From Allacma fusca (taxonomy: Eukaryota > Arthropoda > Collembola > Symphypleona > Sminthuridae), in the NCBI GenBank assembly GCA_947179485.1, contig OX359245.1, positions 53,121,067 to 53,185,066 on the forward strand: a stretch of 64,000 nt of DNA, in the 5' to 3' direction. Each line of letters starts with the position of its first letter. Positions within the stretch are counted from its first letter, which is position 1. A program made the position numbers and the translations under genes. The notes beneath the pieces are model-generated. The model did no database searches. It was not told where the DNA came from and worked only from the letters and a program-made list of their open reading frames with translations. This document shows positions 1 through 64,000 of the stretch, piece after piece.

Positions 1-1
1 T

Positions 2-392
2 CCAAATATACAAGTCCTTAGATCATTTGTGAGTTCTGGAGAGGCTTTAAAAATCATTTGGAAGAATTTTAAAGGATTGAGAGAAATTACGGTGGCACAG
101 GAGTCAACTCATGCCAGCGTGGATGCGGATTTTGAAGAGTGTGCAGGAATTTTTAGAATGAATGGTAAATATTTAACAAAGCAAGCTACGTGTTAGTATA
201 TAAATTAAATGAATTCAAAATAACTAATAATGGAGTTCAAAATTACTTTTAGATTTACAAACCCTGCGACTCTTAAACGATAATTCCAATCTAACCGAAA
301 AATCTGTGATGAGCTTCATGAAGATTGCAAGCCTGCAAAAACTGGAAATTCGCCGGGCCCCAAATGTAAAACAAATTAAAGCACATCAATAA
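2..392 (+). CDS. 3' end of a leucine-rich-repeat-like protein gene (5' part outside the window)
   Basis: Two coding exons are visible: 2-164, ending at a GT donor, and 253-392, starting after TTTTAG and ending with TAA. They join in phase (aat-g + at gives Asp) into about 100 residues. The text alternates leucine-rich segments such as LQTLRLLNDN and LQKLEIRRAP, the look of degenerate leucine-rich repeats near the C-terminus of an F-box/LRR-type protein. No F-box can be seen because the N-terminus lies left of position 1. LRR tails of this kind usually present substrates or partners, but here that is only family inference. The gene converges on the minus-strand DGCR6 gene, whose stop codon is about 360 bp away. 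The splice structure is good; the family is uncertain. Confidence 0.6.
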
Positions 393-747
393 TTTTAATT
401 TTTATTATAGAAATTGCAAATAATATGAACATCAGACTCTTTAATACTTTTACTACATTATAGTAATTTTACTTTCTACAGCTTAGCACTTGCTCAGACA
501 GACTTATGAAACTAGCAGACACTTGTCCTTTGCTGCAAATCCGCATCTCCAAGGACTAACAAGAAACATTTCCCAAGAGTAGTGTACTTATAAAGTGTTA
601 ATAAATCAGTAGTTGTTGTGTCAAAACTATGTTTAATTTGTACGTTATCGTGTTCAAAAGATGAATAAATACTAGTCGCAGAGTAATAATAAATTATTAG
701 TACCACTAACTCTTTTAGCTAACAAGAGCCACAATTTATTACCCCTA
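393..747. other. short convergent intergenic region
   Basis: AT-rich spacer between the TAA at 390-392 (+) and the stop codon of the minus-strand gene at 748-750. A minus-strand AATAAA (plus TTTATT, 735-740) lies only 8 nt past the DGCR6 stop and could be its poly(A) signal. The open frame at 512-706 (-) has no coding character. Nothing else is seen. Confidence 0.4.
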
Positions 748-1561
748 CTACTCTAGCGCCACAGTTGGTAATGGCATTTGGCTGAGTTTCAAAATAAAAT
801 CTAAGATATACATCTGCAATTGAATTTCCGGCGGGTTATTAGTCACATAAAATCCCGGCACCCCCGCCTTCTCCAACATGACCTGCTGGTCACTGACCTT
901 CTGATCCATATTCATCACTACTTTCATATCGTAGTTCTTCATGTCTTTTTTCTGTCGATGAAGTAGCTCCTTCATTTTCATTGATGGCTTTGATTGCACC
1001 TGCTGACGGAAGAGTTGTCTCTCAACTGCAAAACAAACATTTTGAATCCCTGATTTACATAACAACTTATCAATCATGACAATAATTGCAAGCACTACAT
1101 AAAAATCCATTACGAATATTAGTCAAACAAAAGTCAAAATAGAAATCCTTATCCTTCTATAACTAAATAATCCTTTCCCTCCTAAAATACCTTGATGTTT
1201 TTCCCGGAGTTTGACCCTCGTCTGGAACATAAGTTTTTCTGCCACATCTTGGATTTCCTTCAAACCTTTCACAATTTCGAAGATCGTGTCATGCAACAGC
1301 GTATTTGCCAGCCCAGACAACAACTCCTGTGGCATTCTTTGCTGATACTTCCTACAACAATCCAGTCCCACTTCAACACCCCACACAATAATTAACTTTA
1401 AAAATAACATCTCAATCACGTACATAACTACAACTATTACTTGACCAGCGGTCAACTTACGGAGGGATTTCTCTCGCCATCACTTGGAGCTTATCCAAAA
1501 TAAAATACAGTCTTGTCTGTAGAGCTTCCTGTTGATCCTTCTGAACCGGAGGGACCTCCAT
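748..1561 (-). CDS. DGCR6: DGCR6 / gonadal (gdl) family protein
   Basis: Three coding exons read from the minus strand: 1561-1461, 1351-1191 and 1025-748 (stop TAG), in total 540 nt, 179 aa. Junction phases agree (CCTCC+G, CAAG+TT). The middle exon has the family block [20 protein letters not shown] followed by [11 protein letters not shown]. The last exon has the diagnostic stretch [20 protein letters not shown] continuing [13 protein letters not shown], which matches vertebrate DGCR6 and insect gonadal closely. The family is a small coiled-coil protein of poorly defined biochemical role, linked in humans to the 22q11 region. The length is close to the usual ~200 aa; vertebrate proteins have a slightly longer N-terminus. 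The start is ATG at 1561 with purines around it. This exon begins at an acceptor at 1569, so a few residues could come from an upstream exon. Confidence 0.93.
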
Positions 1562-3679
1562 TTCCTTCACTAAAAAAAATTAAATAATTACTTTAATTTC
1601 ATCCCAAAAACACCATTCAACCCCTCCCTTTTATCTACAATCAGAAACTTTCCTCACCCGCATCCTTACTAAACTTAACTTAAAATACAACAATTTAAAT
1701 TACAAGACACTCCGACAACTTCCAACTGTCACCCCTCCTTCTTCACCCACCGTAACAAATCAGTCTTGAATCTTCGCCAGCATTAAATCATCCTAAAATT
1801 TTGAATCCTTTTTACTTCTTACTCCCAAGTAAGTCACAAAAATTTCAATTTTAAAGTTGAGATCCCCAACAGCAACATCCAACGAAACCACTGTCACTGA
1901 AAACCATCGCGCTGAAAATATTTTCAATTTGTAACTCCTCCCAGCATTTCCAGATGGAGGCTCAGACTTGATTTAGATTTCGCAAATTCAATCCCCACTA
2001 AAAAAGCATAATAATAAATACTTACTTACTTAATAATTACAACTTACAACTTTGTATATCAATATTCGAAAAAATTCTTACCTCATAATAAACAAACATA
2101 CAGCTGCAATCACTAAGCATGAGCATTAGCCAGAGCCTGGGAATAGCCCACGTTAACTGTCCACTGTCTTGACAAGATTTTTATTAAATTCCTACATAAA
2201 AAAAAATTACGCAGTATATCTGTGGGAGTAGGACAAAAAAAACTATAAATCATGTGAAAAGAAAATGTGCATTGAGTGCTAAACACAAGAGACCAGACGA
2301 TGCTTGGGAAGATACTCACAAAGAGACACGAAAGATGAGGGACTGCTCGAGCTCCAGCGTTTAAATGCTAAGAGCAACAGCAGCTCTTATTACTTACAGG
2401 CACTTCCTTAATTGTGTTAGGACTAACCAACGGGGCAGCGTCAATGTGGCAACCGCCCTGTGACTCTTGCTCAAGAGTTTGTATTAATTGTATATTTGTG
2501 TGTAGGATACTATAGTTGTGAAATATATATGTTGTTATACATACATACAGAATGATACTTCGACGTCAATGGTTTATATTTGTACGACTTAAAGTTGGGA
2601 CGTGCACTTGTCCTATCTTTCCTTTCTGAGGCTTCATAGTCAGTGCAGCTGGGAGATTGTGTTTGTAGGAGTGGACAGTCCCTGCCTCCGTTTTTGTCGA
2701 ATCTGGACCTGGACCATTGGTTGGGTAAGGGTAAGTAATAAAAATCTAGCTCATATTATTTGTATTTTTTAAAAATATTTCAAACACAATTCTTTAATTT
2801 AATTTTAAGAGGGATTTAATTTACGTGATATTTCTAGAATATTTTGGCAGTAGAAGTGAAAGTTACAGATTATTGAGGAGTGGAGATGCAAAACGATCCA
2901 AGTACATTTCGCCAAAAGAAATATTAGAAGAGGAGACAAATTATAATAATTGACTGCTGGGAATATTTTTAAATTGAAGAGTGTGTAATTTAATACAGGC
3001 AAATTCGTAAAATTCTGGGTTGAATTACTTGGGCGGGAATGTAAATTAATTTTGTTAAGAAATGGGGTTCTGATTTGTAAGTAATCCAAGTGAGGTAATG
3101 CTTTTGAGAGGGAGGCTAAATTGTAAATATTATATTATTGTTGATGTACTTAACTGGATTTGTGTGAATTTTGTTAAGTGTATTTTTGATAGAGAAAAAC
3201 AAACAGTTAGTGGCTTGGTTCTGGGAGTTGTTCGGAATTGTTCCGTTTTGGAATCAATATTCTGGTATTTATTGTAGAGATTTCGATCTTTGAACTTTGG
3301 GATCCTTTCGCCGTGAATGACATTCAACATTGCTCTGGAGGGGTTTGTTGTGTTAAATTGAATTCAGAAAAAACGTTGTTGAAGGTTATGTGTGGGCTAG
3401 TGGCAGGGGGGGTGGTTAGCAGATACATGAAAATTACTGTACTTGAAGTTAACTTTAGGGGAGATACTTCCAGGAGTGCATTTATAGAGAGATTCGAGGG
3501 AGAGATTAATTATGAACAGCAGTATGCAGTAATTACGTGTTCAGCGGCGTTTATACTAGGGAAAGGTGCTGGAGGCATGGGGGAGTGTTTGAGTTCAACA
3601 GGTGTTTGGAGAAGGGAAATAGTGTTTGAATGATGGATTGAATTTTGAAATAAATTGTATCTTGTAGAGTTGCGCAACT
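1562..3679. promoter_or_regulatory. head-to-head promoter region between DGCR6 (-) and LRRC58 (+)
   Basis: No protein gene is seen here. On the minus strand a good donor (TTT|GTGAGTATC, exon edge 2319) could end a 5' UTR exon that splices to the acceptor at 1570. On the plus strand a good donor GTAAGTAA at 2731 could end a UTR exon that splices to the acceptor CTTGTAG at 3661-3667, just 12 nt before the LRRC58 ATG. The two presumed first exons would lie only a few hundred bp apart (about 2320-2700), implying a shared divergent promoter. The open frames at 2805-3089 (-) and 3238-3633 (+) have no family signal. UTR exons are inferred from splice motifs only. Confidence 0.45.
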
Positions 3680-5037
3680 ATGGCTGAAGCTCGCCTTCCT
3701 GGAAGGAATAACGATGCTGTGGGGAACTACCGGGAGGATGGATCCTTCCGTCACTGCTCCGGAGGTCCTCTCTTACTGGACTACTGTCATGCTTCCATGG
3801 AGAGCCAGGACTTGGCTGAGGCATTGGCCAACCAGCCGTCGAAAGTGTTCTTGACCGTTGAGACCATACTGGCAAGCAATAATATGCTACTTCATCTCCC
3901 GGATATAATATCTTTTTATGTCAACCTCCGGAGCTTGGATTTATCATTTAATCAACTTACTTTCCTACCGGATTCAATCTGTGAATGCTCGAACCTGACT
4001 TCTCTTGTTGTTCGGAACAACCTGTTGGATGACACAAGCTTCCCCAAATCATTCTCGAATCTCAGATTGAAGGAACTGAACCTTAGCGGGAATCAACTCA
4101 CTCGAATTCCAGAAGAAGTTATGAATTTAAATGCAACCTTAACTTCTCTTCATTTAGGGGCGAATAGTATTAATTACCTCGGATCTGATATTAAACGGTT
4201 TAAAATATTGGAAGTTTTGTACCTTGGAGGGAACTGCCTCAATGAAATCCCTTGGGAAGTTGGGGATTTGAAATATTTGAAGATATTTGTCTTGTGTGAG
4301 AATCGGCTAGAAACTATTCCATCGTCTGTTTCAAATTTAAAACAATTAAAGTCCCTGCTCTTACATCGAAATCGCCTCACGTCTCTACCTGTGGAACTCA
4401 TTAAACTCAGAAATTTGATGGAGGTAAGTCTGAAATAGTTGGTAATAATTTATTATTTCACAACCATCTATTTGGCTTAGAATTTCAGTGTATCTGTAAA
4501 TACCGCTGGGATTTTTACAACCGAATCTTATAATCTACTTCGACGTTTTGCTCATTTGAAATCATTTCAATTTTTCACAGCTAAGTTTGCGAGACAATCC
4601 TTTGGTAGTTCGATTCGTCCGTGACATGGTATATAACCCACCGTCCCTTATGGAACTCTCCGCCCGAGTTATTAAGATTAAGAAAGTGCCTTTCAATTCC
4701 GTCGAGCTTCCGGATAACTTGTCGGACTATCTACACCACGCACACGAATGCATCAATCCTCGTTGTAAAGGTTGGTTCATTTCTTTTACTCATGTTAAAT
4801 TGCGTGTAGGCATGATGTTTTATAGGACGACCGCGCTAATAGTAGCTTATTTCTTTAGGAGTTTACTTCGACACACGAGTTGAGCATATCAAGTTCGTGG
4901 ATTTCTGCGGGAAGTATCGCGTGCCATTGCTACAGTACCTGTGCTCTCCGACGTGCAGCGACTACCGGTCCCCAGCGTACGAAGCTAGTGACTCTGACTC
5001 CGAAGATGACCGCATTAAAAAAGTTTTGCTGGGTTAA
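3680..5037 (+). CDS. LRRC58: leucine-rich repeat-containing protein 58
   Basis: Exons 3680-4423, 4581-4770 and 4859-5037 join in phase to 1113 nt, 370 aa; human LRRC58 is about the same length. Residues ~60-255 are typical short LRRs (LRSLDLSFNQLTFLPDSICE, LKELNLSGNQLTRIPEE, LKSLLLHRNRLTSLPVE). The C-terminal domain is the family signature: LSLRDNPLVVRFVRDM, then HECINPRCKGVYFDTRVEH, IKFVDFCGKYRVPLLQYLCS, PTCSD, and an acidic DSDSEDD tail ending KKVLLG, as in vertebrates. The conserved Cys pairs look like a small metal-binding or structural knuckle. Recent reports place LRRC58 as a substrate receptor of a cullin E3 ligase acting on cysteine dioxygenase; I recall this and cannot check it here. 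An acceptor sits just before the start codon, implying a non-coding first exon upstream. Confidence 0.96.
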
Positions 5038-6447
5038 TCGTCAAAGCCCAAAGTACTGTCTTACGTATATCTGTACCAGGGGAAAGTTGATGTATAATCG
5101 TGTAATGTTGATATCTAATAATACATGAAAGAGGAAGTTATTATATAAAACATACGTCTATATTGGAAGAAGTGCACACCATTTATTAACCTTATCAATA
5201 ATTATGCAAGTCCTGTTACTTAATGTAATCTCTTAAACATACTGTACACACTCACAGTAAACAAAACAGCTGCCATTGATTTTTCGATTTTAGACATTTT
5301 AGAGAACATGCTCTATAAGGGGAGTCCCTTAAAGCGAGAGGTTACTTCGCACATCATTATAGTCATAATAAACAATAACGCGGAACAATGTGCCCTTTTG
5401 AGAATATACTTTAGTTAAATGAGTTCCATTGGAAAGTGCATAATGTGTCTCATAATATGTAAAACGTCAAACTGTTAAAATTCGAAAAATTAGAATTAAG
5501 GTAAATGTACAAATGTTTTTCCACGTATAAAAAATGTAAGGGAGTCTTGTAGGAAGAGTATACAATAATTTGTGTACTGTGAATTGCCTTGTGGAAATTT
5601 TGAATCCTATAAGTGTTTCCTTAGGGAAACATTCGTTTACTGTTATTGCCGAAAATATATTGAGGTCGAGTGTCGAAGTAATTACTAATTAATTATATAT
5701 CTACTGTCGTACAGAGATTGTCGGACTGCATGGATATATATTTAAACATGTGAGAATGCACACATGCGATAATAATAATTGGAGGGCATAGTTTAAAAGC
5801 CAACTTCGTGGTGCTGGAATTGCTTATAATAATTGTTATTACTTTCAATCTCTATGCTTACGACCAAAGATTAGAGATTACGCACTGCTTTCATTAAAGT
5901 GTAAACTGCCGGGGTTGTATCAAGAAGCACGCGTGCCATGATGCTATGAGAGCCTATCATATTATGTACTATTTCTAAATGATCGGACCAAAGCTATTTA
6001 CAAATACTACCGCTAGCAACAGTCCTAACGTTTCTCCTTCCAAGAGCACACCAAAATAATTACATGCCCAAATTTCGCTCCTATAACGGGTACTTTTACC
6101 GGGAACGCTCCTTCAGCACTAAACTACTCATCAACACAAAACATTCGGAATAACTTTAGTAAACCGAATTAAAATATCACTCCATGGGCAAAGATTTGTG
6201 TATTTATCGGTTTTTACAGCAATAACATGATGGGGAGAAAGCAAAATCTTTGACATATCGTTTTGCATTGGGGAAAAACTGGAATGCTTTTGCATTTGGA
6301 AAACGGAGCATGTACTTACATGTAATTATACATTTTTTTCCGAATTGTGTCTCCAATTTTTAAATGAGAAACCATTAATAGAAGCTCTAACATCTACATG
6401 ACGCTGCCACAACCTTCAGGTTATTACGGAATGTGTAAAAATAATGT
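5038..6447 (+). other. LRRC58 3' UTR and intergenic DNA
   Basis: AT-rich, with no coding exon recognised. The AATAAA at 5367-5372 is the best candidate poly(A) signal for LRRC58, which would give a ~340-nt 3' UTR. The rest, up to the target-site duplication of the hAT-like element at 6448, shows no feature I can name. Confidence 0.4.
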
Positions 6448-7602
6448 ACAGCTATTAGGCATGAGCGTATCGTTCAATTTTAAAATATCGTTAATATCGG
6501 TATCGTTAACAAGAAAAATCACGATACCGATATCCATGAACGATATATCGGTATTTGGTTAAATTTAAAATAACTTAATAATTTTGATGAAATGCTATCA
6601 GATTTAACATGATTTCACAGAATATTAAATATTTTTAATTTATTCTTTGACAAAACCACCTCTAAAAATCTAATTCCTTGAGAGATTGAACTATAAGATC
6701 TGTAATAGTTCAATTATGACTTGCCCCGAATTTTAAATAGGAACATCCTAGGCATTTCAAACACAATTAAACGTAAAATTACAAATTAAACGGATTACGA
6801 AATTCTATAAAGTATTGCACGTACTTAGTAGTAACTGCAGTGCGGTAGTAAAGTACCTGTGAAGGCCGAATTAAAAATTGCAAGAGTTGCAAGAAACGAT
6901 ACTTATTTGCAACGCTAGTAGTCGGAACTGTTCAATTCAGTTAAGTTTTTAATAATTGAAATGAGATTTTCGATTCAATTTAGATCAGTTCAAAATTTTG
7001 AATTGAATTGAACTGAATCAAAAACCAGCGGTTTCTGCGGATACACCTAGCAAAACAATTTTTAGAAAAGACGGTAGTGTTTTCCTAGCGCACACCAGAA
7101 TGAAGTTAAATCGCTTGAACTTCACGTCAAGAAAAATGATTTCGTTCAATTCAAAATTTTGAACTGAACTAAATTGAATCGAAAAATCAATTTAGTTTCA
7201 TCTTGAATTTAATCGAAAATTTCTGACTCAGAATTGATTTGGTCCGACTATCGGTAGGTTCAAACAAACTAAGTTTGAAAAGTTTGCTAGTAGGTATTAC
7301 TACAATTCTAACTCCGAATTCGGAAAATTATTTTAAACGTGCTCGAGTTTTATCCGTTATGCCCAAATATTTCAGTGACATTTTTAACGTTTCACATTCC
7401 TTGACCGCTTTACTTACAAAACAAGTTGTAAGAGGGATACATTGTGACCTTTTCGAAAACTAAACCTATGTACGATATCAAAATTAACCGATATATCGCT
7501 TTAAAATTGCGATAAATATCGTGACATATCGTTGCTTAAAAATGTACGATATGGACCGATATATCGTATCGTTATATCGTTCCGCTCATGCCTAACAGCT
7601 AT
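6448..7602 (+). mobile_element. non-autonomous hAT-like element, copy 1 (ATATCG family)
   Basis: The element spans 6456-7594 (1139 bp). It begins TAGGCATGAGCG and ends CGCTCATGCCTA, a perfect 12-bp terminal inverted repeat that fits the hAT consensus. It is flanked on both sides by the identical 8-bp target duplication ACAGCTAT (6448-6455 and 7595-7602). Both ends hold arrays of the palindromic word ATATCG/CGATAT, probably the subterminal repeats that a transposase binds. The open frames inside (for example 7239-7463) do not look like a transposase, so it depends on an enzyme encoded elsewhere. A shorter relative lies in opposite orientation at 14549-15351. Confidence 0.93.
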
Positions 7603-8964
7603 AAACTGGTTGCATGCGTGTTGCAAATTTGCAAATAATTACGTATATGTATAAATATACGGCTACAAAAATATCTAAAATGTACTTATTTTAGTGCCAA
7701 AGTTTTATTGTTCAGGTCTCGAGCTCTAGTAAATGGTAAACATTCCAGACGGCTGAACTCTCACACTTGAATTTGCATTATAATGATGGATCGTATCGCG
7801 TGTGGGAACTTCATCAATTTTCAATGAAAAAAAAGTTAACGGATTTGAGCATAAAAGCGTTCCCTCAAACGGACGCAATGGTTCGACACGTGTGTAAGTT
7901 ACAAAGAGAAAAGTTTTCCCGTAATGGCTTACAAAGTTAAAAATAGTCAGGCACAACAAAACTTTTCTTGTCCTGGCATGTAAGTAAGGAGTTGATTCGC
8001 AAATAATTTTCCACGGATGTATCTACATCTCCAAGGCCTCCGAACATTATTTTTTAATGATAAGTTGAGAAAAATAATTTATTATGATTACGGGTATTCT
8101 ATATAATTTTTAGAGGGAATATTTTTCAAGAGAAGACAACATTACTTGGTCTCTGTAAATTTATTCTGTTTCCATCTATTTTAGGAACATCATTATTTTC
8201 GTACTGAGAAAACTCCGTCGGATTTTACAATGAACACTAAAGCAATAAACAATAAATACGAGATCCCAGAGATATATCCGACAAAAATGTGTGCCCAACT
8301 CTAATAATTTCAGAGTTTTCGGAATTCTCAAGCCCTCGTTCCCAACCCCAAAAATGGAAATGTATCCATATTGACATTTAACTCTAAAAGCTACACAGTA
8401 ATGGAAGAAATAAATACAAAACTGCAAATTTAATACTTTCCGCCCTGTGCATAATCATATCACTATTTTTAATAATTTTTGGAATGTATTTAAACAAGCA
8501 TTGGAGCACAATGGCATATCTACTAATTGAATTAAACTGATATTCTCCATGAGCAGTAATAATTATTTCTTATACCTACGTCCTGTAACTTCTGCAAGCA
8601 CAATTTATAGTCCCTTCATATATATTATGAAAATTACAACAGCAGATCTGCTAATGGTATGCAATGTGTAAATTAAATGTGTTATCAGCATTATACAAGT
8701 AAAATTTTCCAAGCGACCGATTTGTTTTTATCATACAAATGATACAATTACATAATGATTATTTACTTGTCACCAAACTTTACTTGATTAGATTGCTAAT
8801 GCGAATAGCCAAAGATTCAACAACCTTCTATCCTCATACAGGTTAAGGCTGCCAATGGTGACAACGGGACAACGGGATTTTAATCGAGCAATCCCGTCAC
8901 ATTAAATACATCCATGAGGGAAAAGGCAAAATTTATGCTCGGTTAAAATAAATTCTCAGAGATC
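7603..8964. other. intergenic DNA and carboxylesterase upstream region
   Basis: AT-rich and without a coding exon. The open frames at 7726-7959 and 8176-8427 (-) have random composition and no splice context. The last ~100 bp must hold the 5' UTR of the carboxylesterase, but I see no clear TATA box. Confidence 0.3.
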
Positions 8965-11548
8965 ATGATGAGCAATTCATTCCTCAAGTTTTTAACCCTT
9001 TTTATAAGCACTTCCGTTTTTATTGACGCTGCCCCGGATGACCCTCACGTCTGGATTGAGAATGGAGAAATCATTGGGAGATGGCAAGAGTCCAGAGGGG
9101 GACGGAGATTTGCGTCATTTGAAGGGATTCCCTATGCCAAAGCACCGTTAAGGTTTCAGGTAAGGTTGCATTTCATGTGAATTTTTGGTATCATAATCAT
9201 ACTGAGTCAATATATAATTCAAGCGGATATAATAATTCTTATTTCTTAGGAATGTTCCCATTAAATTTAAAAAAAAATATTTTAAACATGTAGGCTCCAG
9301 TAAAACCTGAGAATTGGACGGATGCCTGGAACGCCACTTACCCCAGAAGTTTCTGCCCGCAATTTGAGGAGCTCACGTATATTTATTATGATGATACCGA
9401 AGATTGTCTATTTTTGAACGTTTTTGTGCCACTGGTAAGTATACCTTCAACTGACAATCCTAACGCAAAGTGAGATAATTATTTTTTTGAATTTAATTAT
9501 TCATAAAAAAATATTTTGAAAAAAAGGTCGAACGACAAACTCCGTTCCCAGTGATGTTCTGGATCCATGGGGGCGGTTATACCTACGGGGCGGGTTCAGT
9601 CATGGGCCCGAGATACTTTATGGACGAAGATGTCATCCTCGTTACAATCAATTACCGTCTGGGGGTTTTCGGATTCCTCAATACGAAGAGCAACCTTGTG
9701 AGTGGGAACATGGCCTTTAAGGACATGATCATCGCCCTCAAATGGGTTCAGACTAATATTCACTCATTTGGGGGTAGCCCTGGGGATGTAACAATTATGG
9801 GGGAGTCTGCTGGAGGAGGGGCTGTACACAATCTTTTACTGTCACCTGCTGGAAGGGGTGAGTGGAAATATTTCCCTTGCCATATATTGTCCCAACATTC
9901 ATTAAAAGTCAAGAGTAATGTTTAGAAATCATAATAAATTTGACTCTGTATTTCCGATTTTTGACAGGCTTATTCCACAAGGTAATTGCTCAAAGTGGCA
10001 CTGCAATCTCCCCTTGGAATTATAATGGGGCAAGGGGTGAAGTATTCCAGGACCTTGCTCACAGGTTAAATTGTAAGGGGGAAACTGAACAAGTACTTTT
10101 GGACTGCTTACGGGAAAAACCTATCCTGGACATTTTGCAACTTCGGAATGAGAAGAATTACTCGGTACTTTTTATCTTTTACATGATCCGGACGTCGATA
10201 AATTTTGGGAAGCATAGACCGCTTGTTCCCTTTGATGTCAATTTTTTCCTGTGTAATTCCATTTCGATCCGTTATATATGAACACTTAGTGCGGACCCAG
10301 CATTGATCCCCATCCAGATAAGGGCGATTACTCTGTTTTCCCCCTGCCGATGGAAGAACTAGCTGAAGTCGGACCGCCTTTGCCTTTAATATTAGGCTAT
10401 AATAAGCGGGAGGGTATCGGCTTTGCAGCTAGTAAGTATACAAGGCAATTCAAATTAATTTCATTGATTATAATTTTATAATGGACACTTTGTAGGAAAT
10501 GAATCTGCTGTCGTAAAAATCCGTTATTGTACCTGGTTCCAGGATATCTCGAGGACGCAGAGATCCTTAGAAGTTTGAACGAAAACTGGTATCAAGTTGC
10601 ACCAGATCTCCTCAAATATGACCATTTGGTTCAACCTGGTGACAGCCTCGACCGAGTGTCCGATTCCATTCGAAAATACTACCTTCCCAAAGAACTGTCC
10701 AATAACGAAGAAAGCCTCACGGGTCTTGCAACATTAGTTGGAGATTTATTTTTTATTCAGAGTACCAGGGATGCGGCCGTGCTACAAGCAAAAACTGGCG
10801 CCAGAGTGTATCCATACATTTTTTCTTACCTCGGAAAATTCAGCCTGGCTTCAGTCTCAAATGTTTCAACTGACGGTTGTGTTACTATAACTTTCCACAA
10901 AAAAAAAAAAAAAATGAAGCGTCATAAATTCTTGCAAAATTCATGGTAAAAACTAACAACACTCAATTTATCTCAGGCCCCGTACACGCCGATGATTTGC
11001 AATACCTCTTCCAGTCCTTACTCCAACCCATATTGAACTGGCCTGATTTAGAGCCTGGGTCCAAGGATGAGGGTTTTTCAAAAAAACTTGTTGCTCTTTG
11101 GGCTTCCTTTGCAGCAAAGGGGTTTGGGATATTTATAATTTCTAGAATCAAAATTAGTAATTACATCCACCAAGAATTCACCAAAAATTTCACCCACTAC
11201 CAAATAAAATATACATATAATATTTTTACAAATACCAGAACTCCCAACCCAACCCCTTGGGGAACAGACTGGCCTCCAATCTCTACCAAAGATATTCACC
11301 CTGGAAAGGATTCATCTTTCAATTGGTACATTCTTCAAGATAACTCATTCTTAACCAAAGAATCCCAGGATCTTTTAAAAAGGATGGACTTCTGGAACCA
11401 AGTATTTACCCCACCGCTCCAGTCATCCAAGTCTGATTCTGACAATTCTGAGGGGAGCACTTTTCCAAAGATGGTCGTCATCATGTCCTCCATTATTTTG
11501 ATAGTAGTCTTGTTCAACATCGTTAGAACACGTGGGAAAAAATTCTGA
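8965..11548 (+). CDS. membrane-anchored carboxylesterase (type-B, COE family)
   Basis: Eight exons: 8965-9159, 9294-9434, 9527-9857, 9968-10236, 10290-10431, 10543-10875, 10977-11121, 11239-11548. Together they give 1866 nt, 621 aa, and the phases agree. A signal peptide (1 to ~22) precedes an alpha/beta-hydrolase. It has the oxyanion loop HGGG (126-129), the nucleophile elbow GESAGGG (Ser206), the acid in NKREG (Glu353) and the base in GPVHADD (His474), so the catalytic triad is complete. A hydrophobic stretch, MVVIMSSIILIVVLFNIV, near the C-terminus followed by basic residues suggests a single membrane anchor with the enzyme outside the cell or in the lumen. Such enzymes hydrolyse esters of hormones, lipids or xenobiotics; the substrate is unknown. 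Several donors are weak (GTCAAT, GTTGTG, GTTTGG), and exon 4 after residue ~285 is the least certain part. ATG 8968 is an alternative start. Confidence 0.93.
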
Positions 11549-12834
11549 AATAATTAAAGGTCAAGTTTTTAACACCAGGTCAAAGCATCGCTATTTCTTT
11601 CTAAATTACTATAAATGGATCCAACCATTTATTATTGCCAAAAATTATCAACACCATAACTGCAGCCCCAATCATACCCGGCAATTCAAAATTTTTGTAG
11701 GGATAAATTAGCTAAAAAGTAAGAAACTCATTGTTTTTGAAGGAGATCCCGAGATCCGGTCATCAAGTTGACCTCAGAAAATTAAATGAGCTCACCTATA
11801 AACACATGCAAAGGCATATATATGTACAGGGAGTGGGAAGTAATTATAGCTTGCGCCATCTATAATAATTATTGCATTTTTGTTACATAGTTGCACTTCG
11901 CCCCTACTTAAAGTAAAAACTTAGCACGTACGTAGTGCTAATCGCCGTTGATTTTTTACTCCCTGCCGGCCCCGCGTCTTCCAACCGTTGTTCTGGGTGG
12001 TCTTCCTTGTGTTGTGTGTGTGTGAGGTCCAGGTCCAAAGAAAGCCTTGTTCATATTATAAGAGGAAGGAGCACCGTCCTTTTGTTATGATTAAAATTAA
12101 ACCACGTATGGTATATGGCAGTCGTAGTGCTGAATATAATTTAATGCAGGAGGCAGGAGAGGAGGTTCGGTTCAATGTTTATAACGTGCTGGCGTATTCG
12201 TATTCCCGTTCTTGAACGTCATCGTCGTTGGATTCAATTGCAGTTACACTTTTTAATTGGAAGTTCAATACGTAACAACTACACGTGCTTTTAAAAATTG
12301 AGTGGAATTAATTTAGTGACCTCTTAAATCCAAGGGAGGAACCAAAAGTCAAATTATTTTGTAAGGGCTAGGATATGTGGAAATCTGGAAACACGTGGGA
12401 ATTAAATCTAAAAGCAAACATAGGCCTGTAATTTTTTTTGTTAGTAGTTTTACCGTTTTTTGAAAAGTTGGTTGAAATACATACAATATTTACAAAGAAC
12501 ACCATTCCGAAAGAAACAGCTATTGCGTGGGACTTGTGGTGAGTATTTGTAAATAATTGCGTTAATACAGAACTGCGCCGATTTGGAGTTGAAGTAACTA
12601 TTTATGTAAGAAGAGTTGCCGGAATTTATTTCCTCTGTTGAATTGTATTAAAAATCTTAACAGACCCAGGAGTCACAACTCGGAAACCAGCCAATGAGAT
12701 TGTTTATCTGAATATTCGGAATGTTGATTGTGGTATTTGGAAAAGTTTTTGTGATGTGGGTTAATAAAACAATTTTTTCTGGGTTGTTGTAGGATTTTTC
12801 CGTGGATGTGGTTAAATTGATCCGTAAATGTAAA
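11549..12834 (+). other. intergenic region and 5' UTR of the RNA-binding protein gene
   Basis: No independent gene is recognised. The frame at 11988-12215 starts only at TTG and has no splice support. A donor-like TGGTGAGTAT near 12538 and a good acceptor (TTGTTGTAG, ending 12792) suggest a non-coding first exon spliced across ~250 bp to the exon that carries the ATG at 12835. Confidence 0.4.
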
Positions 12835-15800
12835 ATGGCGGTGGAAGCTAAGTCCTGTGAGATCCCTGGAGGTCAGGAGTTGAAACCGGATGATCAGAAA
12901 CAGAAGAATGAGTCCGAACAAGTTTCTAACGATGTGGAGTCGAGATCCCCGCAAAGTCCTGATTTGTCGGATTTGATGGGCAAGGAGTCGAAGAATGCCT
13001 GCTTTGAGACTGATGTGAGCCTTGGAGGGACAGTTTTGACCCCGGATGACTCAAACCGGATGCTGGGGGATTCAGACTTGATTCACAAAGATGCAGACGT
13101 GACTCCTAAAGATTTAGACAATTCCTTGGAAGATCCAGACTTGACTCCTAAAGATTCAGACAACTCTTTGGAAGATCCAGATTTGACTCCGAAAGATTCA
13201 GACAACTCCTTGGAAGATCCAGAAAACTCCTCGAAAGATCCAGACGTGACGTCCACTGGGCACAAAAATCTGGATTCAACTCCTAGAGGTCCAGAAGCAA
13301 ATGTAGTCAGGCAAGAATCGACCTCGGCGTTGCAATTGGATCTACGAAAGCGCCGGAAGCCACTACTCCGAGAAGAGCTTTGGAACAATTCTCCTCAGCC
13401 GGAGTGCAGGGAAGAGGTCACGGCATTAGATTTGAGTAATGATGGTACCGACATTAATTATGAAGCACTGACCCTCGCTATAATTCAGGACATTCAAAAT
13501 CTACCCAACTCAGGTCGAATGGAACTGCGCCAAGAGAGTGGACAGAGGACTTACGGGCCACCAATTGATTGGCAAGGACCTGCACCCCCCAAAGGTACTT
13601 CAGTTACTAATGTTCCTTTCCTGGGAATTAATTCACCAAAGTTGCGCTCTGCACTCTTTAGGTCCGAAGTTTGCTTGTCTGCGTACTTACATTACTTACA
13701 TGATAAAACTTTGGAAACAAAAACATCAGGCTCTTCAGTCATGATAATACTCTTACCTTTCCCTGCCTCTGGTACCATATATCGTATATCCATTCACCCC
13801 CTACTGGTTGATAACCTGAGTGTTAATTACATGCGATGTTCTGGAGCAGTGCGGCGAAACCTGAGCGCTAATTCAGCAGTGCTGCCCGTAGCTAAATTAT
13901 GACATGTACAACTCGAATCTCGAATGATTTTAGTTTTGATCTTTTGATCCGAATCGGTCAGGTCGTTTTAAATGAATAATAGAAGGATCCAGTCCTAGAT
14001 TATAGATGATCTGGTCCAGGTCCAGACCATGGTTCTAAAAGTATGCAAAAACTAAATTTAAATTAATCGTATGGAACATATGACAGAATTTATTTTTGGT
14101 GACTTAATAAGCAATTCACTGAATAAGGCATGATTATTTAATTGAACTAAAGATTTTTTTGGAGCGTGATCTTTGGTCTAGTTTACACGTTGGATCAGGC
14201 GAGAACACTAGACCTCCTGCACTCCAGAATACGGCGATTTGTGTGTATTCATTACCGCGCGTATGATGGAAAAATGAAAGCCCGAAGCAGTTACAGCACG
14301 ATTAATGATAAATCTTTCTAACATGTAATACGATTTTGCTTGAAGAATGAATAACGTGGAGCTAATTAAGATGTAAAGGTTTCTGTTCGTTACTAGCATC
14401 TTAAGGTTTATGTTACCATATCATTATGTAACGTGTAGGGTTATACCTACGATATGTTAAAGTTATGGCCAGACCTAGTTTTGTAAAATGGCTAGAAAAT
14501 AATTCAAAAATTTGAAATAATTTGTATACACCGTCCAATGGTACGAAGCGGAACGATATAACGATACGATATATCGGTCCATATCGTACATTTTTAAGCA
14601 ACGATATGTCCCGATATTTCTCGCAATTTTAAAGCGATATATCGGTTAATTTTAATATCGTAAACAGGAAGTTTAATTTTCAAAAATGCCACCCTGTGTC
14701 CCTCTTACTAGTTTTTTAAGTAAAGGAATCAATCTATCAAGGAATGTGAAACGTTACAAATGTCATTGAAAACGTCTCTGTGCAAAACGGGTAAAACTCG
14801 GGCATTTTAAAAATACTTGTCCGAATTCGAAGTTAGAACTGTAGTAATAAAAAAAACAAAATCCTTGTTTGTAGTAAACAAGCATTTTCAAACTTAGGTT
14901 GCTTGAGCTGGCCGATAGTGCTTGGACATATTCAATTCTGTGTCGGAAAATTGTGATTCAATTCAAGACGAAACTGAACCGATTGGTTCAGTTTGAATTG
15001 AACGGAATCATTTTACTTAAATTATTGAAGTTCAAACGATCCACCGTTTACAAGCTCTCCAGTTCCTAATATGAAAAAATCTAGGGCATGTCATAAGTGA
15101 AGTATTACAGGTCTTACAGTTCAATCTTTCAAGGAATTTGATTTTACAGGCTGTTTAGGGAGAATAAATTACAAATATTGAATATTCTGCAAAACTACAT
15201 TAAATCTGATAGAGTTTCATCAAAATTAGTATATTGTTTTAAATTTAATCAAATACCGTTATATCGTTCATGGATATCGGTATCGTGATTTTTCTTGTTA
15301 ACGATACCGATATTAACGATATTTTAAAATTGAACGATACGCTCATGCCTAGTACGAAGTAGCATATCTTCCTTTTTCAAAATCATCAATCAGAACGAAA
15401 ATTAGACTTCATTCCTTACTTAAGATCTGCAATTTCGAAGGGTTGGGTCTAGTAGGGTCACCGCATATATATGGATATAATAAATTCTAATCGGGTACTG
15501 GTATATGTATCGTGAGATCTTCGTAGAATACTAATCTAATATCGGGATAAATTTACCAAATTTTTGCGTGTAAAAGTGTATAAATATATTGTTAAAGATT
15601 TGTTTTGACAATTTGTCGTAGGTTGCGAAGTCTTCGTGGGAAAGTTACCTCGCCAGGTGTTTGAGCCGCAGTTAATCCCTATTTTTGAAAGGGCAGGCCA
15701 GATTTATGAGTTCCGAATGATGATAGACTTCAAAGGTTTGAACCGAGGCTTCTGTTTCGTCCAGTACACAAATTCTTCCGATGCGGAGAAGGCTATTACC

Positions 15801-16844
15801 GACCTGGACAACTACGAAATCGTTCCTGGCAGACGCATCGGGGTTGTCAAATCGGTTGATAATTCTCGTCTTTTCTTACGAGGCATTCCATTGGATAAAA
15901 CTGAGCAAGATATTTTGACAGAAATTGAAACCATAACGGACGGTGTGACTAAGGTACAATTGGGTCCGAATTCTGGCACAGCAGAAATGAAGAAAAACCG
16001 AGGGTTTGCTTACGTTGAGTACCAAAGTCATAAAGCCGCTTGCTTGGCGCGACGGAAGCTAGTGTCCAGCTCCATAAGAATGTGGGGCCGGAATGTCCAC
16101 GTGGATTGGGCACTGGATGGGTTGGAAGTGAAGACATTGCATGTGCAAAATATCAGCCCAAAATCTTCACATGAGGACCTCAAGCGTATTTTCAATGAAG
16201 TTTCTCAAAATGGTGTGGAGTACGTCAAAATCATAAGGAAATATGCTTTTATTCAGTTCGTGACCAGGGAGCTTGCGATGAATGCCCGGCTAGCACTAGA
16301 AGGTCAAGAAGTTGACGGGGCGAAGGTGAGGATCAATTGGGCAAGACCAGTGAATGCTCACAATGGTAAAAATAACTTCAGCCGAAAACGATCTCCGTCA
16401 CCTCCAAGGTCGAAGTTTCGAAATAATAGAAACCAAATTCCGCGAGAGAAGTTAAACCATCCAGTTGTAACTAATTCAATCGCCACTTCGGACCAGCGTG
16501 CTTACGGATACCCGGACAACTTCGATCCTAGGAGTAACGATCCTCAGAGGGAACTCCATTTCATGTGTGTTTCTCAAGGCTGGGCAGAGCCGATTTATAT
16601 TCCCATTGCCATAAGGCAGGGTCAGAGTTTGTATTATGGGTGCAAAGTGGTGGTGCCGCATCCCATGGGTCAACGGGAGTACCAGACTCAAAATTACTAT
16701 TTTAATGCTGTTGATGCCAAGACTGCAGCGGCGGAGGGACTGCTTCGTGTCCTGCAAGGACTTGTGAGACCGGTTCTTGTGGCTCTGCCAAACCACTACG
16801 GACATAATGTGGGGAGAGGCCCCAGGGAGGCTTACAACTGGTAA
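12835..16844 (+). CDS. A1CF/RBM46-like RNA-binding protein: three RRMs plus C-terminal dsRBD
   Basis: Two coding exons, 12835-13594 and 15622-16844, joined G+GT in phase: 1983 nt, 660 aa. Residues 1-230 are acidic, disordered and contain three 14-residue repeats (DLTPKDSDNSLEDP, ~88-129). Then comes the family linker GQRTYGPPIDWQGPAPPKGC leading into RRM1 (EVFVGKLP ... RGFCFVQY, ~256-329), RRM2 (RLFLRGIP ... NRGFAYVEY, ~335-416) and RRM3 (TLHVQNIS ... KYAFIQF, ~424-495). An SR/KR linker (RKRSPSPPRS) and a double-stranded-RNA-binding domain (~562-634) follow. This layout is that of A1CF, RBM46 and RBM47, relatives of hnRNP Q/R, which bind AU-rich mRNA and guide editing, stability or germ-cell mRNA decay; the dsRBD favours A1CF/RBM46. 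ATG 12835 (AAAATGGCGG) has a good context. The 2-kb intron contains a hAT-like element. AATAAA at 17047-17052 is a likely poly(A) signal. Confidence 0.93.
13096..13221 (+). repeat. three 42-bp coding repeats in the RNA-binding protein
   Basis: Units at 13096-13137, 13138-13179 and 13180-13221 encode D(V/L)TPKD(L/S)DNSLEDP, with a partial fourth unit after them (ENSSKDPD) and looser related text before (TPDDSNRM, GDSDL). Units 2 and 3 are nearly identical at DNA level, so the expansion is fairly recent. Each repeat offers TP and SLED motifs, plausible proline-directed and casein-kinase-2 phosphorylation sites (inference). Confidence 0.85.
14541..15359 (-). mobile_element. non-autonomous hAT-like element, copy 2, inside an intron
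   Basis: The element is 14549-15351 (803 bp), the reverse complement of the 6456-7594 family and about 340 bp shorter, lying antisense in the large intron of the RNA-binding protein gene. The right end, CGCTCATGCCTA, is intact. The left end starts directly with CGGAACGATAT, so the first 10 bases of the terminal repeat (TAGGCATGAG) are missing. Yet perfect 8-bp target duplications GTACGAAG sit exactly at both ends (14541-14548 and 15352-15359). ATATCG subterminal arrays are present on both sides. No coding capacity is seen. Confidence 0.9.
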
Positions 16845-18084
16845 CAACAATTTAGGGGTTCCCTCTGAAGAGTTTTTTATTTTCTAACAAATACAAACAT
16901 ACGTTTGTATACTCGATACTTCCAGCCTTTATTCGATTGTACTCTTAACCAAAATTATTCCTCTTAATTGTTTGCTGTTGTTAAAAATTATTTTCGAAAC
17001 AAATAATCACAAAGTGAGTACTTGTTATTTTTATTGTAGTAATTCCAATAAACTTGAGCATTTTTCTGTACTAATTTTCACCTGATTGGTTTTATTTCAG
17101 TTTGGAATAATTTACACTAATTTCTCCTAATGGAATCTCTAAAATTAATAAACCTTCTAAATTAATAATAATTATTTAATTGTAAAATAACATTTGAATT
17201 TATTTGGAAAGTCCTCCAACTTCAAAAACTTTTCGATTGTTGTTGTAAACAAAAGTATGCTTCAAGTAATCCCTCAAAGTTGTTTTTTTATTACAATTGT
17301 ATCATTGCAGCTGTACTGATGTAAATTACTTCCAGTCAATACATTTAGGATTTCATTGATAAAAGTAATTATATCTGCTGAAAAAAGGCTTTATTGAACG
17401 TGGTATATGACGATATAAAACTGCCTTCAACTTTCATTGCAAGTTTAAGCTAGTATTAGTACGATTTTACAACTATTTGACGCATAAAGACGCTTATCGG
17501 GAAATGATCTCCTGGAATTTTTGACGGGACATTTGACAGAGCCAGTGGTAATTAAATTGGACTAAAATCCCTACAACCAAGCGTTAAATCCAGTTATTGC
17601 CTCAACGTTGTCTACGTTGCTAAATATTTCAGAAGCCAACGTGATTCAATCATGTGATTACTAAAGCTCACTCACAATCAAGAGCGGCTTACAATTAGAC
17701 TGTAATTCGGATGTTGTCATGTGATGATCTTGCATGCAAAGAATTACACAACTAGTGTACAGACCGTCCTTGAATGCCACTAATTAGTTCTCACACTTTC
17801 CCATGTAATTGCCCAGATACTGACATGAATGACACCGAAATATTCAGGGATTATGTAATAGGGCAATAAAGCAGCTGTAATTGCTGTCGCATGAAATTGG
17901 ATGGCTCAGCATAGGATTAGAATTAATCTGATTTCATAAATTAGGGATCTGCGTTAATTACTACTTAACAATTGACTGATACGAAGATTGATACATATGT
18001 ATTAGTTACGCATTAATAATTACCTACAAAAATACACCATGTAATGGTAAATAAAGGGCGGTTTCAGGGGATTTTTTTTGTAGG
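16845..18084. other. 3' UTR of the RNA-binding protein gene, then intergenic DNA
   Basis: AATAAA at 17047-17052 probably ends the upstream gene. The rest is AT-rich with no coding exon. The far end carries the promoter of the small secreted protein gene. Confidence 0.4.
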
Positions 18085-18092
18085 TATATAAA
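18085..18092 (+). promoter_or_regulatory. TATA box of the small secreted protein gene
   Basis: TATATAAA lies 86 bp before the ATG at 18171. With a normal 25-30 nt spacing, transcription would start near 18115-18120 and give a ~55-nt leader. A clean TATA box suits a strongly or tissue-specifically expressed gene. Confidence 0.6.
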
Positions 18093-18170
18093 GAGTTACT
18101 TGTAGCTTAAAAGACGACATTGGATCCTCAGAAGTCATTATTTTGAAGCAGATTCCAAAGTCGTTTCAGG

Positions 18171-18924
18171 ATGAATTCCCAAGTCAAGGTAAAATTGTAT
18201 TCCTAAAGTTATTTAGTGTTTTCATTTGATGGAATAATCATTATTTGTCGTTCAATTTTTAATAGAAACAATTTTAATTCTTTGTTTTTCACAGTTCCTG
18301 ATAGCAGTGGGCATTGCCATGCTGGGGCTGGCCATTGTTTTTACTGAGGTCGAGGGTCAAAGCACCACTCCAGATACGTCCATGTTGTGCAACCGAAGTA
18401 AGTCCAAAATTTTCCAAAATTTGTCTGAATAACAATTTTGCCCTTAATTAAATTTGAACCCTTTTTTTGAGTAATACTCCGATATTGCGAACATCTTTTT
18501 CTGTAACCAGGAATGACAAAATAGTTTTGTCCCTGTCGGGAGCATGCTATTTCTATTACATAGCTGGAGTAAACAATGTGATTCTAATTATTTACTAATT
18601 TCAGCCCAGTACAATCTGACCGGAAACCCCAAAACTGACAGTTGTGCGGGAAAGACTCCAGGAACGAAGTACAAGTCCTGCTCGTTCTGCTTCGTGAACA
18701 ACATCACCAACATCTACACCTACCGCTACGACTACTACATTTGCAACCAATGTACTCCTAATGGACCATTGTGCATGTACCGACTTAACTGCACCGGGAT
18801 GCCCGTCATCTACACCAATAACTACACCGACATTTACAACTGTTTCAATCCCGCCACCCAAACCTGCGTCGTTCCCACGAATGTCCCTCAAAATTCCACC
18901 GTCCCTCCAACACCATGCCAGTGA
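18171..18924 (+). CDS. small secreted cysteine-rich, sequon-rich protein
   Basis: Three exons, 18171-18188, 18295-18397 and 18605-18924 (phases 0 and 1), give 441 nt, 146 aa. The N-terminus is a clear signal peptide (MNSQVKFLIAVGIAMLGLAI ending near EVEGQ). The mature part has 11 cysteines and six N-glycosylation sequons (NRT, NLT, NIT, NCT, NYT, NST), many Tyr and Thr, and a Pro/Thr tail. I do not recognise the family: the spacing (SCSFCF, ICNQC) is not an obvious chitin-binding, EGF or Kunitz pattern. The odd cysteine count suggests a free Cys or a disulfide-linked dimer. Secretion is inferred from the signal peptide. The TATA box upstream and AATAAA at 19038-19043 delimit a compact gene that converges on the GST gene. 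Confidence 0.85.
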
Positions 18925-19037
18925 GCCTTTATTTCGAGGAACTTCTGGAGAGACTTCCTGGAATCCCAGGACATTCGGATCTACTTAGAATGTATTTCCA
19001 AAGCCAAATACTGTGATTTCCCAATTTATTCCTGATC

Positions 19038-19067
19038 AATAAAATTTAGCTGCATTCTGAATTTATT
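19038..19067. terminator. overlapping poly(A) signals of two convergent genes
   Basis: AATAAA at 19038-19043 serves the plus-strand secreted protein gene. The minus-strand GST gene, with its stop at 19138, has AATAAA hexamers at 19067-19062 and 19030-19025 (plus TTTATT). Both transcripts should end within the same few dozen bases, so their 3' ends probably overlap. Confidence 0.6.
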
Positions 19068-19137
19068 CCTTGTATTTAGCCTTTGTAAAATTAAATATGC
19101 AGATTGAAGTACAATGGTTTAAGACTAAATTCAAACA

Positions 19138-20213
19138 TTAAAATATAACTCTCCCTTTTCGACTCAAGCAAATATCCTCAAGTACAGCTGGAGAATTTAA
19201 ATACTCCTGGAGTTCTGGTATAGCCTCGAAATTTTTCAAGTACCGTAGGATTTCGGGTTTAGTAGCGAATATCCCTTGACTGTACTTGCTATATTGAAGA
19301 AGGACCTCATATAGGAAGAAGTCTATCCATTGGAGCTAAAATATTAATACAAAAAAGTTTATTTTTCACGAATCATTTCCATAGGATGAGATAGAATTTT
19401 AAAATTTTAAATCAAATACTTGATCTCCAAGAGCGAATGGATTTGTCCCTATGAACTTTGCTATTTGTAAGAATTTCGGGTCCAGGGATACTTCCAAAGG
19501 AATCGATGGGGCATTCTGAGAATTGATTAAAGCAATCAATTTAGTTTACCCCTTTTAAAGGAAATATTTGTAATAGTTTTGTAGATTTCTTTTCTCCATA
19601 CAAATATGACATAATTTTATCCCAACTTACTTCAGAATACACACTTTGCACAAGCTTTATATGCAATTCCACCAGAACCCCTTCAAGGATCTCCGCTTTA
19701 GCTTGCCCCAAGGCCGTCCCAGGAATGAGCTTCGGATCCTTGGCGCGGGCCAGGTATTTTAAAATGGCTCGGGACTCCGAAAGCTTCACATCCCCCTCAA
19801 TATAATAAGGTACCTAACGAATGGATAATCAATCAAGCTTACATTAAAATAAACAAACATTAATACAAATGAAAATATTTTTACAAAGCTTCTATTGCAC
19901 TAACATTTGGGAAATCAAGGCCCATTTCAAATTTCTCCGCGAGCCAAAGGTCATCCCCGAAATTCGGTCCTGGAGGGTAGCGCTTGTCTTCGAAGTCAAT
20001 TTTTAAATAGTGAAGTAAGCATCGGATGTCTTGCGCAAACTATTTTAAGATAATAAAAAAATCCAAAACAAAATTATTTCACAAAAATTTTATCACAGCA
20101 AAATTTCCGCCCATAAATTTCCCGTAACGCATGCATTTTTAACGCTTAAATCCCATAATAATTAAAATCCTCACCCCGCGAAAATTCCAGTAGCCCAGAA
20201 TAGGTTTCGACAT
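19138..20213 (-). CDS. mu-class glutathione S-transferase
   Basis: Five exons on the minus strand: 20213-20175, 20039-19905, 19813-19631, 19515-19420 and 19335-19138 (stop TAA), all with phase-0 junctions, 651 nt, 216 aa, the normal length. The N-terminal domain reads MSKPILGYWNFRG, FAQDIRCLLHYLKIDFEDKR and WLAEKFEMGLDFPNVPYYI. Tyr8 is the catalytic tyrosine that activates glutathione. KLSESRAILKYLAR is the SNAIL/TRAF-like glutathione-binding motif (residues 68-81). The mu signature is the WLxEKFxxGLDFPNxPY stretch. The enzyme conjugates glutathione to electrophiles in the cytosol. The extra residues after PGP (NFGDDL) suit the mu loop. All donors and acceptors follow GT-AG. The gene is complete with no sign of damage. 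Confidence 0.96.
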
Positions 20214-21045
20214 TATCAATAATAATAATTATTATTATTAATCTTAACGACCAAGTTTGCAAATATTTCCTCCTAAATTTTAGCCCAATTTGTGCCAGAT
20301 AAAATATTTTGAACCACTACAACCACTTCCCATTTGCCACCTTATGGGCAAAACTTGTATTTTAAGCCCTAGCAGACATATAAACAAGGATTTCTCAGCC
20401 AATTTAATAGCAATAGTTATAACCCCACTTGTAATCTTCTTTAATGGGCTCGTATCCCCTCATAAACTGGAATGGTTGGCACATCAGAGTCAACTCCAAG
20501 TGTTGGGGGTGTCTTCCGAACGGTCCTTAATATTATGGACGCTATTACAATAAACACGCCACTCCATAATTATTACAGTCTCCAAACTTTATGACAACAC
20601 CCCTAAAAAAGGCATTTTGCCTCTGACTCTAAAAAATAAAATTTTAAATAAGCCAAATTATTGCACTCGTCAAAATATATTTTACGGGAAACGGGGATAT
20701 GTATCTGGAATTATTGGACGAATTCACGTTTACCCCACTCCTAAATTTTATTATTTTACGATGCTCTATACACTATGCTGCTTGTACATAATAAGAAAAT
20801 AACACTTGTCTCCTCTCTCCAGAGCTTAAATTATTAAGAGTCCGAGGGCACATTCACACTTGGCGTTTACCCCAAAGTTAATAATTCTCCTGTAAAGGGC
20901 AAGCCCGTAATAGCGAAAGCTTCAGCAAAAATCTTTTATACCCGCATTTTTCCTGTACATAATCGCAAGCGGGAAGAGACTTGGACTCATTCCCATTGAC
21001 CATAACATTAATAACTGCGTACTTACAGTAGTAGTAAGAGCATCT
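20214..21045. other. GST upstream region, intergenic
   Basis: AT-rich DNA. The frames at 20290-20553 and 20617-20802 (+) look random. The GST promoter must lie here, but no clear TATA box is visible next to the ATG at 20213. Confidence 0.3.
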
Positions 21046-21888
21046 CGTCGGTGAAGAGGCAAAATGATCTACGTGCATGATCGATTAGAATCAAAATGAT
21101 CTACTTGCAGTTTCACTAAAGGCAAAATGATCTACTTGCATTGAATTTTAAAAGCAAAATGATCTAGATGCAGCTTTTCCTAAAAGCAAAATGATCTAGA
21201 TACAAATTATAATAAACACAATATAAGTAAACACATTCTAATGCCGGTGTACAAATATGCGAGGTATTAAAAATCTTTTATATATACATTTAATTCCCCA
21301 ATGCCTCCATTTCTTTCTTTCAGTAACATTGAAAAAAATGTTGTCAATTATGATTTAGCATTTGAAAATGATTCCGAATGTTATGATAATGGTGATGGTC
21401 GTAAAATACGATTTGAAAAAACTCCAGGTTGAGAATTATTAAAGGGAAAACCCATTCAATGTGCACACTAACACATGAGCTTACTGTGATTTTGATTCGT
21501 CTGTTAATTCGTCGATTTTAAAATAAATGAATGTTGCAGTTTTAGTAACTAAAAATGTATTAGATGCAATAAGTGAAATTAACTTTAGTTGCCGGAATGA
21601 TCCTTAGTAATAGCAAACCCTTCAGACAATATTAACCCACAACCCTAGGTCAATTACAGTCATGGTTAGCCCTTATAAGCCACGTGTCCTCCTTACAGAT
21701 ACTATTTTTCTCACAAAAAAAATTGACCAGCACTTAGATCATTTTGCTTTTAAAGAAAATTGTATGTAGATCAGTTTGCTTTTAAAGAGGCTTGCACCCA
21801 GTTCATTTTGCCTTTAGGGAAAAAGTTATGTAGATCATTTTGATTCTAATCGATTATGCACGTAGATCATTTTGCCTCTTCACCGACG
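21046..21888. mobile_element. foldback-like inverted-repeat element
   Basis: The ends mirror each other: CGTCGGTGAAGAGGCAAAAT at the left and its complement closing with CACCGACG at 21888. Identity continues for about 60 bp. Each arm (left to ~21210, right from ~21730) holds five degenerate copies of a ~33-bp unit built on GCAAAATGATCTA. This structure, tandem units inside long inverted repeats around a unique ~520-bp AT-rich middle, is that of foldback or other non-autonomous DNA elements. ATCT flanks both sides and may be a 4-bp target duplication. No transposase frame is seen. Confidence 0.75.
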
Positions 21889-24800
21889 ATCTGTATATAC
21901 AGTCCAGGTTTATTGTACCAGAAAAAATATTAATCTCCGAAAAATATTTTCTCCACAAGGACAAGAACAAAACCTTCTTCTCAGGAATTATTTTTTCCAT
22001 GAGATAAAGTGTGCTGCTTAATTAGAGCCACCTGTATAGCAAGGATTGACTGTATTATTAATTTATATAACGGCTGTATATATATATACATATATAAGCA
22101 CACACGTATAAATATTACACGTGTTTCCACTCCTCCGACAGTATCAAGGTGAAGGTTTCACAATGCCCCTTGATGGAGCTTTTTCCTCTCAATTCTTAAA
22201 GATGATCGTGGCATATATGTACATACATACATATGTACATACATACTGGGAGGGCATGTACGAACCCAATGCCAAGATACCCTACATCTGTTCCTACTAA
22301 TTTATTTTTAACGAACTCTATCATTACCGTGGAAATGGATTTTGTTTCCCTATTACCAAAGGTGCTTTCCCTCCTGACAGCCCCAGACTCAACAACAATA
22401 GGACCAATTTGGAGGGATTCTATACGCAATCCCACATTTCTAATACCGATCCAATTCCCTCACTTGACATCATTGCATGTTCCCTAATTGAATCCGGAAA
22501 TTAAGGAACTCGAGCAAAACTAAATACAGTTGACCCTATGAGAAGAGTACGATTTGAAATAATCACACACTAAAAATAACATTGTAGTATAAATGAACGA
22601 CAAATGTACTATTGTTGACTCCTTTGCCAGAAAGAGCTTTTATAAGACGATCTCTTATAGTAAGAATGTACTGTCTAGTAATATCCTAATGTCTGAAGGA
22701 AATCACGCTTGAAGCAAAGCGTTTACTCTTATAGTAGTAAATCCATCACAGTTGAGATACCTATAGACACTTACAGTGCTATATAGACTCTTTTGACTAG
22801 AAATAGTATCTCCTCTGGAGGAACGATTTGGAGGAATTCCCATTTAACACAATGTTATTTTCCCCGCTTTACAATGCATAAGAGTAATTCATTTATGACA
22901 GCCATGTTTTTTACTTTTTCAGGGCTGCTCTTATTATCAGAGTGCACTCTATATGGAAGTAGTTGTTTTTGACAGCTGACATCACCTTAGGTTTTAGAAC
23001 TTTTCCCAGAATTCATTTTTCTCGTTTGACGCCAAGTCCCAGGAGCCTCATTTATACTTTCGCAAATTGACAATCTAGAAGTAATTTCTTGACAAACTTG
23101 TTCTCTTCTTTAAAAAATTCATTCATGTTGTGAATTCATGCCTCAATTCTCAGGGCTTTCGTGAAACTTGAATATCTTTATATGTGCAATTCCCTGAGAG
23201 ATTTACTGTCAGCGTTGTTTCAGCCCTATCTCATTGTCAGTTCCTTTTTTGCAGTCTCGCAATAAAATAATTCTTGAACTTATGATAAATTTACGTACGA
23301 ATGAATAAATAATTTCAGGTGTCTACAAAATATCCTCCAAAATTAACGATTTTATTTATAATTGACCTTTCCAGGAGAAACAAGTCAATAAATCTACAAG
23401 CGCTGGAACTAGACAACCAGTGAACCTTCAAAAACTGACTGTTTTGAATTACCATATTTTTACGTTTGCTTATTTCTATTTTTTTAGTATAATAAAAATT
23501 ATTAGTGTACAATCACGCAGTCTTTAAAATCCCCATTATGAGAAATAAAGTCAATAAGATGCAATTATAGGAGTAGAGTCTCGGATGTTTTTTTTGCAAC
23601 TAATGAAACGGCGTGGAACACACACAGCAAATAAGTTTCAGTATTGAAATGAATGCAAGCCGTAATAATAGCCCAAGGACACGGAAGATTTACGCAGGGG
23701 TGTAGTTAGATTTTTGAACCAGCTCATTATTTAGCCCAAGTCTTGACGTAAGTTTAAAAAAAAAGTAAAACCTTATTGAGGCTCATGAAAAATAATCTAA
23801 ATTCAATCCTATATGGGTTTTATAGCAATAAGATCCTTTTCTATATTTGGGCTAAAATTTCTTAAAAGCATTCCCATTAGGGAAGTAACACAAATGATAT
23901 CACCAGCGTAGTAGGTACGTTAAACCCGGGATATAGTGACAGTAAGTGACATAGTGAGTGGGTAAATTTTTCGTTACATGATATCATCGTTGTATTTCGT
24001 CAAATACATCTATACTCTATTACAATAAACTAATAACAAACATTTTCAGGAAATAAAATAATGTCCTAATGCATTAACTATAATGGAAACAAAAATAATT
24101 CCATAAGTTGTTTTCCTCGTTCATGATGAACTTTGAGCCGATCAATCGTCACTGTGGTCTAATTATGAGATGAAATCCCGAAATCCTATTCCTTTTTCAA
24201 ACGTTTTTTAAAAGTAGATGGACGCTAAAGTGGAATGCATTGTTTATTTTTACGCTTGCAAATTATCAGTCCACGTGGATTCAAAATGACAGGCTACTAC
24301 AAAACTTTAAACATATAATGCGCATTCATGATATCACAATCCAAGGAGGGTGGGTGGCTGGACTAAAAAATGATTCCCAATGATGAAGGGGTAGGGGAGT
24401 AGCAAAATGCCCTCAATTGTGATGATGTCATTTGTGTCACTCCCCTTATCCGCAGTGTTATTTGTCCTATTTGAGAGAGCTTCTAGTTTCCGAATTTTGA
24501 TACTTCTGGGATGCTCTTATACAAAGTGGGTATAAATGCTGTATTTGCATAATATATGTATGTATATACATTACCTGAAATAAATTTATATGTATAGTAA
24601 TGTAGTAAAAGGGAAATTAATTTGACTTATAAAGGTTTCCTTGTATAAGAAAAAAATAGTAAAGTGTGCCCTTATTATAATAGTGAGACAAATTCAGGAT
24701 TAAAACATCAGTTTTTTTTCCTTTTAGAAGAGCCTCCTTCTACAGAAGTGTAATGTTGGGACCTGATATATATGGGTGCCCTTATAAATAGCCCGGACTG

Positions 24801-25660
24801 TCTCAAGACTGTAAATAAAGACTAAACAAGAGGGACATATAGTCAGAATTGATTAGAACTTAATTGGATCCCAAGCGGCGTCAGGAGTTTTAATTTAGAT
24901 CCTGTCACATTAATGTGATGACACCCCTGCAGACGTAATTTAAAAGGAGGAAGAAAATACTGGAAATGGAAAAGAAAATTGGGATTGAGAGCTTGTTCGG
25001 CTCAGCGATTATATGTGCCATTGGGCTTGTCTTACATAATGTAACTTTAAAGTATTTTCGGAATGGGGGAACGTATTTACATACTTATTCCATTAATGCA
25101 TGCATGCATTAGAATAGTACTGAAAGAACTGATGGGAAAATTAAACTCGTCTCTGCTCTCGCTCTTATATACTTATATATATGTAATTCGGGATCCCGGG
25201 ACCTCCTCATATAGCCCTCTCATTCCTGTCAACTCCCACACCCCGAACACCGGAGAGAGCGGGTAGCCAATGGAGCCTATAAAGAACACAGGAGGCATTG
25301 CTCCCATCCATCTAGGAAAAGTGTGCGGACTGGCATACATTACTACGCATATTGTAGGTACAAGGTATCTCAAGACCAATCCCTCCCCCCGCCAGGCACT
25401 ACTTCCCAAAATGGAATTTCCAAAAAAAATGTGTTCCTTCAAATATTAAAAAATAGCTCTAAAAATGTTCAAGAAATAAGAATCTTTTTAAAATTTTGAT
25501 TAAGGAAGTAAATTAGAAATACAAAAATCATCGGTGATCAGCCCAACGTGCAAAAAAATCAGTATTTGCAAGAGTCAAAACGCCACTATAGGATATAATA
25601 TTATAGCATAAGCTAGTAACTATAAGTTCTCCTGTGTAAATAATCTAAAATGTGTATATA
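21889..25660. other. gene-free region with decayed repeats
   Basis: No gene is recognised. There is a run of TACATACATA-type microsatellite at 22210-22250 and several short stretches resembling eroded DNA-transposon ends (for example around 22522 and 22945). The frames at 22196-22487, 23315-23512 and 25063-25442 lack splice support or family similarity. Confidence 0.3.
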
Positions 25661-26644
25661 ATCCTTTACAGTGCTGCCCGCCAGCCTTTCGAAGTCAAGT
25701 CTAGTCCAGTCAACCACAATATGCATTAGGCATAGTCCAGTCAAGTCAAGTCACCTGGACTTTCCATCCAGCTAGTCAAGTCAAGTCATAGTCTCAAAAT
25801 AGGGCAGGAAAGTGTAGTCAAGTCCTAGTCAAGTCAAGTCTTTTAGTCTTACAGTTAAAGCAAATATTCCCATCAAGTAGCAGCTTGTGGTGATTGAAAC
25901 ATTCAATCTTACCTTCTACGCAAGCATGAAAAAGCGAATACATAGTTTTATTACTCTATTTCTAATCCTGCTGGGAATTTTTACTAATTTCTCATTTTTG
26001 GGTTCTGCCCGTTGTTTAAAAATAATGTTCACTGATTTATTCGAAACAACGCTTCTTTCCATCAACTCATTGCTTAAATTTGTGTATGTATATATGATAA
26101 GTAACAGCACTTTTTCGTGAAGATTTTTTAGGACCTCCTGGTTTTGTAAAACAAAAAACTAGAATTTTGTTATAATATACGGTGACTAACCAAAATAAAC
26201 AAGTTCAGAATATTGGCTTGAAAATTACAACCAGAACAAGTGAAAATGATAAGCAGTTATATTTATGGAGTTGTTACCGCCTGAAAAGCCGTAATTGTGT
26301 GCATGTACCATAATAGTATTTATCCGATCGCAGTAGTAAATACAACACTATGAAGGCCTAGAAACGTAATAATTTGCATGATTTTGGAATTTTATCGACC
26401 GCTCGAGGGTACTACGGGTAGTCATGACTTGACTAGAAAATGTCAACGAAAAAGGCTAGTCGAGTCAAGTCAATCTTCAAGTTGTCGTCCCTGCAAGGAG
26501 TCTAGTCAAGTCAAGTCCCGTAATTAAACAAACAGGATGTAGTCTAGTCAAGTTTTACTGCAAGGGTATTTTTACCTGCTAGTCTAGTCAAGTCGCAAGT
26601 TTTCAAGTCAAGTCTGACTTGACTCGGGCAGCACTGATCCTTTA
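25661..26644. mobile_element. non-autonomous hAT-like element (AGTCAAGTC family)
   Basis: The element is 25669-26636 (968 bp), starting CAGTGCTGCCCG and ending CGGGCAGCACTG, a perfect 12-bp inverted repeat. The 8-bp target duplication ATCCTTTA is exact on both sides (25661-25668, 26637-26644). Both ends hold dense arrays of AGTCAAGTC/AGTCTAGTC words, in direct orientation at the left and complementary at the right. The central ~500 bp has no transposase-like frame. Confidence 0.93.
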
Positions 26645-26809
26645 TTATTATTGAGCACTTCTGTTGATTTAAACCTTCGCGCGTTTGTAGTACAATTCAA
26701 ACCTTCCCGGCTTATTTCACGAATTCAAACCTTCCCGGCTTATTTCACTATATAGCAAGCCAAGCCGGTATGTACTATATTATTTCACTATATAGCCAAG
26801 CAAGTCGGT

Positions 26810-26915
26810 GGTATATACAACAAGCCGAGAAGTAGAGCGGGCTGAAAGCTGAAACTCTGTCGCAGTGGAGAGGTTTTTCAGCTCGCTCAGCTCGCTGATC
26901 TTCTCGGCATATACC
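26810..26915. repeat. 106-bp near-perfect hairpin
   Basis: GGTATATAC ... GCCGAGAAG on the left pairs with CTTCTCGGC ... ATATACC on the right. Inside this, GAGCGGGCTGAAAG pairs with TTTTCAGCTCGCTC around a short loop. The stem is about 40 bp with few mismatches. It lies between two transposons and could be a tiny inverted-repeat element or a structured RNA precursor. Confidence 0.6.
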
Positions 26916-27368
26916 AACTGCTTGCAGCATACTGATAGCTCGCAATATTACGCCATTTTAGATTATCACTTAAAAACGCTAATCATAATTATTATAAACA
27001 TTAGACATAAATCAGCAGATTTGGATTAAATTAAGACGTAGTGAGAAAAACTACGTTCGGTTACAGCACTGAATAATTTGATAAGAGGAGAATTTTAATG
27101 GCTGAACTTAGTTCACATTCGTGTGGGATTCTTATTAAATAGGAAGAATAATTACAAGCCTTAGCATCCAGAGTTTTGATCTTTATATCCCTAAAAATAT
27201 CATTAGGAAGTAAGGATTGATTTGTAGGCATTGTAGGAACCATGGACTTCAGTAACTATAGCAAGTTAAATGTGCTGCGCTAATATGAAATCCTTTCATT
27301 TTTTCTATTTTAAATAATCAGTGCGTCCAGTGTCTGAGGCTTCAGTTACAATATTGCGGTACAACGGA

Positions 27369-27866
27369 TCTATATACAAATTATAATAACATAAAAATCA
27401 TATTTGATCAGCACGTTGTGCTGATCCACTAAGGGGTGAAGCACCATACAGTGATGCAACAGCAAGGTTTAATAACGACGTTGGTATTAAATTGATCAAG
27501 CGATTAGTTAAATTCCACGTGTATAGCCAAATATTGAGTTTGAGAGAAAACTTTACTGGGCCGGAAGCTGTTGCCCCATAATATTTTGAATGAATAAATA
27601 AAATAATTATATTATATATATAATATATATTATTAATATTATAAATAATATGAATTGCCAACTACCTATATAAAAACGAATTGTTAGTCTTACAGTTAAT
27701 AGTTCACGTCTTATATGAGATTACTTTGCCTGGCGAAGCGGGATATTAATATTAAGCCTTCTCGACAGGCCTTGATACGAGATCTATTGCCATTTACACT
27801 TTTATTATTTACACTATTTATTTACACAAGCAATTGCTCCTGTGCGAAGCACGGGGCTTTTACTAG
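27369..27866 (+). mobile_element. possible Helitron-type element (3' end)
   Basis: The 3' end has the Helitron hallmarks: a short hairpin (CCTGTGC-GAA-GCACGGG, about 27839-27855), then a few bases and CTAG (27863-27866) followed by T. The 5' end is uncertain. TCTATATAC after an A at 27368 fits the TC start, but a second AT-rich start-like sequence (CTATATAAAAACGAATTG) near 27665 could be the real one, so the full span is tentative. No Rep/helicase is seen, so it would be non-autonomous. Confidence 0.45.
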
Positions 27867-29145
27867 TTACATATATGCACATACGCGTGAGCGTATTTAT
27901 TTAAAACAATTTAAAATCCCCGCGTCTAATCGTATGAGTGTGCCTCCACCAAATTTTGAGAAACGTTTACAATAATATACAAAATTACGCATGCGCGGAA
28001 TGACACTGTCTGAAAATCCTTAAAATTTTAAAAATAAAACGTTAAATTTGGGGGAAGATGTATACGTCTTGGAATCGTATTTTAAATATTTTTTATGGCA
28101 GTATACCTTAAAAATGGATTAGGGGAGATGGGTGCTGGGGCACCAAGTATTTACATTATACCTTTTTCAGAGGGAACCCATACATTAGCATTTGTACGAA
28201 TGGCATGAAGAAAATGGTATTCGCCCGTAAAATCCAACTTCCATCCGAAATACTTAAAATTCTCCCGTCTCGTTCTCTCTCCTCTCTTTTTCCTGCGGAC
28301 TCCTGGAAGCTAAAGGCAATAAGCTTCATGCCCTGAAAATCATCCCGTTCCATTATGTTCCTCTGTAGAGATTCATATACATATAGGACGCCTCACAGAC
28401 ACACACTCACACTCATTCATACCTATAGATACGTATGTACATACACAGACGCACATACATACCTCGAAGGAGTGCATTCGTAAAATTACAAAATGATGAA
28501 TGGAGCACAAGTCACGCTCTTCCAGAAATCCGACACCCCATGAGGATACCAATGTAAAGGGAATTCCAGTGTATATGATGGTCGTTTGAACCTTTAAATT
28601 CCTCTTACTCAAATTTTCGAGAATGCGGACTCCGGGAGTTACAAATTTGGAAGCCCACAATTAGTTAGAACTCAATAAAATCCCCTCCCTATAATGTCCA
28701 TACTCCACTCCATGAAATAGGATTACAATTTACAATGGTAAATATAATTACTGATGCTTTCGGACACGTTATAGATACCTAAATTACTCGAGATACTCAA
28801 TACTGGGCTTAAGTAATTATTTGCAATGTCGGAGAGAGCTCTTCAGATCAAAAGTATCATTTCAATCGGAAAGTATCATTTCAATCGGAAGGGGATCCTC
28901 AACCCCACAGTATCCCATAACATAACAAAAGTACACTCTCTTTATCAGTTCACAATTGAAAGCTCCAAAGCATTCTAACTCCTATGCACTCCTATGACGG
29001 AATGTTACAGTAGAAAAATCTCTATTGTAGTAAATAGGGAAATGGAAGGAAATATTTCCAATACACAAATTCCACTTGAATCCGCCATTGCAAAATCCTT
29101 TGATCACAAGACTACGGATACAGTGATTCATCCCAACTCATATAG

Positions 29146-29216
29146 TTAATCTTCCTTGTCTTTTTCCCCAATGTACAATCCGACGTTTAATCCACCCATG
29201 CAGTCTAATCTTTGAA
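29146..29216 (-). other. candidate terminal exon, orphan
   Basis: A good minus-strand acceptor (TTTTATTTCCAG) leads into 23 codons that end QRLDCMGGLNVGLYIGEKDK, ED and stop TAA. The composition looks protein-like, but I cannot find a matching upstream exon, and the stretch is short enough to arise by chance. Confidence 0.2.
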
Positions 29217-32200
29217 CTGGAAATAAAACAGTGGCGCCAATAGGAAAAAAAAACAACGCCAAAGGGAAGTGCATATTTGTTGGGCAGAAGATCATTTTAA
29301 AGAATGATTTTGAACTTGGATTTATTCCCCAGCACAAGACCCACACTACAAAAAACACAAAATTTGATTCTGTTAATAGGCTTTATTTTTACGTCAAAAA
29401 TTATTATTATGGTAATTACTTATTTATAAGCATGTGAGGTTTGCAGTAATTATCTCACAGTGCCCCAATAAACAAAATTCTCTTTTTTAAGGCTCTCGTA
29501 TACTTATACATACAGATAGCATTCCAGGAAATAGCTATACTTACATAATGTTTACCTGGAACTAACAAGACTAAAAAAATTCAAAGATGTCTTGAGCCTA
29601 AGCCTAATAGGCTTTCCAAGATGTGTAGATACATAAATGTATGTAAGTACATACATTCAAGGGAAAAATTATCCCGTGACCTCTCACTTCAATGAATGCT
29701 AATTGACTTCAAAGGCTTAGCCCTAATGATTATGTCATATGATTGAGAGTCAGTCACAGACGGTCGAGTCATAGTCTGTCCCTGACTGTGAGTCAGAGAG
29801 AGTCAGAGAGAGAGAGAGAGAGAGAGTGTCGTCCAAGCGTGAATATCTTTTGGAGTTCCTCCTTTGAAGTAAGCCTTATCAGTCGGACTACATCGTCGTC
29901 TCAAGTGACTAATTCCCAATGTAAATAGCCCGAGTTGTAGGAAACGGCTCAATTAACTCCATCCAGCCCTCTCCGACTCCTTAATGAGTGTGAATACACT
30001 AAATTCAGGGAATCACTGAAATGTCATCTATATAATTATATATATATGGGATGCAAGCCAGTCCGTACTCTTATCATAACAGATCCCTTATTGTTATACA
30101 CTAGAAACTATTTCCTTTAGGAGGGAAAATGCTCCGGGACATTCCCATACATTTAAACCACAATGCTAATAAGTTTCCTCCTTGTAAGCTCCTATACCAG
30201 ACGTATGCTCTGGTAAATAGATTGTGTATAAACAGACTTATGTACTGTTAGTGAGTCTCCTATGGAATAGGTGAGATTCTGCTGAATGAAGCCAATGTCA
30301 AATTATAAGACATTAAATGTATAATGCCAAGTAATCATTAGCTCTGTGGGTATGATTCCTTCAATAGGAGAAATTACACCATTGGGCCTTATTATGAGGG
30401 GATTTTGTCACAGTAAATTATTATGGGGTTTTTGGGGAAGGAAATGTGAATGTGGGAAGTTCGGAAACTACTCCACTTTCTCCATTATCAATCTTCATAA
30501 AAGCTTGTAATAGGGTGACTTCGGGTTTATTAATGTCGAATCAAGTCTGCACATCTCTTCCAGGAGGAGGTAGTAGACAATGAATCAATGCTAATTAAAG
30601 GGAAGGGGGTGTGTGTGTGTGTGTAGTATATCTATTTTTTGTATGTATTTTATGTATAATATTATATATGCTCGTGAGCTCCTTGGGATTGGGATAGATA
30701 TATGTAGGTACATACATATATGTATCTCTCTCTATATATATATATGTACATAAGTATAGGAATTGGGAAGACTCAGGGATTGAGACCGGGAATGCCGCAT
30801 TGCAACATTTGCAATGATATTTGCTCTTATAATCCCCACAGAATTTCCATTTCCCTCTATTTTCTCCTCTATTTTATAAAAAGAACTCCCAGAGACTCAG
30901 CCCATGCTAAAAGATAGGGCATATGGAAACAACTGAGTAGTCAATGTGGATCCCACAGTTGGCTAGGGTTTATACATATATGCTTGCACTATATATTTAT
31001 ATAATTACAGTCAACTCTCCTTGCAAGAGCATCTGTAGAAAATCCTCAAAATTTGAATTCTCCAGAATTTTATTACAAGCTTCAGGAACGGAGTTCAGAT
31101 TAATTGTGCTAATAAATGGGAACATCCCTAAATAGTATTGAAGGTTCAAAAGTCACAAATGTTTTGTGGGAAAAGGAATCTAAAATTATGAGAGTACATT
31201 TTTTTACGGAAGCCAAATGTTAGCATGGCCGTTATTAGCACAGCTAGCGCCGTCTACTGGTCATGTTTACTTTTGCTACAATATTTATTTTAGTTATTCA
31301 ATTGTTGAATTTAAATCTACAACTTACTTAAATTCTTTTAAAATTAAAATGTGAGTAATAATGCTAACAAAAATGTCGCTAAAATGTCGTGTCTCTGATT
31401 CTTCTTCCGACATTTTCTTTGAAGGAGTGACATCTGGTGTGTGTTCCTATTTTAGGGGATTTGATATTTTTTAGTTAAAGGGGGACCCCTCTACATTTAG
31501 AGCAGACTGTAAAGAGCATATACAGTTCCGAAAAATAATTGAAAAGTTTCATTCCATATAAACGGATAATAACATGATGGGCACTTCCGAGTCGGACTCC
31601 CTTTTTACCATACACATATGTATGTATGTACGTGTGTATATACTTACGAAAGTTTCCATCGTAAAGTTATTTCAAATGGAATGTTCCCAACCGCCCCCAC
31701 TGACTCTCCTTTTAGGCTGGAGCTATGTATATATGACTGTGGTTTATGCCCTTGACGCCAAGAATGTAATTTTTGAGTCAGAAGGGGATAAAACAGACAC
31801 TGGAATATATTCAAGTTAGTACATAAACCCAACTTCCAGTTTTTTGGCACTGGGAACAAACTTCCAACAAATGGGGAAGAAAATTAACGGGTATCATCTT
31901 AAATCCTGGTTATACTCCTCACATATTGTAACTTCCAACGGGACGTTACTTTGCTGCTAATATCAATGACTGCAAGCGCAAAATTGATTTACAGGATCGG
32001 ATCCGACTGTTATATATCAAAATATAAGGCTTGATACAAAAATATGCTGGTAAATGAAAGCCGCGTGAGGCTCAGGAAATTTATTTTCTCCAGCCGCTGG
32101 GAAAGTTGATCCGTATTTATGTATCAACTTTAATTAAGAATATTTCCAGAAATGTTAAAAAGGGCTGCTGGTCTCGAAATTCATAAAACAATGGCCAGTC

Positions 32201-32249
32201 ATTTGTCCCAAGAAAGCTATAAAAAGTTTAGTTTTTGGCTCATCAACAG

Positions 32250-32331
32250 AGCACAGGCTGAGTGGAGAGTCAAGGACCCTTTCGAATTTCCTGCGAACGC
32301 TGAACCTGCGGGATTGTTCTGTCATAAATAA
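32250..32331 (+). other. candidate terminal exon, orphan
   Basis: The acceptor GGCTCATCAACAG is followed by an open stretch reading AQAEWRVKDPFEFPANAEPA, then GLFCHK and stop TAA at 32329-32331. It is richer in G+C than its surroundings. No partner exon is identified, so this may be chance. Confidence 0.2.
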
Positions 32332-35300
32332 TTATTGTTCGTTCTTTCCATCTACATCTAATAGAAAAACTAAGCCTTCACAAATGATCGTAAGACAATG
32401 AACGAATATTATTTAAAATTGGAAGGAAACTATATATTTAACTGTTCTATATATAATTACAAATTATCTTCAGTCTATTTTCTGTAGCATTTAGGAATTT
32501 TCCCAATCTAGGAATTTCCTCTGTTATCAATTATTAAAATTCCTCTGTCACAAATCTCAGTCAAAAGTCAAAATTCATACTACTAGAAAGTTACACTGGC
32601 AAAGCCAACCTTGGGGAAATCGAATCTTGCGCTTATTGCTGATAGTAACAATTCTCATCTTATACATTGATCTTGCTCATTCATGACTGAAGTAAGAAAC
32701 TCTACAAACTTTACATCATAAATCTCCCCATAAAAAAAAAAAAATCTTCTCCAGACCAAAGATCTATTAATAAAAGAGAATTTATTAAAGGTATTTTTAT
32801 CTCACAATACCCCAAGAACGACTGTCACTTGCAAAAGTCCTCCAGGACAGGGCTATGCCTTAGATCCCCCAAAATAAAAATACTACAAACAAACATATTC
32901 TCTGACTATACATAAAAAGTCCACCGAAAATCCTTGAGTCTTCCTATATCTATTATAACATTGGCTTCAAAAGGTATCATTTTTCACCCATGAAACTTAT
33001 AGTGCAGAGCCAGCACTCCGAACTCCGACTGGTGAGCATCAACTAAAATCCATTGAACCCTTTTGATTTTGATCAAGTACCTCCATACATAATGTCAAAG
33101 TGTCTAAGAATTTTGCTTTATTGTTTGTATGTACATATGTATATTTCCAAGTAAGAAAATTAGACAAGTTTTTGTGGTTCGCCTATATATACAAACCCAT
33201 ACTAATTTGTACATGTAAAATCCCTATATTTACACAATATGTATCTACATACATACTTGTACAAGGAATATTATATTCCAAAGTAGAGCGGAACCACACG
33301 CGGGTATGTATACAGTGGATCCTCCCAATATAAGGAACGCCCTTTACAATTTCTCCTGCCAAGGACCAAAATTTTCGGATAAATTCCCTTATTTATTGTG
33401 ACAATATAATTTTTATTCCTATATAGACTCAAGCATTAAAAAGCCCGTGTATAAATTCTGTGGATTTCCGGAGTACTCTGGAAGAAGACCGGACTGTACG
33501 TATAGCCTTGTTCATTTTATAGGGAAAATTCGGGCTGTCCCATAAATATCCGTCTGGATAGTCTCCCCTGTCAGCCCCGACCCGGATGCTCAGGGAACAA
33601 TACCTAAACAACTACTAGACATGTTTTTTTTTCTTCCCTGGCCCTGTCACTGCCTCACTACAGAGTGTTTACGGCAGGCAATAATTTTACCATTAGTTCT
33701 ACTCCAGTTGGGGCTCCTTGGACGATGGACGACCGCCACACGTTTCTTCGGTCATCAATTTAATTTTTCCAGCCATGAATTCCCTCAATTTCCTCTTGGG
33801 AATTCTCTCCAGTGTATGTATATAGTATATGTATCTATATGCAGTCCGGTGGGTAATTGCAACCCAATTGCTCACTGCGGTCTGACCGTATACTTAGAAA
33901 GCAATTCTCCCTCGATTTTGACACACAGGACTCTATAACCCTATATATCAACTCTGCCCAGCTAGGACTGTATATAAGTCAAGCCCATTAAAAAAAAACA
34001 GGGACTTTCGACAGTATGTAGTATGTACAAAAGAGGAAAAACATGTTCCTATTTACCACAATGTTAATTCCCCTTACAAGCTTTTAGCAAAGGCCCAGCT
34101 CTCAGTTCTAAATTCCCGTCAAATTCTGCTCTACCTTTAAGGATATGCTCCTGTTTAAACGAAGTCCAGGTTCTGCTATAACGTTGATGGGAAATAACAA
34201 GGAAAAGTCAGTTAAAAAGCTTGACCCACTTCCCCCTCTTAGCTCTTTTATTATAACGAGCTCAAGTAGATATTTTTGCGGGTGATTTATCTCCAAGTAT
34301 CTACTCGAACACTATTTTTTTTTTTCTAGCTCTTCTCCCAGCCACAAATTCATCATGTTGTTTTTACAGTATACAGTCTCATTATCCAAATAGCTGTCCC
34401 TTGGTCAAGGATGTTCTTTCCTGCAGGATAAATTTTTTTTCCTATGCTCCTATACGTATAAGCGTATTTACTACAATATAATTTTTATCGTTGGAAGACT
34501 ATATGTAGTAATAATTATAGGAACATTTTGTGGCTTCCAGGACTTTTTTTACTAGTGGTATGGCCAGAATGTTTTATCATAAGTTTCCCATGTAGGATAT
34601 GAGAGATAGGGACACGAGAATGGAAATAATAGACAATTAACATAAGGGCCTTAGAGTGGAAGAGCTGATAAAGAGTCTTCATTTAGGAGAGTGTGTGTAT
34701 GATAAAGCGATGGGGGTCCATGGAGCTGTTGAAACGTGAAGAGCTCTATCAATTTTTCCCCTTTATTGAAAACAAATACGAGTGTCTCTGTGCCTTCTGC
34801 CTGTGCTGCTAAAAAGCATCAGGAATAAAAGTGTACAGTCAATAACCCTCTCCCTATATGGGATCCCTTATTACTAATAGCGTTTTTGTGATAGCTGTCA
34901 CAAAAATAAGGACACAATTCACATTTCCCACAATGTTAATTTGTCCCTTCCAAAAATGTCATTTGTCTTAAATTTTGTATAGCTTCTGATGGGAGTGCTG
35001 AGATAAATTGAGTGCACTGTGACCATGTACTGTAACATACAGAAGGATTCAGTACACAAGTGCATGTGTGTATACACAAACATATATAGAGAAGAGTGCG
35101 CTTGTCCTATAATAATGTACCACAACAACCACACTCAAAGTCAATAATAATATGTTTTATCAGTTTTTTTTTATTATAGCCTTTTTGCAATGTACTTATG
35201 TCAATTCCAGACTTGGAATTTACAGGATTTGAGAGTAGAGCCCACAAAGGGTATAGATAGATGAAGGCTCTTTTTTCTGGAGTATACTCTTTGGATTGAG

Positions 35301-35582
35301 GGACGGTCAATTTTTATACGCTGTGTAAGAACCATCCGTCCCACTAACACACACGCACTATTCCTGGAGAGGAAAAATGTTTACGGAGCTATTAAAGTGG
35401 GGATAGGAGTTTGGGCCTGGGCTAAGTATGGGACAGTACAGTACAGTTCTGGAGTATGTATGTACTTATAGTTTTAGCCTGAGTTAAATAATTCGAGGTC
35501 TTTGTATTACAGTACTGTTGAGTCGTATCCCTTAAACCCCGGGTTTTCAATTGGTAATAAGTTGTGGTAATAATATATTTCG

Positions 35583-35584
<2 letters not shown>

Positions 35585-35645
<61 letters not shown>
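35585..35645. repeat. (GA)n microsatellite
   Basis: About 30 uninterrupted GA units. Similar GA/TC tracts occur at 43041-43099, 58639-58660, 58705-58730 and 63081-63124. Confidence 0.95.
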
Positions 35646-35649
<4 letters not shown>

Positions 35650-36075
35650 ACAGTCTGTTTATTTGGACTCGGAGGTTTTTCTCCGTGCGATTTCCAACGG
35701 GCTTAATATAGAAGAGTGCTGAGTGCTTTTACATCAACGCACTGCCGGAGGTTTCGAATATGAGAGGGACTCTGGCTAAAGAGTGGATTTTTTGGGGGAG
35801 AGAAAAATGTTCGGAATATCCGGATTTGATGGGGTATTAATTTCGGATGTGATAACAGTTTGGGATTAGGAGGCTCAGGATGGGTGCAGGATGGAGAGGG
35901 GCTGATATAGTGAGGGCAGAGTGTAGTTTTAAATATGTATCTGCACAATGGAAGGTGAACCTTTAGTTAGACTTTTGCATGTGGCCAGGGAACGAACAGG
36001 GAAGAAGAGAATGTATGTGTATAGGTATTGGAAGGGATAGCTTTAAAAAAAAAGTAAAGCACCAGGCACAGGCAC

Positions 36076-38027
36076 CAGGGCGGTAGTGATGTACAAGTCA
36101 CGACTGACTGACTGCTTCAGCAAAGACTGACTGATGAAAATAACTGACTTTGGACTGAATCAAAATATTTGGAGTGAGACTGAGACTGACTGGGACTAGA
36201 AGTTTATATATGAAGACTGATACTGACTCACAGTTGATTGCATAACAATGAGACCGTACGACATCTCTATACATAAGACCAGGGTTGGCCAAATGAAAAT
36301 GCCCTCGGTTTTATGCCTGCCCGCTTGAAAATGCCCTGAAAATGCCCTACTTTCAAAATGCCCGGCATTTTGGGCATTTTCGGCAGGCATTTTGGGCATT
36401 TTCGATTTTTTTTGTAAATAATCATTATTTGACGCTCTTTTTTAGAGACCAGATTGTTTTAAATGTCAAACTTCATTTAAAAATATACATTTTACAGAAT
36501 GAATTAATCTAAAGCTTCGCATTTTGTAAACTATTAGTATTCCTACATCGTTTCTTCCCCTGTGCATTGTTAATCTAATTCAACAATATCCTCAACATCA
36601 ACTCAGCTTCGAACTCGTGAAAAGTAAAACTATAATTTTCGTCATCTAAAATATTTTTTTCCAATTCAGGGAATGTAGTGATATTTTATACACATGATAA
36701 TCATGTATAATTTGTTTTGATGAACTCGGTTCTGGCTTTGTTGAGAATTATTTCACCAACGCTGATTCTTGTGAGCTTAAATCGATTTCTTTGGTCACAT
36801 CGATGTCCAGAGCAATACACGTTTTGGTAATAAATTTGGATAATTCCCGTTTAACCTCCACTTGGACTTTTAAACTTGCATGCGAGCACGCCACTTCATG
36901 GTATAATCCAACTGCTTGTTATGAAAGTAATTACACAACATTTTATTTTCACCGATGTCTGACCAATGAAACTGAATATTGTCATTGATTCGAGGTATCC
37001 TGATTAAATCTCAAGTGAAAATTAAGAAAATGGAATGAGATTTAAAATAATGATACAGTAATACAAATGTTAGTATAGTGAATCAAGACACGCGACACGC
37101 TACAATAATTAAATTTCAGGTATGCATTTATAAAGATATTTGCATTGATTCAAACAAAAAATGTATCGAAATTTACCTCGCTGAAAAAATAATAGAAAAG
37201 TCCAGGCAGAAGTATCCCAAGAAATGATTGAATATGCCCAAAATGCCTGCCCTACGCGGATTATGCCAAAAATGCCGAAAATGCCATAGATGCCGAAAAT
37301 GCCATGAATTGAAAATGCCCAAAATGCCCGGGCATTTTCGGCAGGCAAAATGCCCAAAATGCCATGGCATTTTCAATTGGCCAACCCTGCATAAGACACC
37401 TTATTACGTGAAATTAAAGTGATTGTTTACAAAAAACGGCACTGTGTCTCCCTATAGCTTTCAAAAATTATTAAGGAGCCTAGATATGCACATAGGAAAA
37501 GTTTTGGGATAAAGAATTTAGGGTTAGTTGGGCTTGAAATTCATTTATTGGACGTCCCCATGCTAATTAAATCTATACTCATACTCCCTTGGAAGAAAAT
37601 AATCCACAGGTATAGTTTCTCCTGCTTAGTAAGTACTTTTAAATTAAGCGTGTCCATCATTTTAGTGCATTTTTTGAATACCAAAACACAATTATGTTGG
37701 CTCAAATATTTTGCTTTCAATAATCTCGTTTACCACGTTGAAATTTAAGGCAATCAAAGGAGACCGAAATTCCTGTCATTCGAATACTTAAGCAAAATAT
37801 TTAAGCCAACATGATTGTGTTTTGGTATTTAAAAAATGTAATTACAACGACGCGCAATTACAAGACTGACTGACTGGACTGAGTCCGAAACTTTATAAAG
37901 TATGGACTGACTTTGACTCAGCATTAACGAGTCCTGGAAGGAAAAAAACTGACTTTAGTAAGGGGTTCGAGAGACTGTGTACGACTTGGACTGAACTTTC
38001 ACGACTTTGTACATCACTACAGGGCGG
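36076..38027. mobile_element. outer hAT-like element (GACTGACT family), interrupted by another element
   Basis: The element is 36084-38019 (1936 bp). It starts TAGTGATGTAC and ends GTACATCACTA, with perfect 8-bp target duplications CAGGGCGG (36076-36083 and 38020-38027). The ends carry repeated GACTGACT/GGACTGA words. Removing the nested element at 36280-37389 and one target copy leaves about 820 bp, the size of the other elements here. An internal inverted repeat pairs 37668-37714 with 37792-37839. No transposase is seen. Confidence 0.92.
36272..37397. mobile_element. nested hAT-like element (GGCATTTTGGGC family)
   Basis: The element is 36280-37389 (1110 bp) with ends CAGGGTTGGCCAA and TTGGCCAACCCTG; the ~24-bp terminal inverted repeat differs at about one position. 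Its 8-bp target duplication CATAAGAC is exact (36272-36279, 37390-37397). Subterminal arrays of GGCATTTTGGGCATTTT lie at both ends, complementary to each other. It inserted into the outer element at 36084-38019, so it is the younger insertion. Confidence 0.93.
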
Positions 38028-38082
38028 CATGAGGGCATATATAGGAAGTTATGTATGTATATATAGGGAGATAAGAATGAAG

Positions 38083-38198
38083 TATATAAAAGGAACAGGA
38101 CTGGGACTATGGGATAGTGTTTTCCTTTGATAATGAGTAAGTTCGGCTGTGGACTAGAGCTTGCGCGCCGTCTTCAGTCGATAATGCTCAAGGGTCAG
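38083..38198 (+). other. candidate promoter plus first coding exon, orphan
   Basis: TATATAAAAGG (38083-38093) is a good TATA box. An ATG 50 bp downstream (38133) opens 22 codons reading MSKFGCGLELARRLQSIMLK, GQ, followed by a GT donor (GTACAT, phase 0). The exon is GC-richer than its surroundings. Its product is unknown. It could be an alternative first exon of the plus-strand gene suggested by the exons at 41890 and 44180, which also have phase-0 borders. Confidence 0.35.
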
Positions 38199-40857
38199 GT
38201 ACATATTTGACTTGACACAAACCGTCCCTGACATGAACCCTCGGATGTATTGTCAACATGGAAATTTAATCTTGGGTCGTTGTGCAGCTCTTGGAGGGTC
38301 AGGCACATATTTCTAATTAAATTTGAGCAAAGTTCAAGGTGTAGAAATTTATCCCGAATTTCTAGGGGTAAGGTGAGAATTTTGGGGGATTTTGTACAAA
38401 TTTTCTAAAGGAATTCAAAATAAATTAAAATAAGATTGTTTTTTTTTCGAAAGGGCATATGATCAGTGGTGCAGCTTGGAGTAATGAGATTTATGCTAAT
38501 GAGGCATGGACGCTCAATAATAAAACAATTCATGTAAATACTATGCAGGTATGACTTAGCTGAGAAGAGGAATGTTAGGGATTAATTGTGCATATTGCAA
38601 TTATTGCAAGTATCTAAAATCAGTAGTGTAATGTCACGTTGATTGTGCAACATTACATTCTCATCAAAATATATTGTATATGATTGTGTGCATACTAATA
38701 AGCAGGTGCAGCTGCTAGGTTCTATGTATACACAAAAGCCACGCTATGAATGCGACAAAGTACAGCCAGCAGTTGTTTAAAAATTAGTTCAGCACACGGA
38801 AAACATTGTTACATCACCTGAGCTCATAATTTAGGGATATGTTGCTTATCGTTCGCAGGAGAGAAAATTATGACGATACGGGGACATAAACTAATGTACA
38901 ACTGTCATTCCCGACGTCAAGAAACTGAAAGGAACGGCAGAAGCTCATTAAATGAAATTATTACTGAATATCATACTGTAGTGAGAGCTCAGTTCTGTGA
39001 GTCTTTTACGATTATTACAATGCACAAGGCACACAGGACTGGGTCAGTGGCTTTCAGTTGTGCCCAACTCTTCCCTCGTCAACCCTGAAAGATAAATCGT
39101 TTGATACTCTTAGAAGAATAATTTCATAATCTTGTATTTCATTTCATTTGTTATCATTTTATTTCTGGTATTTTTCCCACAAGTATGAAATTTCTCATAG
39201 GATTTTACTTTCAGAGTGATTTACTTCTACATATTGTTAGACCCGTCATCAGCCCTATTGTCACATCCTATTCAGGAGGTTTCCCTTTGTTGCTACAGTG
39301 TATTATTCCTCAGTGCACTCGCTTTATATAATTGCAGTCTCCCATAATCTACTTGCATAATTTGAATCTCTGTGACATATATAGAGATGTCCTTATTAGA
39401 GTAGGATTGCAATTAACGCTCGCCAAAAAAGCGTCCACCAAGTTCTCACTACAGGAATAATCTCTATACGCCATCCTTTTCTCTCCAGGCGTAAAAAAAA
39501 CTACTGTATCCTATCCTTGTAAAAGTCATTCTACAGTGCACTCTCACTATAACCGATGATCTCATTAGGGCCACAACATATTCTCGAACAGCATCCATTT
39601 CCCTAGAAGTCGGACTTTTGTGCAATCTCAGACAGGTTCTCCTCAGGGAAAATATTCTCTCACAGGGAAAATTTCCCAGGGAAGGGGTTTAGTTTTGTAA
39701 ACATTGATTTTCAAATTTGTTGACCTTGTTTTCGGGCAGAAATTTCTAAAATTGTGCCCGCCATTCCGAAAAATTTGTTTTATAAACAAGGATTTTGAAA
39801 TTCGTTCACGTTTTTCTGGAGAGACTGGACATGCTTCGGTGGTAAACTTATTTTGCCAACAGAAATTTTGAAATTTATTCATTTTTTCTGGGAATTTGGA
39901 AATCCTTCCCGACTTCCCTCCAGGGACTAAAGATCCCGCGGGAAATTCAAAAACATCTTCCAGAGAGATGCACAAAAATCCGCGTTATCTAGTTTCCGTC
40001 CCCATGATGACAATAATAATCGTAACTCAATTAATCTCATGAGAGAACAAACATTTCTTTAAATTCTTAATTTTCAAAATTGTCAATAATTTAAATTTCT
40101 AATTTTGAAACCCACGGGATTTTCGTACATTATAAAGGAATGTACCTACAAAAAAAGGGGCCTTGTATTACTGTAAGGCATTCATTTAAAAAAAAATGCT
40201 TTCCCTTAAAGAGAATGTCAGGTCATAAATTGGAACTCCTGGAAATAAATCGGTGACTTTAGAAATCCCACCTATTCAATGGGATTTACTATAGTGAGAG
40301 TGTACTGTATTCCTTTAAATCCAGGGACTGTTCTTGTATCCGTGCAAAAAAAAAAACAATTCCCTTCAGAAACTAATATGTGTCTGGTCCTTGCGAAAGA
40401 GGAAGCAAGTGTTTCATATTAGTCTGGACGTGTTCCAACGTCCTAAGTTAGTTCCAGTTGCTGCTCCGCGAACTCGATACACGAGCCTCTCCTCCTTTCT
40501 TGTGTGGATCTCGTCATAACAGATATATAGTGTGCAGTGCTGTTGTGTATTTTGACTATTCGGCTTCTCCCTCCTCAATGCTACTTGCTTATTTCGGATC
40601 CTTTTGAGACAAAAAAAAACTCCATTGTAATTTCCTGCATACAACTCACATGCTAAGTTCCTACAGAGAGGAGTAGTGCGTTTAAGAAGCCCTCCCCTCT
40701 CTCAAAAAAAAAAAATTAAATAAAGCGTTCACCACAACAATGAGCTCATCCTAGTGTGACCCTAATCTGATGGGATTGTTGTCAAATCAGTGACTCCAGA
40801 TTGTGAATTGTGGACGTGGATGTATCTCTTTTATCAGGGAAAAATTCCAGGATAATG

Positions 40858-41017
40858 TCACAATAGCAGACAATAAATCCCAATATGCTCTCCCCCTCCA
40901 CGTTCCCATTCTTTAGCTAAAGCCCTGAATAAAGTACCAAGAGAGAGGCACATGGACTGGATCCCATGGATTTCATGCATAAAGAGCCAATTAGCATTCA
41001 TTAGACGAGCCGTAGGC
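40858..41017 (-). other. candidate terminal exon, orphan
   Basis: A strong minus-strand acceptor (TTTGTATTGTTTAG) precedes 53 open codons reading PTARLMNANWLFMHEIHGIQ, then SMCLSLGTLFRALAKEWERG and a short tail to TGA. It has protein-like composition but no recognised family and no partner exon. Confidence 0.22.
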
Positions 41018-41889
41018 CTAAACAATACAAAATAATAAATAGACACGAGCAATCGCCTCCCCCCCACAAAATCCTCCATAAAATTCCCGCAAAAAAAAAT
41101 AAATAAAAAAACTCCATAAAATTTATTCTCGACCAAAAAATTATTAAACTTTCAAAATATTCAAAACACACTCATTCACTCACTCACTCACACACACACG
41201 TACACATAAAATATTATTGTGATAAATCCAAGTGAAATTATATACGTTTCCTGTGTACTTAAAAAAAAATAATTGTACTTGAGTGACCTGATTAAATTTT
41301 ATAAATTATTTCAACATCCTTGGATTCAATAATAATATGAGGCGGTGCTAGATTTATTATTACACACTAATTTAATATTATAAAATTCAAATTTAATTAA
41401 ATATAAACGAACGTCTTTAAACAATAAATTAACAAAACAAAATAAACAAAATTACAGACACAATTGAACCGTACCAATTATCAAAAATTTACAACGTTGT
41501 AGCTCTCCAATATATATTCAATAAATTATACTTTGATTATACTTGGGAAATATTTCTATTGCGTAAAAAAATTATTAGGAATAATTAATAATTTACAAAA
41601 TTAAATAAAAGGGAATTTTTACAAATTATAAAATTTTTAGAGGATTTTTAACTCATTAGGATTTAACGTCCTGCAAGCCCCTCTTTTTCTAACTTGCAAA
41701 AAAATTTAAGGGGGTTTAAAAATTAAATAAATCATTAGTAGCTAATTATATCATGCAATTAATTGCTGGAGGCTTGGAAAAAGCATTGAATTAAAGTATA
41801 TCGGATATTCGGAGAGATTTTTGCTGTTTTTTATTGAAGATCCCGGACAGGACTGAGACAAATTAATAATTAAAATTCATTTAAAAAAT

Positions 41890-43043
41890 ATGGCTTCGCT
41901 CCGCCGGATCCCTGTTCTTATTCAAACCTCGCAGTGCTTCTTTCTCGGGAACATCTCGAATCCCCAGCTCCGACTGGCTCATTCAAATGTAAGGGAGGAT
42001 TTGGTGAAGATAAACATTTAGAGATTAGTTTCTGTCAATTGAGTCCAAGTGGTCTTGTGTAACTACATACATCTTCAGACTTAAAAATGAGTGTTGGGGT
42101 AAATAATTATAGGGAGTGTGTCAATATGTAAATATTTTTGAGCCTTGAGGGAAGAAACTTACAAGGGTTGAGTTCGTTAGGGAGAGAGTCTTCGTATAGA
42201 TATTTGTATTCAAATACCTGTATTTTAATGTTATATTGTGTTATAGTAATTACTCATGTGAAGTCTACTGTTAATTACAGGGAGCTCTTGCGGTAGCGGA
42301 TGTCCACAGTTTGCTTAAGAGCTGTAGGGGAAATATAATTTTTGGATGAAGATTCCCAATCCCTAGAGATTATTAGCCTGTAGAGCGAAGTGGCCTATGG
42401 ATTGCTCCGTATTAAATAATTTCTTGGAGGGTGATGATATTTTGGATTTTGTTCAATAGATAAAGTAGATTCTGTACAGAGGAGAGTCCCAAACTAATAA
42501 TCCTATAGTCTTTTGACGGAGAATCTTGGAGAAGAGTTCTTATCAGGCTCAATCCGGAAATGGCATTTGAGATTCGCAACTTCTGGGAATAATCCTCAAA
42601 CTCAAACAAAGAATAATTCCTATCAATCTTCCCTAAATTCCCTGGGTATATCCCTCAGTCCATAGCCCTTCAACGTAAATAAAACCTTTTATTTATTTTT
42701 TTCTCTCTCTCTCTCTCTATCTCTATCTCAAGTAATACTCCAAAAAGGATACACAGTATCATTGATCATTCATACACAATAAAAAAAAAACTTAAGCTTG
42801 ATCCCTATATATATATATTTTGTAGGTCTGCTCGTCGTCCTCTGGTTTTAGTGAAGATCCAAAAAGAAAAAGTTTATTGTCTGCCAAACTGCACACACGG
42901 AGATTCCCACACTTGTGTTTACCTTTCGTTGAATACTAGTCGAGGGCTTGGAAGGAACAGGAATTTATTGATTCTGTAATATAGATATATAAATTGAGTC
43001 TGAGGTTCGTTGTATACACAAAGGGGTTCTTTTTTTCAAGAGT

Positions 43044-43080
<37 letters not shown>

Positions 43081-44324
43081 TTAGAGAGAGAGAGAGAGAA
43101 AAAAAAATATAAGTTTTTTTAGAAGAATAAAAGAAGGGGATCTAGTTTTCGTAGACTGTATCCACCTTTAGGAAATTTAGGAGGATTTTCCTAGAAACTA
43201 ATGAACACAAAAGAATGATCCACAAGTTAAATCTTCCCTTTGACCTCGCAAGTGCAAAATCCTTAGGAGAGACTGTATTGGAAATAAATTATCTTTTAGA
43301 ACTTGTGTGTAGCCTTAGTCGATATAGGGTTTCTATTTTTGTTTAACTTCTTGTGTACCATTCTATTATAGTGTGTATAGACATTGTATGTAAGTTTAGC
43401 TTCTAGGAAAAAAAAACTTGTCACAGATTCTTATTTCTTTTGAACATTTCCTTCTCCCTGAGACCTTTCAGGAGTTGAGAATTTTCTGAATCATATAATG
43501 CTCTTTCGGATGAGTAGTTTCAGAGTAATCTCATTCCAGCAACTTTTCCTCTCCAACTTTTCCACCTAATTTACTCCGAATCAGCATTGGGTTTATATGC
43601 AAGGGTAGAGGTGTATTTAGAGAGAGAGAGAGCTACATATGTCTTGGAACCATATACAGGGCTAGGCATATTGTACTACCCATGAAATTCCCTCTATTGT
43701 TATGGCCTAGTGTTGAAATTAATGGCACAGAAATAAGAATGAACTCATGCGTTTGTCATTTTGTTCACGAAGTAAAATGATTTCATGATGAGTGCGAGAT
43801 ATGCAAGGTCAAGCGTGATTATCATTACGTCAGATATCTATGTTTCCTCCAATGTAGTAAATATACTTACTGTAAATTAGAAACATGTACGGAATAATAT
43901 TTTATGGCAGTAGAATATAAAATAGATGGATGGAACAATGTGTGTTCGTACAAATGTTTCTAACGATAAGCAGACGGAGAGTTGAAGAGATTTATTTTTG
44001 AGGGGAAAAACATTTCCTGAAGGATTGTCTATTTTTTTTAGGACGTGTCATTGGGTCTGGATGTACTTATATGCACGGTGGTTTTTTTTAGGGGGTACAT
44101 ACAATAAAAAGTCTGTTGTATTTACAAGTGGTCTCTTGGAAATTTTTGTAAATGTGTGCAATTTTTGTGTCTTTGCTAGGGCTGGACGAGATTCATGACG
44201 ACGAGGGGTTGTGCAACTTCAAGTAGCAACCCAAATACATCTAGTTTCTCCTTCGACGACAAAAGTGCCAAAAACTCCGCGTCTTCACCAACAACGCCAG
44301 ATGTTACCTCTACTTCAGGGGATG
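41890..44324 (+). CDS. two 5' exons of an unidentified gene with a possible mitochondrial leader
   Basis: Exon A, 41890-41988, begins with ATG in a good context (AATATGGCTTC) and reads MASLRRIPVLIQTSQCFFLG, NISNPQLRLAHSN before a GTAAGG donor (phase 0). Exon B, 44180-44324, follows a textbook acceptor (TTTTTGTGTCTTTGCTAG), is open in the phase-0 frame (GWTRFMTTRGCATSSSNPNT, then a Ser/Thr/Asp-rich stretch) and ends at GATG|GTAATT (phase 1). The joined N-terminus is rich in Arg, Ser, Leu and free of acid residues for ~45 residues, as in mitochondrial targeting peptides. Later exons are not found. They would have to lie further right, antisense to the 49-60 kb gene or outside the window. I do not recognise the product, and the opposite strand of exon B is also open. 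Confidence 0.4.
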
Positions 44325-44530
44325 GTAATTTAGCAGAAAAATACTTTTTCCCTTCTATTCTTTTTTTTTTTCCTCTCTCTCTCTCTATCTTTCTCTCTCT
44401 CTCTCCTTCAAAAGTCTTTTTTTACTCGTCTTCAAAAGTCTTTTGTAACAAAACTCTGGGTTGTATAAGTATACTTTTATATTTTATATAAATATCTACA
44501 TTCTCTCACAAATACATATTTAAAGAAAAA

Positions 44531-44640
44531 CTACTTATTGTGCAATTTCCGAGGCGGCCCAGCATCTTCCCGGAATCGCTCCCTCTCCTTATTCTGTTTA
44601 CCCTGCTGTTGAAAGTGGAAGTACTGGCTATTAGGAGGAC
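44531..44640 (-). other. candidate terminal exon, orphan
   Basis: After the acceptor ATGTACATATGTAG the minus strand reads (G)PPNSQYFHFQQQGKQNKE, RERFREDAGPPRKLHNK and stop TAG, with balanced codon use. It is clearly GC-richer than its surroundings. All frames of this island are open (the plus strand also reads a plausible tail ending VYPAVESGSTGY), so strand and frame are not certain. No upstream partner is found. Confidence 0.3.
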
Positions 44641-45331
44641 CTACATATGTACATAGATATTATATTTTTGTGCATGTGGAAGTAATTATAGGTACATATA
44701 GGGACTTGCTCTTCCAGACATGTTCGTCGGGGTATGTATCAAAGAATATGACGGGGGCTATGGGGGAACGTAATGAAGTTTTTAAGCATTTTATTTATAT
44801 TTAAGGACCTATGGTTTCAACCCCCTCCCCAAACTCCCTGATGATCGCATAAGTTATTACGGCCTTCAAATCCGGCTTGATCACATATTAATGGACTTTT
44901 GTTATCTGGGGAATTTAACATTAGTTGTTAACATTGTTGTTAATATTAAATTTAAATGAACCACAGTGTAGCCACAAGAAGAGAGCGAGGTGCTTTTTTT
45001 TGGGGGGGAAACTTACTTAAATAATTTTTGATACAGAATAAAATTTAATTTAAATCTTGTATACGTAGGAATTGATAGTTTTTTATGGACACTTAATGGG
45101 ACTTATTTGAATTTAAAAAAAAAATATTGTCATCAAAAAATTAATTAATATAGAGATATGGATTTATGTAATTATGCTGTGTCCCAAGTATTAAGTGATA
45201 ATTTTTGTGGCTGTAAAAATTACATGTCAATTTTAGTTAGGGTGCTAATTAAGGCGTCAATAGGCGGTAGCGTGCAATTTCCTATGCAGGAGTTACAAAA
45301 GAACTCAGGTTTGGTTTTGCTCCACTGACGC

Positions 45332-46989
45332 TGTACAATTAGTGCTGTAATTTGTTCGTTTTGTTTTGTTTTGTTCTCCTCGGAAATGAACAAAAGTAGA
45401 ACAATTTGAGTTTTGTTTTGTTCACCGAGTTTAGTTTAGTTTTGTTTTTTGAACAATCCGTATTGTTCAAAAAACAATCCATATTGTTTTGTTCTACCGA
45501 AGTAGAAGATGCTAGAAATTTGTGAAATTGATTGTTGTATATTAGTAATAGAGCATATAGAAGTTGATTGGTGTAAATTTGGTCCGAGCACAAAGGACGT
45601 TAAAACCAAAAAACGGGCTTTAACTAATTTTAGGCGGATATGCTCTCTCTTTTTAACTCTTATTTAATACACTCATTAAACCTTTTGTTGATAGTTTCTA
45701 GGAGTGTAAGGCGTAATGTAATTTCATTCATCCACAAGACCTGAAATGACCGCGTATATAGATATAATATATCAACAAACGATTGTAATGGGGTTTACCT
45801 AGTGCTACCGATACGCATCGTTTTGGGTTCGTCCGATGCCTTGATTGAACCTGTACTGTTTTTTTGGACTGCTTAGGCCTCTTTTATTTCTGTGTCTTCT
45901 TGTCAACTCACAGTCAGACTAGTTTCAGCAATTTAGGATCAAATCAAGTTTATAATTTAGCATTCAAGTCTTCCTTCTGCATTTTATTAAAAACAACAAA
46001 ACAAAATCGAATTTCAGCAGTGGAGGTGACATTTGTCCACCTAAGTATTACTCCATTGACCTCAAGTAGGCATTCTAAGTTACACGTTGTTCAATAACTT
46101 TAGTTTGGCCTTATACATCTGTAAATAGTGCAAAGATTTTGTTGACCTTACTTAAGTCCAGCGGTTCACACCATAAATGATAGGTATACATGTAAATAAA
46201 ACCGTGCACTTCAATAGCTCCTAATGGCCATTATGATGATATTTGAGACTCATTATAAAGTGTATGTAAGGTCATGGGTCTACTAATAACCCACAAAGGT
46301 CAAATTAAGGTCATAGGAATTCTTGTGATCAATCGAACAATGAGATAATGAAACTCATTGTAGCCCACTGAGGTCAAATTAAGGTCATGGAAATTCTTGT
46401 AATCCTTTGAGGTCAATTTGAGGTCATGGAACTTGTTGTAACTCACTGAGGTCAATTTGAGGTCATGGAACTTTTTATGACTCACTCAGGTCAATTTGAG
46501 GTCATGGAACTTTTTATGACTCACTCAGGTCAATTTGAGGTCATGTTGCTATTTGTGACTCACTCAGGTCAATTTGAGGTCATGTTGCTATTTGTGACTC
46601 ACTCAGGTCAATTTGAGGTCATGTTGCTATTTGTGACTCACTCAGGTCAATTTGAGGTCATGTTGCTATTTGTGACTCACTCAGGTCAATTTGAGGTCAT
46701 GTTGCTATTTGTGACTCACTCAGGTCAATTTGAGGTCATGTTGTTATTTGTGACTCACTCATGTCAATTTGAGGTCAAGTTACATTTGGGCACTCAAAGT
46801 TTGAAAAGGTTATTACCCGCTGTCGAGGTGGTTTGTTTGTTATAGTTTTGTTTTATCTTATCGCGGTTTTGTTTTGTTCTAGTTTTGTTTTTTCGAAAAC
46901 TGATTTTGTTTGTTTTGTTTTGTTCAAAAAACAAGAACTGAACAAAAGAACAAACAAAACGCGAACAATATTACAGCACTATGTACAAT
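45332..46989. mobile_element. hAT-like element (TTTGTTTTG family) carrying a minisatellite
   Basis: The element is 45340-46981 (1642 bp). It begins TAGTGCTGTAAT and ends ATTACAGCACTA, a perfect 12-bp inverted repeat, with exact 8-bp target duplications TGTACAAT (45332-45339, 46982-46989). Subterminal arrays of GTTTTGTTTTG lie at the left and right, partly in both orientations. The right half contains the 39-bp minisatellite at 46290-46790. The open frame at 46465-46845 is just that repeat translated, not a gene. Confidence 0.93.
46290..46790 (+). repeat. 39-bp minisatellite with an AGGTCA direct repeat in every unit
   Basis: From 46371 the units run at an exact 39-bp period (46371, 46410, 46449 ... 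46761), with a looser one at 46297. The central copies are virtually identical. Each unit contains AGGTCA-ATTTG-AGGTCA (the first two have AATTA as spacer; the last has ATGTCA for the first hexamer). AGGTCA repeated with a 5-bp gap is the DR5 arrangement of nuclear-receptor response elements. About 12 such pairs are present. Confidence 0.95.
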
Positions 46990-48426
46990 TACGTATTTAG
47001 CCACTCGAATAACGTATGTATGTATATATAGTCAATTGAGGCTCTCCAAACCTTGGGTTTGGATTCAGGGAAATTCCTGAGATTGGAATGGAAATCTGTT
47101 ACCTATTGAGGATCTTGAGGGAAAGCCCAGGAAACAAAGGCCCTGACTACTTAAAATGAAAATTCTGTTCAGGAGAAGATTCACAAACTCCGTGTGAATA
47201 AAATCTCTTTCTTATTCCAATCCCAGACTGTGCATTGATTCCTCATTTTCCCATTGGCTCTAGTATATGCTGTGATATGTATGAAGTCTCCTTTCTTCCT
47301 TCAGAGAGAGAGTCTATATCTATATCCTATATGCATTTACATTAGGAATGTTTTCATGCGGATATAATGATGATATTCCAAGTACTTGATTCCGAATGCC
47401 ACACCACTTTTCCCGAATTGGACCTCAGAATGTGAGCTCTTGAAGAAATAATGACAGTCATTTGTATGCATGAAGCTTCTGTTTTTATTCATAAAATGCA
47501 TCAGTACTTTCGTACAAGCTCGTGTTCCTTTTAATAATAGTACGTGCCAAGGTAAAAAAAAAAAGAAGGGAAGTGTTCCAAAGTAGACATTTCCAGAATA
47601 CTAAGGACTCGGCCATTAAAATAAATGGTTTCAAAATCTGGATTTAAATAATTCGCTAGTCATAAATTCATCTACTTTCAAAGTACTTATGATTGTGGGC
47701 ATAACAAGTTGTAGTAGAGGGTGGGTCTGGGGGCATTACGACAAACGCTTGTAATAAGTATAGTAATAAGGTGCGAGGATTGGGATTTACTTAAAATGTA
47801 GATATATCAAAAGTTCGCTTGTATAATTATGTACACAATTATTATATAATAATTATATATCAGGAGACTTTGACTCCAAGCCGCGAATTACTTTGTTGGG
47901 TAAATCTTAAGTAAATATTTATAATAATGAGACGGTACATGGGTTATTAGTGTTACACATTCAATTATGTATATTCTAATTATTTGACTACTTTTATAAT
48001 AATTATTCCAAAAAATTTATTATTCAAAGCAGAGCTGTTCGTTCCTGTCAAGTGTTCATCCGAGTATGAATTCCTCCCCTCAAATTTTAAAAGTAGGAAT
48101 GTAAACAGGATTTCTGTCTGGAGTCAAGGTTTAGTTCATAGATTTATTTTCTCGGGAACTTTTGTAACTGTCAAGTTGGGATTTTAAAGTCAACTTGACC
48201 TTTAATTACTTGGTCAATCAGGTCATTTCTAAAGTTACGAGAATTTAATATCTGGGAAACAATTGAAATTAATGCAACACGGTTGAGTTATAACTCCATC
48301 TGAAACTCTTGAAGTCTAAGTTATAATTACAAGAACTTCAAAAATTACTTGATCTTGATATGAATACTTGACCTGAACTATAAACTTAAATTTATCCTGG
48401 CCAAATTTCAAACTTAGCAATCCCTT
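46990..48426. other. intergenic DNA between element and minisatellite
   Basis: AT-rich. There is one GA/TATA-rich patch around 47300 and a short AT palindrome near 47835-47865. No coding exon is recognised; the frame at 47984-48187 has no support. Confidence 0.3.
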
Positions 48427-48705
48427 GTCCTGAACTTGACCTATACTTGACCTAAACTTGACCTGAACTTGACCTGAAATTTACCAGAACTTTACCAGAA
48501 CTTGAGCTGAACTTGAGCTGAACTTGACCTGAACTTTACCAGAACTTTGCCAGAACTTTACCAGAACTTGACCAGAACTTTACCAGAACTTGACCTGAAC
48601 TTTACCAGAACTTGACCTAAACTTGACCTGAACTTTACCAGAACTTTGCCAGAACTTTACCAGAACTTGACCTAAACTTGACCTAAACGTGACCTGAACT
48701 TACTC
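48427..48705. repeat. 11-bp minisatellite (ACTTGACCTGA / ACTTTACCAGA)
   Basis: More than 20 degenerate 11-bp units in a row. Variants alternate between ACTTGACCTGA and ACTTTACCAGA. Consecutive TGACCT hexamers at 48437, 48448, 48459 and 48470 read as AGGTCA-N5-AGGTCA on the minus strand. The array lies ~290 bp past the stop of the minus-strand gene and beyond its probable poly(A) signal (minus AATAAA at 48937-48932). Confidence 0.95.
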
Positions 48706-48990
48706 CTAGTTCAAAACTAACCAGAACGCCAAAGTTATCACAAACTTCACCAAAATTCCAAACTTCACCCAAACTTCAACTCCTTGCTACAAAATCCACC
48801 TAAAAAACTTGACATGAGGTCAGTCATCCCCAGGGCCTTAATTGACCCAAAAAACAGCTCTGATCTCAAAGTGCCACCAAATGATTCAAATCCAGTATAT
48901 ATTTAAATTTCCCCAAGACAATTCTACTAAATTTATTCCTGAACGCATTAAAATTGCTCCTAGATCCTATAAATCCTGGACGACATTCCT

Positions 48991-51064
48991 TTAAAACCAA
49001 GCACCTTCATTAGTTTCTGAGAATTTCTCGCCCACGTCCGCCTGATGACTGGAATGATTATTATTTGAATCCTTCCCTCCTCTCCCATCAACACCCAACT
49101 CCGCCAGTCTCTCGGAATCTGTCTCCTGACTCTCACAGCCCTCCGGGGAGTTCCTCCCACTAATAATGGACCCACTGGGAGAGGTATTCTTACTCCAGGG
49201 GGATTTCGGGAAAACATTGACAATCCTCGGAGTACTATCAAAATTACTACTACTTCCCCCTGGTATCCCCATCCCCAGATCTGACTCCAATGGCAAGCCC
49301 CCCTCCCTCCCCACCGGGGTCCGACTCTCCGGGAACTCCTGATAATGCAGATCCGGTGTTGTGGAGTTGGAGAGGAGAGTGAGATTATTGGGAAGGAGTA
49401 ACTTTCGGTTCTTGATAGTCTTTCCCACAATCTCACCGCCGAAGTAAGTGGTTGTGGTGCCGTGGGAGCGGATGCGGGAGAGGACGTCAGCGGGAATGTA
49501 TTTGAGCTCATCATCATCCGAATTGCTACTCTCGGCCGTCCTGCTCGTCCTTGTTTTATTGCTACTACTACTACTACAACTACTGCTGTTACTATTCTTC
49601 TTGAGACTCAGAGGGGAAGAGAAAAGTTTTTCCTTCTCTCGTAACTTTTTGACGTCTGCATTATTACTACTACCACTACTACTATTATTATTATTATTAT
49701 TATTATCATCTCTCAAACTTTCCGACCGTAAGATCTTACTAGTAGGGTTAGACTTGATAGAGCGAAGGGGAGCTTTCCGACTTCGATCCGACTCCACATC
49801 ATATTTACTATTTCTTTGAGAGATGCAGAGTCTCTCAAATACATTCCGCACGTTCTTCACAAGGTTCGGAGCGGGCATTTCCTCCGCCAAAATACTACAG
49901 CTCTGTCTCGAGCCCGACTCAACATGACTCCCAGGACTATCCGGACTAAAGATCCCCGTACTCATGCTCTTGCAACGACGGAGTGTCGGAGCGGACTCTT
50001 GACTCGATCTAAAAAAAAAAAAAAAACATAAAATGTTCTTATAAACTTCCATGTTCCTCTGAAAATATTCCCTCAAAACTGTAGAATCTCCCTGAAAAAC
50101 GAACCCAAAATTCCTAAAGGAACATATCTACTTTTTTTCCCATAGATTTTTAATACCCTGAAAATTTTGTCTAAATGTTTTTGCACAAAATATGAAATGT
50201 AAGCAATGCCCAGCATGGAAACCTTTGGAGTCTTCACAACCCCCAAAGTTTCCTTACGACAGCATCATTACACTTTACAAAAGTTTAAAATTGACTCATA
50301 ACAGTTTTCCAAACTTGCCCATTTCCATATTTTAACAGCACATTAGCTTGCAACTATCGTATTATTTTAGAGCCCTTAAAATCCTATGCAGTTGTTCATC
50401 TTAAAGGAGGGACAGTTTAGAAAAATATTGAGTTTGAAGGAGATTTTTTGTAGCAATGCACACTACACTGTACACACTCAAAGGCGTTCCTATATCTACA
50501 TTTGCTTTAGCGGAGTTGACTTCCTTTAACGGAGTGTATCTGGGCTTGTATGTAATTATGTATGTAAATATATGGGGGCCGTACACAAATGTAGATTCTA
50601 AAACTATTCGTGTAAAATAATTTCTTCCACGTTGACTTTCTGAGTCTTGACAAGAGTCACGTATTCTAGGGATAGGTTCCGCTCTTATACATGTTTCTTA
50701 CAGAAAAAAACGTCTGGCTAAAGTAAAAGTGTATAAATTGTATCCTTTTAACGGGCTATATGGAGAGAGTGCATATTTATGGTCATTCCATTATTTATGA
50801 GGGAACATATCCAGGTTAATGCCTCCGTCTGACTCTCAGCATTCACGTACATACATACATACGGGAGAATCACCTCGTTGAGAAACTTTCCACGGAGGCA
50901 GGGGAGGAAAAAAAATGTAGGGATAAAGAAAGGGAACTTACTTTCCGTAAGCATAACATAACTAATGGCTATTTTGCATGCAAGTTTTTTTTTTTTTTTA
51001 TCCCGTGTGTGTGCGTATAAGCAAGAACCTTTCCAAGATTCCAGGACTCTCTGATTTTATTCTT

Positions 51065-51105
<41 letters not shown>

Positions 51106-54100
51106 ATAATCATTACAGTCACCTCTTACTCCAGGAGGAACCCCAAAAAGCAGGGAAACATTACAGGCTTAAGTCAGACGCGTTTTTTTTAGTACACCAA
51201 GGGAATTTTAATATTAAGTTAAATACTAAATTGAGACTGGGCTTTAAAAAGGAGTGTGAGGCTTATCTGTAAAAAAAAGTGCCTTTTAAGACAGGACTCC
51301 TGTCACAGGAGACCGGCCCCTACAGAGAGAGTACACTGTATAGGAGGACATTAAATGTAAGTAATATAAACAGAGCTGGGAGTACAAAATCTAAAGGAAC
51401 TACCCGGGGAAATGTCAGGGACATTTTTCTGAAAGTTTTCCCAGAATTTTGAACACAGTAACATTTTTGCGTGTGAGTGTATGAAGCAAGCTGCTGATTT
51501 ATTTTTTCATACATATGTAGATACCTACATACATTGTATATTGTAACAGCTATGTTGACACAGAACGTATAGATACGTCTCCATGCATGTAATATTATAC
51601 AAAATGGATTTTTTTTTTACCTTTTGGTACTTTTTGTCGTACTTCGGACCGTCTGGAAAATGTCCGGGGAGTCTTCAATGACAACTCTGTCATTGACAAG
51701 AAGGTCGACCAGATCATAGGAAGCGAGTTGATTCAAATGAGTTGAACTTTGGGATAGGGGGCTTTTATTAATCCAATGGAGATGACTGGTGTTGTTGGAC
51801 TTGTTATGAGTTACACCTGAGTCTTGGAAATTCCTAGGAGGTAAGTTGGGTGCAATTATTGGTTGAGGAGAATTTTCTTTTTTGGGATTCCTCCCGGGCT
51901 TTTGACGCTGCTCAAATATCTCTCGCACACGTTTCACGTCCAGAGCCAAGGCCTCTGCGGTGAGGTCCATTTCAGGGGAATTCCCTTCCTCAGGATTGTA
52001 GACTCCTTGGAGACTCTCACTATATATAAATACATACATACATGGGAGTAAATAAAAAAATATAAAAAACTCAAGAGTCCAGACACTTTTATATATCTAT
52101 ACATGACTGTTATGGACCCATTACTAGCATTTCCAGGAGAGTGAGTCTCAATAATAAGTGCTGGGACGGCTAGTATGCTTATAGTGAACCTCTGAAATTT
52201 GACTTTTGTAAGGAGGACTCTTAGAAGGGAATTTCTCGGAGGATATTATTATTGGGGTCAATTGGAACGTGACCAAATGTTTTGATCTTCTGGAGATCCG
52301 GATGAGTTTGGGATAGGGAGAGTACACTGTATGTAGTAGGGTAAACTCTATATACTGTATATAGGGATGGTTTTTTTTTCGAAGAGGTGGAATTTACTAC
52401 CCGGACATTGCATAATGCATGACTGGAGCATGTGAGGATTCAGATGTGATTGGAATTTCGAGGCGTCAAAAATTGTACCGTGTTATTTTTTTTATACATG
52501 TTAGAGTAGATACTAGTAGTACTGTGTGTGTGTGTGTGCTGTCGTAAAGTGGGAATTTTGTGTGCAGTCCCAGACTTTAGGATTCTGGTCGTGTGTCCTC
52601 TCCCAGCCTGCCCCAGAGGGAGATGAATGGGGTGAATGCCTTGGATTTTTGCACTATTGCATTTCTCTGTATACAGTCAACTCTCCCTATAGGGGCCTTC
52701 ATACAAGGCTTCTCATAGGCTATTTTCTCTCTAACCATAGGGCTGAGGCATTTAATCCGAAAGGATCTACCATTTCATACGCTAATTTCCCCCCCGCTTA
52801 CAATCAACATGGAATTACAAGCGTTAAATTTTTTTTTTTTTTTAAGGGCAGCTCTTAAAAAGAGATTTACAGTGGAGGTTTATTTAACTCAAGAGTGCGG
52901 AGGTTGTATTTCCTAGGATTCTAGTATAGCGGAGCAGTAGGTAATTACATATAGATACAATAATAACTCTAGGCATATGAAACAGTTTTTTTTTGTCTGT
53001 ACAAGTGCTAAATTTTATCTGAGAATTTTGGGTCCTAGCAAGAGCCCACTGTAGAATGTCAAATGCGGCAAAAGCTACACCCTTTTTTATGCATGGAGTA
53101 AACTGCAAGCAAGTACAAAATGCAGGGGCATGCATTGCATATGTAATGTGGACTGTCCTGGTTGTATGGACGTGTTATATCTTCCATTTAAATAAATATA
53201 TATCAGAGGGCCTCAAATGCTATAAATTGAACATCTGCAACTGCTGAAAATTACAAGGAAAAATACGTTTCTGCATCTGTGCCGTTCCTCTCTCTCTCTC
53301 TCTTTATAAGAGCAATAAATTAGGATAAAAAAAACAAACTGTAATAAATTATTGACGTTTTAGTAATCCGCGTGTAAGTTCCGTCAACTATGTCAAATTC
53401 TACAGATTTGTGTCGTAAGAATGAATGGGGCAATTTTCCCTTTAAAATATTGTCTACTCAAAATATTGTCCATTCAAAACATTGTATATTTAAAAATATT
53501 GTCTATTTAAAAATATTGTCTATTTAAAAACATTGCCTATTTAAAAACATTGGATTTTTTTATTCAAAACTCTCTGCTCATTTTTAACCCTGACTCTTAC
53601 CCAATTGTAAAAAATTGTGTTATTATAAGGACATGATTCTAGTCAAGCCATAAGTACTGAGGTATGCATTATAAGCACGTAATGTATCTACATTTATGAA
53701 CATAGGAAATGTAGAATTTGACAGGGGAGTGAGTAGAGTCAGGGCATTAAAAGCAAACCACGTTCGCATGTCAGCCCATGTGTCAAAACGATCTGGGATG
53801 AGAGTACCCAGTGATCATGGAAGCATCTATCTTTGTATCTATAATTATGCATGGGGGGGGGAATTGTAAGTGTGCAATAAAAAATGAGGACCTGTCCAGA
53901 GTAGCGCTGGAAGCAATGGAGATGACTTCATCATGAGCATCCGCAAAGGCATAAGTATGAGTGTCAGTGTCGTCCGTGAGGGTTGAGTCGGAGTCATAGT
54001 CAATGTGGGGGGGTTTCATGGATGGGGTCAAATGAGGAACAATTAGTTCCTCCTCCTCCTCCTCCGCCCGGTCCGTGTCGAGGAGCCAGGTCGCCTGTAA

Positions 54101-55927
54101 TATCTGGCGTCGACTCACCCGACTCTGTCTCCCGTCACTATAATTAATTTTTTGCCTATGTCAATATGTATTGTGATCGTCCTTGGCTATCAAATATCCT
54201 CAGGGGAAGGGGCACACTAAGCAAATACATTTTTAATTCCGAATTTACTCTTTAAACAAAAGGAACAGCGTCACTTGCATCGGTTGCATCGTCCCACTGT
54301 TTGTAGATATAACATTCTTGTTCATTTTTTCAAAGGGAGCTTTTTATTTGCATCGGAATTCTTTCCTTTTAGAGAGATTGTAAATCATTTTAATTCTCAA
54401 AAGAAATATGTATACAAAACTCTGTTTGCCCCTTCACCGATGATATATCATTGTCATGTATGTAATATCTACTTGAAATTGTCCATAGTTTGAGGGGAAT
54501 TTTTAGAAGAAAGATTTATTCAATCTCATCGATTGTCATCGTCATAAAGTCAAATCAGGCTGTATTTGATACGAGTATAGATCCCCATTCAAGGGGAAAA
54601 TTTATAGACACTTACTCTATTTCCAAGGCCTTATCTTGATCTCCGTCCGGCTTCGGTCGGGGCCCTTGCCATTCAACCAAGCAAGATTCCATATCTCTGT
54701 TGAAGAAAAAAAAAGGGGGAAAAATTTATACGATGCATTTCGTTCCACATGATTTATTCCCAGTAATATTTTACCCTACCGCATTTTTAGCTCTCTATAT
54801 AAAAAAGCAATCCCTTGAAAAAACCGAACCTTTCTTAGAAAAGTCTAGGTCAAGGGCAATTATTTTAGCATATGACATTTTTTCTACATTTCTCCACTCG
54901 AAATTCAATTGTACAAAAATAATGTGGGCTCAAAACGGAATTGTGCAGACACATCCACACATTTTTTTTTTGTACATAATTATATTGTGAGTATATTTCG
55001 GGAAATGTTTTTACATTTATCATTTATAGCTTCTGCAGGCAGTAACAAATTAAGCGGAAATTTTTGATTGTGTGTCAAATGAGTTTGTTGGGTCAAAATG
55101 AAGAATTCATTTATGAGGCTCATTTATCTCCGTCATTACAGCGGGGGACGCTTTTCCCAGTCCCAAATGAATGAATGGGATGGGAATGTCCAGAAGTGCG
55201 AAATCCAAATTTGCATTTAGATAGGAGGAGGATTTGTATAACGTAACATATGTATGTTCCAAATGAATAAAGCAAAATGGATGGAACGCCCCTTTGAATA
55301 ATTCCAGCTCCGTTGTTTGACACTAGCCCTAGAATATTTCTCCTATTATCAGATACTCCTCCTATATGGTCCCTGAGTAAATATATACATAACTGTGCTA
55401 TAAGAGACAGACATTTACACACTTGGAATTATATATCTATAATTATATGGAATACGAAGACACAGCTCACACATAGTTGTCACGGTATTTATCCCACGAT
55501 TTGGATGCAAATGTGCTCAATCGTCCCGTAATGAAATAGGCCCAGGATTTTGCACACATGCAATGATAATTTCTAGTAAAGGCAAAAGGGCCTTGTCTGA
55601 ATTTTGTCAGCTCCCTATGTAGTGGGGTTACAGAGTCCCAATGGAATTTCCGAAAGCTCACTATCAGCTTTCAGTATATACAGTGCAGTCACACTACAGA
55701 CACTGTCTTAAAATCCATTAGGCTTGACAAGTATGAAGAGAGAGGCTCTCCTCAGAAGATAAGTTACCATTGTGGCAAATGGGAATGTGTCCAAATATTT
55801 TTGTGACCATATAAAAAATACATTTGTAACGAGTCTCTTATAGTGTCAGTGCATTGTAGAGCCAAAACCAGAGACGGAAAGTCGCGTTCACTCACACTCG
55901 CACACACAAACACTCAAACTCACAAGC

Positions 55928-55961
<34 letters not shown>

Positions 55962-58703
55962 AGACACACAAGGCCGAAAACCACGGATCCGTTCCATCGC
56001 TTCCCTTCCTCCCATTCTCATGTCAATGACAATAATTATAGGGCAAACAAGATCTCGCTCCCAAACCCCATTTACTACATCCATGTCGAACATGTCTCTT
56101 GAGCCATGTACTCCCAAACTGAACATGGTTTGTCTAGTCCGTGCTCAGTGCACAGGCCTATATGAATAATAATTACTGAGTGAGTGTACAGTGCACTCAA
56201 AAAACAGGAACACACAAGCACACATGGAGGATTTACAAGAGCATAACCCTAAACATATTAAAATTTGAGGATTTCACATTTTTTATAATTACAAAAACAC
56301 AAATGTGAAATCTTGCCTTTTTAAAAAAAAAACATCTTCCACATTTCGAATTTTAATTTCCGGCCGATGATTCTTGGATGCTTTTTTAAAAGACAGTTTT
56401 TGTAAACAGTGATAAATGTTTTTCTGTCTTGCAGTCAAAGTGCTCTTACAAGGGTGGCTATGATAGGTAGCCTTGCCTGTAGAATTCTAAATATGGGCCT
56501 TCAAAACGTACATAGAAAATTGTTGGTTGAGTTGTTATATATATGTATGTATCTACCTATGTATGTATGTATATGTAGATATGGGAACTTGAGAGGGAAA
56601 ATATGTAGAGTGTTCCGCAAATCTAACATGGCTAACTATCTGGAGGGAAGCTCGACTCAAGCATGAAATCCCGCGTTCTCGTCTACAAAGTTCTTCACAA
56701 AATTTCCTGAAAGTTAGTGGAGGCAGCTTAGCTGGGATGGAATTTAATTCATGTGGCATACACACACACATACACACACACACATACACACACACACATA
56801 CACACACACACATACACACATAGACAAACACATAGATAGGTACATATGTACATGTCATATAAAGACACGAGTCTCTAAATTGCCCTCCATAGTGAACACC
56901 GCCTCTCTGACAATGTCTCCATCCATGGCTCTGTACCTCGCTATATTGACATTTGTTTTATGTCCCCAACTTTATTATGCACTCAAGTGCCCCTTCACAT
57001 TTTCCACTGGAACCTTCTCCAGCCTTGGTAGACGCGTAACTCCAGCAAAAATATACAGGCAGTAGGGACTCAGAGTGAAAATTGTTAAAGTTTCCGAGAG
57101 TTTGTCCAAGGCGAATTGAATTCTAATTATGTAAGAATTTCTAGAGGGGCACGTCAAAAGCTGGACTAATTCATCTCGTCTCTTCTAAAACAAGAGCATT
57201 TGTTGAAGAAGGATAATTTGACTTACAGTAGTTTTGGGAATTGAGGGAAATTGCAAGGTAAATTCTATGCACTATGCTCAAATACAGAACAGCTCTGTAT
57301 TGTGTTGACAGGGAATATTTTCGCAGCTTAGATTTCATATAAACTCTCTGCAGAAAAATTTCGTCAAATTTCACCTGCCCAGTGAATACAAGTGCACGGG
57401 CAGGCTCGAAGGACCAAAATATGAGCTTAACTCCTGAATGGGTAACATGTTCCTGATCCCGACCAAAACTCCTACGTAACAATGTTTGCAAATCTAGATA
57501 CATACATACATACCTATACGGTTTCCCTCGGATTGCAAAACTGTGTAAACACTTTTAAAACTTAGCCCCATGCAAAGGTACATATATCCCAGGAAGCTTC
57601 CCTGGGACCTTTAACATGCACAGTAGACTTTGCCAAAATTTACATTCTTAAACAAACTTTATATGATATGTACGTACGTAGAAAAAAATACTTATAGATA
57701 TTTACAAATATATACATTTGTAAGGAAACCTGGTCCTGTCCCAGGGAAAAAGTCAGGAGCACACATTCGAAATTTAGGCTACCCTTTCCTTATACAGTAT
57801 CATATGCAGAATCATATACAGTATCATATACATAGGGAAAATATGTACATCCATAGATTCGCCTATACCCATAAGACTCTCAACACATACACATATAGCC
57901 AGAATACCAGTGAGCAAAGGTAAGGGAAGCGTTTAATCAGCCCGAGAAAATTGTGCGGAACGACGACAAGATAATTGAGGTTGGCTTGAGCCTCCGGGTC
58001 CAGAACTCCAATGCAGAGTATAATATAAGAGCCTAGCAAAGTATAACATATACAGTCCGCGGACCCTATAGTACCATTCCTGAGAGGAGCCCCAAATGTC
58101 CTTAAAATTCCAAATTTACCTATAAGACTCAAAACTAACATATTTGCCTCAAACGGAAGGAGAGAATGTTCATGCCCGGAACAAATCCTCCACAAATAAG
58201 CACCTTCTAGTATAACCAGTCCGGACTGTATGTCCCAATATAAAGGACTCGGTCCCATACACACTAGTCCATATATTCCAGGGAGTAATATATTAAAAAT
58301 ATAAGATTGTTCAAGAGACCCTGGGAAAAAGTGGTTGAGCCGAGAGGAAAAACTAGAGATCCTTGGATGCTTTCCAGGGAAATCCGAGTCATTCCCAGCG
58401 TCACATGAAATTTTGTACACCACTAGGCTTAAAAAAAATTTAACCTTATGAGGAGATATTTGACGGAAAAAAAGCTCTACTGTATGTACTTACGTGTGTG
58501 TGTGTGTGTGTCTGTGGGGGAGGGAAAGAATTGAACATCTTTATACATTTGATACCATTTCATACACATAGGACTTTCTGAATTCCAAGAGTGTTTTTAC
58601 TTGACGTAGCACACTCACTCTTTCCCTTTCTTTTTTTTCTCTCTCTCTCTCTCTCTCTCACTAAAGTTGCAAAAAAATTTATACCATGTCTGGTTTTCGC
58701 GGG

Positions 58704-58734
<31 letters not shown>

Positions 58735-60058
58735 AAAAAGGATCGATAAAGAAAAGCAGACTGTATTTACTCAATCTTTGTTATATGGTTGAGTTAAAAT
58801 TGGAACCTGGTCTGTTGTAGTGTATCTGAGTTCAGTGTGGACTCAGAGGAGGAAAAAAAAAAGGAATTGTGTGTATGTTTTTATCTGGGCTTACGCAAGA
58901 TCCTTATTGTGGAAGATTCCCTATCTAAATTGTAATCAATTGTATATATCTACATATATAGAAAAACACCAACGTGGGGAAAGGCACGAAGGGGAGGAAA
59001 AAGCAAGCTAAATTGATCCCAGCAGAATGAAAGGAAACGTGTAATGTTTTTTGGACGGGAGTCGGGAGGAAAAAAGTGGCCACTCCAATTGCAGATTTAC
59101 TATTTACTTTGGACATGGAGCAAAATCCGTTTTTTATCAAATGGTCATTTCCTCTGTCTACACACACACAAAACACACACACACATAAGGAACACACACA
59201 CACACATACACATTCACAAGAAAACGTTTCTTTTCAGTAATTTTTTTTTTCTCAGGGAATTTCTCCTCCTCTGCTCCTCCTCTTTCCTAAGAAAAATGTA
59301 CATCTTCTGGGCCGTCCGGCACGTCTTTGTAGTAAAAGTCTTAATGGTTAATTCTTAAAGAATAGGGTCTAATTGGAATTTCTGTGGGAGGGCGAGAAAA
59401 AGAATTTCGCAAATAAAAATAAAAAAATAGTCAAACCTGATATCAAACACTTGGTCGAAACTTGGAAAAGGTCCGGGAGAATTCTCAAGGAAAAAATCTT
59501 CGTTGTAGTTCTCTTCGAAGTCTTCCTCAACTTCTTCGACAATCAAACTATCCAAACTTATTTGATTTGACTCATGCTGATGGCTCGAACCAGTAGCTCT
59601 GGTAGAGTCGAGGGAGTCCTATGAGAGGAGAGAGAGATGTATATAAAAAAGATGAGATTATTTTCCCAATATATATCCTCCCTATTGTCATTTCCATACT
59701 AATCACTCCTGACATTTGCAGACAGAGAGAGATAGATAAAGGCAAATGAATTATTCAGAGGGAGAGAGTCAGAGTCCTAGAAATAGTTTCTACTCTACAG
59801 TATACTGTAGATATATGTAAGTAAATGAGGCTATGTTGTGCGGATCCTGACAGAAAGACATAGAGGACAGTTATATAGGTATATTTTTTCCCCTTCTTTT
59901 TTTTTTTTTATTTGTGTGTGTCTTACCAAATGGGAGCAGAAATCTGAGTCTTCCTCAAATATCACTTCTAGAGAGTAACCCCGGCGGAGGCGAGTTGGAC
60001 CCATCCCATCTTACATGGAGATTGTTACCGTCTCGGATCTTCTCCAGGTTTTTCTTCC
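48991..60058 (-). CDS. large disordered acidic/Ser/Asn-rich protein, family unknown
   Basis: Coding exons on the minus strand: 60004-59927 (ATG at 60004), 59618-59437, 54696-54616, 54137-53892, 52019-51621 and 50008-48991 (stop TAA). They total 2004 nt, 667 aa; all five junction phases (0,2,2,2,2) agree, which strongly supports the model. Residues ~30-190 are acidic (EEVEEDFEENYNEDFF, EEEEEEL, DYDSDSTLTDDTDTHTY). A motif VKRVREIFE (224-232) recurs as VKNVRNVFE (379-387). Residues 431-479 are Asn and Ser runs. The best folded-looking block is YIPADVLSRIRSH ... TYFGGEIVGK (499-526). Numerous SP/TP sites suggest phosphorylation. No enzyme domain, signal peptide or membrane segment is seen, so I infer a cytosolic or nuclear scaffold and cannot name a family. 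The donors at 53891 (GTCCTC) and 59436 (GTTTGA) are weak. Confidence 0.8.
50009..51620 (-). other. intron of the disordered-protein gene
   Basis: No exon of another gene is recognised. It contains a (CA)n microsatellite at about 51066-51103, several poly-T/poly-A runs and transposon-end-like relics around 51117 and 51325. Confidence 0.6.
51066..51103. repeat. (CA)n microsatellite
   Basis: Roughly 18 uninterrupted CA units inside the intron between the last two coding exons of the minus-strand gene. Confidence 0.95.
52020..53891 (-). other. intron of the disordered-protein gene
   Basis: Holds a transposon-end-like motif at 52671 (ACAGTCAACTCTCCCTATAG) and an 18-bp tandem array at about 53440-53566 (AAATATTGTCTATTTAAA and variants). 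No coding exon is seen. Confidence 0.6.
53440..53566. repeat. 18-bp tandem array
   Basis: Six to seven units of AAATATTGTCTATTTAAA with drift (ATTGTCCATTC, ATTGCCTATTT). Intronic and non-coding. Confidence 0.85.
54697..59436 (-). other. 4.7-kb intron of the disordered-protein gene
   Basis: Microsatellite-rich: CA tracts at 55927-55952 and 56760-56822, TC/GA tracts near 58639-58730, and TATG repeats near 56550. No exon on either strand has convincing support. A 19-bp stretch at about 54424-54443 resembles the end of the foldback element at 21888 and may be a relic. Confidence 0.5.
60005..60058 (-). promoter_or_regulatory. 5' leader with upstream start codons
   Basis: The first coding exon begins at an acceptor (GTGTGTGCATGCAG, edge 60058). 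Before the main ATG (60004) lie a minimal start-stop ATGTAA, whose TAA is in frame with the main start, and a second ATG in another frame whose 13-codon reading overlaps the main start. Such upstream frames commonly lower translation. A further non-coding exon may begin after the acceptor TTTCCACAG near 60247. Confidence 0.5.
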
Positions 60059-60579
60059 CTGCATGCACACACTGACACAGAAGGCACAGACAGACACACA
60101 GAAAGGCACGGGCACAGACACAGGCACAAGCACAGTCAGACACATATAAATATACACACAAGTCTCAGAATTAAATTTCCATTCCGCAATCTTCCCAAAG
60201 TGGTTTCTGTCTTCGAGCCCGTACGTTTTCCCGTTTTTCTTGAGACCTGTGGAAACCATAAGTGAATTTAAAAGCAATGACAGGGTTGGAGTGATTCGAT
60301 TGCTCTTTGGTGGAAGGGCTGTATGTTATGACTATATGAATAGACTTACTGGGACCTTTTTCAATGTGAGATCTTTTATTATAAAGTTTGTAATATTTAG
60401 GGGGGTACAAATATTTGGAATGGCACTTCCGTATTTACATAATTAATTTTAGATTTGAGAGGGGAATCATTAACAGGCGGAAGTAATCTTTGGGAGGAAT
60501 TTTGCGCGTTGGAAATTATTATATAGTACTTGAATATTTTGAATAAAATTTCATTATTGTCATTAGGGCAAAATTTGGT

Positions 60580-60915
60580 GAGAATGTTATGGAAATTTGG
60601 TGAGAATTTTTTGCAACTTTCAGGATGATGTTTTGTAGATTTCTATAAAATGTTTTGAAAATTTCGAGAGAATGTGTTGCAAATTTCGAGAGAATGTTTT
60701 GCAAATTTCGAGAGAATGTTTTGCAAATTTCTATAAAATGTTCTGCAAATTTGGAGAGAATTTTCTCCGAGTTTTGGGAGAATGTTTTGCAAATTTGGAC
60801 CCATTGTTTTTCAAATTTCGAGGGAAAGTTTTGCAATTTTTGAAAGAATGTTTTGCAAATTAACCCTAATGTTTTTCAAATTGAGCCAGAATGTTTCGAA
60901 AATTGTACAAATGTT
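60580..60915. repeat. 22-bp minisatellite
   Basis: About 14 degenerate units of AATGTTTTGCAAATTTCGAG(AG). The best-preserved units are at 60665-60750; units decay towards both edges. Translation gives an artificial periodic frame on both strands (for example 60519-60836), which is not a gene. Confidence 0.9.
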
Positions 60916-62954
60916 TTTGTAAATTTCCCTCGCGGAAATTCCATGTCTTTAGGGACATTTTTAATTTGTATGGGAAAATGTGCGGGCGTAAGACTGAGGG
61001 CTGCACATGTTGCTCCTTAATTTTTAAACCCAAGTGGAAAACAATATGGAAATAATCAAGTTGTAATGGATGTAGGCTACGTGGACTATTTACAGAGTCA
61101 AATCGTCTGATGTAATTAAAAGAACGAGGCAAATTTTTTTTCTTTCCCCCAAGTTCTCAGCCCATATTTGGACCCATATACAGTATACACTCAGGCCCTA
61201 AGCCCTGGTGTGATGCTGGTGTAATTTCACACGCATAAAAATGCAGGATTATGCAAAGTTTTTGACACAGAGTAGATACATAGAACGTACTTGCACATCA
61301 CATTATGGTCCTCATATGTACAAAAATAAGTATAATATATAGATATACCCCAAGTCTTTGAACTCCAAGGGGTTCGCAACTTCAGCTCTGCTAGAGAGAT
61401 AGGAATTTATGGACCAATTTGAAACAACAAATGAGGACACAATTTCTTGTCAGTTTTTATCTCAGCCCTATATTCCCCAAATGAAGGCATTTCCCTCTTT
61501 TACACTCCTGTGCACACTCTAATATGTAGTCCTAACATTCGGGGGGCTCACAAATTATGCAATTATAAGTTTATCAGTACAGAAGTAATAAACACCCTGA
61601 AAGTTCCTCATGTTAAAAGTTATTATCACTTTTTGTATTTAATATATCAAAAACCCTCCAAAAACTTTTCACTACAGGGCGCTTTCTCATTTTAATGCAA
61701 AAGTTTCCCTCGACAAAGTTTCAAACTTTATTTTCCATCCCACTAATTTTTTTTTAATTCTATTCTCAAAGCAAAAATTGTTGAGGTCTTTTATAAAACG
61801 CTGGACATAAATACAATCTAACACATTCACATTTCCCCAATGTTAAATTTCCTCCTTCTAAACAAAAAAAAAACCTATCAGAATTATCACCTCCAAATTT
61901 ACCCAATTCTAAAAAAAAAAACCAGAGAGCTCCCCATGCATTTCCAAATCTTCATCATTAAGTTTGCGGCTATTTTAATTTAGTCTTGTTTTTTTTTAGA
62001 CTAAAGGGATTTCATGTAAATTTATACTCCATATATGTTCCACTCTTATTAAAAAAATTGACAGAGGATCCCTTGATGCGTGAAATTAAGCCCATGTTCA
62101 TATTTGCTAAAAATGCAAATTCCTCTCAAGTTCCTATCTCAAGCAGATAGGGAAAGGAAAGGAAAATCGCTATAAAATAAAAAATTGCTCCTATACTTCG
62201 AATTTCCCTTCCAAAAAAAAAAAATTCAAAAGGCCTGGAGCTCACGAAGAGAAAAATAAGACGTGTGATATAAAGATGAGAGCTCTGGAGAAAAATCGAT
62301 AGTATGTACATACATACATATATACATAGATACGTAGATACATATAACCTGAGCTCCTTTAAATTCCTTTGCTCATATATGAGCCCCATATGTCTTAACT
62401 ATAGATCAAGAGACGCTCATCTCATCCTCACATCCCTCAAAATTACAGTTGACTCTTAAAACCCGGAGCCCTTATATTCTAGTCAATGCAAATTTATTCC
62501 AATTAACTCAAAATATATGGGAAATTTCTTGCAAAAAAAAAAAAATCAGGAATTCCCTCAAGGTTTCAATACTAGCTGTTACAATTTTTTTTTCAAGAGA
62601 AATTGCATTTTTAAGGGAGGTGCTCCAATGTGAAGAGCCCACTGTCCTTTTTTTATATACCTTAATCCTCCAGTCCTGTTAAAGTTCATATTTTTCTTCC
62701 TCCTCCTGCCTTGGAAAAGGAAACAAATTGATCAACTCAGGACCTAAAAGATGTTAGCTTATGATCCCCCATTATCCTCACTTTACTCGATTTTTTTTTT
62801 CTCAAGGAGTAAATTGGATTTTCTGTCATAACCTTTCCCTCGATCTTCAGAGAGTGGAAGTGGATTGAGAGTGGAGTGTATGTATGTATGTATGTATGTG
62901 TGTGTACCTACCTATTTACGGAGAGAAATAATACACACTTGCTTGTTAGGCTGT

Positions 62955-62988
<34 letters not shown>

Positions 62989-63077
62989 AAGTAGCGGTAT
63001 TATATTAGCTGGGACTTTATAGCGGAACAGTACATTATTATATGTTGATAGCAAGAAGTGAGTATTTCCTCCACACA

Positions 63078-63080
<3 letters not shown>

Positions 63081-63124
<44 letters not shown>
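63081..63124. repeat. (TC)n microsatellite
   Basis: About 22 TC units directly after a short CA run. Confidence 0.95.
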
Positions 63125-63130
<6 letters not shown>

Positions 63131-64000
63131 TTACCACTATCTGTCATACAGAACGTATGAGTAAATAATATGATAAGCGCTGCCTATCTTCCATACCTGA
63201 CTTGCTTTGTCTTCATATTATTATTAGAGGGATAACAAAGGCGTAACGGGCTTCAAGTTTCACGCTCTGGATTACTTTACGTTTTTTTTTCTTTATCAAC
63301 TTTCCTTTTGTTGTTGTTGTTGTTATTCCTCCTCCTCCTCTTGCTCTTGCTCTTGCTGGTCTGGGAGTATGTACACAAATATAAATACTTGTGGTATTTT
63401 TTTTCTCTCCTATCAAAACTTAATAAATGACACGAGGGAAGCTATCTTCCTGGAAAGTATATTTTTAGTACTGTTTTCATATTATGCTCCTGAAATACTA
63501 GACTCTCAATTGTGTCTCCCCTGAATTTTTTTCTGAAAGCTCTTATCATTTTCCTCAAGACAAAAATTGTCAAATAATTTTTAAATACAGTCTCGGAGAT
63601 CGTATTTATAAACCGGGCCATAAAAACCAGAAGTATTTAAAAAAGCAAGCTCTTGTAAAATTAAAAATGAGCAATCAAAAATTCTTACATCTGCGTTTGG
63701 TTTATTTTTAAATATTTGCTTGTTTTATGCCTGCACAGTAATTATCACACATTTGTTAGAATTCTTTTTTTTTGTATTCCTGAGAGCCATCATTAGTTTC
63801 CTTAATTACAGGAATGAAGCTCAAGGAATTATTAATTTTAGCTTTTGTGCTTCAATGCCAGGCGTAATGTACCCTGGGAAGAGTCACACGCTATATATAA
63901 AACGCCTGACCTTTAAAATCCTACCAGGCTTGAGATAATAAATTATGAGCCTGAGCTACAAATCAAAAAAAAAATTTTTTTTGTAAAGATAATTATTTGT

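Follow-up and report, generated by a model that had tools for sequence, protein, structure and literature searches.

The paired AGGTCA half-sites described here are best explained as part of a 39-bp minisatellite inside a non-autonomous hAT transposon copy, the AGGTCA pair being accidental and carried along with the repeat. We put the probability of this reading at roughly 0.8. The array lies in a 64,000-bp stretch of the genome of Allacma fusca, referred to below as the window (C1:53121067-53185066; assembly of 392.7 Mb in 91 contigs). Comparison of 34 such arrays gave no detectable sign that the DR5 is maintained as a pair. The array is probably an ordinary transposon-borne minisatellite with an unusual, receptor-like passenger unit.

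A DR5-bearing minisatellite in a hAT-like element

Allowing at most one mismatch, the window contains 20 occurrences of AGGTCA-N5-AGGTCA, where 0.38 would be expected and none of 100 shuffles gave more than two. Twelve of these sites lie on the forward strand at 46297..46777. Eleven are perfect DR5s, that is, two AGGTCA hexamers in direct repeat at a spacing of 5; the last, at 46761, starts with ATGTCA and carries one mismatch. The initial annotation had reported an ATTTG spacer in most units; more exactly, the spacer is ATTTG in 10/12 DR5 units and AATTA in the other two. That annotation had also described a twelvefold array. The twelve sites in 39-bp units are there, but they do not form an uninterrupted run: a degenerate 35-bp unit without a half-site, in which both hexamers are lost (46336..46370, forward strand), separates the site at 46297 from that at 46371.

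An in-register parse resolved 14 units at 46258..46799 on the forward strand, in the type order A-B-C-B-H-I-I-J6-K, where the letters used throughout (A, B, B2, C, G, H, I, J and K) are our own labels for unit types. The period-39 rows returned by TRF have a combined span of 46358-46796. The first unit, at 46258, has kept its second hexamer only, and the degenerate 35-bp unit is of type C, a type also present in other copies of the element. A block of type J units at 46527..46760 on the forward strand comprises six units, of which five have the same sequence. A further motif, TGACTCA, the AP-1 consensus, is present in eight copies within the 39-bp array (46478-46757); a repeat unit thus easily takes on a regulatory look. 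A coding role for the array, which contains a 131-codon open frame, was rejected. Pfam gave sub-cut-off hits only and, since the unit length of 39 is a multiple of 3, an open frame through the array comes cheaply. Rfam returned no match at its gathering score, no tRNA was found, and exact unit strings had no match in viral_contigs or genome_contigs, neither of which is a collection meant for animals.

The array was confirmed to lie inside a DNA transposon. The hAT-like copy, recognized from its terminal inverted repeats (TIRs), its target-site duplication (TSD) and matches to its body elsewhere, spans 1642 bp (45340..46981, forward strand). Its left TIR, TAGTGCTGTAAT (45340..45351, forward strand), matches the right TIR (46970..46981, reverse strand) at 12/12 bp, and TGTACAAT is found at both flanks as the TSD (45332..45339 and 46982..46989). 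The 8-bp TSD and the 12-bp TIR, which is inside the 10-25 bp range given in the part of PMC3942097 cited here, are features of the hAT superfamily. Pfam detected no transposase domain in 10 ORF pieces (of 22 ORFs of at least 35 aa listed). The combination of 12-bp TIRs, an 8-bp TSD and no detected transposase fits a non-autonomous hAT transposon. The Ac, Buster and Tip groups of hAT elements are similar in their 8-bp TSDs and short TIRs, the latter being 12 bp in BuT2 (excerpts of PMC3942097 and PMC3517528).

The array sits ~180 bp inside the right end of the element. Repeats of the GTTTTGTTTTGTTC type occur beneath both ends, at 45363..45497 on the left and at 46866..46953 on the right (both listed on the forward strand, with one inverse repeat on the right), and would be candidates for a transposase-binding motif. 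On either strand, TTTTGTTC occurs 10 times in the window, with 7 of the occurrences in 45340-45500 or 46830-46981, the outer 161 and 152 bp of the element. We considered the array itself as a transposase-binding repeat and did not favour this idea: the motif common to both ends is GTTTTGTTC, not AGGTCA.

The organization resembles that of Herves from Anopheles gambiae, a hAT element with short TIRs and tandem repeats in one end. According to the sections of PMC3143072 cited here, Herves has three imperfect 100-bp copies starting from 146 bp of its left end, and its short subterminal motifs are bound by the transposase. The two differ in that Herves, with its 3 repeats, has a transposase gene of its own, whereas in the present element none was detected and the arrays comprise 13-30 units of mostly 39 bp.

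Copies of the element and their arrays

Related copies were sought with two queries. With the array, 40/380 first-look candidates were scored and gave 109 matches; with the element body, 40/549 were scored and gave 112 matches. The main alignments of the body query, among the 40 candidates scored, fell at 40 places. One of these is the window copy itself, and the other 39 have 90-93% identity. Alignments break near element position ~708 (46047..46048), where copies with both flanking pieces have roughly 94-107 bp more than the window copy.

We parsed 34 arrays comprising 707 units: that of the window (L013); 26 of element type and one satellite-like (L040), for which the array served as query; and a further six (L041-L046) picked through the element body alone. 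Units were recognized as ungapped 39-mers with at most 10 mismatches to nine typed unit types, so that more diverged units were missed. An array was present in 34/34 loci, 28 of which were the query or had been picked by array. Its presence in all six body-chosen copies makes it look constitutive for the family. One contig, C5 (55.6 Mb), had no array match among the 109 listed from the 40 scored candidates, yet it supplied a body hit with an array (L041), which may be a matter of ranking only.

In 28/34 loci, the window's own included, the exact 12-bp TIR follows the array on its right side; the stretches taken for the others may not reach that far. Both exact TIRs were in view in six loci (the window's own L013, L015, L016, L017, L018 and L020), and 5/6 of these have identical 8-bp TSD pairs, the exception being L018, which includes 200 N. 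In L014 and L019, one or both exact TIRs were missing in view. The target consensus of Ac elements is nTnnnnAn. The right flanks in our set, which are proven duplications only for loci with both ends in view, conform to nnTRYAnn, with T at position 3 in 24/27 and A at position 6 in 23/27 distinct flanks. These 27 flanks do not follow the Buster target consensus, nnnTAnnn (PMC3517528, in part), and the target preference of Tip was left uninvestigated in the portion of PMC3942097 cited. The nnTRYAnn pattern of the L013-L046 right flanks may mean a distinct target preference.

The arrays of the 33 element-type loci, including the window's own, contain 13-30 units of mostly 39 bp, some of the stretches ending at an edge. 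A common unit order, A-B-C-G-H-I-(J)n-K, was recognizable, from which single copies lose types or in which they repeat them. The expanded type varies by copy: J reaches 20 units in L022 and L032, G 12 in L033 and B2 8 in L039. Type C, which is without a half-site, was amplified too (9 units in L025 and 8 in L026). Private variants recur inside a copy and, in L016, L019 and L020, where the units were printed, they are adjacent. The same is true of broken hexamers, which recur inside copies: AGGTGA seven times in L035, AGGTTA three times in L022 and TGGTCA three times in L029, while in L040 AAGTCA replaces the first hexamer in 12/13 J units. Overall, the array is found in many copies, differs among them in number of units and is homogenized within them, as is characteristic of a transposon-borne minisatellite.

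Locus L040 differs from the rest. Its 3501 bp (L040:1-3501; C55:46200-49700) hold a satellite-like 3-kb array in which 78 units were recognized. The scaffold is 324 kb long and has more matches at 158900-161938 and 296102-297165. Such a locus would be expected if the transposon-borne array had a satellite-type role, seeding longer satellite arrays. We consider such a role very unlikely: among the matches listed there is one scaffold of this kind, and no exact TIR occurs within the 3.5 kb of L040.

Divergence of hexamers, spacer and linker

Taken by itself, the window array gives an impression of hexamer conservation, with 0/18 adjacent differences falling in the hexamers across ten contiguous inner units (p = 0.0013). 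This was discounted as evidence, as the value rises to P = 0.05 when any register is admitted and hexamers are broken in other copies. Moreover, the six adjacent J units, five of which are identical, look recent and can explain the conserved appearance. In the comparison among copies, the arrays at certain loci are almost the same (L017/L018; L030/L031; L041-L043 with L046), so that each mutation entered the count a single time for a given type, column and base.

The main test was confined to the types with both AGGTCA in their consensus (J, H, G, B, B2 and K) and to units with at most 6 mismatches from their type. Unique mutations numbered 55 in the 12 hexamer columns, 18 in the 5 spacer columns and 130 in the 22 linker columns. 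With all loci included, hexamers did not differ significantly from the linker (p = 0.12) or from all other columns (p = 0.29). When the nine types were taken together, the hexamer share was 73/271 against 83 expected (one-sided p = 0.096). In strict register, in which the next unit begins at exactly 39 bp (554/707 units; types J, H, G, B and B2), the counts were 40 hexamer, 15 spacer and 88 linker mutations (p = 0.36). When changes were counted on a tree of 267 distinct units, the DR5 columns came 12th of 39 registers (P = 0.12). The first hexamer was indistinguishable from the linker in every version of the test (p = 0.44 to 1). The initial annotation had asked whether the DR5 core is more conserved than the rest of the unit and had named equal divergence of hexamers and linker as the sequence half of what would speak against its proposal. 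Across the 34 arrays, greater conservation was not clearly seen, and equal divergence is largely what the values of 0.12 and 0.36 describe.

Exclusion of the satellite-like L040, which was decided only after the data had been seen, shifted these results. Without it, there were 40 hexamer and 111 linker mutations (p = 0.026), the value being p = 0.09 when hexamers were set against the rest of the unit, and in strict register the difference between hexamer and linker had p = 0.17. In the tree-based analysis, only three of the 39 registers were then lower than the DR5 columns (P = 0.036 against random columns; P = 0.049 with type C also removed), and in J units alone they ranked 17th of 39 (P = 0.37).

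These values bear on the proposal that the array is a receptor platform under selection, in which EcR/USP or an orphan receptor binds the DR5s and thereby drives the family or helps the host. The depletion of hexamer changes without L040 (p = 0.026; tree-based P = 0.036) is in its favour, as is the presence of perfect DR5s in 34/34 loci. Against it, the first hexamer behaved like linker in every test made, unit types free of half-sites were amplified, and broken hexamers recur inside arrays. The pairing of the half-sites is likewise at odds with it. Among 551 units (without L040 and types A and C), both hexamers were perfect in 436 and both broken in 19. The first alone was broken in 76 and the second alone in 20, which indicates that the two hexamers are not retained together. 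We consider selection for a paired site quite unlikely.

A narrower signal was seen in the spacer and second hexamer. Without L040, 26/164 unique mutations fell there (raw p = 0.00025), and in strict register 19/109 (p = 0.011); with L040 the corresponding values were p = 0.029 and p = 0.19. In the tree-based count over the 39 six-column windows, the second hexamer varied least when L040 was left out, ranked 7th with it, and ranked 6th in J units alone without it. The spacer alone was depleted in type J (1/61, p = 0.004 versus linker). This pattern would be expected if the functional unit were a single extended half-site, an A/T-rich flank plus AGGTCA (columns 7-17; AATTTGAGGTCA), to which a receptor monomer, the transposase or a protein of the host binds. 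A comparable depletion, short of significance (p = 0.097), is seen in types A, C and I, although type C is without AGGTCA, which suggests that the trend is in part an effect of alignment or ascertainment. In addition, the better candidate for a transposase motif is the GTTTTGTTC cluster at the element ends. Together with the fall in rank and significance when L040 is included, these observations make a functional extended half-site unlikely, and maintenance of a single half-site is a weak possibility.

Other repeats in the window

A second DR5-bearing array, absent from the initial annotation, is present on the reverse strand at 48424-48701, ~1.4 kb beyond the element. It has an 11-bp period with the unit AGGTCAAGTTC and variants, and comprises 6 perfect DR5s and 2 with one mismatch. 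The sequence CTGGTAAAGTT was found in 7/26 units counted, and the AAGTT columns were less variable than most hexamer columns; AGGTCA is not the most conserved part of this array. An older element of hAT-like type, at 48030-48862, may enclose this array; it would have 10-bp ends CAGAGCTGTT and flanks ATTCAAAG and ATCTCAAAG, but inverted pairs of 10 bp are expected by chance at such a scale.

At 21045-21889, 60-nt inverted ends that are 98% complementary mark a probable other DNA transposon. It has inner tandem AGATCATTTTGC repeats, inverted, at both ends, and perhaps a 4-bp target duplication, ATCT. A 22-bp tandem repeat of ~13 copies is located at 60571-60861. Elsewhere in the window are genes for DGCR6, an RRM protein, LRR and a carboxylesterase, a set consistent with an animal genome.

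Supply of DR5 sites by the element family

In the 32 other element copies, we counted 425 perfect DR5s, 7-25 in each (mean 13.3), against ~31 expected in the whole 392.7 Mb from base composition. Every one of the 34 loci holds perfect DR5s. No perfect DR5 was found in eleven arbitrary 10-kb stretches (L002-L012); one more such stretch, L001, consists of N over three quarters of its length. If the unscored candidates resemble the copies that were read, perfect DR5s would number in the thousands. The suggestion of the initial annotation that a mobile element could spread a dense platform of such sites thus stands as far as the multiplication of the array is concerned. There is no support for the DR5 as the part that is kept, given the statistically similar divergence of hexamers and linker, a first hexamer that resembles linker and the amplification of units without half-sites.

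RAR is not known from arthropods. DR5 is bound by RXR-RAR (PMC11376212, in the part consulted). More pertinent to a platform in this animal, reporters with DR5 sites respond in yeast to EcR-USP of Drosophila (PMC5494300), and direct repeats of varied spacing are bound by EcR/USP (PMC4777130), as stated in the passages of these papers drawn on here. By analogy, the arrays have real potential as receptor sites. They may be bound by receptors where chromatin is open, but the evolution of their sequence gives no firm sign of their being maintained through such binding. A further reading, in which a high-copy hAT element turned a half-site pair into a minisatellite and the clustered DR5s act as a receptor sink or relay, with no single array under selection for it, has in our estimation a small chance of being correct.

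Discussion

The reading that we prefer is a non-autonomous hAT element with an internal minisatellite. Transposase supplied in trans would have moved the element and so multiplied the array. Slippage or unequal exchange would have lengthened, shortened and homogenized the array inside each copy. The AGGTCA pair would be an accident of the founder unit, carried as a passenger.

A transposon-borne minisatellite is a known kind of structure; the receptor-like unit is unusual. Xstir, miDNA4, the lepidopteran (GTCY)n elements and Tetris TIR-220 are likewise non-autonomous and carry an expanding, homogenizing array that sometimes gives rise to satellite DNA (PMC9659126). They differ from the present family in that, among the elements described in the part of that review cited, none has a hAT-borne array or a receptor-type unit. 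Alu elements are comparable in another respect, as a high-copy mobile element that supplies a large share of perfect direct-repeat receptor sites. Alu sites are of the DR2 type and several recruit RARs by ChIP (PMC1785376, in part), whereas those described here are candidate sites of the DR5 type, ~13 per copy through tandem amplification. Literature searches, judged by titles and the beginnings of abstracts, brought up no report of a minisatellite of DR5 units carried by a hAT element. In a full-text string search with the unit and the TIR, only the TIR 12-mers matched, in papers that, from title and abstract start, concern other subjects.

If the arrays are not bound, they are a caution: a conserved-looking receptor array within a single minisatellite is to be expected from recent homogenization alone, and most of the seeming conservation disappears once copies are compared. 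If they are bound, the family would supply most of the perfect DR5s in the genome, according to the composition-based estimate, in clusters of 7-25 per copy read, and would offer a natural setting in which to ask whether a hormone receptor is titrated by decoy sites in clusters.
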